A stretch of DNA of 55,567 nt, taken from Calidithermus chliarophilus DSM 9957. Its GTDB lineage: Bacteria; Deinococcota; Deinococci; Deinococcales; Thermaceae. The notes beneath the pieces are model-generated. The model saw nothing but the letters and a program-made list of their open reading frames with translations. It searched no databases and was not told the DNA's origin. Shown here piece after piece: positions 1 through 55,567 of this stretch; positions within the stretch are counted from its first letter, which is position 1; every line of letters begins with the position of its first letter. The stretch lies in the NCBI RefSeq assembly GCF_000430045.1, contig NZ_KE387027.1, positions 207,432 to 262,998 on the forward strand, written 5' to 3'. Position numbers and translations under genes: made by a program.

Positions 1-128
1 GCTAAGGGGGGTAATACCGGATTCAAAAAGATAATCATGCAAACCAAAGACCTTCAGAGGCTATCTTTTTGAATCCTAGAGCACACCCCTCCCTGACGGT
101 CGGCGAAGAAAGCGTATCCCTTCGGTCG

Positions 129-162
129 GGTCAGTTCGTCCCCATTCGGGGACGAACTGACC
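129..162. repeat. Perfect 15-bp inverted repeat
   Basis: Arms at 129-143 and 148-162 are exact reverse complements around a 4-nt loop (ATTC). No T-run follows on either strand, so an intrinsic terminator is unlikely. It lies about 110 bp upstream of the DAHP synthase start and could be an operator or the end of an upstream transcript. Function unknown. Confidence 0.7.
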
Positions 163-190
163 GAATCTGGTATAAGAAGGGGCGTTCCGC

Positions 191-240
191 TTTTAGCTAT
201 CGGCTATTAGCCATCGGCTACCGACCCTCCACTATCGACC
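191..240. repeat. Intergenic repeat, 'tatcggcta' module
   Basis: A short run of degenerate CTATCGGCTA-type units. It belongs to the composite intergenic repeat found a dozen times in this window. The first 13 bases of the window look like the right half of another module of the same family (GCTAAGGGGGGT). Confidence 0.6.
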
Positions 241-258
241 CCCACCCCCGCCTTGGTA

Positions 259-264
259 TACCAT
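259..264 (+). promoter_or_regulatory. -10 box for leaderless DAHP synthase mRNA
   Basis: TACCAT fits the TANNNT -10 consensus and ends 7 nt before the ATG. No Shine-Dalgarno sequence is present. Transcription would start at or next to the start codon. Confidence 0.55.
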
Positions 265-271
265 CTGGGCT

Positions 272-1348
<1,077 letters not shown>

Positions 1349-1356
1349 ATTCGAAG

Positions 1357-1575
1357 CCGTCAGCGATCAGCCGTCAGCCGTCAGCAGAAGGCTCGTGGAA
1401 ACCCCACCCCTTCCCTCCCCGCCCGCGGGGAGGGGGTATCCCCCCGGCCCCCCTTGCTAAGGGGGGTGACAAGGCGTTTCGCGTTTCGCGTCTTGCGTTT
1501 TGCGTCTTGCGTACGGCGTAGGACGTGGGACGTACGACCCGCGCCCGGCTATCGGCGTTGAGCATTGGGCGTTCG
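1357..1575. repeat. Composite intergenic repeat (copy 1)
   Basis: Gap between two convergent genes. In + strand order it holds a GTCAGC-rich segment, a GGGGAGGG hairpin (about 1415-1435), a CCCCCCTTGCTAAGGGGGG-type palindrome (about 1448-1467), a run of GCGTTTTGCGTCTTGCG units, a GTACG-rich segment and a TATCGGC/GTTCGGCTA segment. The same modules in the same order recur near 4.9-5.2 kb and 17.1 kb, and reversed near 2.8 and 21.5 kb. No coding potential seen. Confidence 0.8.
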
Positions 1576-1576
1576 G

Positions 1577-2269
1577 CTACCAACCACCGGCCTCCCCCCA
1601 CCCCTCCCTGGCCCCCTCGAGCGCCCGCTGCAAGTCTCCCTCGAGCCGCCTCCTATGCGCCGGGCTTACCTTCCCGCCTTGCTGTGCGAAGCGCTCGAGG
1701 TAGGCCAGTGTGAAGCCCAGGTCCCCGACGCGGCCGAGGGCGTCCTGAAGCTGTTTGAGGTCGCCGGTGTCGTGCTCGAGCCACTCCCGGGCGTAGCGCA
1801 GGCGGCGCAGGGCCTTGCGTACGGCGTGGAGGGCCTCGAGGGTGTCCTCCCGGGCCCAGAGGGCAGCCTTGCGCCGGAGCCGCCGCTCGAGGCGGGGGAG
1901 GCGGGCTTCGGCCTCGGGGATAGGGACAGGGGGCAGGGCCGACAGGGCCCGCAGGAGGGCGGCCGTGCGCGGGGAGCCGAGCATGGGCAGCAGGGCGGCC
2001 CGGGCCTCTTGCAGCTCCCGCTCGAGCCAGGCTGCGAAGGCTTTGGGCTGCGGGCTGCTCAGCAACACCTCGAGGTCGCGCACCCGGCCCGCGCCCCGCA
2101 CCAGCCAGGCGAGGTCGTGATCGAGCGCCCGCATCCCGGCCAGCTCGAGCCACACCCGCAGGCGGCGGGCCGCCACCCGCGCCTGGTGCACGCCCTCGGG
2201 GTCGGAGCCCTCGCGGGCGATGGGCAGGTGGCGGCGCAGGTGCTCGAGCCAGGGCCGGGGGTCGATCAC
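1577..2269 (-). CDS. CHAD domain protein
   Basis: A 230-aa all-helical CHAD (conserved histidine alpha-helical) protein. It has the two characteristic His/Arg-rich helices: VHQARVAARRLR near the N-terminus and LHAVRKALRRLRY in the second half. CHAD proteins bind inorganic polyphosphate, often at polyphosphate granules. The start is a GTG overlapping the stop of the upstream sixA gene by 4 nt (GTGA), with GGGAG just before it. A longer reading frame runs into sixA and is not used. Translational coupling with SixA suggests a shared role in phosphate or polyphosphate handling, which is inference. Confidence 0.88.
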   Translation of the reverse strand: MIDPRPWLEHLRRHLPIAREGSDPEGVHQARVAARRLRVWLELAGMRALDHDLAWLVRGAGRVRDLEVLLSSPQPKAFAAWLERELQEARAALLPMLGSPRTAALLRALSALPPVPIPEAEARLPRLERRLRRKAALWAREDTLEALHAVRKALRRLRYAREWLEHDTGDLKQLQDALGRVGDLGFTLAYLERFAQQGGKVSPAHRRRLEGDLQRALEGAREGWGEAGGW

Positions 2270-2733
2270 AGCTTTCTCCCGATGGCCGGGGGCAAAAAGG
2301 CCAGCAGGCGCATCCCACCGGGCTCGGGGCGGCCCTCGAGGTGGGCCACGCCGCCCTTCTTGAAGGGGAAGTGCTCCCCCCACCGCTCGCCCGTCACCAG
2401 CCACGCGCACAGCTCGCCCATCCAGGGCTCGTGCCCCACCAGCGCCACCGACTCGCCCCGGAGCTGCTCGAGCAGGGCGCTCGAGGGCGGCTCGGCCAGG
2501 TAGGGCGTCACCTCGGCCTCGCCCTCGAGCAGCGGCATCAGCAGGTCGGCGGTCTGCACCGCCCGCAGCTTGGGGCTGAAGTAGATGCGGTCGAAGCCGA
2601 CGCCCAGCTTTTCCAGGGCCCTGACCATGCGCCCGAAGCGCTCGATACCCTCAGGCGTGAGGGGCCGGGCGTCGTCGTCCTGGCCGGGCAGCGCGTCGGC
2701 GGCGATGGCGTGGCGTACCAGGAAGAGGTTCAT
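2266..2733 (-). CDS. sixA: Phosphohistidine phosphatase SixA
   Basis: A 155-aa histidine phosphatase superfamily protein of SixA size. It begins MNLFLVRHA with the catalytic RH motif at residues 7-8, and a second catalytic His lies in VGHEPW in the C-terminal half. It removes phosphate from phosphohistidine, for example on phosphotransfer proteins. The ATG was chosen because upstream in-frame sequence is repeat DNA. It is first in a two-gene operon with the CHAD gene. Confidence 0.9.
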   Translation of the reverse strand: MNLFLVRHAIAADALPGQDDDARPLTPEGIERFGRMVRALEKLGVGFDRIYFSPKLRAVQTADLLMPLLEGEAEVTPYLAEPPSSALLEQLRGESVALVGHEPWMGELCAWLVTGERWGEHFPFKKGGVAHLEGRPEPGGMRLLAFLPPAIGRKL

Positions 2734-2741
2734 GGTTTGAT

Positions 2742-3032
2742 TGTCGGTGGTCGATGGTCGATAGCCAATAGCTGATAGCCCATAGCCAGACGCTAAATGC
2801 CGGGCGCGGGTCGTACTGCGGGTCGTACGGCGTACGCCGTACGCAAAACGCAAAACGCCCTTTGTTTACCCCCCTTAACAAGGGGGGTCGGGGGGGATAA
2901 ACCCTCCCCGCCCGCGGGTGAGGGACGACTCGTTGACGCCCCCCGCGATGTCGGGGGATACCCCCTCCCCGCGTGCGGGGAGGGACGGGGCGGGGTAACC
3001 ACGAGCTGACGGCTGAAAGCTGACAGCTTACT
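2742..3032. repeat. Composite intergenic repeat (copy 2, reversed)
   Basis: This has the modules of copy 1 in inverted order: GATAGCTGATAGC units, GTACG-rich segment, CGCAAAACGC units, a CCCCCCTTAACAAGGGGGG palindrome (about 2870-2888), GGGGAGGG hairpins and a GCTGACGGCTGAAAGC segment. A 34-bp piece identical to part of the metK coding sequence lies inside it at 2925-2958. No gene seen. Confidence 0.8.
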
Positions 3033-3044
3033 GCTTACCCCTCC

Positions 3045-4880
3045 TCACCAGTTCTCCGTAAACCGGTACAGCTTCCCCGCCAGGTTCGCCACGAACAGTG
3101 AGCGCCGGTAGGGGAGGGGAGGGGCCTGTACGGGGCCCAGGCCGCTGACTTCGAAGATCAGGCGGCCGGTGGTGGCCTCGAGGGCGAGCACCCGGCCCTC
3201 CTCGGTGGCGGCGAAGACGTGGCGACCGGCCAGCGAGAGGCCGCCGGTGATCTTGCCGGCGGGGTAGCTCCAGCGCTCGTCGCCGCTCTTGAGGTCCACG
3301 GCGATGAGCCTGCCGCCCCAACTGCTGAGGTAGGCCCGCTGGGCGTCGAGGGCGGGCGGGCCCCAGACCTCGCCCTCGAGCTCGAAGCTCCACAGCACCT
3401 CGCGGGCTAAGGGGTCGAAGGCGTGGACCTCGCCGGCCCAGGTGGGGATCAGCAGCACCCCGTGACCGGCGGCCAGGCTGGCGTGGACCGGGCCGGTCTC
3501 GACCTTGTAGCGCAGGTGGCCGCTGAGGGGGTCGAGGGCGTAGAGCCAGCCGTCCTCGGCGGCGGCGAAGAGCAGCCCGCGGTAGAGGGTGGGGGAGGCC
3601 GAGAGGTGCCCCCCGGCCTGGAAGGCCCACACCAGGCTGCCTTTCTCGTCGATGCAGTGCAAGAAGCCGTCGCGCCCGGCCAGGTAGATGCGCTCGCCCA
3701 GGATCAGGGGGGCGGCGGTGATCTCGGCGCGGGTGGGGAAGGTCCAGGCCACGCGGCCGGAGAGCTCGAGGGCGCTCAGCTTGCCGTCCCAGGCCCCGGC
3801 GTAGACCCGCCCGTTGCCGAAGGCCGGGGGGGCGCTCACCTCGTCGCCCAGGGGGAAGCGCTGCACCCGCTGGTCGGCCAGCTCGAAGCGGGCGACCCCG
3901 CGCCCGGAGCCCACCCACAGCCGGCCCTCCCAGGCCACCAGTTCGCCCGGCCAGGCCACCTCCCCGCCCAGGTCGCAGGTCCCGGCGATCTCGAGCCGCG
4001 CCGGCTCCGCCGGGCCGCCCGGGTAGCAGCCGCTGCGGCTGTTGCCGCCCCGGGGCGTGGCGCTGAGGTGCTCGCGGTAGTCGCGCAGCAGCTCGCCCAG
4101 CGTGTGCGCCGCCGCCGCCGCCGAGGGGCGGGAGCCCGCCTCCTTGTGCAGCAGGCTCTGGGTGAGCCCCGAGACGGCCGGGGGCACGGCCGGGTTGACC
4201 TCGAGCAGCGGCTTGGGGTTCTCGTAGACGTGCTGGTACAGCACTGACTGGTCGTTCTCGCCCTCGAAGGGCGGCTTGCCGCTGAGGGTGCGGTAGAGCA
4301 CCGCGCCGAAGCTGTAGAGGTCGGCCTTGGGGCTCAGCGGCAGCCCCTTGGCCTGCTCGGGGGCCATGTACTGCGGGGTGCCCAGGGTGTAGCCGGTGCG
4401 GGTGAGGTGGCGGCTCTCCTGGATGAGGTAGGCGAGGCCGAAGTCCATCACCTTGGGGTGGCCCTCGGCGGTGAGCAGGATGTTGCGCGGGGTGAGGTCG
4501 CGGTGGATCACCCCCCGCTCGTGCAGGTGGGCGAGGGCCTCGAGCACCCGCTCGGCGCTCTCGAGCAGCCGCAGCCCCTCGAGCCCGTCCTCGAAGGGCC
4601 CCAACTGGTCGAAGGTGCCCCCCTGCACCAGCTCCATCACGAAGAAGGTGCGGCCCTCCTCCTGCCCCAGGTCGTAGACCTGCACCACGCCCGGGTGGGC
4701 CAGCTTGGAAAGCGCCTTGGCCTCCTGGAAGAAGCGCTGCCGCTCGGCAGGGTGCACGTAGGCGTGCAGCATCTTCACCGCCACCTGCCGCCCTACCCGC
4801 TCGTCGGTAGCCCGCCACACCTCGGCCATCCCCCCCTCCCCCAGGGGGGCCTCGAGCTTGTAACGGCCTGCCAGCTTCAC
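3045..4880 (-). CDS. Serine/threonine protein kinase with C-terminal PQQ-like beta-propeller
   Basis: A Hanks-type kinase domain fills about the first 270 residues: glycine loop GEGGMAEVW, lysine in VAVK, catalytic HRDLTPRN, DFG and the activation segment GTPQYMAPEQ. The catalytic loop has Thr where most kinases have Lys (HRDLKP). The last 300 residues are repeated WAF/LYAL-type blades of a PQQ-like (YWTD-like) beta-propeller. No transmembrane segment is visible between the domains, so the propeller is probably cytoplasmic and may bind a ligand or partner. I chose the GTG start because TATATT (4887-4892) lies 6 nt before it, the leaderless arrangement. An ATG six codons upstream is the alternative and would place the -10 box inside the gene. 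Confidence 0.88.
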   Translation of the reverse strand: MKLAGRYKLEAPLGEGGMAEVWRATDERVGRQVAVKMLHAYVHPAERQRFFQEAKALSKLAHPGVVQVYDLGQEEGRTFFVMELVQGGTFDQLGPFEDGLEGLRLLESAERVLEALAHLHERGVIHRDLTPRNILLTAEGHPKVMDFGLAYLIQESRHLTRTGYTLGTPQYMAPEQAKGLPLSPKADLYSFGAVLYRTLSGKPPFEGENDQSVLYQHVYENPKPLLEVNPAVPPAVSGLTQSLLHKEAGSRPSAAAAAHTLGELLRDYREHLSATPRGGNSRSGCYPGGPAEPARLEIAGTCDLGGEVAWPGELVAWEGRLWVGSGRGVARFELADQRVQRFPLGDEVSAPPAFGNGRVYAGAWDGKLSALELSGRVAWTFPTRAEITAAPLILGERIYLAGRDGFLHCIDEKGSLVWAFQAGGHLSASPTLYRGLLFAAAEDGWLYALDPLSGHLRYKVETGPVHASLAAGHGVLLIPTWAGEVHAFDPLAREVLWSFELEGEVWGPPALDAQRAYLSSWGGRLIAVDLKSGDERWSYPAGKITGGLSLAGRHVFAATEEGRVLALEATTGRLIFEVSGLGPVQAPPLPYRRSLFVANLAGKLYRFTENW

Positions 4881-4886
4881 AGGGGC

Positions 4887-4892
4887 AATATA
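4887..4892 (-). promoter_or_regulatory. -10 box for leaderless kinase mRNA
   Basis: TATATT on the minus strand ends 6 nt before the GTG chosen as the kinase start. No convincing -35 was seen. Confidence 0.5.
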
Positions 4893-4920
4893 TCCCATGG
4901 GGAGCGGTGAGTGCGGGGCT

Positions 4921-5160
4921 TTAAGCTGTCAGCAAAAAGCGGGAGGCTCGTGGCCCGTGGCTTGTGGCTACCCCTCCCCGGCCCTCCCCGCACGCGGGGA
5001 GGGGGTATCCCCCCGGCCCCCCTTGCTAAGGGGGGTGAAGAAAAGGCGTTTAGCGTTTAGCGTCTCGCGTACGACGTAGGACGTACGACCCGCGCCCGGC
5101 GTTTAGCGTTCGGCTATGGGCTATCGGCTATCAGCTATCAGCTATCGACTATCGACGTCG
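4921..5160. repeat. Composite intergenic repeat (copy 3)
   Basis: Same module order as copy 1: GTCAGC segment, GGGGAGGG hairpin, CCCCCCTTGCTAAGGGGGG palindrome, GCGTTTAGCG units, GTACGACCCGCGCCCGG segment, then a CTATCGGCTATCAGC run. Lies between the kinase promoter and the 3' end of copZ. Confidence 0.8.
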
Positions 5161-5202
5161 AGGATGCCCTCGAGGCACATAGTGTTCGATCATCGGCCCA
5201 GG

Positions 5203-5406
5203 TTACTGCCGGACCGACGCGCTGTAGCCTTCTTCCTGCACCGCGGCGATGAGTTGGTCTGCGGGGGCGCTGCCCTCGACGACCGCCTTGCCCTCCCGCA
5301 GGAAGACCTCCACCTTCTCCACGCCCCGCACGCTCTTGAGGGCCTTCTCGACGCTCATCTTGCAGTGGCCGCAGCTCATGCCTTCAACCTTGAGTTCCGT
5401 GATCAT
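5203..5406 (-). CDS. copZ: CopZ-like copper chaperone (heavy-metal-associated domain)
   Basis: A single 67-aa HMA domain with the copper-binding motif GMSCGHC near residue 9 and the ferredoxin-like beta-alpha-beta-beta-alpha-beta pattern. It would carry Cu(I) to the P-type ATPase and the copper-sensing repressor. It has its own promoter (TTGACT-17-TAAGCT) followed by a G-tract inverted repeat, matching the promoter of the neighbouring MFS-ATPase operon. That pairing supports copper-responsive control. Confidence 0.92.
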   Translation of the reverse strand: MITELKVEGMSCGHCKMSVEKALKSVRGVEKVEVFLREGKAVVEGSAPADQLIAAVQEEGYSASVRQ

Positions 5407-5422
5407 CGTTTGCCTCCGCCCA

Positions 5423-5440
5423 CCCCTTTAGGGGAGGGGT
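5423..5440. promoter_or_regulatory. G-tract inverted repeat downstream of copZ -10 (CsoR-like operator)
   Basis: CCCCTTTAGGGG at 5423-5434, followed by AGGGGT, lies just downstream of the -10 box and covers the expected start of transcription. G-tract pseudo-palindromes in this position are the usual sites of CsoR-family copper sensors. No csoR gene is in this window, so the protein is inferred. Confidence 0.5.
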
Positions 5441-5448
5441 ACGGGACC

Positions 5449-5477
5449 AGCTTAGACCTGGCGGGCGATAAAGTCAA
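5449..5477 (-). promoter_or_regulatory. copZ promoter
   Basis: On the minus strand the -35 TTGACT (5472-5477) and -10 TAAGCT (5449-5454) are separated by exactly 17 bp. The same hexamers, spacing and flanking bases (TTGACTTT ... GGTCTAAG) occur at the MFS-ATPase promoter. Confidence 0.75.
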
Positions 5478-5499
5478 CCCCACCCGGGGAGGGGTGGGG
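5478..5499. repeat. Inverted repeat downstream of the DUF305 gene
   Basis: CCCCACCC and GGGTGGGG arms flank a 6-nt centre. There is no T-run. It could end the DUF305 transcript or form a second G-tract operator element upstream of the copZ -35 box. Confidence 0.45.
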
Positions 5500-5519
5500 T
5501 AAGCTGAGGGGATTGCGGG

Positions 5520-6086
5520 TCAGAGCGTCGCGAGCCACTCCCGGTACTGCTTGATCTCGCGGCTCTGGACGGTGATGACCTCCTGGGCGAACTTCTTGAG
5601 CTCGGGCTTGTTGGCCTTCTTCAGGGCGAGCTCGGACATGTTGATGGCGTCCTGGTGGTGGGGGATCATGTTCTCGAGGAAGGCCCGGTCGGGGCTTTTG
5701 CCCTTCATGCCGGTCATGGCGGCGTCCATCATGGTCTTCATGTCGCCGCGCATCATGTCCATGTACATCCGGGAGGGCGCCACCCCGTACCAGCCCTTGA
5801 GCCAGGCGGTGAGCTGGCCGATCTCCTTGTTCTGCACGGCGATGATGTCCTGGGCCGCCTTGCGGACGCGGGCGTCCTTCGCGACCTTGAGCGCCGCCTG
5901 GGCCATCTCCACCGCGCCCTTGTGGTGGTCGATCATCATGGACATGTAGGCGACGTCGAAGTCCTTGCCAAAGAGGCGCTCGAGCGCCCCCATGCTCTTC
6001 ATCGGCATCCCGCCGTGCTGCGAATGGTCGGTCTGGGCCAGGGCTAAGCCGAGCGCGAGTGTAAGTGCCACGATCGTTCGAATCAT
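5520..6086 (-). CDS. DUF305 family copper-associated protein (exported)
   Basis: A 188-aa protein with a clear signal peptide (about residues 1-17, ending ALA-Q) and a duplicated DUF305 ferritin-like helical unit. Each half has the hallmark metal-ligand stretch: MMIDHHKGAVEMA in the first and MIPHHQDAINM in the second. The chain is rich in Met and His. DUF305 proteins are regularly found in copper and silver resistance loci, and a periplasmic metal-binding role is likely. The gene follows the copper ATPase by 37 bp. It also has its own TTTACA-N5-TTAACA element over the end of the ATPase gene. Confidence 0.9.
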   Translation of the reverse strand: MIRTIVALTLALGLALAQTDHSQHGGMPMKSMGALERLFGKDFDVAYMSMMIDHHKGAVEMAQAALKVAKDARVRKAAQDIIAVQNKEIGQLTAWLKGWYGVAPSRMYMDMMRGDMKTMMDAAMTGMKGKSPDRAFLENMIPHHQDAINMSELALKKANKPELKKFAQEVITVQSREIKQYREWLATL

Positions 6087-6123
6087 CTCTCCTACCTCCG
6101 TGCAAGATAGTGGGGGACTTGTG

Positions 6124-8526
<2,403 letters not shown>

Positions 8527-8538
8527 AGCCTGTACCTC

Positions 8539-9750
8539 CTATAGGGTCTTTGCTCCGCCCGACGGGGCCGGGTGGCCGTCCACCGCCGCGCGGGCCAGCA
8601 GGGCGGCGGGCAGAAGGGCGAGGTAGCTCAGGGCCATCGCCGGGGCCATCCCGACGACCTCTTGCAGGCGCCCCACGCCTACGTAGAGCAGGCCCGCCAG
8701 GCCCACCGTGAGGCCCATCAGCATTCCGGAGGCGGTGGCCTCCGAGCGGGGCGCCAGGTCCTGGGCGCTGACGATGAGCAGCGGGAAAGCCATGTTGGTC
8801 AGGAGCCCGGCCAGGAGCACCCAGCCGAAGAAGGCCGCCGAGCCGGGCGCCGCCGCGAAGGTGGCGAAGAGGGGCAGGGGCGCGGCGAGCAGGCTGAGGG
8901 TGACGACCCTCGAGCGCCCCCAGCGCTGGCTCAGGAGGCTCCCCGTGACCCCGCCCAGGGCCGCCGCCAGGAAGAACACCGTCAGCGTCCAGCCGAGGAG
9001 GGTGCTGTCGCGGGCCAGGCCGCGCTCGGCGACCAGCCACAGCGGGAAAGCGCTGGTGAAGGTCGTGAAGGCCACCTCCAGCAGGGTGCCCACCAGCACC
9101 AGGCGCCCCACCGGCCCGCGCAACAGCCGGCCGCCTTCGAGCGGGCGGCGGGCGGGTTCAGGCGCGTGGGCCCGCGCCGGGGCGATCAGGTTGATCAGGA
9201 TCCCCAGCACGATCCCCGGGACCATCAGCCAGGGGGTGTAGCCCAGGCCCAGGCCGGAGGCCACGATCAGCACGAGCACCGGCCCCATCGCCAGCCCCAG
9301 CATACCCCCGGCGCTGAAGAGGCTCACCGCCAGCTCCTTGTTCACACTGCTCGAGCGGGCGATGCTGGTGCCCGAGGGGTGGAACGCCGCCGACCCCAGC
9401 CCGCCCACCAGCAGCAGGCCCAGCAGCGTCCAGACGCTCGGGGCCACGGCCATCAGGCTCAGCAGGCTCACCGAGAGCACCAGGCCGAAGGCGGCCAGCG
9501 CCCGGCGGCCGAAGCGGTCGGACAGCGCCCCGAACAGGGGCTGGGTGACGGATGAGCTGAAGGCGAAGGTGGCGACCAGGAAGGCCAGCCAGCTCTCGGT
9601 GAGGCCGAAGCGCTCCTGCAGGGTGGGCAAAAGCGCCGATAGCATGCTCGAGAGGGCGTCATTAAACAGGTGGGCTACAGTCAGGAGGAGGGCTAGCCCA
9701 CCCCCGGCGACCCCGAATTTCGCGGCCAACGACCCCGTCCGAACGTTCAT
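8539..9750 (-). CDS. MFS transporter (fosmidomycin-resistance-like)
   Basis: A 403-aa, twelve-helix major facilitator protein. The MFS signature GALSDRFGRRAL is in the loop after helix 2, and AAFHPSGTSIA resembles the Fsr branch. The ATG was chosen because a strong GGAGGAAGG lies 4-12 nt upstream; longer frames run through the operator. It is the first gene of an operon with the copper ATPase. The promoter architecture shared with copZ suggests it is induced by copper, so the substrate may be copper-related, which is inference. Confidence 0.88.
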   Translation of the reverse strand: MNVRTGSLAAKFGVAGGGLALLLTVAHLFNDALSSMLSALLPTLQERFGLTESWLAFLVATFAFSSSVTQPLFGALSDRFGRRALAAFGLVLSVSLLSLMAVAPSVWTLLGLLLVGGLGSAAFHPSGTSIARSSSVNKELAVSLFSAGGMLGLAMGPVLVLIVASGLGLGYTPWLMVPGIVLGILINLIAPARAHAPEPARRPLEGGRLLRGPVGRLVLVGTLLEVAFTTFTSAFPLWLVAERGLARDSTLLGWTLTVFFLAAALGGVTGSLLSQRWGRSRVVTLSLLAAPLPLFATFAAAPGSAAFFGWVLLAGLLTNMAFPLLIVSAQDLAPRSEATASGMLMGLTVGLAGLLYVGVGRLQEVVGMAPAMALSYLALLPAALLARAAVDGHPAPSGGAKTL

Positions 9751-9763
9751 GACCCTTCCTCCT

Positions 9764-9787
9764 ATCCCACCCCACCTGGGGTGGGAT
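9764..9787. promoter_or_regulatory. CsoR-like G-tract operator of the MFS-ATPase operon
   Basis: ATCCCACCCCA and TGGGGTGGGAT form a perfect 11-bp inverted repeat with a 2-bp centre, starting immediately after the -10 box. It closely resembles the G-tract operators of CsoR copper repressors. The same relative position is used at copZ. Confidence 0.65.
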
Positions 9788-9794
9788 ATGCCTA

Positions 9795-9823
9795 ACCTTA
9801 GACCCGCCCACGCCAAAAGTCAA
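9795..9823 (-). promoter_or_regulatory. Promoter of the MFS-copper ATPase operon
   Basis: The -35 TTGACT (9818-9823) and -10 TAAGGT (9795-9800) are spaced by exactly 17 bp. The flanks are identical in kind to the copZ promoter. Confidence 0.75.
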
Positions 9824-9911
9824 CCGGTGGCCGGCCGGGGGAGCCCGCTCGAGGCCGTAACCCGGGCTGTAGGACCCTAAGCCCCTACAACCCGGGCCGC
9901 GCAGCTATGGG

Positions 9912-10097
9912 CTAGGGCTTCAGGGCCTGCGCGATGGCCTCGATCAGCGCTTCCTTGTTCTCGTAGGAGGGCCGCAAAAAGACCAGCGTGGCGTTGGTCC
10001 AGTCCTGCACGGCGGCGATCTCGGTGTCGTCGGGCAGTTTGAGGTGGGGATAGGCCCCGTACTCCACGTACATGCCGAAGCGCTCGGCCACAGCCAC
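9912..10097 (-). CDS. Small conserved-looking hypothetical protein
   Basis: A 61-aa soluble protein that I do not recognise. The start is GTG; a second in-frame GTG two codons later has better spacing to a GAGGGG sequence. It follows the 82-aa gene by 3 nt, so the two are almost certainly co-transcribed and translationally coupled. The chain is mixed alpha/beta with no Cys and no membrane segment. Confidence 0.55.
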   Translation of the reverse strand: MAVAERFGMYVEYGAYPHLKLPDDTEIAAVQDWTNATLVFLRPSYENKEALIEAIAQALKP

Positions 10098-10100
10098 CCC

Positions 10101-10349
10101 TCACTTCGTCCGGCGAAACCACGCCTCGAGCGCCCGCACCTTGTCCAGGTCGAAGCGGGTGACGAAGGGCAGGAGGAAGGCGGGCTTGCCGCAACTGCCG
10201 CCCAGCCCCACCATCGGGAAGCCGGCGAGGCTGGGGGTCTGGTACTTGCGCGCGCAGCGCTCGAGGAAGGCCGCGCGGTCGCGCACCTTGTCCTTGCTGG
10301 TCTTGAGGCTGGCGACGTACTGGCCCAGGGACGGGTTGGCCGCTTCCAT
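10101..10349 (-). CDS. Small hypothetical protein
   Basis: An 82-aa protein of unknown family. It is basic, with two Cys residues about 20 apart and a Gly-rich GFPMVGLGGSCGKP segment. TAGTGT lies 6 nt before the ATG, the leaderless pattern, so this gene and the 61-aa gene below it form their own unit inside the copper island rather than the tail of the upstream oxidase operon. Function unknown. Confidence 0.6.
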   Translation of the reverse strand: MEAANPSLGQYVASLKTSKDKVRDRAAFLERCARKYQTPSLAGFPMVGLGGSCGKPAFLLPFVTRFDLDKVRALEAWFRRTK

Positions 10350-10355
10350 ACGCCT

Positions 10356-10361
10356 ACACTA
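10356..10361 (-). promoter_or_regulatory. -10 box for leaderless small-gene pair
   Basis: TAGTGT ends 6 nt before the ATG of the 82-aa gene. The rest of the gap up to the ligase gene (10362-10519) holds no other feature I can recognise. Confidence 0.45.
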
Positions 10362-10519
10362 CAGCCCCGCGCGGGCCGGGAGCTTGACAGCGAGCCCTTT
10401 CGGGATGGCCTTCAGCGGCCTCGCCCTGGCCGACGAGCCCACACGCCCCTCGAGCGCCCCTCCCCGCGCCTCCCTCGACAGCCTGCCCGTGGCGGGCGCG
10501 GTGCGGGCCGGGGAAGGCC

Positions 10520-11863
10520 TCACCCTTCCTGCCGGATGAGCGGGGTCTTGCCCAGCGCGTTCTTGGGGAGCGCCTCCACCCAGCGCACCTCGACGGGTAC
10601 GGGCGCTGCCCCCTGTGCGAGGAGCGCTTGGGCCAGTGCTCCCGGCAGGGCCTGCTCGAGCGCCGGGTCGGGCCGGCCTGCCAGCAGCACCTGCAACCGG
10701 CCCGGCGCGTACACCACCTGCCAGCCTGCGGCGGGCGCCAGGTCGATCACGTCGTGGAAGACGTTGGGGTGAACGGCGACGGTGCCCCCCTCCCGGCCCG
10801 GCAGGCGCAGGACGTCCTCGAGCCGCCCCTGGATGCCGTCCACCAGCCGGTAGGGCCAGCCCGAGGGGCACGGCCGCTCGCCGAGGCGAACGCGGTCGCT
10901 CATCTCGTAGCGGATCAGCGGCTGGGTGCGGCTGAAGAGCACCGTCACCAGCACCTTGTCGCCGTACTCGCCGGGGGGGACAGGCCGGTAGCGCTCGTCC
11001 ACCACCTCGGTGATCACCAGGTCCTCGAACAGGTGCAGCCCGTCGTGGTGCTCGCACTCGGCGGCGATGGTGGCGGCCTCGGTGGCCCCGTAGACGTCGA
11101 AAGGCTGGCGGCCCCAGGCCCGGGCGATCAGCCTGCGGGCTTCGTCGGTGAGCACCTCCGAGGCGCAGAACACGGCTTTGGGGGCGATGCGGAGGCGGCC
11201 CTCGAGCTGCTCCACCGCCAGGGCCCGCCCCATCGAGGCGTAGGCGACGAGGGCCTCGGGCTGGAAGCGGTTGAGCCGCTCGACGTTCTGGGGCAGGGGA
11301 TCGGTGGCGTCGAGCCGCAGAGCGGGTACGAAGGGGCTTTGCACGCTCGAGCCCACCCGCGCGGACTGGTGGAAAGGGGTGGTGGTGCTCACCACCGCGA
11401 TCTTGCTGCGCTTGCCGAGCCCCACCCTGACCCCGCCCCAGGCGTAGACGCGGGCATAGGAAGCCAGCACCGTGGCCCACTCCTCCTCGCCGAAGAGGAA
11501 AATCCCCCGCCGGCCGGTGCTCCCCGAAGTGGCACAGACCCGGTAGCGCCCCAGGAAACGCTCGTCGCCCCGGAGGGTCTTCAGGTGGGCCTCCACCTCC
11601 TCCAGGCGCACGGCCGGGTCGGTCACGAGCTCGTCGAAGCGCTCCATCAGCAGCGCCTTGGTGAGTACGGGGAGCTCGGGCAGCGGGCGGGCCTCGAGGC
11701 CCCGGTGGAACCACTGGTAGAAGGGCGAACGCGCGTAGGCGTGGCGGCGCAGGGCCTCGAGGCCCTGCGCCTGGTGGGCCAGGAGGCGCTCGCGGCTCCA
11801 ACGGTCGTGTTGCCGCAGCCGCCAGCGCTCGAGCAGCACCCGGACAAGCAGCGAGGCGTTCAT
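10520..11863 (-). CDS. PaaK-like adenylate-forming ligase
   Basis: A 447-aa member of the phenylacetate-CoA ligase / F390 synthetase-like branch of the ANL superfamily. Seen are the phosphate-binding loop ATSGSTGRRG, the adenine-binding YGATEA motif, the GD/E-type loop before GRLED, and the C-terminal LPKNALGKTPL segment with the catalytic lysine. Members activate a carboxylate with ATP and pass it to CoA or another acceptor; the substrate is not predictable here. AAAGGTG precedes the ATG. The gene lies 36 bp after the Rieske gene in what looks like an oxidase-Rieske-ligase operon, an unusual setting for this family. Confidence 0.85.
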   Translation of the reverse strand: MNASLLVRVLLERWRLRQHDRWSRERLLAHQAQGLEALRRHAYARSPFYQWFHRGLEARPLPELPVLTKALLMERFDELVTDPAVRLEEVEAHLKTLRGDERFLGRYRVCATSGSTGRRGIFLFGEEEWATVLASYARVYAWGGVRVGLGKRSKIAVVSTTTPFHQSARVGSSVQSPFVPALRLDATDPLPQNVERLNRFQPEALVAYASMGRALAVEQLEGRLRIAPKAVFCASEVLTDEARRLIARAWGRQPFDVYGATEAATIAAECEHHDGLHLFEDLVITEVVDERYRPVPPGEYGDKVLVTVLFSRTQPLIRYEMSDRVRLGERPCPSGWPYRLVDGIQGRLEDVLRLPGREGGTVAVHPNVFHDVIDLAPAAGWQVVYAPGRLQVLLAGRPDPALEQALPGALAQALLAQGAAPVPVEVRWVEALPKNALGKTPLIRQEG

Positions 11864-11899
11864 GGGGCACCTTTGCAACCCTGCAGGCGGAGGGCCGGC

Positions 11900-12502
11900 C
11901 TACACCTCCGGCCCGACCGTCCCGAGGAAGTCGCCCGCGGCGACCAGCAGCCCCCCCTCCGACCGCAGGGGTAGCTGGGGCAGGGGCCGGGGCGGGGGGA
12001 GCGCGACCACTCTGGCCTGCTGCCGGGGGTCGTACTGCCCGCCGTGGCAGGGGCACAGCAGCACCTGCCGCGCCGCGACCCACTGGCTCACGACGCAGCC
12101 CAGGTGGGTGCAGACGGCCGAATAGGCGACGGCCCCCTCGGCCGCGTGGCTCCGGCTGGCCTCGTCGAGTTCCTCGGGCCGGAAGCGCAGGAGGAGGACC
12201 GCGTTCTTGGCCTCGCCGTCCTTGACCACCCCGGTGGCGGGGTCGAGCGGGTAGGCCAGGACGGGCGGGCCGCCGAGGGGGAGGTCTGAAGGGGTGATCA
12301 CGGCCCCCTTGCCGCTCCCGGTGGCCCGGACGAAGCGGTCCCCCGCCTCGAGGGGTTGGGTCTGGGGGGTCAGGGTCTTCACGGGGATGAGCCCCCTCCC
12401 CGCGTACAGCGCCGAGGCGAGGGCCACCCCGGCGCCGACCCCGACCGCCGCGCGGAGCACGGCGCGCCGCTGGACGTGCTGGGCTTTTTTCGAGGATTCC
12501 AT
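11900..12502 (-). CDS. Rieske [2Fe-2S] protein, membrane-anchored
   Basis: A 200-aa protein with an N-terminal Tat-like anchor (QRR followed by about 20 hydrophobic residues) and a C-terminal Rieske fold. Cluster ligands lie in CTHLGC and CPCHGGQYD. It transfers electrons at the outer face of the membrane. QcrA-type and arsenite-oxidase-type subunits have the same shape, but no bc-complex partner is nearby. It sits 29 bp after the multicopper oxidase gene, so electron exchange with that oxidase is the natural guess. Confidence 0.92.
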
Positions 12503-12531
12503 GGCTCACCTCCGCTGCCGGGGAAGGGGGG

Positions 12532-14079
12532 CTAAGGCCGGACCTCGAGCACCCCCATCATCCCCCGGTCCTCGTGCTCGACGAGGTGGCAGTGGTAGAC
12601 GGTGACCCCGCTGAAGTCGCGCAGGGGCACCGCGATCCGTACGGTCTCGTTCTTGCGCAGGTTCACGGTGTCCTTCCAGGCCCGGTAGGGCGCCGGCTTG
12701 CCGCCCCGCGAGAGCACCTGGAAGGGGTAGGTGTGCAGGTGGAAGGGGTGGTCCATGTCGGTCTTGTTGACGAGCTCCCAGACCTCGAGCGTCCCCAGCT
12801 TGGCCCGGACGTCCACCCGGCCGGGGTCAAACATCCGGTCGTTGATGAAGAACTCGGCCTGCATCATGCGCTCGCCCAGTACCAGGCGGCGGGTGGCGGC
12901 GGCCCTGGCGGGCTCGAGCCGTTCGACGGGGGCCAGCGAGGCGGGCAGGGGCAGGGGCTTGGGGCTGGCCGGGGCCACGACGGTGAGCAGGGTCTCGAGG
13001 CGGGTGGCTCCCATGCCCATCATGGAGCCCATCATCCCCGTGTCGCCCATGCCCCCCATGCCGCCGTGGTCCATCATCCCCATCCCTTGGCCCATGCCGC
13101 CGTGGTCCATCATCCCCATCCCTTGGCCCATCCCCTGGCCCATGCCCTGGTCGCCCATCATGCCGTTCATGCCGCCGTGCATCATCATCGCGCCGCGGTC
13201 GTAGGGGAGGGCCTGCAGCCGGTAGTTGCCGGGCCGGCTCAGGCGCACGAGCACCTCGGCCCGCTCGCCGGGGGCCAGCAGGAGCTCGGTGAGCTCGACG
13301 GGCTTCTCGAGGAAGCCGCCGTCGGTGGCGATGAGGTAGAGGGGATGGTTTTCCAACGCCAGCCGGTAGTAGCGGGCGTTGCTGGCGTTCAGGAGCCGCA
13401 GGCGCAGGGTGGCTTTCTGAGCACGCAGGGTCGGGCGCACGGCGGCGTTGACGGTGAGCAGGTTGCCCTCCCGGCCGTTCATCCAGTCCATTTGTGTCCA
13501 GGCCGGGATCCGGTCGCCGGAGAAAGCCCAGTCCTTGAGCACCAAGAAGTGTTCCTCGGCCCCCTTCAACTCGGGCAGGGCGTCGAGCGGCCCCTCCACC
13601 ACCAGCAGGCCCGCCAGCCCCGCGTAGAGCTGTGGGGCCACCCGGCCGTGGACGTGGGGGTGGTACCAGTAAGTCCCCGCCGAGCCCTTGGGGATCGTGA
13701 ACTCATAAAGGCGGCTCTCGCCGGGCTGGACCAGGGCCAGCGGGTCGTCCACGCTGGCGGGCACGTGCAAGCCGTGCAGGTGCAGGTTGGTGGCCTCGGG
13801 AAGGTTGTTGGTGAAGTTCAGCCGCACCGTCTCGCCCTCGCGCACCCGCAGGGTAGGGCCGGGGAAGCCGCCGTAGGTCATCAGCCGGGCGGGCTTGCCG
13901 CTCAGGGTCAGGTTGCTCTGCCGGGCGGTGATCTGGGCCTCCACCACGCCATCGGCCCGGAGCACCTCGAGCGTGCGGGGCTGGGGAAAGGGGCTTTGAG
14001 CAAAGGCGGGGAGCCTCGAGAGCCCGTAGCTGCTCGCCAGGCCCAGGGCTCCGTACTTCAACAGTTCGCGTCGGTTCAT
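12532..14079 (-). CDS. Multicopper oxidase (CueO/CopA-like), Tat-exported
   Basis: A 515-aa three-domain multicopper oxidase. The N-terminus MNRRELLKYG begins a Tat-like signal ending near AFAQ (residue 28). Copper-ligand motifs are HLHG (100-103), YHPHVHG (139-145), HPFHLH and the C-terminal HCHLVEHEDRGMM, whose Cys-His pair is the T1/T3 bridge. A Met/Gly/His-rich insert in the middle (MMDHGGMGQGM repeats, coded by 13000-13200) resembles the Cu(I)-capturing Met-rich segments of cuprous oxidases. It probably oxidises Cu(I) outside the membrane. It carries the second TTTRCA-N5-TTAACA site upstream. The ATG was chosen for its Tat signal and an AGGAGGCG site. Confidence 0.94.
   Translation of the reverse strand: MNRRELLKYGALGLASSYGLSRLPAFAQSPFPQPRTLEVLRADGVVEAQITARQSNLTLSGKPARLMTYGGFPGPTLRVREGETVRLNFTNNLPEATNLHLHGLHVPASVDDPLALVQPGESRLYEFTIPKGSAGTYWYHPHVHGRVAPQLYAGLAGLLVVEGPLDALPELKGAEEHFLVLKDWAFSGDRIPAWTQMDWMNGREGNLLTVNAAVRPTLRAQKATLRLRLLNASNARYYRLALENHPLYLIATDGGFLEKPVELTELLLAPGERAEVLVRLSRPGNYRLQALPYDRGAMMMHGGMNGMMGDQGMGQGMGQGMGMMDHGGMGQGMGMMDHGGMGGMGDTGMMGSMMGMGATRLETLLTVVAPASPKPLPLPASLAPVERLEPARAAATRRLVLGERMMQAEFFINDRMFDPGRVDVRAKLGTLEVWELVNKTDMDHPFHLHTYPFQVLSRGGKPAPYRAWKDTVNLRKNETVRIAVPLRDFSGVTVYHCHLVEHEDRGMMGVLEVRP
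13055..13126. repeat. 36-bp perfect tandem duplication in the multicopper oxidase gene
   Basis: Two identical 36-bp units (13055-13090 and 13091-13126) each encode 12 residues of the Met/His-rich loop. Being in frame and identical, the duplication looks recent. Confidence 0.85.
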
Positions 14080-14108
14080 AACGCCTCCTGCTTTAGCCTG
14101 CGCGTGGA

Positions 14109-14126
14109 GTGTTAAGCCTGTGCAAA
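14109..14126 (-). promoter_or_regulatory. Copper-regulon direct repeat (site 2, multicopper oxidase)
   Basis: TTTGCA and TTAACA on the minus strand, 11 bp apart, 30 bp upstream of the multicopper oxidase start and oriented toward it. It matches sites 1 and 3 at nearly every position. Confidence 0.6.
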
Positions 14127-14168
14127 GGGCAACCCCCGGCCGTGGCCGGGGGCTCGAGGGGGCGGGCA

Positions 14169-14549
14169 TCAGGCGGCCTGGGCCATGCGGCGGCACTCCT
14201 GGGCGCAGCGGCGGCAGGCGTCGGCACAGGCCCTCATCGTGCCGTCGGGGTCATCGATGGCCTCGCAGCTCTGGGCGCACGCCTCGCAGACCTCGGCACA
14301 GGCCCGGCAGACCTGGGCGTGGAGCCGCGAGCCCCGCAGCATGAAGTCCTTGGCTGTCTCGCAAATCTGTACACAGTCCATCATAATGGTCATGTGGGCG
14401 GGCTCGACGTGCTGGCCGCCGTGCTGCAGGCAGTGTTGAACGGTGGTGAGGCATACGTCGTGGCACTGCCCGCAGGCCTCGATGCAAGCCTGCATGGCGG
14501 GGCTCATGCCGGTGGTGCCGTGGGTGTGGTGCTGGCTGCTGTGCTGCAT
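14169..14549 (-). CDS. Four-helix-bundle copper storage protein (Csp-like)
   Basis: A 126-aa Cys-rich protein with 16 cysteines mostly in CxxxC spacing along predicted helices (ACIEACGQC, CRACAEVCEACAQSC, CADACRRCAQEC). This is the signature of Csp copper storage proteins, which hold many Cu(I) ions inside a four-helix bundle. The His-rich N-terminus lacks a signal peptide, so a cytosolic Csp3-like location is likely. AGGAGG lies 8 nt before the ATG; longer frames run into non-coding sequence. It is transcribed divergently from the DUF411 gene. Confidence 0.88.
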   Translation of the reverse strand: MQHSSQHHTHGTTGMSPAMQACIEACGQCHDVCLTTVQHCLQHGGQHVEPAHMTIMMDCVQICETAKDFMLRGSRLHAQVCRACAEVCEACAQSCEAIDDPDGTMRACADACRRCAQECRRMAQAA

Positions 14550-14705
14550 GGCTGGACCTCCTGAAATTCGGCCTTTCGGCCCTGATCCTGCTGGCAATTC
14601 CGGACGACGAGAGGCAGAGTTAAAGCTCGAGCCGGCGGGTCGAAGGAGGTTCAACTTTAGCCCCCCCGCCTGAAGTTGCCTTGAGTGCCGGCTGAAACTA
14701 CCGGG

Positions 14706-14723
14706 TTTACAAAGGCTTAACAC
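14706..14723 (+). promoter_or_regulatory. Copper-regulon direct repeat (site 3, DUF411 gene)
   Basis: TTTACA (14706-14711) and TTAACA (14717-14722) with 11-bp periodicity, 32 bp before the DUF411 start and oriented toward it. It may also serve the divergent Csp gene. A TAGCCT at 14732-14737 could be the -10 box. Confidence 0.6.
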
Positions 14724-14755
14724 CAAGGCATTAGCCTCTGTCGGAGAGGAAGCTT

Positions 14756-15223
14756 ATGACCCATCAACCCGACCGAAGACGAGCGCTGAAGATGCTCGGC
14801 GGCCTCGCCCTGGGCCTGGCCGGCGGAGCCCTGGCGCAGCAGGGGAGTGCCCTGAAGGGCCTCGAGGCCACCCTCTACAAGTCGCCCACCTGCGGCTGCT
14901 GCGGGGAGTACGTGAAGTTCCTCCAGGCGCAGGGCGCCCTGGTGAAGGTGGTGCTGCAGGACGACCTCAGCCCCCTCAAGCGCCGCTACGGGATCCCGCC
15001 CGAGGCCCAGAGCTGCCACACCATGCGCCTCGCGGGCTACACGGTGGAGGGGCACGTCCCGCTGGCCGCCCTCCAGAAGCTGCTGCGCGAGCGGCCCAGG
15101 ATCGACGGGATCGCCCTGCCGGGCATGCCCTCGGGCACGCCGGGGATGCCCGGCCCCAAGACCCAGCCTTACCGGGTGCTGGCCCTCGTCAAAGGGCGGC
15201 TCGAGCCCTTCGTGACGCTTTAG
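14756..15223 (+). CDS. DUF411 family metal-binding protein (exported)
   Basis: A 155-aa protein with an RRR-containing signal-like N-terminus (residues 1-27) and a DUF411 domain of thioredoxin-like shape. It has the conserved SPTCGCC motif near residue 44 and the downstream SCHTM. DUF411 proteins are recurrent members of copper-resistance clusters and are thought to bind Cu(I). GAGAGGA precedes the ATG. It is alone on the + strand between the Csp gene and the two-component genes. Confidence 0.9.
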   Translation: MTHQPDRRRALKMLGGLALGLAGGALAQQGSALKGLEATLYKSPTCGCCGEYVKFLQAQGALVKVVLQDDLSPLKRRYGIPPEAQSCHTMRLAGYTVEGHVPLAALQKLLRERPRIDGIALPGMPSGTPGMPGPKTQPYRVLALVKGRLEPFVTL

Positions 15224-15275
15224 GGCGCCCCTTCCCACCGGATCAGGCGCAGCGCGAGGAAGAGCGCGACAGGGC

Positions 15276-16361
15276 TCAGGACCGGGCTGGCGGCAGCGTG
15301 AACCAGAAGGTGCTGCCGCGCCCGACCTCGCTCTCGAGGCCCATGTTGCCCCCCATGGCCTCGACCAGGCCCTGCGCGACCGTGAGGCCCACCCCGCTCC
15401 CGCCGTCCTGGCGGCTGCGGGCCGAGTCCACGCGGTAGAAGCGCTCGAAGACCCGCGCCTGGTGCTCGGGGGGTATGCCAGGGCCGGTGTCGCGCACGCT
15501 GAAGCGCACCCCGCCCCGCGCCGGCTCGGCCTTCAGCCCCACCTCCCCGCCGGGCGGGGTGTGGCGCAGGGCGTTGGCGAGCAGGTTGGAGAGCACCTGC
15601 TGCAGGCGCTCGGGATCGCCCCACACCGCCGGCAGCGGCCCACAGGGCTCGAGCCGCAGGGCCACCCCCTGTTCCGCGAACACCAGCTCGAAGCGTTCGG
15701 CCGCCCGCCTCAGGGCCGCGGCAGGGTCGAGCGCCTGCGGGCGAATCTCCACCGCTCTCGCCTCGACCCTCGAGACCAGCGACAAATCCTCGACCAGGCG
15801 ACGCATGGCCCGCACCTCGTGGCTGATGCGCCCGGCGGCCTGCTCGGGCGGTAGCACCCCGTCGGCCAGGGCCTCGGCGTAGCCCTGCAGCCCGGCCAGG
15901 GGCGTGCGCAGCTCGTGGGCGACGGAGCCGATGAGCTCGACGCGGCTCTGCTCGACCCTCTCCAGCGCCTCGGCCATGCGGTTGAAGTCCTGGGCGAGAG
16001 AGGCCAGCTCGTCGCGGCCGTGCACCGGCAGGCGGTCGTGGTAGTGCCCCTGCGCGATGCTACGGCTGCCATGGGCCAGCAGCCGCACCCCCTGGCTGAC
16101 CCGCCTCGAGACCACCCAGGCCGTGCCCGCCGCCAGCAGCCCGGCCAGCGGCAGCGAGGCCAGCCAGGCGGCGGTGAGGGTCGAGCGCAGGCCGCGTTCG
16201 AGGTCGGCGTGCAGCTCGTGGCCCTGCGGCCCGATGGCCGCCACCATCTGCTCGATGTGGCTCTGGTAAAAGCGCGGGGCCAGCCACTCCGCGAAGCCCA
16301 GCAAGGCCACCAGCGCCACCAGCGCCGCCAGCAGGTGGGTCAGGAACAGCCGCGTGAACAT
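15276..16361 (-). CDS. Sensor histidine kinase (CusS-like)
   Basis: A 361-aa membrane kinase. It has a first transmembrane helix (about 5-25), a short extracytoplasmic sensor region, a second helix (about 65-85), HAMP, and the dimerisation/phosphoacceptor helix with SVAHELRTPL. The ATPase domain has an N-box (NLLANALRH), DTGPGIP and GSGVGLTV. The ATG overlaps the response regulator stop by one base (TAATG) with GGGAGGA ahead of it, so the pair is coupled. The position inside a copper island suggests it senses periplasmic copper, which is inference. Confidence 0.93.
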   Translation of the reverse strand: MFTRLFLTHLLAALVALVALLGFAEWLAPRFYQSHIEQMVAAIGPQGHELHADLERGLRSTLTAAWLASLPLAGLLAAGTAWVVSRRVSQGVRLLAHGSRSIAQGHYHDRLPVHGRDELASLAQDFNRMAEALERVEQSRVELIGSVAHELRTPLAGLQGYAEALADGVLPPEQAAGRISHEVRAMRRLVEDLSLVSRVEARAVEIRPQALDPAAALRRAAERFELVFAEQGVALRLEPCGPLPAVWGDPERLQQVLSNLLANALRHTPPGGEVGLKAEPARGGVRFSVRDTGPGIPPEHQARVFERFYRVDSARSRQDGGSGVGLTVAQGLVEAMGGNMGLESEVGRGSTFWFTLPPARS

Positions 16362-17026
16362 TATTCCTCCCGGAAGCGGTAGCCCACCCCGCGCACCGTC
16401 TCGATGTAGCGGGGGTTGTCGCTGTCCTCGCCCAGCTTCCGGCGCAGGCCCGCGATGTGCACGTCCACCACGCGATCTACGCCGGGGAAGTCCCCGCCCC
16501 ACACCCGCTCGAGCAGCCGCGCCCGGCTCCACACCAGCCCGGGGTGCTGGGCCAGGGTGAGCAGCAGGTCGAACTCCAGCCGCGACAGCGGTAGGGGAGC
16601 CCCGTTCAGCAGGGCTACGCGCTCGGCGGGCTTGAGGGTGAGGGCCCCGAAGGCGAGTTCGTCGCGCAGCCCCCGGCGTCGCAACAGCGCCCGCACCCGT
16701 GCCACTACCTCGCGCGGGCTGAAAGGCTTGGTCACGTAGTCGTCGGCGCCGAGATCGAGGCCCTCGATGCGCTCCTCCTCCTCGCCCTTGGCGGTGAGCA
16801 TCAGGACGGGGAGGTCGGGGTAGTCCCGCCGCGCCTCCCGGGCCACCTCGAGCCCGCCCACCTTCGGCAGCATCAGGTCCAGGATCAGCAGGTCGGCCGC
16901 GCCCAGCCGGGCCAGCGCCTCGGCCCCGTCGCGCGCCTCCACCACCTCGTGCCCCTCCTGGCGCAGGTAGGCCCCCAGCACCTCGTGGATGGAAGGGTCG
17001 TCATCGACCAGCAGCACTCGAGCCAT
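16361..17026 (-). CDS. OmpR-family response regulator (CusR-like)
   Basis: A 221-aa regulator. The receiver domain has the acidic pair DDD at residues 8-10, phospho-acceptor in LILDLMLPKVGG, and conserved Thr and Lys in LTAK and TKPF. The winged-helix DNA-binding domain ends ETVRGVGYRF. I chose the second Met (MARVLLVDDD) because GGGGGTGAG lies just upstream. It is the best candidate to bind the three TTTRCA-N5-TTAACA sites in the island. Confidence 0.94.
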   Translation of the reverse strand: MARVLLVDDDPSIHEVLGAYLRQEGHEVVEARDGAEALARLGAADLLILDLMLPKVGGLEVAREARRDYPDLPVLMLTAKGEEEERIEGLDLGADDYVTKPFSPREVVARVRALLRRRGLRDELAFGALTLKPAERVALLNGAPLPLSRLEFDLLLTLAQHPGLVWSRARLLERVWGGDFPGVDRVVDVHIAGLRRKLGEDSDNPRYIETVRGVGYRFREE

Positions 17027-17089
17027 ACTCACCCCCAGCTTACGCATGCCGTGCGGCCGGTGACCAAGAGCTAGTGACGTGTGGGAGTA

Positions 17090-17216
17090 TCCCCCCTAGC
17101 CCCCCTTGCTAAGGGGGGTGGAGAAGTAGCGTCTTGCGGCTTGCGTATTGCGTACGACGTACGACCCGCGCTCAGCTATCAGCTATCAGCTATCAGCGTC
17201 GAACATTCAGCGTCTA
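17090..17216. repeat. Composite intergenic repeat (copy 4)
   Basis: CCCCCCTTGCTAAGGGGGG palindrome (about 17099-17118), GCGTCTTGCG units, GTACGACGTACG segment, then three perfect TATCAGC units. Same module order as copies 1 and 3. Lies between the DUF3105 stop and the regulator gene. Confidence 0.8.
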
Positions 17217-17810
17217 GCGCACCGGGTTCTCCGGCCCCCGGCCCCGGTAAGCGTCGATGAAGGCGGCAGCCGCGGCGGCGTCCCAGCGCTCCAGCCGCAG
17301 CAGCTTGGTCCAGGCGGTGAGCTCGACGGTCTGGCCCAGACCCGCCTTGGGCACCACCACCAGCCCGTCCCACTGGCCCCGGTAGCGGCCGGCCCAGACC
17401 CGCAGGGTCTTGAGCACTTCCTCCCCGGGCTGGTCGTAGTAGATCACGACGTTGCCGTGCTCGAGCGCGTGCACCAGCTTTTCCCGGGGCTCGCCGCGGG
17501 TGTAGAAGCCCGGCTCACTCCAGTTGTACCAGTGCGTCCCCGAGGTGGGCGGGTCGGTGGCGTAGCTCAGCGAGGCGCCGATGTTGGCGTGGCTGCGCCC
17601 GTAGTCCGGGTGGTTCTGCACCTGCGTGAGGGCCGGCTTGCCCTCCTCGATGAGGCTCTCGAGGCTGGGCACCCCCTGCTGGCCCTGCCAGCGCAGGAAG
17701 CCCCAGACCGCCACCGCCAGCACGAGAACGCCGCCGATGACCCAGGGCCAGGGGCTGGGCTTGGGCTTGGACGAATACTTCAAGGCCTGTTTCCGTGCGC
17801 TCTTTCCCAT
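17214..17810 (-). CDS. DUF3105 domain protein, membrane-anchored
   Basis: A 198-aa protein with a basic N-terminus, one transmembrane helix (about residues 22-42) and an extracytoplasmic DUF3105 domain. The domain has the family's PPTSGTHW motif and an ALEHGNVVIYY segment. Function unknown; DUF3105 genes are common in Thermaceae and Actinobacteria. The ATG was preferred over a TTG four codons upstream because AGGG is correctly spaced before it. Confidence 0.85.
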   Translation of the reverse strand: MGKSARKQALKYSSKPKPSPWPWVIGGVLVLAVAVWGFLRWQGQQGVPSLESLIEEGKPALTQVQNHPDYGRSHANIGASLSYATDPPTSGTHWYNWSEPGFYTRGEPREKLVHALEHGNVVIYYDQPGEEVLKTLRVWAGRYRGQWDGLVVVPKAGLGQTVELTAWTKLLRLERWDAAAAAAFIDAYRGRGPENPVR

Positions 17811-17929
17811 AGACCCTACCAAGCTACCGCATTCGGGGTGAGGGCAATTGGGATTTCAGGTTGACTTCAGCTTGGACCCGGTACCGGCTTAAGGCTTCGT
17901 GAGCATGCTTAGAGCCGGAGGTAAGAGCG

Positions 17930-18904
17930 ATGAAACCCAAATATCTGGCCGGTTTGGCCCTCACCCTGCTGCTGGCGGCTTGCACGACCCAGAACCCGGG
18001 CTCGAGCCCCGGCCTCAGCGAACAGGACGCCCAGGCCCTCTCCGAGGCCGCGGCGGGCGACCTTGCCCTCGACGTCGGCCTGCTGGCCGACGCCCGCGGG
18101 GGCTCGAGCCTGCAGGCGGCGGCCCTCACCGAGGGGGCGCGCAACGCCATCGGCTATCGCCTGCCCCGCCGCCTCATCCACCTGCTCAACGCCGTCGGTG
18201 CTTACCTGCCCCCCGCTGGCTCGGGCGAGTGCAGCGTGACGGTGAGCCCCACCGACTACACCGACGCCGACGACGACGGCGTGCCCGCCAACGTCACCGT
18301 CACCTTCGACTGCGCTGGGACCCGCGCGGGCGGGACCGACTACACCACCGAGGGCAGCGTGACCCTCAGCGACACCAACGACGCCCTGCCCCTGAGCGGC
18401 TACAGCGCCGGCTTCGCCGGCTTCCACACCGTCCTCACCCGCGACGACGGCACCGTCATCGACCACGCCTTCGACGGCAGCCTCACCCTCGACAAGAGCG
18501 ACGCCAGCCTCTACGCCATCGCCAAGGACTACAGCCAGGCCGTCAGCGTCACCAAGGGCGCCAACACCTACACCGGCAGCGCCGAGTTCGAGGTCGAGAA
18601 GACCTACGCCCCCGAGCTCCCCGACACCCCCTGGGCCAAGGGCACCATCACCATCGCCCAGGACAACCCCGGCAGCCTCACCTGGGTGCGCGGCGGCAAG
18701 ACCCGCAACCTCGTCTGGTACACCGACCCCACCCTGCACTACAACCGCGCCGACTGCGCCAGCCCCAGCCGCCTGCTCAACTACGACGCCGGCGCCAAGG
18801 AGTGGGTCTACACCCGCCCCAGCGGCGAGCAGGACACGCTGCGGCTCGAGTTCACCGGATGCGGGCAGTTCACGGTGACGCTCAACGGGGAGGAGGTGGA
18901 GTAG
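17930..18904 (+). CDS. Lipoprotein of unknown function
   Basis: A 324-aa protein with a lipoprotein signal ending LLLAAC (Cys near residue 18) and no known enzymatic motif. A central DADDDGVPANVTVTFDC segment looks like a thrombospondin-type calcium loop. The C-terminus ends TGCGQFTVTLNG. A second protein at 34.05-34.98 kb has the same plan (calcium loop followed by a Cys, C-terminal TGC-x-TVT-x-NG), so the two are paralogues. GGAGG precedes the ATG. A TTGACT lies about 65 bp upstream, with no clear -10 partner. Confidence 0.85.
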   Translation: MKPKYLAGLALTLLLAACTTQNPGSSPGLSEQDAQALSEAAAGDLALDVGLLADARGGSSLQAAALTEGARNAIGYRLPRRLIHLLNAVGAYLPPAGSGECSVTVSPTDYTDADDDGVPANVTVTFDCAGTRAGGTDYTTEGSVTLSDTNDALPLSGYSAGFAGFHTVLTRDDGTVIDHAFDGSLTLDKSDASLYAIAKDYSQAVSVTKGANTYTGSAEFEVEKTYAPELPDTPWAKGTITIAQDNPGSLTWVRGGKTRNLVWYTDPTLHYNRADCASPSRLLNYDAGAKEWVYTRPSGEQDTLRLEFTGCGQFTVTLNGEEVE

Positions 18905-18909
18905 GGGGT

Positions 18910-19023
18910 GTCGGTGGTCGATAGCCGATAGCTAAACACTAAACGCCGTAGGGCCGGGTCTCAGACCCGGCCCTACCCGCTCCGTTCCCTCGTGGGGGGA
19001 GGGTCTTACCACAGGCCACAAGC
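18910..19023. repeat. Intergenic repeat with GGGCCGGGTCT hairpin (copy 5)
   Basis: GATAGC and AACGC units are followed by a perfect 14-bp inverted repeat (18947-18960 and 18962-18975) with a 1-nt centre. The inner 23 bp recurs exactly at 51.48 kb. It lies between convergent genes and may act as a two-way transcription stop, although no T-run follows. Confidence 0.75.
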
Positions 19024-19031
19024 TCCTAGCC

Positions 19032-19916
19032 CTAAACCCGCTCCCCTCTCTTCCTATCCAGCTCCCGCCTCGGACGCAGCAGTTGGGGGAGCTGGCTCAC
19101 CAGCGTGGCGCCCAGGATCAGGAGACCTCCCGCCAGCCCTTGCACGCCCAGGCGTTCGCCCAGCAGGAAGTAGGCCAGGATGGCGGCGTAGACGGGCTCG
19201 AGGGTGAAGGCGATGGCGGCTTCGGGGGCCGGGACGGTGCGCTGGCCCAGGGCCTGAAGCCAGACGCAGATGGCGGTGGCGATGAGGCCCAGGTAGAGCA
19301 TTTCGGCGTAGGGGAGCGTGGCCCAGTTCCAGGCCGGGCGCTCCCAGGCCACCCACACCCCCGAGAGCAGGGCCACGCCGAACATCTGCACGCCGGTGAT
19401 GGGCAGCGTGGGGTAGCTGCGCACCGCCACGAAGTGCTCGAGGCGCCAGATGTAGAAGGTGTAGGCCAGCGCGGTGCCCAGCGTCCAGAGGTCGCCCACG
19501 TTGGGCGGCGAGCCGTCGTAGGACAACAGGCCCACCCCCACGATCGCCATCAGCGCCGCTGCCCACACCGGCAGGCGCAGTTTGTGCCCGATCAGCCCCA
19601 GAAAAATCGGCAGGATCACCACGTAGAGCGTGGTGATGAAGGCGCTGCGGCTCGCCGTGGTGTACTCCAGCCCCACGGCCTGCGTGGCGTAGCCCAGCCA
19701 CAAGTAGAAGCCCAGCTCGAGCCCCGCCAGCCACACCTTACGCTCCAGCCGCAGCACGAAGGGCACGAAGCACAGCGCCGCCACCGCGAAGCGGGCCAGC
19801 GTGATCTGGGAGGCGCTGAGCGACTCCAGCGACTGCTTGATCACCACGAAGGTGGTGCCCCACAGCAGCGTGGCGATGTTGAGGTAGAGCAGCCCCAGCA
19901 GGTGGTCACGGCGCAC
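19032..19916 (-). CDS. EamA/DMT-superfamily transporter
   Basis: A 294-aa drug/metabolite-type permease with ten hydrophobic segments in two EamA repeats (ATLLWGTTFVVIK in the first, a second ending GGLLILGATLV). Substrate unknown. The GTG start was chosen because TAGACT (19924-19929) lies 7 nt before it. A longer frame would start inside the 3' end of gmhB. The gmhB stop is only about 30 bp upstream. Confidence 0.87.
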   Translation of the reverse strand: MRRDHLLGLLYLNIATLLWGTTFVVIKQSLESLSASQITLARFAVAALCFVPFVLRLERKVWLAGLELGFYLWLGYATQAVGLEYTTASRSAFITTLYVVILPIFLGLIGHKLRLPVWAAALMAIVGVGLLSYDGSPPNVGDLWTLGTALAYTFYIWRLEHFVAVRSYPTLPITGVQMFGVALLSGVWVAWERPAWNWATLPYAEMLYLGLIATAICVWLQALGQRTVPAPEAAIAFTLEPVYAAILAYFLLGERLGVQGLAGGLLILGATLVSQLPQLLRPRRELDRKRGERV

Positions 19917-19923
19917 GGCTCCA

Positions 19924-19929
19924 AGTCTA
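19924..19929 (-). promoter_or_regulatory. -10 box for leaderless EamA mRNA
   Basis: TAGACT, the same hexamer as at gmhB, ends 7 nt before the GTG. Confidence 0.5.
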
Positions 19930-19948
19930 CCGGGCGGGTGCGCCACCC

Positions 19949-20566
19949 TCACAGTGAGACGATGCGGGTTCTCGCACCGCTCACCGGAAGGCCACCCTGG
20001 CCTTGCCCGGCGATCCAGCGGGCCGCTTCTAGCAGATTTGCGGCGATGTAATCAGGCTCTACCGCGGCCCAGTCCTGGCGGTAACGCCCGAGCGAGGTCG
20101 CGCCGTGTCCGGTACGCACCAGAATGTTTCGACACCCTGCCCGCGCACCTGCCTGCATGTCGCTGTAGCCCATGTCCCCGATCATGAAGCATTCCTCGAG
20201 CTTCAGCCCGAGATCTTCAGCCGCCCGCAGCAGCATTCCCGGTGCGGGCTTCTTGTGCTCGCAGTCCCGGCGGTAGGCCTCGACGGAGGCCGTGGGGGAG
20301 TGGGGGCAGAAGTAGATGGCCTCGAGCCAGGCTCCGGCCCGCGCCAACTCCTGGGTCATGGCTTCGAAGCAGGTGTGCAACTGCGCCAGGGTAAACCGAC
20401 CATCGGCCACCCCCGATTGGTTGGTGACGACCACCACCCGCCAGCCTCGCTGGTTGAGGAGCCGAACGGCTTCGGCGGTAAAAGGAGCCAGTTTAAAATC
20501 ATCGGGGTGGCAGTAACCCCCTTCCAGGCTCATGGTCCCGTCTCGGTCGAGGAAAACAGCTTTCAC
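19949..20566 (-). CDS. gmhB: GmhB-like HAD phosphatase (D-glycero-manno-heptose 1,7-bisphosphate 7-phosphatase)
   Basis: A 205-aa HAD phosphatase. DRDGT at residues 7-11 carries the nucleophile and acid, TNQSG is motif II, KKPAPGM holds the motif III lysine and GDMGYSD is motif IV. The zinc loop characteristic of GmhB is present as CPH...CEH, with His in place of the usual last Cys. It may act in nucleotide-activated heptose synthesis or on another sugar bisphosphate. Start is GTG, 6 nt after TAGACT, with no Shine-Dalgarno site. Confidence 0.85.
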   Translation of the reverse strand: MKAVFLDRDGTMSLEGGYCHPDDFKLAPFTAEAVRLLNQRGWRVVVVTNQSGVADGRFTLAQLHTCFEAMTQELARAGAWLEAIYFCPHSPTASVEAYRRDCEHKKPAPGMLLRAAEDLGLKLEECFMIGDMGYSDMQAGARAGCRNILVRTGHGATSLGRYRQDWAAVEPDYIAANLLEAARWIAGQGQGGLPVSGARTRIVSL

Positions 20567-20572
20567 GAAGCC

Positions 20573-20578
20573 AGTCTA
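20573..20578 (-). promoter_or_regulatory. -10 box for leaderless gmhB mRNA
   Basis: TAGACT ends 6 nt before the GTG and overlaps the last codon of the upstream glutaredoxin gene. Confidence 0.5.
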
Positions 20579-20824
20579 TGGCTCGACGTGCTCACGGTAC
20601 CAGCGCTCGAGCCGGGGGATCGAGACCCCCAGGATGGCCTCGCTCTTGCCGTCCACCTCGAGCACCACCCCTGCGCTCAGCCCGCCCACCAGCTCCCTGA
20701 CCTTGCGCAGGCCCTGGGCGTCCTCGCCGATGTCCACGAACTCGAACTCCACGCCCTTCTGCTCGAGGAAGAGCTTGGCGACCTCACAGGGGCCGCAGCC
20801 GGTCAGTCCGTACACCTTGACCAT
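20576..20824 (-). CDS. Glutaredoxin-like protein
   Basis: An 82-aa single thioredoxin-fold domain with a CGPC active site at about residues 10-13 and the GVEFEFVDIGED strand-turn typical of glutaredoxin/NrdH-like proteins. The usual cis-Pro Thr-Val-Pro is replaced by LSAGVVLEV, so it is a divergent member. It starts 3 bp after the P-loop kinase stop, so the two form an operon. Confidence 0.8.
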   Translation of the reverse strand: MVKVYGLTGCGPCEVAKLFLEQKGVEFEFVDIGEDAQGLRKVRELVGGLSAGVVLEVDGKSEAILGVSIPRLERWYREHVEP

Positions 20825-20827
20825 GAC

Positions 20828-21370
20828 TCACCTCGAGGCCGCCGCCCGCGCCCCCGATTCCCGCAGCCAGGCCTCGAGCTCGCCCGGCGACGTGAAGCGC
20901 AGCACGGTGAGGTGGGGGTACTGGGCCCAGAGCCCGGGGTAGTGCCGCTTCTTGCGCCAGTGGCTCTTGAAGGCCCACAGCAGGATGGAATTGCGGCTGA
21001 ACATCTGCCGCCAGGTCTCGTAGTTGCCGTTGCAGACGGGCTTGCGGTCGATCACCCGGCTCAGGGTGCGCCGCAGCAGGCGCGTATAGACCAGCGGAAA
21101 GGGGTAATCGAGCCAGATGGCCGTGTCGGCCCGGGAGAGCAGGATGTCGCGGATGGCGCTGTAGTTGCCCTCCGTGACCCAGCGGGGCCCCCTAGTTGCT
21201 TTCTCGACCCTCGCCCGGAACTCCGGCTCAGGGGTGGGCACCCACCCCGGGTTCCAGTGCAGGGCGTCCGTCTCGAAGTAGGGCAGGCCCAGGCGCTCGC
21301 CGAGCCGCCTCGCCAGCGTGCTCTTGCCGCTGCCGGTGGTTCCGAATACGACGATCCGCTGCAAGGGCAT
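20828..21370 (-). CDS. P-loop kinase-like NTPase (adenylate-kinase-like/FlaR-type)
   Basis: A 180-aa protein with Walker A GTTGSGKST at about residues 10-18 and a WVTEGNYS segment. The fold resembles small nucleotide/shikimate-type kinases and the so-called topology modulation proteins. Substrate unknown. TATCCT (21379-21384) lies 8 nt before the ATG. Gene order places it at the head of a small operon with the glutaredoxin. Confidence 0.8.
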   Translation of the reverse strand: MPLQRIVVFGTTGSGKSTLARRLGERLGLPYFETDALHWNPGWVPTPEPEFRARVEKATRGPRWVTEGNYSAIRDILLSRADTAIWLDYPFPLVYTRLLRRTLSRVIDRKPVCNGNYETWRQMFSRNSILLWAFKSHWRKKRHYPGLWAQYPHLTVLRFTSPGELEAWLRESGARAAASR

Positions 21371-21394
21371 AGAGTTTCAGGATACACCGTGGGT

Positions 21395-21700
21395 GGAGGT
21401 CGGTGGCCGGACGCCGGGCGTGGGTCGTACGTCGTGCGTCCTACGTCGTACGCGAGACGCAAAACGCAAGACGCCGAACGCAAAACGCAAGACGCAAAAC
21501 GCTCTTTACCCCCCTTAGCAAGGGGGGCCGGGGGGGATAAACCCTCCCCGCCGGCGGGGAGGGTGGGGGAGGGGTCACCACATGCCACCGGCTGACGGCT
21601 GAAAGCTGACCGCTGACGGCTTACTCCTGACCGCTGACGGCTTACTCCTGACCGCTGACGGCTTACTCCTGACCGCTGACGGCTTACTCCTGACCGCTTC
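21395..21700. repeat. Composite intergenic repeat (copy 6, reversed) with 21-bp tandem array
   Basis: It holds GTACG segment, CGCAAAACGC units, CCCCCCTTAGCAAGGGGGG palindrome, GGGGAGGG hairpin and a GCTGACGGCTGAAAGC segment. The last module is expanded into four exact 21-bp units (21607-21690) plus an 8-bp partial unit. The array abuts the 3' end of the ABC permease gene. Confidence 0.85.
21607..21690. repeat. Four perfect 21-bp tandem repeats
   Basis: Units start at 21607, 21628, 21649 and 21670 with no mismatch. There are no spacers, so it is not a CRISPR array. The unit is an expanded form of the GCTGACGGCT module of the composite repeat. Confidence 0.9.
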
Positions 21701-22554
21701 TACAGATCCCGCTTGCGGAAGATCCAAACTGCCAGCGCCAACGCCGCGACGATATACGCGCCCACCCATAGCAGGAAAAGGGGATCGGCGGGGCGGTTCC
21801 CGGCGAAGGGGTTGCCTTCGGGGCCTTGGCGGGAGAGCTGGAGCAGTTCGGGGCTTTGTAGGTAGTAGGAGGCGAAGCGCCAGAGGGCGTCGGTGGGGAT
21901 GAGCCAGGTGCTGGCTTTGGAAAGGCGCTCGAGCAGCGGCGTGTTGGTGAACTGGGCGATGAAGCCTAAGATGCCGCCGGTCCAGCCCATCCCGTAGAGC
22001 ACCACCTGGCCGATGCCGTTGGTGAGGGTGGGCAGGAAGGAGGAGCCCAGCAGGGTGAGGGTGAGCAGCAGCACGGCGTTGAGGCCCATCAGGCCCAGGG
22101 CGGGGAGGGGCTCGGGGGGGAGGTAGCCCACCATCAGCCAGGTGCCCAGCAGCAGGCCGCCCCCGGTGAGGGTCATGTAGGCGAAGGCCAGCAGGCTCAT
22201 GCCCAGCCACTTGCCCAGCACCACCTCGGCGCGGCTCAGGGGCTTGGTGAGCACGGTGTGGAGGGTCCCGGCCTCGAGCTCGCCCGAGAGGCTGCCCACC
22301 CCGCTGAACACGCTCACCAGGCCGCCCAGGAAGTTCACCATGTACAAGCCCATCAGCACCACGAACATCCAGGCGAACTCGGCCTGGGGGAAGCGCTCGA
22401 GGCCCGCTTCCCGCGCCCGCCGCTCGAAAGCCTGCTCCTGGAGGTAGACCCCGTAGAAGAAGAAGGCCAAAAACAGCACGGTGAGCAGCGCCAGGGCGAA
22501 GAGCAGCCGCTTGCGCGCCGCCTCGCGCAGGGTGAAGCGGGCCACCTTGAGCAT
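21700..22554 (-). CDS. ABC-2 type transporter permease
   Basis: A 284-aa membrane protein with about six hydrophobic segments, an N-terminal cytoplasmic amphipathic start (RFTLREAARKR) and the GELEAGTLHTVLTKPLSR loop typical of ABC-2/NatB-like export permeases. The start overlaps the stop of the upstream ATPase gene, so the two subunits are coupled. Substrate unknown. Confidence 0.92.
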   Translation of the reverse strand: MLKVARFTLREAARKRLLFALALLTVLFLAFFFYGVYLQEQAFERRAREAGLERFPQAEFAWMFVVLMGLYMVNFLGGLVSVFSGVGSLSGELEAGTLHTVLTKPLSRAEVVLGKWLGMSLLAFAYMTLTGGGLLLGTWLMVGYLPPEPLPALGLMGLNAVLLLTLTLLGSSFLPTLTNGIGQVVLYGMGWTGGILGFIAQFTNTPLLERLSKASTWLIPTDALWRFASYYLQSPELLQLSRQGPEGNPFAGNRPADPLFLLWVGAYIVAALALAVWIFRKRDL

Positions 22555-23477
22555 CAGGCCCCCCTCCGCTCGACCTTGTCGCTCACGAGCGAGACGAACA
22601 GCTCTTCCAGGCTCAGGCGCCGGGGGGTCAGGGCGTAAAGCTGGGCTCCGCTCCGAAAGATGGCCTCGGCCAGGCGCGGGAGCTTGGCCTCGGAGTCCAC
22701 CTCGAGCACCGCGCCCTGCCCGTCGGTGGAGCGCAGGGTGCCCAGGTCCTTCAGGCGCTCGAGCAGGCCGGGGGAGAGGGCGTCTACGCGCAGCTCGACC
22801 TCGAGGCGCTCGGCCAGCAGCTCGCCCATGCGCCCGCTGCGCACCACCCGCCCCCGGTGCACGACGGCGATGCGGTCGCAGGTCTGCTCGACCTCGGAGA
22901 GCAGGTGCGAGTTGAGGAAGACCGTGGTGCCCTGGGCCTTGAGCTGCCCGATGATCTCGCGCACCTCGCGCCGCCCCAGCGGGTCGAGGGCGCTGGTGGG
23001 CTCGTCGAGGAAGACCAGCCGGGGCCGGTGCAGGATGGCCTGCGCCAGCCCGATGCGCTGCTGCATCCCCTTGGAGTAGCCCCGGATGCGCTCGCGCTCG
23101 CGCCCCAGAAGCCCGACCTGCTCGAGCACCTCCGGGATGCGCCGCCGCAGCTCGGCCGCCTCCATCCCGTACAGCTCGCCGTGGAAGCGCAAGAACTCTT
23201 CCCCGGTCAGCCAGTCGTGGAAACGGAACATCTCGGGCAAGAACCCGATGAAGCGCCGGGTCTCCTTGTCCTGCGGCGAGTGCCCCAGCACCTCGAGCTT
23301 CCCCGCCGTGGGGTAGGTCAGGCCCAGCAGCATCTTGACGGTGGTGGTCTTGCCCGCCCCGTTGGGACCGAGAAACCCGAACACCTCCCCCTGCTCGACC
23401 TCGAGGCTCACGTCCTCGACGGCTGGCCTCCCCCGGAATACCTTGCGCAGGTGCGCGGTGCGGATGGCGGCTGGCAC
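22554..23477 (-). CDS. ABC transporter ATP-binding protein (ABC-2 exporter)
   Basis: A 307-aa NatA/CcmA-like ATPase. Walker A is GPNGAGKTT, the Q-loop precedes GFLPEMFRFHDWLT, the signature is YSKGMQQR, Walker B is LVFLDEPTSALDP and the switch is NSHLL. An 80-residue C-terminal extension is typical of exporters that pair with ABC-2 permeases. Start is GTG, 7 nt after TATACT (23485-23490), without a Shine-Dalgarno site. Confidence 0.93.
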   Translation of the reverse strand: MPAAIRTAHLRKVFRGRPAVEDVSLEVEQGEVFGFLGPNGAGKTTTVKMLLGLTYPTAGKLEVLGHSPQDKETRRFIGFLPEMFRFHDWLTGEEFLRFHGELYGMEAAELRRRIPEVLEQVGLLGRERERIRGYSKGMQQRIGLAQAILHRPRLVFLDEPTSALDPLGRREVREIIGQLKAQGTTVFLNSHLLSEVEQTCDRIAVVHRGRVVRSGRMGELLAERLEVELRVDALSPGLLERLKDLGTLRSTDGQGAVLEVDSEAKLPRLAEAIFRSGAQLYALTPRRLSLEELFVSLVSDKVERRGA

Positions 23478-23484
23478 AGGGGCG

Positions 23485-23490
23485 AGTATA
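23485..23490 (-). promoter_or_regulatory. -10 box for leaderless ABC exporter mRNA
   Basis: TATACT ends 7 nt before the GTG of the ATPase gene. Confidence 0.55.
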
Positions 23491-23587
23491 CGGGCCGGAA
23501 AAATTAGAGCGGTATGGCAGGGAGGGGATAGAGGAGAGGGACAGTCAGGGAGACCCGTGGCCCGCGGTCGGTCGAGGGCCGAGGGTC

Positions 23588-23630
23588 AGGACGTCTTGCG
23601 TTTAGCGTTCGGCGTTTGACGTACGACCTC
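23588..23630. repeat. Intergenic repeat fragment (copy 7)
   Basis: A short copy with GCGTTTAGCG units and a GACGTACGACC segment in the orientation of copies 1, 3 and 4. Confidence 0.55.
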
Positions 23631-23633
23631 CAT

Positions 23634-23717
23634 TCACCGCCATTCGATCACGGGAACGCCCAGGATGAGCAGCTCCCACCAGCGGAGCCGGGGCTTTTGC
23701 CGTGCATTCCAGACCAT
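23634..23717 (-). CDS. Possible 27-aa membrane peptide
   Basis: A short frame beginning MVWNARQK, with a basic first half and a hydrophobic second half (WWELLILGVPVI). TATTCT lies 5 nt before its ATG, close to the leaderless spacing seen elsewhere. Local GC is lower than in neighbouring genes. It may be a genuine small membrane protein or chance; no family recognised. Confidence 0.25.
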   Translation of the reverse strand: MVWNARQKPRLRWWELLILGVPVIEWR

Positions 23718-23766
23718 GCCTAAGAATAACCCGGAATTGGTCCGGAGTGCGTGAAAATTGGCGTTA

Positions 23767-23783
23767 TATGGACCGTGTCCATA
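23767..23783. promoter_or_regulatory. 17-bp palindrome
   Basis: TATGGAC and GTCCATA flank a 3-bp centre. The size and symmetry suit a repressor operator, but no obvious target gene begins here. Confidence 0.4.
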
Positions 23784-23818
23784 CCGATGGATTGTTGGGC
23801 TCCGAAGTGCGATGGAAA

Positions 23819-23856
23819 GGGCCCCCAAGCACTCCCGGGGGCCCGATGATTTTTTT
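23819..23856. terminator. Strong GC hairpin downstream of uppS
   Basis: GGGCCCCC (23819-23826) and GGGGGCCC (23837-23844) form an 8-bp stem. On the minus strand, the direction of uppS, it is followed by TTT and preceded by seven A residues. On the plus strand seven T residues follow after 5 nt. It probably ends the uppS transcript and may work both ways. Confidence 0.65.
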
Positions 23857-23861
23857 AACGC

Positions 23862-24704
23862 CTACTTGCCGAAGCGGCGTTCGCGGCCCTGGTAGGCCCG
23901 AATGGCCCGCAGGAAGTCCACGCGGCGGAAGGCGGGCCAGAAGGCGTCGAAGAAGTAGTACTCGCTGTAGGCGGCCTGCCACAGCAAAAAGCCCGAGAGC
24001 CGGATCTCGCCCGAGGTGCGGATGATGAAGTCGGGGTCGGGGACGCCGGCGGTGTAGAGGCGCTCGGAGATGTGCTCCATGTCGAGCTCGGCGGCGAGCT
24101 CTTCAGGGCTCTTGCCGGTGTGAGCGGCTTCCAGGAGCAGGCTTTTGACCGCGTCCACGATCTCCTCGCGCCCGCCGTAGCCCATGGCGATGTTGAGCAG
24201 CATGCCCTCGTGGTGCTTGGTGGCCTCCTCGAGCTCCTCCAGCGCCTGCAGCACCTTCGGGGGGAAGCGGTCGTGGCGCCCGATGACCTTGACCCGCACC
24301 TCGTTGGCGTGGATGCGCGGGTCCTGGGCCATGCGCCGCGCCTCCTTGACGAAGAGGTTCATGAGGGTCTCGACCTCGACCTGTGAGCGGTTGAAGTTGT
24401 CGGTGGAGAAGACCCAGATGGTGACGGTGGGGATCTTGAGCTCCAAGCACCACTCGAGCACCTCGTAGGCCTTCTGCACGCCGAACTCGTGCCCTTCGTG
24501 GCCGGCGAGGCCCAGCTCGCGGGCGAAGCGCCGGTTGCCGTCTAGAATCATGCCCAGGTGGCGGGGCACGTGGCCGTGGCGCACCTCGGCCTCCAGCCGT
24601 TTCTCGTACCACCAATACAGCGGCTTGAGCGCGCCGCGCAGCAGGTTGATGACCTGCTGCCGCAGGGAAGTCTTGCGGGGAATTAACGGGGTGTCTACTG
24701 CCAT
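23862..24704 (-). CDS. uppS: Isoprenyl transferase (cis-prenyltransferase, UppS family)
   Basis: A 280-aa cis-prenyltransferase that extends an allylic diphosphate with isopentenyl diphosphate to give the lipid carrier for wall synthesis. Catalytic Asp lies in MILDGNRRFAR, with conserved GYGGREEIVDA and the substrate-binding RTSGEIRLSGFLLWQ; the usual RLSNF is RLSGF here. The 35-residue basic N-terminal stretch (LYWWYEKRLE) resembles actinobacterial short-chain Z-prenyl synthases, so product length is uncertain. Confidence 0.92.
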   Translation of the reverse strand: MAVDTPLIPRKTSLRQQVINLLRGALKPLYWWYEKRLEAEVRHGHVPRHLGMILDGNRRFARELGLAGHEGHEFGVQKAYEVLEWCLELKIPTVTIWVFSTDNFNRSQVEVETLMNLFVKEARRMAQDPRIHANEVRVKVIGRHDRFPPKVLQALEELEEATKHHEGMLLNIAMGYGGREEIVDAVKSLLLEAAHTGKSPEELAAELDMEHISERLYTAGVPDPDFIIRTSGEIRLSGFLLWQAAYSEYYFFDAFWPAFRRVDFLRAIRAYQGRERRFGK

Positions 24705-24769
24705 GCGCGAACCTCGAGGTCCAGTCCGAAGCCCATTCTAGCGCCCGTAGCGTCCGGGCGGGGCGCCGC

Positions 24770-26752
24770 CTACCGGCCCTCGGCCGCCGGCGGGGCCTTG
24801 TCGGCGGGCTTGCCCTTCACCGCGTACATCTCGCGGTCGGCGTGGCGGTACAGGGCGTCGGCGTCGGTGCCGTCGCGGGGGTAGAGGGCCAGGCCGATGG
24901 AGGCGGTGACCTCGAGCGCCCGGTTGCCGATGCGCACGCTGGTGTTCACCTCGGCGCCCATCTTGCGGGCGAGGCGCTCGGCCATCTGCACCGAGGGGAG
25001 GTCGGCCAGGATGACGCCGAACTCGTCGCCGCCCAGGCGGGCCACGGTGTCGCCGGGGCGCACGGCGGCGGCGAGCTGGCGGGCCACGCTGCGCAGGAGC
25101 TCGTCGCCGGTGGCGTGGCTGAAGGTGTCGTTGACCTTCTTGAAGTTGTCGAGGTCGATGTAGAGCACCCCCACCAGGCGGCCCTTCTCCTCGGCGCGCT
25201 GCATGGCCTGGGTGAGGCGCTGCTGGTAGAGCATGCGGTTGGGGAGCTTGGTGAGGGGGTCGTGGGTGGCCTGGTACTCGAGCTGCTCGATGAGGCCCTG
25301 GCGGTCGACGGCGATGGCGGCGAGGTCGGCGACGATGTGCGCGGCGCGCACGTCGGGCTCGAGGGGGCTGGGGCTGATGACGGTGAGCGCGCCCAGCACC
25401 ACCTCCTTGGAGGTCACGGGGAGGGTGAGGGCGCTGCGGTAGCCGCTGCGCAGCAGCAGTTGGCGGGCGGGGTCGTCGAGGTGCTGCTCCTGCTCGAAGT
25501 CGGGCATGGCCGAGGCCTCGCCCTCCTGCACGCGGTAGCCCAGCGGCCCCGTCGCGCCCGCCTCGAAGAAGCGGCGCAGGGTCTCGGGGAGGTTGGCGCT
25601 GGCAGCGAAGCGCACCCGCCCGCTCTTGAGCACCTGGATGGCGCAGGCCACCTCGGGGAGCTGGGCGGCGAGCATCTCCATGAGCACCTCGAGGATGTCC
25701 TCCAGCTCGGCCCCCCGCGCGATGAGCTCCAGGGCCAGGTTGCGGTCGCGCTCGAGCCGCACCGCGCGCTTATGGTCGGTCACGTCCACGATCAGGCCGC
25801 GCAGCCGCACGGTGCCGTCCACCTCGCGCAGCGCCGAGATGCGGTCCTGGAACCAGTGCAGCCGCCCGTCCTTGTCGAGGGCGCGGTACTCGACCTCGGC
25901 GGTCTCGAGGGTGATCGCCAGGGTGCGCAGGCGCTGGGCCACCTGCTCGAAGTCGCTGGGGTAGAGCACCCTGGGCCACACGCTCTTCTCGCGCGGGCCC
26001 AGGAACTCGCTCATGCCGTAGCCCAGCACCCGCTCGATCTGGCGGCTGACGAAGGTGAAGACCAGGCTGTCCTTGTGGAGCTCGGCCTCCCACACCACGC
26101 CCTCGAGGCTGTTGACGAGCTCCTGGTAGAGCGTGCGCGACTTGCGCAACTCCTCCTCGGCCCGCTGGCGCTCGGCGAGCTCGGTCTTGAGCTGGTCGAA
26201 GAGGTGGGCGTTCTCCAGCAGCGGGGAGGCGGCCCTCGAGACCGCCTCCACCAGCACGATCTCGCTGCGCCCGAACTTGCGCGGCTCGTAGCTGTCGAGG
26301 CCCAGCGTGCCCACCACCCGGTCCCCCGCCAGGATGGGCACGATCAGCATGGACACCACCCCGAAGTGCCTGGCGGCCTCGCGGCCCGCGCCCATGCGGG
26401 GGTCGTTCTGCGCGTCGAGCACGGCCACGGGCTTGCGGGTCTTGATGACCTTCTGGGTGATGACGTTGCCCTTGAGGGGGATGCGGTCGTTGAGGCCGGT
26501 GCGGTGCTCGCCGCCGAACTCGGCCACCACCGTGAGGTGCTGCCCGTCCTCCGACATGCGCGCGAAGCCCGCGTGCTGCACGCCCACCACCTCCACCAGC
26601 TCGCTGCAGATGACGTTGAGCACCGTGAGGGGCTCGAGCGGCGCCCCCGAGGTGGCGACGATCTGCTTGAGCATGGTGGCCTCGCGCAGCCTTCGCTCGA
26701 GTTCGCTTTTGCTGAGGGCGGTGACGGGGTTGGGGCGGGGCTGGGCTTTCAT
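24770..26752 (-). CDS. Diguanylate cyclase with GAF-PAS-GAF sensor domains
   Basis: A 660-aa cytoplasmic signalling protein that makes cyclic di-GMP. Order: short coiled start, GAF (about 35-190), coiled linker, PAS (about 210-330), second GAF (about 345-480) and GGDEF domain (about 495-650). The active site is intact (ARLGGDEFG), and RPGD five residues upstream is the product-inhibition I-site. No membrane segment. Starts at ATG without a Shine-Dalgarno site. A TATGAT about 35 bp upstream is a possible -10 box. Confidence 0.92.
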   Translation of the reverse strand: MKAQPRPNPVTALSKSELERRLREATMLKQIVATSGAPLEPLTVLNVICSELVEVVGVQHAGFARMSEDGQHLTVVAEFGGEHRTGLNDRIPLKGNVITQKVIKTRKPVAVLDAQNDPRMGAGREAARHFGVVSMLIVPILAGDRVVGTLGLDSYEPRKFGRSEIVLVEAVSRAASPLLENAHLFDQLKTELAERQRAEEELRKSRTLYQELVNSLEGVVWEAELHKDSLVFTFVSRQIERVLGYGMSEFLGPREKSVWPRVLYPSDFEQVAQRLRTLAITLETAEVEYRALDKDGRLHWFQDRISALREVDGTVRLRGLIVDVTDHKRAVRLERDRNLALELIARGAELEDILEVLMEMLAAQLPEVACAIQVLKSGRVRFAASANLPETLRRFFEAGATGPLGYRVQEGEASAMPDFEQEQHLDDPARQLLLRSGYRSALTLPVTSKEVVLGALTVISPSPLEPDVRAAHIVADLAAIAVDRQGLIEQLEYQATHDPLTKLPNRMLYQQRLTQAMQRAEEKGRLVGVLYIDLDNFKKVNDTFSHATGDELLRSVARQLAAAVRPGDTVARLGGDEFGVILADLPSVQMAERLARKMGAEVNTSVRIGNRALEVTASIGLALYPRDGTDADALYRHADREMYAVKGKPADKAPPAAEGR

Positions 26753-26890
26753 AACGCGCGCCGGGTGGTGCTTACCGAAGAGAGATCATACCCTTTTTGT
26801 GCTCTTCGCCCCGGTTTTATGGGAAAACGGAAAATTTCGCGAGACGCGGCGGGGTGATCGGGGCCGCTGACCAAACCCCGCCAAAGGCGA

Positions 26891-26896
26891 TAGGCT
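26891..26896 (+). promoter_or_regulatory. -10 box for leaderless zapE mRNA
   Basis: TAGGCT ends 7 nt before the GTG. CTGACC, 18 bp further upstream, is a possible -35. Confidence 0.5.
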
Positions 26897-26903
26897 TGAA
26901 GCC

Positions 26904-27911
26904 GTGCGCCTGGTTGAACGACAGCCCCACATCGACCTCGAGGCCCTGCTCGCCCAGTTCGTGCCGCCGCCGCGCTACAGCCGTGCCACCTTCGACTCCT
27001 ACCACCCCGACCCCCGCTTCTCCTCCCAGGCCGCGGCCAAGGAGCGCCTGAGCCGCTGGGTGCGCGACCGGCCGCAAGGCTTCTTCCGCAAGAAGCTGCC
27101 CGACCCCCGCGGCATCTACCTCGACGGGGGCTTCGGGGTGGGCAAGACCCACCTCCTGGTGGCGGCCTACTGGCAGGCCCCCGGCCCCAAGGCCTACCTC
27201 TCCTTCGAGGAGCTCACCTACGCGGTAGGCCTGATGGGCATGGCCCAGGCGGTCGAGCGCTTCGGGGGCCTGGCCTACCTCTTCATCGACGAGTTCGAGC
27301 TCGACGACCCCGGCAACGCCCAGATGGTCACCAACCTGCTGGGCCAGACCATGGAGCGGGGCCTGCGGGTGGCCGCCACCTCCAACACCCAGCCCAGCGC
27401 CCTGGGCCAGGGGCGCTTCAACGCCGAGCAGTTCCGCATCCAGATCCAGAGCCTGGCCCGCCGCTTCGCGGTGGAGACCATCGACGGCGAGGACTACCGC
27501 CACCGCGACTTCCATCACCCGCCCTTGCCCCTCGAGGCGGAGGAGCTCGAGGAGCTCTACCACGAGGAGACCCGGGCGGCCAGCTACGACTCCTTCGGCG
27601 AGCTGTTCTACCTGCTGCGCGGCCTGCACCCCATCCGCTACCGCTACCTCTTCGAGTCGCTCGAGGTCGTCTACCTCGAGGGCCTAGCCCCCATCCCCGA
27701 CCTCAACGATGCCCTACGCTTCGTGCACTTCGTCGACAAGCTCTACGACCGCGGCCTCCAGCTCCGGGCCTCGGGGGTGCCGCTGGAGCAGATCTTCCTC
27801 GAGAGCTACCGCCACGGGGCCTTCGCCAAGAAGTTCGGCCGCTGCCTCTCGAGGCTCGCCGAGCTGCTGTCGGGCGCTACCCGGGCTAGCGCGCCCGTGC
27901 CGCAGGGCTGA
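26904..27911 (+). CDS. zapE: Cell division ATPase ZapE (AFG1 family)
   Basis: A 335-aa AFG1-like AAA ATPase. Walker A is DGGFGVGKTHLL, Walker B is YLFIDEFELDD, with sensor residues in AATSNTQP. In Escherichia coli ZapE interacts with the Z-ring. The GTG start fits the leaderless pattern. Its 3' end overlaps the convergent propeller lipoprotein gene by 26 bp. Confidence 0.9.
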   Translation: MRLVERQPHIDLEALLAQFVPPPRYSRATFDSYHPDPRFSSQAAAKERLSRWVRDRPQGFFRKKLPDPRGIYLDGGFGVGKTHLLVAAYWQAPGPKAYLSFEELTYAVGLMGMAQAVERFGGLAYLFIDEFELDDPGNAQMVTNLLGQTMERGLRVAATSNTQPSALGQGRFNAEQFRIQIQSLARRFAVETIDGEDYRHRDFHHPPLPLEAEELEELYHEETRAASYDSFGELFYLLRGLHPIRYRYLFESLEVVYLEGLAPIPDLNDALRFVHFVDKLYDRGLQLRASGVPLEQIFLESYRHGAFAKKFGRCLSRLAELLSGATRASAPVPQG

Positions 27912-29169
27912 AGGCCAGGTCCCAAATCCGCGAGAGCCAGCCCTCGCCGCCGTCGCCCAGGACGGTTGCCGGGGCCGGGTTGCCCGACTGCCGCAGGTCG
28001 GCGGGGGCGTAGCGCTCGAAGGTGCGGCGCGCGTAGCAGCTCACCCACAGCCCGCCCTGGTTGTCGAGGGCCAGATCGACGGGGTCGCAGCCGGGGACGC
28101 CGACCCGGACCCCGGGGGCGGGTTTGCCGGAGCGCTGCACGTCGCCGGCGGCGTAGTGCGCCAGCAGGTCGAGGCCGGTGTGGGCTACCCACAGGTCGCC
28201 GCCGGGCTCGAGGGCCATGGCCATGAGGGCGTTGGGCGGGTCTTTGGCGAGCTCCAGCTCCAGCCGCACCTCGGGCGTGACCTTCCCGGAGGCCAGGAGC
28301 TGCCCCGGCGCGAAGCGCACCACGGTCTTGGAGAGGCCGGAGGCGTTGACCACCCACGCGCCGCCCGCGGGGTCGAGCTGCAGGTCGGCCACGTCGCCCA
28401 GGCCGCCGGGGCTCGAGCTCCGCACGACCACGGGGGCCGGCGCGCCGTCGGCCCGCAACTGCTCGGGCGAGTAGACCAGCAAGGCGGCGCGCGCCCGCTC
28501 GGCCACCACCAGCCGCCCGTCGCTCAGGAAGGCCAGCGCTTCGGGCTCGAAGGGCAGGCCCGCGGGGTCGTCGTAGGTGAGCGTGACGCTGGGCACGGCC
28601 TCGCCGCCGGGCTCGAGCTGCTCGGGCGCGTACTTGTAGATCGCCGCGTTGTAGAGCGCCCCGCAATTGCCCACCCACAGCGCCCCCTGGGGGTCCACGG
28701 CGAGGCCGCAGGGGTCGGTGAGGGGCCGCTCGCTGGTGCCGCGCAGGGTGAGGTCGGGCGGGAGGGTGCTGCTCGCCTCGAGCCGTCCGGCGGCATAGGC
28801 GGCCACCTCGGCCGCGTCCCGCCGCAGGAACCACAAGAACCCGCTCCCCGGCAGGCGCGGCCCGTAGCTCACCGCTGCCTCGGCGAGCGCCCCGGGCCGG
28901 ACCTGGACGGTGGGGGTGAGGGTTTCGCCCCGGTAGGCCTCGTCCACCAGGGCGCCCGGCTTGCGGGCCGGGTAGGGCGTGAGGGAATAGGTGCCGGGAG
29001 GGAGGGTGAGCGTCGTGCTCTGGCCGGCCTCGAGCCGCGCCCCCTGGCCCTCGACCACGACCCGGGGCTCGAGGCCCCCCTCAGCGACGACGACGAGCCG
29101 CAGCCGGCCCTCAGGCACGGCGCACCCGGCGAAAAGGAGGACGAACACCCACAGCGACCGTCGTTTCAC
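27886..29169 (-). CDS. Beta-propeller lipoprotein
   Basis: A 427-aa protein with a lipoprotein signal ending LLFAGC (Cys 16), a short beta domain, then about 300 residues of repeated blades. Units of the form [30 protein letters not shown] and [10 protein letters not shown] resemble NHL/SMP-30-like propellers. Probably faces outside the membrane; ligand unknown. The GTG in front of KRRSLW was chosen because the resulting signal peptide is normal, with GGGAGA about 10 nt upstream. Confidence 0.83.
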
Positions 29170-29219
29170 CCACACCCCCGTCTCCCGGGACCAGACACCC
29201 GCCGGGCACACCCCAAGGG

Positions 29220-29225
29220 TATCCT
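29220..29225 (+). promoter_or_regulatory. -10 box for leaderless deoB mRNA
   Basis: TATCCT ends 6 nt before the ATG. The gene is divergent from the propeller lipoprotein gene across a 62-bp gap. Confidence 0.5.
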
Positions 29226-29231
29226 GGGGCC

Positions 29232-30380
29232 ATGAAGATCACCACCATCGTCCTCGACTCCGTGGGCCTGGGCTACCTCCCCGACGCCGCCCGCTTCGGC
29301 GACGAGGGGGCCGACACCCTCGACCACACGGTGCTCAAGACCGGCGTGGAGCTGCCCAACCTGGCCGCGCTGGGCCTGGGCCGCGTGCCCGGGGTCCACA
29401 GCCTGCCCCCGGCGGAGGCCCCCCAGGGCGCCTTCGGCCGCATGGCCGAGGTCAACCCGGGCAAGGACACCTCGACGGGGCACTGGGAGTTCGTGGGCAT
29501 CCGGCTCGAGCACCCCTTCCAGGTTTTTCCACAGGGTTTTCCACAGGACTTCCTCCGGCGCTACGCCGAGCGCATCGGCGTGGGGGGCTGGCTGCTGAAC
29601 CAGCCCTACTCCGGCACCGACGCCATCCGCGACTACGGCGACGCCCACCTCGAGACCGGCTTCCCCATCGTCTACACCTCCGCCGACTCGGTGTTCCAGG
29701 TGGCCGCCCACGTCGGCAAGGTGGGGCTCGAGACCCTCTACGAGTGGTGCCGCGTGGCCCGCGAGATGCTGGTGGGCCCGCTGGCCGTCGCCCGCGTGAT
29801 CGCCCGCCCCTTCGAGGGCGATCCCGGCTACTACGCCCGCCGCGAGGACCTGCGCAAGGACTTCGCCCTCGAGCCCCCTCCCAACGTCCTCGACGTGCTC
29901 AAGGGGGCCGGGCTCGAGGTGGTGGGGGTGGGCAAGATCCCCGACATCTACGCCCACCGCGGCTTCACCCGCGAGGTGAAGTCGAAGGACAACGCCGACG
30001 GGGTCGCCCGCACGCTGGGGCTCATGCAGCAGGACTTCTCGGGCTTGGTCTTCACCAACCTCGTTGACTTCGACGCCAAGTTCGGCCACCGCCGCAACCC
30101 CGAAGGCTACGCCGCCGCCCTGCGCGACTTCGACACCGCCCTCCCCGGCATCCTGGCCGGGCTGGGGCCCGACGACTACCTCTTCATCGTCTCCGACCAC
30201 GGCAACGACCCCACCTGGCGCGGCACCGACCACACCCGCGAGTACGGCATGCTCCTGGCGGTAGGGCCGGGCCTGGCCGGGCGGGACCTGGGCACCCGCG
30301 AGACCTTCGCCGACCTGGCGGCGACGTGGGCAGGGTTGTTCGGGCTCGAGTGGGGAGGGCCGGGGAAGCGGATTGTTTGA
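29232..30380 (+). CDS. deoB: Phosphopentomutase
   Basis: A 382-aa alkaline-phosphatase superfamily enzyme that interconverts ribose 1- and 5-phosphate in nucleoside salvage. Metal-site and catalytic features are in place: DSVGLG near the start, the STGHWEF segment with the phosphorylated Thr, [11 protein letters not shown], and [17 protein letters not shown] near the end. Full length for the family. Confidence 0.96.
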
Positions 30381-30392
30381 GGCTGTGTCGCA

Positions 30393-30767
30393 TTAGCCTT
30401 GCGACCAGCTCGAGGTCGCTACGAGCTTCGAAACCTGTTCGCAGACTCCCTCGAACTCCTCCAATACTTCGCTGTTGGTGAAGCGCAAAATCTTCAAACC
30501 TAGCCCCTCGAGGACAGCCGTGCGCTCGGCATCGTAAGCTTGCCCATCCTCGGTGAAATGTGAGTGTCCATCTACCTCGATCACCAGCTTGCGTTCGGCA
30601 CAGTAGAAATCCACGACGTACTGATCAATCGGGCGCTGGCGCAACCAGCGGGGCTCGAGGGTTCGTAAATAGGCCCATAACTTCCGCTCGGCAGCGGTCA
30701 TGTTTTTGCGAAGTTCTTTAGCACGCTCTATAAGCTTGGGGTTGTAGGTCAGGAAGCGGCGAGGCAT
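30393..30767 (-). CDS. DUF559 endonuclease-domain protein (Vsr-like)
   Basis: A 124-aa protein of the DUF559/very-short-patch-repair-like nuclease fold. It has the N-terminal AERKLWAYLR helix, FRRQ-like RQRPIDQYVVDFYC strand, KLVIEVDGHSH with the catalytic acidic residues and a C-terminal RFTNSEVL. Possible DNA repair or mobile-element-linked nuclease. Base composition is visibly less GC-rich than the flanking deoB and leuS, hinting at transfer. No Shine-Dalgarno site seen. Confidence 0.88.
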   Translation of the reverse strand: MPRRFLTYNPKLIERAKELRKNMTAAERKLWAYLRTLEPRWLRQRPIDQYVVDFYCAERKLVIEVDGHSHFTEDGQAYDAERTAVLEGLGLKILRFTNSEVLEEFEGVCEQVSKLVATSSWSQG

Positions 30768-30825
30768 GGCGGAGTTATTCTGCCTGAGAATACCTCCAAA
30801 AATTAACCTCCCTTTTGAAGGGTTA

Positions 30826-30955
30826 TCCCCCCTATCCCCCCTTGTTAAGGGGGGAATTGACTGCTGGGCACGGTAAAACTTTGGGTTTCCTGCCCTATTG
30901 TGCCTTCACCAAGCCGTGAAAAGCCCCCCTTAACAAGGGGGGTTGGGGGGATAGA
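30826..30955. repeat. Two CCCCCCTTGTTAAGGGGGG palindromes (copy 8)
   Basis: The palindromic module occurs twice (about 30835-30853 and 30925-30943) in opposite halves of the gap between leuS and the DUF559 gene, separated by about 70 bp of lower-GC sequence. The copy nearest leuS may end its transcript. Confidence 0.75.
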
Positions 30956-30970
30956 GCGAGGGCGCTCGAG

Positions 30971-33586
30971 CTATTGCACCACGATGTTGAGCAGCTTCCC
31001 CGGCACGTAGATCTCCTTCACCACCTGCTTCCCGTTGATGTGCACCTGCACGTTGGGGATCTCGCGGGCGATGCGCTTGATCTCGTCCTCGCTGGCCTGC
31101 ACGGGGACGGTGGCCTTGCCGCGCACCTTGCCCGAGACCTGCACCACCAGCTCGAAGGCGTCGGCGACCAGGGCGTCTTCGTCCACGGCGGGCCAGCGGG
31201 CCCCGAAGACGGAGGAGTCGTGGAACTGGTGCCACAGCTCCTCGGCGATGTGGGGGGCGAAGGGGGCGAGCATCTGCACGTAGCTGAGCGTGGCGAGGCG
31301 GAACACCGGGGTGACCGGGTTCTCCTTGCGGTAGTCGTACATCGCGTTGAGCAGCTCCATCAGCGCGGCCACGGCGGTGTTGAAGCGCAGGGCCTCGATG
31401 TCCTCGCCCACCTTCTTGATGGTCTGGTGCAGCTTCTGGTAGAGCGCCTTGTCGGGGCCGCCGAGGGCCTTGGGCTCGTGGACGTCGCCCTGGGCCTCGA
31501 GCTCGGGCAGGTTCTCGGCCACCAGGCGCCAGACCCGGTTGAGGTAGCGCCAGGCGCCCTGCACGCCCTCCTCGGTCCAGATCATCTCGTTCTCGGGTGG
31601 CGCGGCGAAGAGGATGGTGATGCGGGCGATGTCGGCGCCCTGCTCGCGCACGAAGGGCCCCACCATCACGCCGTTGCCCAGGCTCTTCGACATGGTGGCG
31701 GGCTTCCAGAAGTGGGTGCTGCCGTCGTCGTGAGTGCGCAGCTCGGCCCCGCTCTTGCGGGCTTCTTCCACGGTGAGGGTTTCGGGGATGTCCAGCTTGA
31801 CCCGGCGCTCGGAGGTCAGGAAGCGGATCTCGTCGCCGCTCACCTCCACCGGCCCCACGTCGGTCCAGCCCTGCACCATTCCCTGGGTGAAGAGGCCCTC
31901 GAAGGGCTCTTCGGCTTCCACCATGCCCAGGTCGTGCAGGAACTTGGTGAAGAAGCGGGCGTAGAGCAGGTGCAAAATGGCGTGCTCGATGCCGCCGATG
32001 TACTGGTCTACGGGCATCCAGAAATTGGCCTTCTCGGGGTCGAAGGGCACCTCCTCGTTGCCCGCGTCGGCGTAGCGCAGGAAGTACCAGGACGAGTCGA
32101 TGAAGGTGTCCATGGTGTCGGTGTCGCGCCGCGCCTTGCCGCCGCACTTGGGGCAATCGACCTCGTAGAACTCGGGGTGAGCGGCCAGGGGGCTCTTGCC
32201 CTTGGGCCGGATGTCCTCCACGTCCTTCAAGGTGGGGAGCACCACCGGCAACTGCTCGTAGGGCACCGGCACGATGCCGCAGCTATCGCAGTGGATCATG
32301 GGGATGGGCGTGCCCCAGTAGCGCTGGCGGCTGATGAGCCAGTCGCGCAGGCGGTAGTTGACCTTGCCCTCGCCGATGCCCTGCTCCTCCATCCAGGCGA
32401 TGATCTTCTTCTTGGCGTCCTCGACGTGGAGGCCGTCCAGGAAGCCGGAGTTGATGGCCGGGCCGTCCTCGGTGTAGGCCTTGCCCTGCCAGTCGGCGGG
32501 GGGCTGCACGGTGCGGACGATCTCGAGCCCGAACCGCTCGGCGAACTCCCAGTCGCGCTCGTCCTGGCCCGGCACCGCCATGATCGCGCCGGTGCCGTAG
32601 CCCGAGAGCACGTAGTCGGCGATCCAGACCGGAATTTCCTTGCCGTTGGCCGGGTTGATGGCGTAGGCCCCGGTCCAGACCCCGGTCTTCTCGCGGTCCT
32701 CGCGCTGCCGCTCGACCTCGCTCTTCATGCGGGTGGCCGCGACGTAGGCCTCCACGGCCTCCTTCTGCTCGGGAGTGGTGATCCGGGCGACGAGCTCGTG
32801 CTCGGGGGCCAGCACCATGAAGGTGGCGCCGAAGATGGTGTCGGGGCGGGTGGAGAAGACCCGGATCTTCGCGTCGTGGCCCTTCACCTGGAAGTCGAAC
32901 TCGGCCCCGGTGCTCCTGCCGATCCAGGCCCGCTGCATGGCCTTGACCTTCTCGGGCCAGCGCGGGAGCTTGTCGAGGTCGTTCAGCAGGCGCTCGGCGT
33001 AGTCGGTGATCTTGAGGTACCACTGCTCGAGCTCGCGCTTCTCGACCAGAGCCCCCGAGCGCCAGCCGCGCCCGTCGATGACCTGCTCGTTGGCCAGCAC
33101 GCTCTGCTCGACCGGGTCCCAGTTGACGTAGCTCTTCTTGCGGTAGGCCAGCCCCTTCTCGTACATCTTGAGGAAGATCCACTGGTTCCACTTGTAGTAC
33201 TCGGGGGTGCAGGTGGTGACCTCGCGGCTCCAGTCGTACTGGATGCCCATCAGCGCCAGCGACTCCTTCGACTGCTTGATGTTGCCGAAGGTCCAGTCGG
33301 CGGGACTCACGCCGAACTTCAAGGCCGCGTTCTCGGCGGGCAGGCCGAAGGCGTCCCAGCCGAAGGGGTGCAAGACCGAGTAGCCCTGCTGGGTGCGCCA
33401 TCGGGCCAGCACGTCGCCCATGGTGTAGTTCTTGAGGTGGCCCATGTGCAGGTCGCCCGAGGGGTAGGGGAACATCACCAGGACGTAGCTCTTGTTGGCC
33501 CCGCCCTCCTGCGCCTTGAGCAGGCCGGTCTGCTGCCAGTACTTCTGCCACTTGGGCTCGAGCTCGTGGGGGTTGTATCTGTCCAT
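30971..33586 (-). CDS. leuS: Leucyl-tRNA synthetase
   Basis: An 871-aa class I synthetase. The HIGH-type motif reads HMGHLKNYT, followed by [17 protein letters not shown] large editing domain, a zinc-like CPKCGG pair and MSKSLGNGV (KMSKS) are present. Full bacterial length. The second ATG (MDRYNPHE) was chosen because AAAAGG lies 6 nt upstream; the first ATG sits directly on that site. A 170-nt leader with an attenuator precedes it. Confidence 0.97.
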
Positions 33587-33620
33587 GCTCATCCTTTTCG
33601 TTCCTCTCTTTAGCAGGGGT

Positions 33621-33702
33621 CCCCGAACCGGACGGTCGCCGCGTTCCGCTTTGTGGAGCGCGCCACCGCTAGGAGTGCCTGCGGCTCGAGTCCGGCTCGG
33701 GG
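33621..33702 (-). promoter_or_regulatory. Structured distal leader of leuS mRNA
   Basis: Arms at 33621-33633 and 33690-33702 pair over 13 bp (one G-U pair in RNA), closing a 56-nt loop with a smaller imperfect hairpin inside. It lies between the attenuator terminator and the leuS ribosome-binding site. Not recognisable as a T-box. CCCCTGCTAA occurs both at the end of the leader peptide and just after this structure. Confidence 0.5.
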
Positions 33703-33706
33703 TACT

Positions 33707-33734
33707 AAAAATCCCCCTTCACGCCGAAGGGGGA
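33707..33734 (-). terminator. leuS attenuator terminator
   Basis: On the minus strand an 8-bp stem (33727-33734 with 33712-33719, 7-nt loop) runs straight into five T residues (33711-33707). It lies about 20 nt beyond the leader peptide stop and over 120 nt before leuS. Its 5' arm also belongs to the alternative pairing described for the antiterminator. Confidence 0.85.
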
Positions 33735-33768
33735 GGCCGGACACCTGGCTTCTTAGCAGGGGCCTCCC
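33731..33768 (-). promoter_or_regulatory. leuS antiterminator pairing
   Basis: GGGAGGCC (33768-33761, inside the leader peptide after the CTA codons) is an exact complement of GGCCTCCC (33738-33731), which overlaps the 5' arm of the terminator. Formation of this 8-bp stem would prevent the terminator. Confidence 0.7.
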
Positions 33769-33800
33769 GGTAGTTCTAGTAGCCGTCCGGCGAACTTCAT
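33753..33800 (-). CDS. leuS leader peptide (leucine attenuator)
   Basis: A 15-codon frame encoding MKFAGRLLELPGGPC. All three Leu codons are CTA, which is rare in this GC-rich genome, and they lie together in codons 7, 8 and 10. TATCAT ends 6 nt before the ATG, so the peptide would be made from a leaderless transcript. A stem-loop terminator follows, then leuS. This is the classic layout for ribosome-mediated attenuation: stalling at CTA when charged leucyl-tRNA is short would leave GGGAGGCC free to form the antiterminator. Confidence 0.75.
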   Translation of the reverse strand: MKFAGRLLELPGGPC

Positions 33801-33806
33801 GGGGCC

Positions 33807-33812
33807 ATGATA
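33807..33812 (-). promoter_or_regulatory. -10 box of leuS leader transcript
   Basis: TATCAT (TANNNT) ends 6 nt before the leader-peptide ATG. No strong -35 was seen. Confidence 0.6.
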
Positions 33813-33852
33813 ACACGCTTTGACGGCGGGGGGCTCGAGAAGCGCAAGCCTC

Positions 33853-33875
33853 AGCGCCGGGCTGGGCCCGGCGCT
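33853..33875. repeat. Perfect 10-bp stem inverted repeat
   Basis: AGCGCCGGGC and GCCCGGCGCT around a 3-nt loop, between the divergent leuS leader and lipoprotein genes. No T-run. Confidence 0.6.
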
Positions 33876-33970
33876 ACGTGAGGGTTACATTAAGGTTCCA
33901 GCCTGAATTTGGCCAACGCGGGAAGACAATCGTCCGGTAGCGTAGAACTCGGGTAACGAAGCTATAGAAC

Positions 33971-34022
33971 CGGGCCAGAAGACAGGTTGTACGGTTACCC
34001 GCTGCTCATGAGGTCTGGCCCG
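33971..34022 (+). repeat. 9-bp inverted repeat in the lipoprotein 5' region
   Basis: CGGGCCAGA (33971-33979) pairs with TCTGGCCCG (34014-34022), just upstream of the AGGAGG site. It could fold in the 5' untranslated region. Confidence 0.45.
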
Positions 34023-34049
34023 AACTCGTGCGGAGTAATGAGGAGGCGT

Positions 34050-34979
34050 ATGAAACTGCAAGTAAAGCTGTTCGGTCTGGTGGCCGCCCTCGGCATCCTG
34101 GCGGCGTGCTCGGGCGCTCCCAACCTGAGCAACAACGTGCCGGGCGTTCCCTCGGACTCGCCCACCAGCTTCAGCCAGAGCCAGGCCAGCGCAAACAAGA
34201 GCGCTCTGGTCGGAGCCATAAACCAGATTGCGGTGGGCCTGACCGGCGACTTCGGCCCTAGCTCCGCCAGCCCGACGGAAGCAGCGGCGGCCCTGGTGGA
34301 GAAGGAATACCCCACGGTAGCCAAAGACCTCCGACGGGTTCAGCTCACGGGCGGGTCCCTCCGGATCCAGGGCACGGCAAATTGCGAGCAAGGTGGCACC
34401 GTCACCTTCCCCGACGACGGGGATATCGTAGATAACGACGGGGACGGCATCCCGGTCTACGCGGAGATCCGCTACAACAACTGCAAGGAAGACGGCGTGA
34501 CCGCCAACGGCCTGCTCCTGGGGATGCAGGATAAGAACGACAGCAACCCGGCGAGCGGCTTTACCTTCCTCATCGACCTCAGCCTGACCGACGGCACCGA
34601 CACCGCCCGGTTGGCCCTGGGCATCGACTATACCCCCGGGGCGGGTGGCGCTTACAACGTCCGGTACGGCTACTTGATCCAGGAGAACGACGACAAGCTC
34701 GCTTTCGGCGTGAACATGTCCTACACGCCCAAGTCGGACGGCAACAGCGACCCCTACGACGCAGGCTTCGTCAACTTCACCGGCCGCTTCGTGTACAAGG
34801 TGGACGGCGAGAACTACGTCCTCGACATGAAGGGCGAGAACCTGGAGCACAGCTCGAGCTGCACCAGCACCTTCGTCAGCGGGAAGGCCACCTTCCAGGA
34901 CAACGCGGGCAACAAGCTGGTGATCCAGTACACCGGCTGCAACAGCTACACCGTCACCTATAACGGCAACCCCATCTGA
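34050..34979 (+). CDS. Lipoprotein of unknown function (paralogue of the 17.9-kb lipoprotein)
   Basis: A 309-aa protein with a lipoprotein signal ending LAAC (Cys about 18). Its DNDGDGIPVYAEIRYNNC calcium-loop-like segment and its end, TGCNSYTVTYNG, match the layout of the lipoprotein gene at 17.93 kb. AGGAGG lies 4 nt before the chosen ATG; longer frames lack a signal peptide. A strong intrinsic terminator follows. Confidence 0.85.
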   Translation: MKLQVKLFGLVAALGILAACSGAPNLSNNVPGVPSDSPTSFSQSQASANKSALVGAINQIAVGLTGDFGPSSASPTEAAAALVEKEYPTVAKDLRRVQLTGGSLRIQGTANCEQGGTVTFPDDGDIVDNDGDGIPVYAEIRYNNCKEDGVTANGLLLGMQDKNDSNPASGFTFLIDLSLTDGTDTARLALGIDYTPGAGGAYNVRYGYLIQENDDKLAFGVNMSYTPKSDGNSDPYDAGFVNFTGRFVYKVDGENYVLDMKGENLEHSSSCTSTFVSGKATFQDNAGNKLVIQYTGCNSYTVTYNGNPI

Positions 34980-34998
34980 CACGAGCAAGCATGACCAG

Positions 34999-35030
34999 GG
35001 GGGCAGGCCTGAGCCTGCCCCCTCGCTTTT
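34999..35030 (+). terminator. Intrinsic terminator after the lipoprotein gene
   Basis: GGGGGCAGGC and GCCTGCCCCC (10-bp perfect stem, 4-nt loop) are followed by TCGCTTTT. Confidence 0.85.
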
Positions 35031-35036
35031 GGGCCG

Positions 35037-35213
35037 CTAGCTCACCGGCGGGTCTTTGCGCCGGGTCCCCACGGCCGTCATGATGCCGACGCCCGCCAAA
35101 ATGATGGCCCCCACGATGATCCACGTCTGGGGAACCCCCAGCAGGTTGGCGCCGTAGATCAGGCCGACCATCAAGACCACGAAACCGATCAGGTACACCG
35201 CCATGTTGGACAT
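35037..35213 (-). CDS. Small two-helix membrane protein
   Basis: A 58-aa protein beginning MSNMAVYLIGF with two hydrophobic helices (about 4-24 and 31-49) and a basic tail (GTRRKDPP). AGGAGGTAGCG directly precedes the ATG, so translation is well supported. No family recognised. The next gene upstream on the same strand ends 20 bp away and is probably co-transcribed. Confidence 0.75.
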   Translation of the reverse strand: MSNMAVYLIGFVVLMVGLIYGANLLGVPQTWIIVGAIILAGVGIMTAVGTRRKDPPVS

Positions 35214-35233
35214 CGCTACCTCCTATTCTTTTT

Positions 35234-35422
35234 CTATTCTTTTTCCGGCTTGCCCCCTTCGGGCTCCGACTTGGGCGAGATGGTGCCCGAGGCGGGCAGG
35301 GGGTCGCTGGCGGGGAAGGTGTCCTCGAGCGCCTCATCGAGGTCTTTCTCGCTCATATCCTCGGGGGTCTTGTCCGGGATGATGGCTGAATCCTCGTTGG
35401 GGTGTTTGTGCGTACCATCCAT
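35234..35422 (-). CDS. Small acidic hypothetical protein
   Basis: A 62-aa hydrophilic protein, Glu/Asp/Pro-rich, with a DEALEDTFPASDP motif seen in small proteins of many bacteria. Probably disordered. The ATG follows TACGGT (35429-35434) by 6 nt, the leaderless arrangement. Longer frames extend into non-coding sequence. Confidence 0.75.
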   Translation of the reverse strand: MDGTHKHPNEDSAIIPDKTPEDMSEKDLDEALEDTFPASDPLPASGTISPKSEPEGGKPEKE

Positions 35423-35550
35423 AACGCAACCGTAGGGCCCCAAGCTTAGGCATAACTGTTGGCGGGCTGAGGGCAAATGCGAGCGGAGTCCTAACGCCGG
35501 GGGAGGGGTTGTGGGTTGAATAACCCTGGTTGTGGACAAGGAGGTACGGT

Positions 35551-36492
35551 ATGGAATCGGGCCGTCAGGATTTGTACCGCTACGTCGTCGAGGAATTCGC
35601 CGAGGATTACCGTGAGGGCGAGCTCGAGCGCCGGGAGTTCCTGCGCCGCATGGTGCTGCTGGGCGGCGGGGTGGGCGGGGCGCGGGCCCTGCTGGCCTCG
35701 CTGGGCATCGCCGGGGTGAGCACGGCCGAACTGGCGCAGGCGCAGGAGGGGGCGGCGCAGGCCACCCCGCCGCAGGGTCAGCCGCTCGTAGACCCCAACG
35801 ACCCCGCGATCGAGGCCGGGATGATCGAGTACCAGGCCCGCGGCTTCACCCACGTGGCCTATCTGGCCAAGCCGAAAGGGGTCACGGCCGCGCCGGGCAT
35901 CCTGGTGATCCACGAGAACCGGGGGCTGCAGCCGCACATCCAGGACGTAGCCCGCCGCCTCGCCAAGGCGGGGTATATCGCCCTGGCCCCCGACCTCGTC
36001 TCCAAGATCGGGGGCACGGCCCGGACCACCGACACTGCCCAGATCTCCAGCTTCCTGGCCCAGACCCCGGGCGACGAGCACGTCGCCAACCTGCTCGAGG
36101 CCCTCAAGGTGCTCAAGGCCACGCCGGGCGTGCAGGCCGACCGGCTGGGCGCGGTGGGCTTCTGCTTCGGCGGCGGCCTGACCTGGCGACTGGCGACCGA
36201 AGCCCCCGAGCTCAAGGCCGCCGCGCCCTTCTACGGCCCCGCCCCCGACCTCGCCAAGGTGCCCAATATCAAGGCCGCGGTGCTGGGCATCTACGGCGGC
36301 AACGACGCCCGCATCAACGCGGGGATCCCGGCGCTCGAGGAAGCGCTCAAGAAGGCCAACGTTCGCTACCAGATCAAGATCTACGAGGGCGCCAACCACG
36401 CCTTCCACAACGACACCGGCGCCAACTACAAGAAGGACGCCGCCGAGGACGCCTGGCGCATGACGCTCGAGTGGTTCAAGACCCACCTGTAG
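35551..36492 (+). CDS. Dienelactone hydrolase family protein, exported
   Basis: A 313-aa alpha/beta hydrolase. The N-terminus carries a Tat-like segment (RREFLRR followed by a Gly/Leu/Ala-rich stretch) ending near residue 65. The catalytic triad is visible: Cys in GFCFGGG, Asp in GGNDARI and His in NHAFHND. Likely periplasmic esterase/lactonase of unknown substrate. AAGGAGGT is well spaced before the chosen ATG. Confidence 0.9.
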   Translation: MESGRQDLYRYVVEEFAEDYREGELERREFLRRMVLLGGGVGGARALLASLGIAGVSTAELAQAQEGAAQATPPQGQPLVDPNDPAIEAGMIEYQARGFTHVAYLAKPKGVTAAPGILVIHENRGLQPHIQDVARRLAKAGYIALAPDLVSKIGGTARTTDTAQISSFLAQTPGDEHVANLLEALKVLKATPGVQADRLGAVGFCFGGGLTWRLATEAPELKAAAPFYGPAPDLAKVPNIKAAVLGIYGGNDARINAGIPALEEALKKANVRYQIKIYEGANHAFHNDTGANYKKDAAEDAWRMTLEWFKTHL

Positions 36493-36508
36493 GCCGGTGG
36501 AAAGCGCG

Positions 36509-36535
36509 GGCGGCGGGCTGTGGCCCGCCGCCGTT
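36509..36535. terminator. Hairpin between convergent genes
   Basis: GGCGGCGGGC and GCCCGCCGCC (10-bp stem, 4-nt loop) followed by GTTT. Probably serves the hydrolase gene, and perhaps the substrate-binding protein gene from the other side. Confidence 0.55.
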
Positions 36536-36549
36536 TCGAGGGTTAGCCG

Positions 36550-37509
36550 CTACTTGGCCTGGAGTTTAGGCGTCAGGAAGGCGTTGGTGTAGAACTCGGT
36601 CGCCGGGAGGCTGGTGTTCACGCGCCCGGTGGCCTTGAGCAGGCTCAGGCTGCTGACCCAGGCCTGGGGGTTGGAGAAGCCCAGCCCCGCCTGGCGGCTG
36701 TAGGGCGACTCGTAGAGCCGGACGGAGGCAGTGAGCACCCGGTAGCGCAGTTCGTCGAGGTTCTGCACGTACTTCTTGGCGGCCTCGAAGGCCTTGCGGG
36801 GGTTGGCGAGGGTGAAGGCCATGGCCTCCTGCGAGGCGCTGAGGAAGCGGCGGGCGAGGTCGGCGTTCTCGAGCACCTTGTCGGTGCTGATGACGCCGTT
36901 GCCCGGCGAGCGGTTGTAGGGCCCGGCGGGGATCACGTTGAGCTTGACCCCCTGGCTCTGCAGGAAGACCGGCTCGTTGTTGACGAAGCCCATCGCCACG
37001 TCCACCCGCTTCTGCACGACGGCCTCGGCCTGGGTGAAGCCGATGTTGACGATCTTGACGTCGCTTTCCTTCAAGCCTGCCGCCCGCAGGATGGCCTGCA
37101 AGGAGGTCAGCGAAACCCCGAACATCCCCGGCATGCCGATGGTCTTGCCCTTGAGGTCGCGCACCGACTTGATGTTCTTCTCGGCCAGCGAGAAGAGGGC
37201 GTTGGGCACCGACTGGTACAGCGCCATGACGTACTTGAGCGGGATGCCCTGCGCCCGCAGCGCGATCACGTCCTCGGCGTCGGCGACCACGAAGTCGAGC
37301 TTGCCCTGCGCGAGCAGGGGGTAGAGCTCGCTGGCGAAGCCGTGCTGGAACTCGACCTCGAGCCCCTTCTTCCCGTAGATCCCCTCCACCACCCCCGCGT
37401 AGAACGGCGCGAACTGCACGTCGGGCAGGTAGCCCAGCCCCACCCGCACCTTTTCGGCCTGAGCCAGCGAGAAGACCAACACCAGGACCAGAAAGACCCA
37501 CTTTTTCAT
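36550..37509 (-). CDS. ABC transporter substrate-binding protein under FMN riboswitch (RibY-like)
   Basis: A 319-aa NMT1/THI5-like periplasmic binding protein with a signal peptide (MKKWVFLV... ending AQA). It resembles ThiY/SsuA-type binding proteins. The FMN riboswitch 150 nt upstream on the same strand indicates that the ligand is riboflavin or a related flavin rather than a thiamin precursor. RibXY-type riboflavin ABC importers are known from comparative genomics. The ATG follows TGAGGT by 8 nt; the upstream GTG overlaps that site. A fused ATPase-permease 1.3 kb upstream on the same strand is the likely partner. Confidence 0.88.
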   Translation of the reverse strand: MKKWVFLVLVLVFSLAQAEKVRVGLGYLPDVQFAPFYAGVVEGIYGKKGLEVEFQHGFASELYPLLAQGKLDFVVADAEDVIALRAQGIPLKYVMALYQSVPNALFSLAEKNIKSVRDLKGKTIGMPGMFGVSLTSLQAILRAAGLKESDVKIVNIGFTQAEAVVQKRVDVAMGFVNNEPVFLQSQGVKLNVIPAGPYNRSPGNGVISTDKVLENADLARRFLSASQEAMAFTLANPRKAFEAAKKYVQNLDELRYRVLTASVRLYESPYSRQAGLGFSNPQAWVSSLSLLKATGRVNTSLPATEFYTNAFLTPKLQAK

Positions 37510-37517
37510 CTGAGCAA

Positions 37518-37618
37518 ACCTCACGTCACACGTGCGACCCAGGGCGGAACCCGGCCAGGCACGAACCGGCCGACGCCACGGAAAGCCAAGCGTTGTGTGG
37601 GGTTTGCGGTTATGAGGT
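37518..37618 (-). promoter_or_regulatory. Possible ribosome-site sequestration in riboswitch expression platform
   Basis: The Shine-Dalgarno region TGAGGT (37523-37518) is complementary to ACCTCA (37618-37613), which lies just downstream of the aptamer. Only six base pairs, so this is a suggestion for translational control. Confidence 0.3.
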
Positions 37619-37661
37619 GTTGCACATGCCTCGCGCTCGAGCCAGGTGACTCGAGCTTCAC

Positions 37662-37787
37662 TCCTTCTCCCATCCCGACTGTCACGGTCGGCCCCGGAGT
37701 TTCACCGGGTCGGGCCTGGATGTGCCGCAGATTTCCAGGCTTCGCGGGCTGTACCGCCGGTGGAGATTTGCACTCCGCCCTGAAGGA
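37662..37787 (-). ncRNA. FMN riboswitch (RFN element)
   Basis: On the minus strand the conserved RFN blocks appear in order: a closing P1 stem (TCCTTC with GAAGGA), a GGGCGGAGTGCAAATCTCC-type segment, ACCGGCGGTA, AGCCCGCGAAGC, CCCGACCCGGTGAAACTCC, and the end GACAGTCGGGATGGGAGAAGG. It lies upstream of the substrate-binding protein gene on the same strand. Confidence 0.95.
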
Positions 37788-37873
37788 ATGGGCCTTTCGG
37801 CCCGCTGTCAGTTTAGCCGCTGGAAGGCCGGGCGAAAAGTAGACCAGGCCAGCCTGGCTATGATGGAAGAACC

Positions 37874-38323
37874 TTGGCCGAGTTCGATCCGTCTGAGGTC
37901 ATGGCTTTGGCCGGTCTCGAGGTGCAGGACCGGGGCTATGCGTTGTTCAGCCGGGGGATGGTGCTTGAGGGCACCCGGCAGGGCAAGCGCTACAGCGCCC
38001 GCATCAAGGGCAGCGCCCCCTACCCCTACCGCGCCTGGATCGACCTGGAAAAGCAGGACTGGGGCTGCTCGTGCCCCTACACCTGGGGCCCGGTGTGCAA
38101 GCACGTGGTGGCGGTGGCCTACGCCATCCAGGAAGCTCCTGAGATCTTCCAAGCCAAGCGCAGGCGGAAGAAAAAGACAGCAGACCCCAAGCAGTTAGCC
38201 CTGCAAGAACTCTCCGACGAAGCCCTGCTGGAACTCCTCTGGGAACTGGCTGAACAGCGTCCGGAGTTGATGGAAGAGTTCGCCTATAACCTGCTGCAAC
38301 GGACGAGGGAGGAATGGGGTTGA
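37874..38323 (+). CDS. SWIM zinc-finger protein
   Basis: A 149-aa protein with a SWIM zinc-binding motif CSCPYTW-x3-CKH in the middle (about residues 84-96), followed by a very basic RRRKKK stretch and a Leu/Glu-rich helical tail. SWIM domains bind DNA or proteins. The start is a TTG shortly after TATGAT, with no better in-frame start visible. It overlaps the next gene by 10 bp. Confidence 0.8.
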   Translation: MAEFDPSEVMALAGLEVQDRGYALFSRGMVLEGTRQGKRYSARIKGSAPYPYRAWIDLEKQDWGCSCPYTWGPVCKHVVAVAYAIQEAPEIFQAKRRRKKKTADPKQLALQELSDEALLELLWELAEQRPELMEEFAYNLLQRTREEWG

Positions 38324-38868
38324 CCCGCAAGCTGCTCGTCCTGGACCTGGACGAGACCCTGTTCCATGCAGCTCGGAGGCCGCTCGAGCGAGCTCCCGAC
38401 CTCATCCTGTTTGACTATTTCGTCTACTGGAGGCCTTACGCCCAGCACTTCATCGCCTCGGTGGCCTCTTGGTACGAGGTGGCGGTCTGGAGCTCGGCGG
38501 GCAAGCTCTATGTTGAGCGGGCGCTCGAGGCTCTCGTCCCTCCGGGTATCCTGCTGAGCTTCGTCTGGAGCCGGGAGCGCTGCACCCAGGGCTACGACCC
38601 GGCCACGGGAGAGCACTACTGGATCAAGGACCTGAAGAAACTGCGGCGGCGGGGCTACCGCCTCGAGCACGTCCTCGTGGTCGACGACAGCCCGGAGAAG
38701 CTGGAGCGCAACTACGGGAATTGGGTGCCGGTCCGGCCCTACCTCGGCGCGGCCGACGACACGGAATTGCTTGAGCTAATCCCCTACCTCGAGCACTTGA
38801 GCGGTGTGGAGAACGTCCGGACGGTCGAGAAGCGGTACTGGCGCGGTGGCTCCTACCGCCTGCGGTAA
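38314..38868 (+). CDS. FCP1/NIF-like HAD phosphatase
   Basis: A 184-aa HAD-family protein of the eukaryote-like FCP1/small CTD phosphatase type. DLDETLF (residues 10-16) holds the nucleophile, followed by YWRPYAQHF, AVWSSAGKLY and VLVVDDSPEK. Possible protein phosphatase. Translationally coupled to the SWIM gene. Its 3' end overlaps the convergent ABC gene by 16 bp. Confidence 0.88.
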   Translation: MGLTRKLLVLDLDETLFHAARRPLERAPDLILFDYFVYWRPYAQHFIASVASWYEVAVWSSAGKLYVERALEALVPPGILLSFVWSRERCTQGYDPATGEHYWIKDLKKLRRRGYRLEHVLVVDDSPEKLERNYGNWVPVRPYLGAADDTELLELIPYLEHLSGVENVRTVEKRYWRGGSYRLR

Positions 38869-40334
38869 CGCAGCACCCAGTACTCCAGCAGCGTCACCAG
38901 CCCGTACAACGCGATGCCCAGCACCACGTTGACCCCCACCGCCGCGAAAGCGTTGGCGTAGCGGAACGACAGCCGCTCGGTGTTGGCGAAAGCCCCCAGG
39001 CCCTCGCCCTGGAAGGTGAAGTCGGCGACCACGGCGCCGATGAGGGCGAGCGAGACGGTGAGGCGCAGGCCGCCCAGGAGCACGGGGAGGGCGCCGGGGA
39101 GCTCGAGCTTGGTCAGGATGCCCCAGGGATTGGCCCCGATGGTCTGGAAGACCTCGCGGTAGGTGCGGTCCACCTCGCGCACGCCGACCATGGTCGAGAC
39201 CATCACCGGGAAGATCGAGATGAGGGTGGTGGTGATGAGCTTGGCCTCGAGGCTGAAGCCGAACCAGATCACCAGCAGCGGGGCCACGATCACGGTGGGG
39301 ATGGCCTGCAGGGCCACGATGAAGGGGGAGAGCAGCCGCTCCATGGTGCGCAGGCGGCCCATCAGGTAGCCGATGGGGGTGCCGATGAGCAGCGACCACA
39401 ACACCCCCAGCGCGGCGATCTGGAGGGTGGCCAGGGCGCTTTGGGCCAGTTGGGGGGCGTTCTGCAGTGCGGCCTGCCAGACCGCCAGGGGCGAGGGGAA
39501 GAACAGGGGGATGCGGGCGGAGAGCAGCGTCCAGCTCAGCAGCAGCAGGCCGGTGAGGCCCAGCACGCCCAGCAATTCCCAGGGCGGGCGCAGCGGCTTG
39601 GCGGGGGGCTCGACGTGGGTGGAGTCGGCCACGCCCAGCCGGGCGCGCAGCTCGGCCTCCACGCCGTCGGTGAAGGCGGTGATGCGGCCCTCGTCGCGGG
39701 TGTCCAGCACGGTCTCGATCACGCCGCCCTTCAGCACCACCACCCGGTCGGCCAGGTAGACCGCCTCGCGGATGGAGTGGGTGACGAAGAGGATGGTCTT
39801 GCCGCTCTTCTTGTGAAGCTCCTTGAGCTCGAGGTTGAAGCGCTCGCGCACCAGCGCGTCGAGGGCGGCGAAGGGCTCGTCCATCAGCAGCACCTCGGAG
39901 TCCTGGGCCAGGGCGCGGGCGATGGCGACGCGGGCCTTCATGCCCCCCGAGAGCTGGTGGGGGTAGAGGTGCAGGTAGGGCTTCATGCCCAGGTGGGTGC
40001 TGACCCTGCCGCGCCCGGTGAGCTCGATGGGCAGCCGGATGTTCTGCTCGACGGTGCGCCAGGGCAGCAGGCGGTAGTCCTGGAAGACCACGGCCGGCTG
40101 GCCGCTCACGCTGACCTCGCCGCCGTGGGCCTTTTGCAGCCCGGCCACCACCCGCAGCAGCGTGCTCTTGCCGCCGCCCGAGGGCCCGATGATGGCGATA
40201 AACTCGCCCTTGGCGACCTCGAGGTCCACCCCCCGCAGCACCGCGCGGCCGTCGAACTGCACCGAGACCTGGCGCAGCCGGATGGCCGGGTCCTGGGTGG
40301 CTGGGGGGGGTAGGGTAGGCGAGGGCAGGCTCAC
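38853..40334 (-). CDS. Fused ABC transporter ATPase-permease (SsuB-SsuC/RibX-like)
   Basis: A 493-aa fusion. Residues about 15-235 are an importer ATPase (GPSGGGKST, LSGGMKARVAIARAL, VLLMDEPFAALD, VTHSIREAV). Residues about 255-490 are a BPD-type permease with six hydrophobic segments and an EAA-like GANPWGILTKLELPGALP loop. These two functions are normally separate subunits. GTG start, 6 nt after TATGCT (40341-40346). The nearest binding protein on this strand is the FMN-riboswitch-controlled gene, so a flavin importer is the best guess; a sulfonate or other organic solute importer is the alternative. Confidence 0.9.
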   Translation of the reverse strand: MSLPSPTLPPPATQDPAIRLRQVSVQFDGRAVLRGVDLEVAKGEFIAIIGPSGGGKSTLLRVVAGLQKAHGGEVSVSGQPAVVFQDYRLLPWRTVEQNIRLPIELTGRGRVSTHLGMKPYLHLYPHQLSGGMKARVAIARALAQDSEVLLMDEPFAALDALVRERFNLELKELHKKSGKTILFVTHSIREAVYLADRVVVLKGGVIETVLDTRDEGRITAFTDGVEAELRARLGVADSTHVEPPAKPLRPPWELLGVLGLTGLLLLSWTLLSARIPLFFPSPLAVWQAALQNAPQLAQSALATLQIAALGVLWSLLIGTPIGYLMGRLRTMERLLSPFIVALQAIPTVIVAPLLVIWFGFSLEAKLITTTLISIFPVMVSTMVGVREVDRTYREVFQTIGANPWGILTKLELPGALPVLLGGLRLTVSLALIGAVVADFTFQGEGLGAFANTERLSFRYANAFAAVGVNVVLGIALYGLVTLLEYWVLRYRRR

Positions 40335-40340
40335 GCCTAT

Positions 40341-40346
40341 AGCATA
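40341..40346 (-). promoter_or_regulatory. -10 box for leaderless ABC fusion mRNA
   Basis: TATGCT ends 6 nt before the GTG. Confidence 0.5.
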
Positions 40347-40447
40347 AGGACCCTCGAGGCCCGCACTGAAAGGGGCCTTACAGGCCGCTCGGGCAGACGG
40401 TGAGCGCTGTTCAGGGGGGTGTTAGCCCTTCTAACGTGTTCCAAAGG

Positions 40448-40470
40448 CTTCTCATTCATCGCATGAGAAG
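40448..40470 (+). promoter_or_regulatory. 8-bp inverted repeat upstream of the metalloprotease gene
   Basis: CTTCTCAT and ATGAGAAG around a 7-nt loop, about 28 bp before the ATG. It could be an operator or a 5' UTR hairpin. A TAACGT about 15 bp upstream is a possible -10 box. Confidence 0.4.
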
Positions 40471-40497
40471 ATTGAGAAGTTCGTTTGTGGAGGTGAT

Positions 40498-42525
40498 ATG
40501 CGCATTTGGGTTCGATCAACGGCTTTAGTCCTCACGGCGCTGGCGCTCAGCTCGTGCAACCTGTCGGGCGGCGGCGATGGTAAGGGTTTCCAGACCTTCA
40601 GGCCCGGCAGCACGCTGGAGATCAACCAGCAACTGACCATTAACGTCGTCTTTGTAGGGTATGAGGAGGGCAACGGCCCCCGGCAGGTCAACCTCGACGA
40701 GTTCAAGAAGGTGCTGCCTGCGGGGTACAGCGCCGTAAACCGCTACCCCACCTTCTACCTGGAAAAGCCCGCCAAGGAGCTGACCGGGACGAGCTTCACC
40801 TACAAGTACAACATCAAGTTCGCCCCCCAGGCCTTCGAGGACGAGTTCTTCGCCAAGCTGAACGAACTGGCCCAGAAGCAGCCGCTGACGCTGTACCAGG
40901 AGTCCTACAACTGCCAGGCCGACCTGGCCGCCGGCGAGCCCTGCCCCGGCGACGCCCCCAACGTCAGCAAGAAGATCACCGAGAATTACTGGATCGACGC
41001 CTTCCAGACCGAGAAGTGGCTGGTCGAGAACGCGGGCAAGGCCGGGGTAGACCCCAAGAACTACACCGTGTTCTTCGTCAACTGGTACGGCCGCCCCGAC
41101 TTCAAGCACCACGTCTACGTCAAGACCGACGAGCCCGACCCCGACACCGGGTTCAACTTCGGCGAGATGCTCGCTTCGCGCAAGATGAGCGCCTGGGGCG
41201 GCAGCATCCCCGACGACCGCCAGGGGCCCGGCGCCTCACTGGGCAGCACCGCCCGCGTCTGGTTCCACGACCTCTCGGCCGGCCCTGAGGCCCAGAGCGA
41301 CAACTGGGACATCACCCGCGCCGACCTCGACGGCGACGGCAAGACCGACTACCGCATGCCGCCGGTGTGGGAGTACGGCAACCCCAAGCTCACCTACCGC
41401 CCCTTCAACGACCTCTCCGGCGACCTGGGCAAGATCACCCGTTACGTGGCGATCAACCTGCTCTTCACCCCCTCGCCGCTCTACCGCGTGACCCTCACCC
41501 CGCACCAGATCCCCGACGACATCCTGCTCAACGTCAACTTCTACAACGAGGCGGCGGCCGGGGATAAGGGGCAAGACCTCTTCGACCCCGACCTCACCGT
41601 GGCGCTGCTGAAGGCGCTGCAGCCGATCAACGACTTCGCCGCCACCGTCCGCGAGCTCACCTACGACGCCCAGGCCCAGTGCGCCTTCGAGTCCTACTTC
41701 GACGCCGAGGTCTGCTACCCGCAGTACGCGCTCAGCCAACAGGCCTCGGGTGCCGGCGCCAACGCCTTCATCGACAACCTGCTCGAGATGAAGCAGTCCG
41801 GCTTCTTCCAGGGCGGCGCCGACTACGAGATCCCCATCTTCGCCTACAACGTCGCCGGCGACATCCCCTACCTGGGCCTGGCCGACGACGACTGGCGCTC
41901 GGGCACCCAGACCCTCATCTACGCGGCCAACAACCCCATCGCCAAGGCCCGCTACGGCTACACCACCACCGTCACCCACGAGGTCGGGCACCACATCGCC
42001 CTCTCGCACCCCCACGACGGCTACGACTCGGCGAGCAACAAGGACTACGGCCCCGGCAACGAGTTCTACTACGCCTGGCTGGGCGATATGTCCAACAGCA
42101 CCATGAGCTACATCGACCTCACCGCCGAGTTCGGGCAGTTCAACCGCGACGCCATGAACCGCTACTTGGTCGCGGCCTACCTCAACTCCAGCGGCGCCAT
42201 CCTGCAGGCCATGCTCGAGGCCAAGAAGCTCGACCCCAAGGCCGTCCCCGCCCCCCTCAAGGAGGCCGACGCCAAGATGGCCGACGCGCTCAAGGCCTAC
42301 AAGGCCATGGACTATAGCGCCGCGGTCGTGCAGGCCAAGCAGGCCTACGACATCGTGGTGGCGAGCGCCCTGGCCGCGGGCGTGAGCATCCGCAACTACT
42401 GGTTCGAGGGCTACGAGCTCGAGCCCGCCAGCCAGCACGCCGCCCTGCGCGTCTCCAGCGACCTCAAGAGCGCCCCGCTGCCCATCAACGAGTCGAAGGC
42501 GCTCGAGCGGCGGATGCGGCCTTGA
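40498..42525 (+). CDS. Metzincin-like metalloprotease lipoprotein
   Basis: A 675-aa lipoprotein (signal ending LSSC, Cys about 20). A zinc site HEVGHHIALSH appears about residue 497, in the HExxH-x5-H spacing of metzincins but with Ala where Gly is usual. STMSYID, about 40 residues later, fits the Met-turn. A DLDGDGKTDY calcium-loop-like segment lies near residue 281. The last 100 residues are helical. Likely an extracytoplasmic protease or a degenerate binding protein; family not named with confidence. GGAGGTGAT precedes the ATG. Confidence 0.82.
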   Translation: MRIWVRSTALVLTALALSSCNLSGGGDGKGFQTFRPGSTLEINQQLTINVVFVGYEEGNGPRQVNLDEFKKVLPAGYSAVNRYPTFYLEKPAKELTGTSFTYKYNIKFAPQAFEDEFFAKLNELAQKQPLTLYQESYNCQADLAAGEPCPGDAPNVSKKITENYWIDAFQTEKWLVENAGKAGVDPKNYTVFFVNWYGRPDFKHHVYVKTDEPDPDTGFNFGEMLASRKMSAWGGSIPDDRQGPGASLGSTARVWFHDLSAGPEAQSDNWDITRADLDGDGKTDYRMPPVWEYGNPKLTYRPFNDLSGDLGKITRYVAINLLFTPSPLYRVTLTPHQIPDDILLNVNFYNEAAAGDKGQDLFDPDLTVALLKALQPINDFAATVRELTYDAQAQCAFESYFDAEVCYPQYALSQQASGAGANAFIDNLLEMKQSGFFQGGADYEIPIFAYNVAGDIPYLGLADDDWRSGTQTLIYAANNPIAKARYGYTTTVTHEVGHHIALSHPHDGYDSASNKDYGPGNEFYYAWLGDMSNSTMSYIDLTAEFGQFNRDAMNRYLVAAYLNSSGAILQAMLEAKKLDPKAVPAPLKEADAKMADALKAYKAMDYSAAVVQAKQAYDIVVASALAAGVSIRNYWFEGYELEPASQHAALRVSSDLKSAPLPINESKALERRMRP

Positions 42526-42529
42526 GGGT

Positions 42530-42670
42530 GTCCATAGCTGATAGTCGATAGCTGATAGCCGAACGCTAAACGCGGTCGTACGTTCTACGTCGTACGTCGT
42601 ACGCAAAACGCAAAACGCAGGACGCAAAACGCGAGACGCGGGGGGCGCACCCTAGGGTGCGCCCCCCGCG
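42530..42670. repeat. Composite intergenic repeat with 34-bp palindrome (copy 9)
   Basis: GATAGC units, GTACGTCGTACG segment and CGCAAAACGC units, then a perfect loop-less 34-bp palindrome (42637-42670, 17-bp arms). The palindrome lies 12 bp after the metK stop and would form a very stable hairpin at the 3' end of metK mRNA. Confidence 0.85.
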
Positions 42671-42682
42671 CCGTTCGTAGCC

Positions 42683-43873
42683 TCAGGCTGAGGCCGGGAG
42701 GCCGGCGGCCTTGAGGAGTTCTTCCACCTTGTCGGTGGCTTCCCAGGGGAAGCCCTCGCGGCCGAAGTGGCCGTAGGCCGAGGTGGCGGTGTAGATGGGC
42801 CGCTGGAGGCCGAGGTTCTGGATGATGGCCTTGGGGCGGGCGTCGAAGATCTGCTGCGCGATCTTGGTGATCTGCTCGTCGGGGATGACGCCGGTGCCGA
42901 AGGTTTCTACGCGCATGCCCACCGGGCGGGCCTTGCCGATGGCGTAGGCCAGCTCGACCAGGGCGCGGCGGGCCAGCCCGGCGGCCACGATGTTCTTGGC
43001 CATGTAGCGGGCGTAGTAGGCCGCCGAGCGGTCGACCTTGGTGGGGTCCTTGCCGCTGAAGGCCCCGCCGCCGTGGGGCACGGCGCCGCCGTAGGTGTCG
43101 ACGATGATCTTGCGCCCGGTGAGGCCGGTGTCGCCGTGGGGGCCCCCGATGACGAACTTGCCCGAGGGGTTGACGAGGTAGAGGGTCTCCTCGGTGAGGT
43201 AGCGCTCGGGGATGGCCTGCCGCATGACCTTCTCGATGACGTCGTGGCGGATCTGCTCCTGGGTGACGTCTTCGGCGTGCTGGGTGGAGATGAGCACGGT
43301 GCCGACGTAGAGGGGCTTGTTGTCCTCGTAGACCACCGTCACCTGGGCCTTGCCGTCCGGGCGGAGGTAGGGGATCTCGCCGGTCTTGCGGGCCTCGGCC
43401 AGGCGGCGGGTGAGGCGGTGGGCCAGCGAGATGGGCAGGGGCATGAGCTCGGGGGTCTCGTCGATGGCGTAGCCGAACATCAGGCCCTGGTCGCCGGCGC
43501 CGGTGTGGTCGAGCTCGTCGCGCGAGCCGAGCTCGCGCCACTCCCACGACTCGTTGACGCCCCCCGCGATGTCGGGGGACTGCTCGTCGATGGCGGTGAT
43601 CACCGCGCAGGTCTGGCCGTCGAAGCCGAACTTGGCCCGGTTATAGCCGACGTCGATGACGGTCTGGCGCACCAGGCTGGGGATGTCGACGTAGCTCTCG
43701 GTGGTGATCTCCCCGGCCACCATCACCAAGCCGGTGGTGACCAGCGTCTCGCAGGCGACCCGCGACTTAGGGTCCTGGGCCAGCATGGCATCGAGGATGG
43801 AGTCCGAGATGCGGTCGGCCAGTTTGTCGGGGTGCCCTTCGGTTACCGATTCGGATGTGACCAAGCGCAGCAA
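42683..43873 (-). CDS. metK: S-adenosylmethionine synthetase
   Basis: A 396-aa enzyme making AdoMet from methionine and ATP. Family signatures [12 protein letters not shown] and [19 protein letters not shown] are intact. The start is TTG, supported by GGAGGTGAAAG directly upstream and by the normal N-terminus [17 protein letters not shown] 34-bp stretch of the gene (43546-43579, coding DIAGGVNES) recurs exactly inside the repeat near 2.94 kb. Confidence 0.97.
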
Positions 43874-43902
43874 CTTTCACCTCCTGAAATTGGGTCGACT
43901 AA

Positions 43903-43922
43903 TCCTGCTTAGGGTAGCAGGA
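43903..43922 (-). promoter_or_regulatory. Small hairpin in the metK 5' leader
   Basis: TCCTGCT and AGCAGGA form a 7-bp stem with a 6-nt loop about 30 nt before the TTG. A TATAGT about 20 bp further upstream is a possible -10 box. I do not recognise any known SAM riboswitch here. Confidence 0.4.
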
Positions 43923-43979
43923 GACAAAGCCGAAACACTATAGCACCTGCACATCCCCAAGCTGTGAGCCCGGGCCGCG

Positions 43980-45203
43980 TCACGGCACCCGGCGGAAGCG
44001 GACCGCCACCTCGAAGCTGCGCCGCCAGGGGAAGGTGACGTCCAACAGCTCGAGCCGGTCCCCTAAGAACTCAGGCAGCGGTTGTTCGCGCAGGTGGCCC
44101 AGCGCCAGCACGTCCACGCCCCCCAGCAGCGGCTCGGCGAAGAAGCGCCGCACCCACGGCCGCCCCACCTCGCCGTAGAGGTACTGCAGGTAGCTCTCGG
44201 CCAGGCGGTCGAGGCGGCCCTCGAGGTCGCGCAGGAACAGCCCCCCCTGGGCCAGGGCGCTGCCGAGGTTGTTGGCGGGCGTGCCCCAGGAGGCGTAGCT
44301 GGCGAGGTGGGGGTAGCGGCCGATCCCCAGCAGGTAATCCATCAGACGCTTGTCGCCCCGGTTGACCGCGGCGATGTCGGCCACCGCGACCGGGGCCTCG
44401 CGTCCGGCCCGCAGCAGGGTGAGCACCGCCTGGCGGGGGTCCTTGCCGGTGTAGACCAAAAGCGCCAGGTCGGGCCGCTCCTCGACCGCCTGCATCCCGC
44501 CGCTGGCGAGCAGCCGCCGCACGCTGTCCTCGAGGGGGATCCCCTCGTAGCGGGTGGGCTGGGCCGCCGCGCGGGGGTCGTCGTACCACACCCGCACCCT
44601 CAGGCCGGGCGCCAGCGTACGCAGCAGCAGCAACTGCCCGCTCTCGTCGGCGCCGGGGCGGGTGGGCAGGGGAAGGGTGGCGGCTTCTTGCACGGCGGGG
44701 GAGCCGGGCAGCGCGTCGTCCCAGGGGGCTTCGACGTGGTCCAGGCCCCAGCCCTCCAGGGCGCGGAGCACCTCGAGGTTGCGCTCGCGGTGCTTGGCGT
44801 CAGGGTGGCGGGGGATGACGCCGAAGGCCACCACCCGGCCGCCGAACTTGCCCTTCCAGACCCGCAGCACCGCCAGCCGCGCCAGGGCCTCCGCGGCGGG
44901 CAGATCCACCTCGCGGCTCTGCACCAGCCCCCCGTAGGCCAGCGCGTCCAGGCTCGCCACCAGCCGTTCGCCGGGGGTGTTGATGAGCCAGGTGGAGAGG
45001 TCGAGCGGCCGTGCCCCCTCGCGGCCGCGGTACAGCTCGGCCGGGGGGCACTGCACGCGGCCCCAGGTGCAGGGGGTCCAGTTGGGCGGCCGGTTGTCGA
45101 GGGGGACGTAGAGGGTTTGGGCGAAGCCGCCGGAGGCGAGCAGCAGGAATAGCAGGAATAGCAGTTTGTGATGAGGTTTCCACTGCGGCGGGGGCGAAGT
45201 CAT
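43980..45203 (-). CDS. DUF4127 family protein
   Basis: A 407-aa protein with a signal peptide (hydrophobic LLFLLFLLLASGGFA ending about residue 28) and a DUF4127 domain that starts YVPLDNRPPN. Includes the family's INTPG, DALAYGGLVQSR and YDDP-like segments. Function unknown, probably exported. The ATG (MTSPPPQW) is preferred over a TTG five codons upstream. Divergent from the ParB-like gene. Confidence 0.85.
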   Translation of the reverse strand: MTSPPPQWKPHHKLLFLLFLLLASGGFAQTLYVPLDNRPPNWTPCTWGRVQCPPAELYRGREGARPLDLSTWLINTPGERLVASLDALAYGGLVQSREVDLPAAEALARLAVLRVWKGKFGGRVVAFGVIPRHPDAKHRERNLEVLRALEGWGLDHVEAPWDDALPGSPAVQEAATLPLPTRPGADESGQLLLLRTLAPGLRVRVWYDDPRAAAQPTRYEGIPLEDSVRRLLASGGMQAVEERPDLALLVYTGKDPRQAVLTLLRAGREAPVAVADIAAVNRGDKRLMDYLLGIGRYPHLASYASWGTPANNLGSALAQGGLFLRDLEGRLDRLAESYLQYLYGEVGRPWVRRFFAEPLLGGVDVLALGHLREQPLPEFLGDRLELLDVTFPWRRSFEVAVRFRRVP

Positions 45204-45298
45204 AGGATAGTCATACAAACAAACGTGTGAGGGTAGCTAAGAAAGCGCGAAGGCTATCCCTTACATTCTGCTCTCACGCCTCCGGCTACACTGGTCGC

Positions 45299-46234
45299 GT
45301 GGAGCGGGACGTTGCCAGCCCCAGCAATTTCGCGAAGCAGCAGGCCACCACCGAGGCCGAGATCCTGGCACGCCGGGTTTTTTTCCATGATTTCCTGCAC
45401 CGCCTGCGGGGGCAGCCCAACGACCTGCTGCCCTTCGACGCGGTCAACCGCCTGCGCCCTAAGGGCGAGCACTACCTGGGCCTGCGCACCATCGAGGTCG
45501 ACAAGATCGTGGGCTCGGTCGACCGCTACGGCGACTTCGACGAGCACTTCCTGCCCAAGGAGCCCTACACCATCGAGCGCTGGACCCGCCTGCGCGAGGC
45601 GCAGCTCGAGGGCACCGAGTTCCCGCCCATCGAGGTTTATCAGGTAGGCGACGCCTACTTCGTCAAGGACGGCAACCACCGCACCGCCCTCGCCAAGGTC
45701 CAGGGCCAGCACTACATCGACGCCTACGTCATCGAGCTCGAGGTCCCGGTAGACCTCAGCCCGGAAGACACCCTGCGCGACGTGATCCTCAAGGGCGAGT
45801 ACGCCCACTTCCTCGATCAGACCAAGCTCAGCCAGCTCCGCCCCGACCACGAGGAAATCCTCTTCACCAAGGCCGGGCGCTACGACGTGCTCGTCGAGCA
45901 CATCCGCACCCACCAGTACTTCATGGGCCTCAACCAGAAGCGCCACGTGACCTGGGAAGAGGCGGTGGCCGACTGGTACGACAACCTCTACCGGCCCACC
46001 GTGGAGGAGATTCGCGAGCAGGACCTGCTCAAGGACTTCCCCGGTCGCACCGAGGCCGACCTGTACCTGTGGGTCTCCGACCACCGTTACTACCTCTCGC
46101 AGGCCCTGGGCCACGACATCGGCCCGGAAGAGGCCACCGTCTCGGCCCAGCGCACTGCCTATAAGGGGCCGCTGGCACGGGCGCTCGAGTGGGTGAGCGG
46201 GCTCTTCCGGCGGCGGAGGCCGCAGATGGGGTAG
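45299..46234 (+). CDS. ParB/sulfiredoxin-like domain protein
   Basis: A 311-aa soluble protein. The region FVKDGNHRTALAKVQG (about residue 130) matches the GxxR-type loop of ParB/Srx-fold proteins. The C-terminal half is unrecognised and ends in a basic RRRRPQ tail. TACACT (45287-45292) lies 6 nt before the GTG, which I take as the start; a longer frame adds 24 non-conserved residues. Possible nucleic-acid or nucleotide-linked function, not assigned. Confidence 0.75.
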   Translation: MERDVASPSNFAKQQATTEAEILARRVFFHDFLHRLRGQPNDLLPFDAVNRLRPKGEHYLGLRTIEVDKIVGSVDRYGDFDEHFLPKEPYTIERWTRLREAQLEGTEFPPIEVYQVGDAYFVKDGNHRTALAKVQGQHYIDAYVIELEVPVDLSPEDTLRDVILKGEYAHFLDQTKLSQLRPDHEEILFTKAGRYDVLVEHIRTHQYFMGLNQKRHVTWEEAVADWYDNLYRPTVEEIREQDLLKDFPGRTEADLYLWVSDHRYYLSQALGHDIGPEEATVSAQRTAYKGPLARALEWVSGLFRRRRPQMG

Positions 46235-46239
46235 CTGCC

Positions 46240-46363
46240 GATGGCCGAGCGTCGAACGCCGATGGCCGATAGCCCATAGCTGATAGCCAAACGCCAAACG
46301 CAAGACGCAAAACGCCAAACGCAAAACGCCGAACGCAAGACGCCGAACGCAAGACGCCCTAGA
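46240..46363. repeat. Intergenic repeat (copy 10)
   Basis: GATAGC units, then a long run of CGCAAAACGC/CGCAAGACGC units (about 46290-46355). No palindrome module in this copy. Confidence 0.75.
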
Positions 46364-46421
46364 CCCTTGACAAACCACGAACTGCTCTTCGCCCGCTTTT
46401 CGCCCCCGGGATTTACCGGGA

Positions 46422-46427
46422 TAAAAT
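46422..46427 (+). promoter_or_regulatory. -10 box for leaderless epimerase mRNA
   Basis: TAAAAT ends 6 nt before the GTG. Confidence 0.5.
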
Positions 46428-46433
46428 CGCCCT

Positions 46434-47333
46434 GTGTTCGCCCTCGAGTCCAGTCAGCTTCGCCTGGAGGTAAACCCTGAGGTCGGGGCCAGTGTGGCCG
46501 CGTTCGAAGCCCGGTTAGGGGGAGAGTGGGTGCCTGTCATGCGCCCCACGCCCCGGCCGCTGCCGCAGAGGTCCAGTCCCTACTCGAGCTTCACCCTCGC
46601 GCCCTACTCCAACCGCATCCGGGGGGCGCGGTTTCGCTTCGCGGGGCGGGAGTACCGGCTGCAGCCCAACACCCCGGAGGGCAACGCCCAGCACGGGGAC
46701 GTGCGCAACCGGTCCTGGCAGGTCGAAAAGCCCGGCCCTGGCACCCTGGTCTGTAGCTTCGAGTCGGGGTGGTTCGAAGACGTCAACTGGCCCTGGGCCT
46801 TCACGCTGCTCAAGACCTACCGCCTCGAGGGCAACACCTTCGACACGGTGCTCGAGCTGACCAACGCCTCGGATGAGCCGATGCCGGCGGGGTTCGGGCT
46901 GCACCCCTACTTCGTGTGGCGCTTGCCGGGTTCGCGGGACGTGGAGCTTCAGTTCAGCGCGAAGGGCTACTACCGGACCGACGCGAGCCTGATCCCCGAC
47001 GGGCCGATGGGGGCGGTGCCTGCCGAGCTCGACTTCAGCCGTTCCCGCGCACTGGGCGAGCAGAAGGTCAACGGGGTCTACGGGGGCTGGGACGGGCGGG
47101 CTAGGCTCGAGTGGCCCGGCAGCGGGGTGCGGATGTGGCTCGAGGCCGACCCGGTGTTCTCTCACCTGGTGGTCTTCACCGCGCCCGACGGCACGCTGGC
47201 GGTGGAGCCCGTCACCAACGCCACCGACGGCTTCAACCTGATGGCGCAGGGCGTGGAGGGGCACGGGGTGGTGGTGCTGGGGCCGGGGGAGAGCCTGAAG
47301 GGCCGGGTGCGGCTGCGGCTCGAGGGGCTTTGA
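46434..47333 (+). CDS. Aldose 1-epimerase family protein
   Basis: A 299-aa galactose-mutarotase-fold enzyme. It has the substrate-binding APYSNRIRGARF segment, catalytic His in NAQHGDVRN and FGLHPYF, and a C-terminal catalytic Glu in VEPVTNATDG. It interconverts sugar anomers; sugar specificity unknown. GTG start with no Shine-Dalgarno site. Confidence 0.9.
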   Translation: MFALESSQLRLEVNPEVGASVAAFEARLGGEWVPVMRPTPRPLPQRSSPYSSFTLAPYSNRIRGARFRFAGREYRLQPNTPEGNAQHGDVRNRSWQVEKPGPGTLVCSFESGWFEDVNWPWAFTLLKTYRLEGNTFDTVLELTNASDEPMPAGFGLHPYFVWRLPGSRDVELQFSAKGYYRTDASLIPDGPMGAVPAELDFSRSRALGEQKVNGVYGGWDGRARLEWPGSGVRMWLEADPVFSHLVVFTAPDGTLAVEPVTNATDGFNLMAQGVEGHGVVVLGPGESLKGRVRLRLEGL

Positions 47334-47379
47334 CGCCCATCCTGCGCGGGCCGGCTGTCGCGCTGATCCCCGACCGGCC

Positions 47380-47481
47380 TCAGCCCTTGCCGATGAGGTA
47401 GACCCCCAACAGGTACAGCCCCAGCACCAGCAGCTTGACCGTTACCAGCAGCCACAGCCAGCGGCGCACCTCGGGGTCCAT
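47380..47481 (-). CDS. Possible 33-aa membrane protein
   Basis: A short frame beginning MDPEVRRWLW with a charged N-terminus and one hydrophobic helix (about 9-30), ending GKG. The near-consensus -10 TATGCC lies 6 nt before the ATG. Sequence character (positive N-side, Leu/Val-rich helix) favours a real small membrane protein, but there is no homology evidence. Confidence 0.4.
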   Translation of the reverse strand: MDPEVRRWLWLLVTVKLLVLGLYLLGVYLIGKG

Positions 47482-47541
47482 GCCCCAGGCATACCACCCC
47501 TTGGTGTGAGGGGCCCCGGGAGCGCCATGAGAAAGTGCAGG

Positions 47542-47970
47542 CTACCGCCGGGTCGCCAGCACGAAGCCGACGAGGCACAGCAGCAGTCCCACCGCCCGCA
47601 CGGGGGTGAGCTGCTCGCGGAAGAAGATCAGGCCGATGGGCACCAGCAAGAACAGGGCCGCCACGTTGGCGACGATGGGGGCCAGGGCCAGGTTCCAGCC
47701 CGCGCGGTAGGCCAGCAAGTAGCCGAGTTCGAGGCCCACGACCGCCAGAGCCAGCGCCGCCGGGGCCCAGTTCATCCCCCTGAGGAAGCCGCCCAACGAG
47801 CGGTCAGCAGGGTAGAACAACAGCGCCACCGTACACACCACGATCCCCAGGGCGTACACGAAGATCAGGGCGTAGAAGGGGTTGAGCGCGTGGGGCATGG
47901 AGCGCTGGGCGATCTGGTAGAGAACGATGCTGGCGACCACCAGCCCGATGGAGAAGAGGTAGAGGCTCAT
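47542..47970 (-). CDS. Small EamA-type transporter (single repeat)
   Basis: A 142-aa membrane protein with about four to five helices, equal to one EamA repeat (end: [20 protein letters not shown]). Such half-size members act as homodimers or heterodimers. The ATG follows TAGAGT by 8 nt; the long frame upstream runs antisense through the GntR gene and is not coding. Divergent from the GntR gene across 78 bp. Confidence 0.8.
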
Positions 47971-48032
47971 CGCCCACAACTCTACGCCCCGGGCGGTGCT
48001 CGACAGGACGAGCTTGCGCCCGGCGGGGAAAC

Positions 48033-48047
48033 TGTATACAGTATACA
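48033..48047. promoter_or_regulatory. GntR operator palindrome
   Basis: TGTATAC and GTATACA around a single A form a perfect 15-bp palindrome. It overlaps the -10 box TACAGT (48037-48042), which lies 6 nt before the GntR start. Binding here would block its own transcription, as FadR-type regulators commonly do. Confidence 0.75.
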
Positions 48048-48048
48048 C

Positions 48049-48717
48049 GTGACCGAGTTCCAACGCCCCAGTTCGGTGCGCGAGGCGGCCTACCTGCACC
48101 TGCGCGAGGCCATCCTGGGCGGGACTCTGCTGCCGGGGACGCGCATCTCGGAGCCGGGGCTGGCCGAGAGCCTGGGCATCAGCCGCACGCCGGTGCGCGA
48201 GGCCTTGCAGCGGCTGAGCCAGGAGGGCCTGGTCGAGCTCTCGCCCAACAAGGGGGCGCGGGTGCGGGTGATCACGCCCCAGGAGGTGCGCGAGGTCTAC
48301 GAGGTGCGGGCCTTGCTCGAGGCCGAGGGCGCCCGCCTGGCGGCACAGCGGGCCAGCGAGGCCGAGCTCGAGGCCCTCGCCCAGCGGCTCGAGGCCCTCG
48401 ACCGTATCCCCGCCGAGCAGTACCCCGAGCAGATGCGCGTGGACTTCGAGTTCCACAGCCTGCTGATGGAGGCCAGCCACAACCGCACCCTGGCGCGGGT
48501 CTACCAGGACCTGCGCTCCGGGCTGGCGCTGGTGCGCGCGCACCAGCAGACCCTCTCCCAGCACCCCAAGACCCGCGAGCAGCACCGCCAGATCCTGCAA
48601 GCCCTTCAGGCGCGCGAGGCCGAGCGGGCCGCGAGGGCCGCCAAGGCCCACGTGCTCTACTTCATGGAAGTCGTACTCGAGGCCGCCCAGCGGCAGGGAG
48701 GACAGCAGTGGACCTGA
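48049..48717 (+). CDS. GntR-family regulator (FadR subfamily)
   Basis: A 222-aa repressor with an N-terminal winged helix ([23 protein letters not shown]..., recognition helix in [12 protein letters not shown]) and an all-helical FCD ligand domain with metal-binding His residues. GTG start, leaderless. The proline dehydrogenase gene overlaps its end by 10 bp, so it probably regulates proline degradation. Confidence 0.92.
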
Positions 48718-49631
48718 ACCAAAGCTACCGCTCGTTCGTGCTGGCCATCGCCCAGAACGAGACCTTCAAGAAGCTCGTCATGACCCGCGGCAAGAACTTC
48801 GCCCGCCGCTTCGTCGCGGGGGACACCCTCGAGCAGGCCCTCGCGGCGGTGGAAGGGCTCGAGCAAGACGGCGTGCACGCCATCTTAGACCTGCTGGGCG
48901 AGATGGTGACCTCCGAGGCGCAGTCGCGCGAGTTCCAGGCCGAGATCGTCCGGCTGGTGCGGGCCTTCGGCACCCGACCTTACCCGCGCTACGTGGCGCT
49001 CAAGCTCACCCAGCTAGGTCTCGACCTCTCCGAAGACCTGGCTTTTTCGTTGATGACCGAGATCCTCATCGAGGCCCGGAAGGCCGATTGCTTCGTGCGG
49101 ATCGACATGGAGGACAGCCCGCGCGTGGACGCGACGTTGCGGGTCTACCGGCGGCTGCGCGAGGGGGGCTTCGACAACACCGGGGTGGTGCTCCAGAGCT
49201 ACCTCAAGCGCACTGAGCGCGATCTCGAGGAACTTCTGCCCCTCAAACCCGCCGTGCGCATCGTCAAGGGGGCCTACAAGGAGCCGGCGGAGGTGGCCTT
49301 CCAGGACAAGCGCATCATCGACAGCCAGTACCTGCTGCTCGCCAAGAAGGCGCTCGAGCACGGCCTCTACACCGCCGTCGCCACCCACGACCCCCGCATC
49401 ATCGAGGAGATGAAGCGCTGGACCGCCGAGCGGGGCATCGGCAAGGAGGGTTTCGAGTTCCAGTTGCTCTACGGCGTGCGCCGCGACGAGCAGAAGAAGC
49501 TCGCCGCCGAGGGCTACACCGTGCGGGCCTACGTCCCCTACGGCACCGACTGGTACCCCTACCTCTCCCGCCGCATCGCCGAGCGCCCGGAGAACCTGGT
49601 CTTCGTGGCCCGCAGCCTGGTGCAGGGGTGA
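48708..49631 (+). CDS. Proline dehydrogenase (monofunctional)
   Basis: A 307-aa FAD-dependent beta/alpha-barrel enzyme converting proline to pyrroline-5-carboxylate. It has conserved [31 protein letters not shown] and [22 protein letters not shown] with the substrate-binding RR pair. Length equals the Thermus thermophilus enzyme. GTG start inside the end of the GntR gene. Confidence 0.96.
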
Positions 49632-49633
49632 GC

Positions 49634-49790
49634 GGTGCCTAACGCCGAATGCCCAACGCCGAACGCTGGACGCGGTCGTACGTCGTACGCCGAACGCAAA
49701 ACACAAGACGCCAGACGCAAGACGCCAAACACCAAACGCAAGACGCCAAACGCCAAACGCAAGACGCCTCGGTCCTCAGCCCTCGACATG
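49634..49790. repeat. Intergenic repeat inside the proline operon (copy 11)
   Basis: AACGCCGAACGC units, GTACGTCGTACG segment and a long CGCAAGACGCC run between the two proline-catabolic genes. It adds 176 bp to an otherwise tight operon. Confidence 0.8.
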
Positions 49791-49807
49791 ACTCAAAGGA
49801 GCCAACC

Positions 49808-51355
<1,548 letters not shown>

Positions 51356-51364
51356 TGGGGCCGG

Positions 51365-51503
51365 GGGGTGTTGTGCGCTGAACGTCGAACGCCTAACGCG
51401 GGTCGTACGTCGTACGTGATACGCCCAATGCCGATAGCTGATAGCTAAACGCAAGACGCAAAACGCAAAACGTCGAGGGGCCGGGTCTCAGACCCGGCCC
51501 CTC
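51365..51503. repeat. Intergenic repeat with GGGCCGGGTCT hairpin (copy 12)
   Basis: GTACGTCGTACG segment, GATAGC units and CGCAAAACGC units, then a perfect 14-bp inverted repeat (51475-51488 and 51490-51503, 1-nt centre). The inner 23 bp is identical to the hairpin near 18.96 kb. TCCCTTTCT follows, so it may terminate pruA. Confidence 0.8.
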
Positions 51504-51576
51504 TCCCTTTCTACACACGGGGAGAGTTAGGGAAGGGGGTTCTCGCAAGCCACGGGCTACCCTGAGCCCTCGGCCG

Positions 51577-51858
51577 TTAGCTCACCTTCTCGAACTCCGT
51601 CAGGATCTTCTCGGTCTTGGCGTCGCGGATGCGCTTGATCAGCTTGCGGGCCTCGTGCTGGTCGCGCAGGGTTTTGGAGAGGATGATGGTCGAGCCGACG
51701 GTGAAGAGCAGGCCCATGGCCAGGTAGCCCTTGACCCACAGGTTCACGGGCAGGAAGATCACGCCCAAAGCGGTGCTGCCGAGCGATATGGCGAAGCAGA
51801 TCTGGACGAAGGCGACCCAGGCCGGGGAGTCCTGCTGTATGCGGTCTTCTTCAAACAT
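51577..51858 (-). CDS. YiaA/YiaB two-helix membrane protein
   Basis: A 93-aa inner-membrane protein with the YiaAB two-helix domain (SPAWVAFVQ, then LPVNLWVKGYLAMGLLFTVGSTIILSKTLRD) and a charged helical tail. Function unknown. GAGG is spaced 5-6 nt before the ATG. Confidence 0.88.
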   Translation of the reverse strand: MFEEDRIQQDSPAWVAFVQICFAISLGSTALGVIFLPVNLWVKGYLAMGLLFTVGSTIILSKTLRDQHEARKLIKRIRDAKTEKILTEFEKVS

Positions 51859-51987
51859 GCCAACCTCACGATTGGGATATTCTGGAGCTCCGACAATAAA
51901 TTACCCGAACCTCACTGTATTGGCAAGCTCGAAACGCAAGAATTGGCATTTTTATCCGCGCCGACCTCTTGCTAGATGGCAGTGCCT

Positions 51988-52449
51988 CTAAAATTCCTGG
52001 TCGGCCTCGTGCAGGCGCTTGCCCCACAGGCTCTGGGGGCGGTGGTGCTCGAGCACGATCGCGGCCACCCGTTCGTCCTTGATGTGCCGCGCGGCGTACT
52101 CCGGGTGGTGCCGGCGCACCTGCCAGGCGCCGTACAGGCCGCCCTTGAGGGGCTCGGCGGGGACCTTCGGGCTGTAGAGGCCGGCCAGGATGCGCTCGAG
52201 GGGGTAATAAGGCCTCAAGGCTTTGCCGCTGTCGTGGAGCAGGGCGGCCCGCACGGCGTAGCCCGGGGCGTCGGGGTGGCGGGACAGCAGGGTTTGGGCG
52301 ACCTCGAGGGCGTGCTCGCGGTCGCGCACGTCCATGGCGCGGTAGAGCGGGGCTTCTTCGGGGGAGAGGCGCTCGAGGGCCCAGGCATCGTCCGGCCGGC
52401 ACAGGGCGGGGAGAAAGGACCGTAGCAGCCGACGGAATCGCCCGATCAC
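51988..52449 (-). CDS. HD-domain hydrolase
   Basis: A 153-aa HD-superfamily protein. His in DVRDREHALEVA, the HD pair in ALLHDSGK, and later His in EHHRPQS are consistent with a metal-dependent phosphohydrolase; substrate unknown. GTG start 6 nt after TATCAT (52456-52461). The gap downstream (51859-51987) holds nothing recognisable. Confidence 0.85.
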   Translation of the reverse strand: MIGRFRRLLRSFLPALCRPDDAWALERLSPEEAPLYRAMDVRDREHALEVAQTLLSRHPDAPGYAVRAALLHDSGKALRPYYPLERILAGLYSPKVPAEPLKGGLYGAWQVRRHHPEYAARHIKDERVAAIVLEHHRPQSLWGKRLHEADQEF

Positions 52450-52526
52450 GCTCTCATGATATAGTTCCGCTGGGACGTTAAGCCGATGAGCCCGGCAGCG
52501 GGCTCGACCTATGAAGGAGGACCACG

Positions 52527-53216
52527 ATGAGGGCGTTCGTAGCAGAGTTCATCGGTGTTTTTGCCCTGGTTTTCGCGGGTATCGGGGCCATCCACGTCAC
52601 CGAAGGCGGGGAACTGGTGGCGGTGGCCCTGGCCCACGGCCTGGCGATCAGCCTCATGATCCTGGCGGTGGGGCACGCCTCGGGCGGGCACTTCAACCCG
52701 GCCGTGACCTTCGCCATGCTCATCACCGGCAACATCAAGCTGGTCCCGGCCGTCGGCTACTGGGTGAGCCAGTTGCTGGGCGGCCTGGCCGCGGCGGCGC
52801 TGCTGGCCGGGCTTTACGGCAGCGAGGCGGTGCTCAAGGGCACCCCGGCGGTGGGGCTGGGCTTCAGCACCCCGCAGGGCCTGGTGGCCGAGATCGTCCT
52901 GACCTTCTTCCTGGTGCTGGTGATCTTCGCGACCGCGCTGCACCAGAAGCTGCCGGTGGCCGCCTTCGCCATCGGCCTGACCATCGCCATGGACATCCTG
53001 GCCGGGGGCGCCATCTCGGGCGCGGCCATGAACCCGGCGCGGGCCCTGGGGCCCGCCGTCGTGGGCGGGGGGTGGGCCGACCACTGGATCTACTGGGTAG
53101 GCCCGCTGGCGGGGGCGGCCATCGCCGCCGTCCTCTACACCCAGATCTACATGGTCAGCGACGAGGAGGAGGCCAAGCTGCCCGTGGACCTCACCCCGGA
53201 CCAGCCCTCTTCCTAA
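52527..53216 (+). CDS. MIP-family aquaporin
   Basis: A 229-aa six-helix channel with both NPA boxes (GGHFNPAVT and GAAMNPARALGP). Length and loops are closer to water-type aquaporins than to glycerol facilitators, but selectivity cannot be read with certainty. GAAGGAGGA lies 5 nt before the ATG. Confidence 0.93.
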   Translation: MRAFVAEFIGVFALVFAGIGAIHVTEGGELVAVALAHGLAISLMILAVGHASGGHFNPAVTFAMLITGNIKLVPAVGYWVSQLLGGLAAAALLAGLYGSEAVLKGTPAVGLGFSTPQGLVAEIVLTFFLVLVIFATALHQKLPVAAFAIGLTIAMDILAGGAISGAAMNPARALGPAVVGGGWADHWIYWVGPLAGAAIAAVLYTQIYMVSDEEEAKLPVDLTPDQPSS

Positions 53217-53230
53217 GGCCGGGAAAAGTG

Positions 53231-53257
53231 CGGCGGGAGGCCTTTGGCCTCCCGCCG
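53231..53257. terminator. Hairpin between aquaporin and HAD genes
   Basis: A 12-bp perfect stem (53231-53242 and 53246-53257) with a TTT loop. No long T-run, but it sits between two convergent stops and probably ends both transcripts. Confidence 0.6.
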
Positions 53258-53270
53258 TCTCGTGGCGGCT

Positions 53271-53954
53271 TCAGGAGACCAGGGGGAGGAGGTCCTCGAG
53301 CTGCCACAGCAGGTAGCGGCCGTCGCGGGGCTCGGGGAGGCCTTGCAGTTGCATGGAGTAAGCGGGCATGCCCAGCCGCCGGGCTGCTTCGACGTGGTGC
53401 GGGTTGTCGCCCACGTAGATCACCTCGCTGAGCGTCAGGCCCATCTGGGCCACGGCCATCTCGTAGGCCCGGGGGTCGGGCTTGGCGACGCCCATGCGGC
53501 TGGAGGCGAAGAAGTGCTGGAAGCTCAGGTCGAGGCCATGGTAGGCCAGGCTGTCGCGCAGGGAGGGGAGCGTGTTGGAGAGCACGCCCAGGATCAGGCC
53601 CTGGCCGCGCAGTTCGCGCAGCACCCGGGCCACGCCGCGCACCGGCTTGAGGAAGCGGTAGTACGGCCACAGCACCGCGATCTCCTGGGGGGTGGGCCCT
53701 TTGGGGCTGATGCCCAGGTTGTCCAGCAGGGTTTGGGCCGCCGCCAGCCAGTGCTGCTTCTCGGCTTCGGGGGAGAGAATTTCCAATTTGCGGATCTTCT
53801 CTAGCTGCTCGTCCGCCATCCGCCTGACTTCGCGCAGCACCTGGCTGGGCGTGGGCCCGTAGCTGGCGAGCCACTGCACGAAGTGGTCGTAGGTTTCATC
53901 GTTGGGCTCGAGAAGAACCCCATCACGGTCGAAGAGGACGCCACGAATCACCAT
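53271..53954 (-). CDS. HAD-family hydrolase (phosphoglycolate phosphatase-like)
   Basis: A 227-aa HAD type I phosphatase. DRDGV (residues 9-13) holds the nucleophile, LSNT is motif II, AKPDPRAYE is motif III and VGDNPHHVEAAR is motif IV, with a helical cap between. Substrate unknown. TACACT (53962-53967) lies 7 nt before the ATG. Confidence 0.88.
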   Translation of the reverse strand: MVIRGVLFDRDGVLLEPNDETYDHFVQWLASYGPTPSQVLREVRRMADEQLEKIRKLEILSPEAEKQHWLAAAQTLLDNLGISPKGPTPQEIAVLWPYYRFLKPVRGVARVLRELRGQGLILGVLSNTLPSLRDSLAYHGLDLSFQHFFASSRMGVAKPDPRAYEMAVAQMGLTLSEVIYVGDNPHHVEAARRLGMPAYSMQLQGLPEPRDGRYLLWQLEDLLPLVS

Positions 53955-53997
53955 CCCCGCCAGTGTAGTGGGTCACAATTGCCCTCCGCTGTGAGAT

Positions 53998-54039
53998 TTG
54001 ACAAGCGAGGGCGTTATCTGGTAGGAAGCGCTCCTACCA
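53998..54039 (+). promoter_or_regulatory. Orphan TTGACA with inverted repeat
   Basis: A consensus -35 hexamer TTGACA (53998-54003) is followed by TGGTAGGA and TCCTACCA (54019-54039, 5-nt loop). No + strand gene follows before the convergent folate gene, so this could head a small RNA or be chance. The rest of the 53955-54136 gap holds nothing else recognisable. Confidence 0.3.
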
Positions 54040-54136
54040 ATGCTTGGGGGTGGCCTCCTCGACAAGCCTATAGGTTGTGTGTAACCCTTTTCGTTGTCCG
54101 GAACGGAGCTTCACGACCCGGCGGGGCCGGTCGGCG

Positions 54137-54703
54137 CTAGGGAAGGGGAGGGTAACAAGGGGTCACGCCCTGCTCGCTGACCAGGTAGTGCATCGGCAGG
54201 TCCCAGGGGTCGGTAGGCAGCTCCGGGACGATCAAATCCTGCGGGACGAACCCGACGCGCAGGGCGTGGGGTGCCTCGAGCAGGAAGCGGTCGTAGAAGC
54301 CCTGGCCGTAGCCCAGGCGATACCCGCGCCGGTCGAAGGCCAGCCCCGGCAGCACCACCGCCTCGAGCACGCCGGGCTCGACCTGGGGCGCGGCGGGGGA
54401 GGGCTCGAGGAAGCCGTAGCGGTGCTGCACCATGGGCGCGGGGAGGGGGTGGACCCGCAAGCTCCGGCCCTCGGTGCGGGGGAGGTAGTAGTGCGCCGGG
54501 TGAGCCTCCATCACCCCGGCCGGGTCGGGCTCGTGGCCGAAGGCGCTGTAGAGCAGGACGTGCCGCGCGCCGTGCTGGGCCAGCAGCGTGGCTAGGTGGG
54601 CGTTCATCCGGGGCGAGAGCTCGGCGACGGGGAGGCCCCTGCGCCGCTCACGGGCCCACTTTCGCCATTCGGGCTTGCTCGAGGGGGGTGGCGCGTCGGT
54701 CAC
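54137..54703 (-). CDS. 5-formyltetrahydrofolate cyclo-ligase
   Basis: A 188-aa enzyme converting 5-formyl-THF to 5,10-methenyl-THF with ATP. An N-terminal basic nucleotide-binding region (SKPEWRKWARERR) is followed by the family signature LPGLAFDRRGYRLGYGQGFYDRFL. GTG start; the upstream gap carries the terminator of the acyltransferase gene. Confidence 0.94.
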   Translation of the reverse strand: MTDAPPPSSKPEWRKWARERRRGLPVAELSPRMNAHLATLLAQHGARHVLLYSAFGHEPDPAGVMEAHPAHYYLPRTEGRSLRVHPLPAPMVQHRYGFLEPSPAAPQVEPGVLEAVVLPGLAFDRRGYRLGYGQGFYDRFLLEAPHALRVGFVPQDLIVPELPTDPWDLPMHYLVSEQGVTPCYPPLP

Positions 54704-54757
54704 CCGCTCATTCTCGGGGATTCGTGCCCCTGGGGGAAATGGGCGGGGGGAAAAGCC

Positions 54758-54781
54758 AAGCCCTCCCCGCGGGGAGGGCTT
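54758..54781 (-). terminator. Terminator after the acyltransferase gene
   Basis: AAGCCCTCCCC and GGGGAGGGCTT form a perfect 11-bp stem with a 2-nt centre. On the minus strand it is followed by GGCTTTTCC. Confidence 0.7.
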
Positions 54782-54796
54782 CCTCGAGCCCGAGCT

Positions 54797-55567
54797 TCAG
54801 CCTTCGAAGCCCAGCAGGAAGGGGTCTTCCAGCATCTCCGCGACGAAGCGGCAGAAGCGGGCGGCGTCGGCGCCGTCGATGAGGCGGTGGTCGTAGGTGA
54901 GGCTGAAGGGCATGATGTTGCGCGGCTCGAACTCGCCCTTCTCGGCGTTCCACACCGGCTCCATCGAGCTGCGCGAGACGCCCATGATGGCGACCTCGGG
55001 CCAGTTGACGATGGGGGTGAAGCCGGTGCCGCCGATGCCGCCGAGGTTGGAGATGGTGAAGCTCGCGCCCTGCATCTCCTCGGGGGTGAGCTTGCGGTCG
55101 CGGGCCTTGGCCGCGATCTCGCCGAGCTCGAGGCCGAGCTGGATGACGCCTTTCTTGTCCACGTCGCGGATCACCGGCACCAGCAGGCCGGTGGGGGTGT
55201 CCACCGCGACCCCGATGTGGATGTAGTCCTTGAAGACGACCTCGTTGGAGGCGGTGTCGATGGAGGCGTTGAACTTGGGGAAGGCCTTGAGCGCGGCGGC
55301 GGCCACCTTGAGCAGGATGGCGGTCATGGTCAGCTTGCCGCCCTTCTTCTCGGCGCGGGGGCCGTACTTCTTGCGCAAAGCTTCCATCTCGGTCACGTCG
55401 GCCTTGTCGAACTGCGTGACCATGGGGACGAGGCTCCAGGCCTGGGCCATCGAGCGCACCGTGGCCCGGCGGATGCCCGACATGGCCTCGCGGCGGGTGG
55501 GGCCGAACTTGCCGAAGTCGGGCAGGGCCGGGGCCGGGACGGCGGCGGGAGCGCCCGCGGGGGCTGC
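54797..55567 (-). CDS. aceF: Dihydrolipoamide acyltransferase (E2), C-terminal part
   Basis: Partial: the 5' end lies beyond the window. The visible 256 residues begin with an Ala/Pro linker and run through the catalytic domain, with conserved ISNLGGIGG, an [10 protein letters not shown] strand and the active-site [14 protein letters not shown]. This is the core of a 2-oxoacid dehydrogenase complex, most like the pyruvate dehydrogenase E2. A branched-chain E2 cannot be excluded without the upstream genes. Confidence 0.92.

Follow-up and report, generated by a model that had tools for sequence, protein, structure and literature searches.

How the leucyl-tRNA synthetase gene leuS is controlled in Calidithermus chliarophilus DSM 9957 is a question raised by the short region upstream of the gene, on the minus strand of the 55,567-nt stretch of DNA that was analysed (the window). 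The initial annotation described this region as a leucine attenuator read from a leaderless mRNA, with TATCAT, six nucleotides, a 15-codon frame holding three CTA leucine codons, and a terminator stem running into five T residues before leuS. All of these elements were recovered (Table 1), as was the proposed complementarity between GGGAGGCC and GGCCTCCC, the latter sharing bases with the 5′ arm of the terminator. Based on the anatomy of the leader, its conservation, the compensatory replacement of the antiterminator arms and the predicted folding, we favor, with a probability of roughly 0.9, a ribosome-mediated transcription attenuator in which a leaderless transcript encodes the leader peptide.

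Table 1. Elements of the leuS leader in the window, in the direction of leuS transcription
Feature	Positions	Strand	Basis or remark
-10 box TATCAT	33812-33807	minus	Sequence; TGT directly before it gives an extended -10
Spacer GGCCCC, 6 nt, from -10 box to ATG	33806-33801	minus	Sequence
Leader peptide frame MKFAGRLLELPGGPC*, 15 codons and stop	33800-33753	minus	Sequence and homologous frames
Arm 1 GCCGGAC (partner GTCCGGC, 33742-33736)	33791-33785	minus	MFE fold of the ribosome-free leader
Predicted regulatory codons CTA CTA, codons 7 and 8	33782-33777	minus	Sequence and folding
Third CTA, codon 10	33773-33771	minus	Sequence
Arm 2, antiterminator 5′ arm GGGAGGCC	33768-33761	minus	Complementarity; aligns with conserved Meiothermus GGGGAGGCC
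Arm 3, antiterminator 3′ arm GGCCTCCC	33738-33731	minus	Complementary to GGGAGGCC; overlaps the terminator 5′ arm
Terminator hairpin TCCCCCTTC-GGCGT-GAAGGGGGA, 23 nt	33734-33712	minus	-16.3 kcal/mol
U5 tract (TTTTT)	33711-33707	minus	Directly after the terminator hairpin
leuS, leucyl-tRNA synthetase, putative regulated gene	30971..33592	minus	TIGR00396, 1078 bits (cut-off 548)

The leader frame reads ATG AAG TTC GCC GGA CGG CTA CTA GAA CTA CCG GGA GGC CCC TGC TAA, and CTA is the only leucine codon that it uses (3/3). A short frame with codons cognate to the synthetase thus lies upstream of leuS, and an intrinsic terminator, also recovered by a separate terminator scan (2 matches, 0.4 expected), stands between the frame and the gene, with about 115 nt from the U tract to the leuS start (33592). 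The minus strand between terminator and gene (33706-33615) holds a long GC-rich hairpin (ACCCCGAGCCGGAC...GTCCGGTTCGGGG), a segment that appears far less structured in the sister genome.

A chance origin of the window leader is excluded. Under a strict rule that requires TANNNT-N6-RTG, a CTA-containing frame of 5-16 codons and, no more than 60 nt away, a U4 tract, the leuS leader is the sole matching site on both strands of the 55.6 kb, and the same rule recovers 50 of 56 real leaders compared with 2 of 5600 dinucleotide shuffles. CTA is a rare codon in the 35 gene-like frames of the window, where it accounts for 20 of 1627 leucine codons (1.2%; 0.14% of all codons) and only TTA is rarer. In the distinct leader frames it accounts for 58 of 77, a raw count for which the shuffle figure is the fair measure, since the 56 leaders were gathered with a relaxed version of the strict rule.

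The initial annotation called for a comparison of the frame, CTA codons, stems and -10 spacing among Thermaceae, and took a lack of conservation of frame or CTA as an argument against attenuation. Both are conserved in nearly all Thermaceae. We searched 50 genomes of the family for leuS and found it in all but one (G045, weak paralogue matches only); the upstream region was readable in 49, and the element is present in 47 of these and absent from G006 and G021. Most members sampled from related families of the order have it too, the sample being the Thermaceae and those families, with Deinococcaceae proper probably outside it. The set of 56 leaders combines 46 Thermaceae genomes with 10 leaders from related families; G017, the 47th member of the Thermaceae, was identified by eye and stands outside the set. 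There are 44 distinct frames of 7-16 codons, and the starts are 53 ATG and 3 GTG. The common layout is TANNNT, almost always 6 nt, the start codon, a frame with CTA, a stop codon and a terminator, with hairpin and U tract lying between frame and leuS in nearly all leaders; in G017 and G023 the U tract is weak.

Leader peptides include MQWFIHLELP in Meiothermus, MRFVKRLALT in G007, and MSPARLIP, MRPARLAP and the seven-codon, GTG-initiated VRASLRP in Thermus. Thermus leaders have 7-8 codons and one CTA, at codon 5 or 6; in a MAFFT alignment of 25 distinct Thermus-type leaders this CTA is invariant, and the adjacent codons vary. The related families contribute MIWAGLART, MIRSGLLSLGALLG, MIASALENRGDRD, MPVATNLLQLGGPRR and MFIKELLLGENRE, all of them encoded with CTA; TANNNT mostly lies 6-7 nt ahead of the start codon in these leaders, in many cases together with a properly spaced TTGAC -35. 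Several of the sampled genomes in these families have no recognizable leader or terminator, and in some genera of one family the element is lost or its terminator unclear. According to the MAFFT alignment, the window and its sister genome lack four bases (TTAG) that in Meiothermus hold the stop codon before the antiterminator arm, so that their frame extends across GGGAGGCC and ends a few codons beyond. The peptides end in Pro-stop in 37 of the 56 leaders, as L-x-P-stop in Thermus, the window peptide not being among them; a terminal proline could delay termination and keep the ribosome on the antiterminator arm, or could be a mere by-product of RNA pairing. In three Meiothermus genomes (G023, G006 and G017; L026-L028), a tRNA-Leu-like sequence with a TAA anticodon is located directly upstream of leuS or the attenuator.

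Judged from the spacing of the -10 box, transcription probably starts at the leader ATG. TANNNT is found exactly 6 nt before the start codon in 50 of the 56 leaders, and in Meiothermus, Calidithermus and g4 the box is preceded by TG. In Deinococcus radiodurans, TANNNT located 6-7 bp before open reading frames was shown experimentally to be the -10 element of leaderless transcripts, and the motif is common in the phylum (PMC12340547). A conserved TANAAT, noted by eye, is present about 35-40 nt before leuS, after the terminator, in Meiothermus and the g4 genomes G004 and G007 (for example L013, L015 and L019), and is still kept in G006 and G021, where the attenuator is lost; none is evident between terminator and leuS in the window. 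This box is probably a second promoter, from which part of leuS transcription may bypass the attenuator in Meiothermus, G004 and G007.

The minimum free energy fold of the ribosome-free window leader contains both the arm 1 helix and the terminator, and the former occupies the 5′ part of arm 3. An analogous helix is found in Thermus (GGCCAGG/CCTGGCC). The initial annotation, which described a compact two-stem switch, was right about the compactness but missed this third helix. To represent translation, a ribosome was modeled as covering 9 nt past the A-site codon, and folding was restricted to the RNA between the ribosome edge and the last base preceding the 3′ arm of the terminator. A ribosome placed with the first CTA in its A site leaves a downstream fold of -10 to -25 kcal/mol in which the 5′ arm of the terminator is sequestered (mean 0.74), as compared with 0 to about -10 kcal/mol and a mean pairing of 0.39 when the stop codon is in the A site. 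The shift is in the expected direction in 47 of 56 leaders at 37 °C and in 54 of 56 at 60 °C. For the window, the antiterminator values are -22.3 and -3.3 kcal/mol, respectively, in agreement with the earlier proposal that stalling on CTA frees the arm and that a ribosome at the stop covers it, the latter even though the frame runs through the arm. A stall at CTA codon 7 or 8 would expose arm 2 largely or entirely, and one at the codon 10 CTA would cover the arm in part, with -8.7 instead of -22.3 kcal/mol. The model thus predicts an antiterminator mutually exclusive with the terminator, freed at a CTA stall and hidden at the stop.

The antiterminator arms are wholly replaced in sequence between lineages, with complementarity kept: GGGAGGCC/GGCCTCCC in the window, GGGAAGGGG/CCCCTTCCC in Thermus, ATTACTCG/CGAGTAAT in G028 and GGAGATCGC/GCGATCTCC in G029. 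On the sequence level, these rewritten yet complementary arms are the strongest sign of selection on antiterminator pairing. Arm pairing was judged by folds made per lineage, as MAFFT alignments misalign the pairs through register shifts of the C-rich arm. Compared with spacer shuffles, the antiterminator has a median z of -1.6, reaching -5 outside Thermaceae; in several Meiothermus it is no better than the shuffles (z near 0), the G-richness of the segment alone being sufficient there. The equilibrium fold of the complete leader with its terminator gives no clean switch by itself, the terminators being loosely defined in that calculation and including some antiterminator bases.

The mechanism that we propose is as follows. 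RNA polymerase would start six bases past the -10 box, at the A of the leader ATG or a neighboring base, and a 70S ribosome would load onto the emerging 5′ end and translate the frame. Poor charging of the CTA-reading tRNA-Leu would make the ribosome stall at the rare CTA codons and cover arm 1, leaving arm 2 free to pair with arm 3 as the antiterminator, with read-through into leuS as the result. When CTA is decoded normally, the ribosome would reach the stop codon and hide arm 2, the terminator would form, and leuS would be off. If no ribosome loads, both helices, that of arm 1 and that of the terminator, are expected to form, which corresponds to a basal off state. The switch may thus respond to leucine or to the charging of tRNA-Leu.

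Other readings of the locus can be weighed against these observations. The same attenuator might have an ordinary 5′ leader, with transcription starting further upstream and the ATG reached in some other way. This would fit with the failure to find a -35 consensus at the -10 box of the window, where the start is placed by spacing, and with the ilvB leaders described below, in which 10 nt instead of 6 follow the -10 box, so that strict leaderlessness is not required for such switches. However, the constancy of the 6-nt spacing noted above, the lack of room for a Shine-Dalgarno sequence between -10 box and ATG, the extended -10 in the close relatives of the window, the correctly spaced TTGAC -35 in the related families, and the published leaderless transcripts that use this motif at this spacing (PMC12340547) make it unlikely. 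An arrest peptide that responds to a signal different from tRNA charging, for instance through slow Pro-stop termination or a ligand, is suggested by the frequency of Pro-stop endings and by the ARL-x-P common to most Thermus peptides. We find this quite improbable, since the peptide sequences are otherwise unconserved between lineages (MQGGFWLAPT, MIASALENRGDRD, MFIKELLLGENRE) and share the CTA codon, the ARL of Thermus is accounted for by its arm 1 helix GGCCAGG, and the window peptide has no terminal proline.

The hairpin is strong enough (-16.3 kcal/mol) that it could serve as a plain intrinsic terminator for a small RNA or a transcript arriving from upstream, next to a short frame that arose by chance and without any regulation. 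The order-wide conservation of frame, codon and spacing, together with the shuffle result (2/5600), speaks strongly against such a coincidence, and the upstream gene-like frame of the window is divergent, which leaves no upstream transcript in need of termination here; we therefore regard this explanation as very improbable. Least probable of all is a T-box or another leader that binds tRNA or a metabolite. The same genome does have T-boxes upstream of valS, ileS and glyS, but RF00230 has no match at the leuS leader even at E<=10. No convincing match to any other Rfam family was obtained in the leader. The remark in the initial annotation that synthetase genes of Gram-positive bacteria usually rely on T-boxes holds for this genome, with leuS as the exception among these four genes.

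Besides the leuS attenuator, the same genomes contain related leaders. The ilvB leader in the genome of the window encodes the near-leaderless MPASLALTLVVVGLVIIGPTGDRV, rich in CTA, GTA and ATT, and has a terminator and an antiterminator (L158). The ilvB leaders as a group (L153-L159) have TTGACA and a -10 box in most cases and a terminator downstream, and probably constitute a Leu/Val/Ile attenuator of the ilv-leu operon. The trpE leaders (L181-L187), such as MVRALTVKGWWWPR and, in Thermus, MALPSALWWPG, contain two or three consecutive Trp codons, start 6-9 nt after the -10 box, and each have a terminator and an antiterminator; they are probable trp attenuators. In front of pheS, three genomes (L230-L232) show short frames ending in TGG TTT TTT NNN TAG (MAGGWFFS, MSGRWFFG and MWAWGWFFR), followed by GC-rich hairpins, a possible Phe attenuator. 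No comparable leader was found upstream of leuA or trpS. The T-boxes mentioned above are those of L219, L220 and L221 (valS, glyS and ileS; contig C3 of the genome of the window), the gene names being a reading of the protein sequences rather than the result of a family search.

Taken together, these leaders make it reasonably likely that Thermaceae and related families possess a set of leaderless or near-leaderless attenuators (leuS, ilvB, trpE and perhaps pheS), in which 70S ribosomes would load on the bare 5′ end and a single rare codon would be reached before the polymerase has made about 70 nt. If this is true, leuS-type leaders would be among the smallest codon sensors known, and 70S loading and the arm 1 helix would take the place of the Shine-Dalgarno site. 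The attenuator probably explains the control of leuS in an order that includes Thermus, the source of standard structural models of both the ribosome and RNA polymerase. Within a single genome, valS, ileS and glyS would then rely on T-boxes and leuS on codon-reading attenuation. In its 75-nt Thermus form, the leader offers a minimal system, tractable in vitro, for the open mechanistic question of how leaderless 70S initiation is synchronized with RNA polymerase.

The enterobacterial trp, his, leu and pheST attenuators reside on leadered mRNAs with Shine-Dalgarno sites and have longer leader transcripts, in which they differ from the leuS leader. What both have in common, for leuS by prediction, is that a stalling ribosome decides which of the protector, antiterminator and terminator helices forms. 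In Sinorhizobium meliloti, the 14-residue trpL leader of trpE(G) begins with the very first base of its mRNA and acts through ribosome-mediated transcription attenuation (PMC7298713). A leader at the transcript 5′ end and this type of attenuation are also what we propose for leuS, but the S. meliloti system relies on Trp codons, controls a biosynthetic gene and belongs to another phylum. Leaderless short open reading frames with polycysteine in mycobacteria (Canestrari et al. 2020) are cited as a case of translation attenuation in PMC13236596 and were foreshadowed in PMC4633059. As described in these citing sources, they resemble the proposed leuS leader in that regulatory codons in a leaderless short frame control a downstream operon, and differ in using Cys codons and attenuation of translation.

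The closest known counterpart is found in Streptomyces. Attenuators of leuS, with an antiterminator, were predicted in S. coelicolor and S. avermitilis in 2005 (PMC1262725), and LeuL2 of S. lividans TK24 (MRAVRLLLSEPR), located upstream of leuS, is leaderless according to RNA-seq and is followed by a hairpin and a U tract (PMC8079986). The gene, the short Leu-containing leader peptide and the terminator are shared, and the leaderless start seen there by RNA-seq is also probable here; the comparison is one of descriptions, not of sequences. The leaders described here occur in a different phylum, have CTA throughout as the presumed sensor codon, and are as short as 7-8 codons with one Leu codon. 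In the literature searched, which was not complete and may have missed an earlier mention, no leuS attenuator was described for Thermaceae or Deinococcota. The initial annotation considered the attenuator unusual, which holds for its compactness and conservation but not for the principle, because a leaderless leader before leuS is known from S. lividans. The kind of switch is thus already known, even for leuS, and what appears newer is its order-wide conservation, the 7-8-codon Thermus leaders with one CTA, and the sister leaders of ilvB and trpE.
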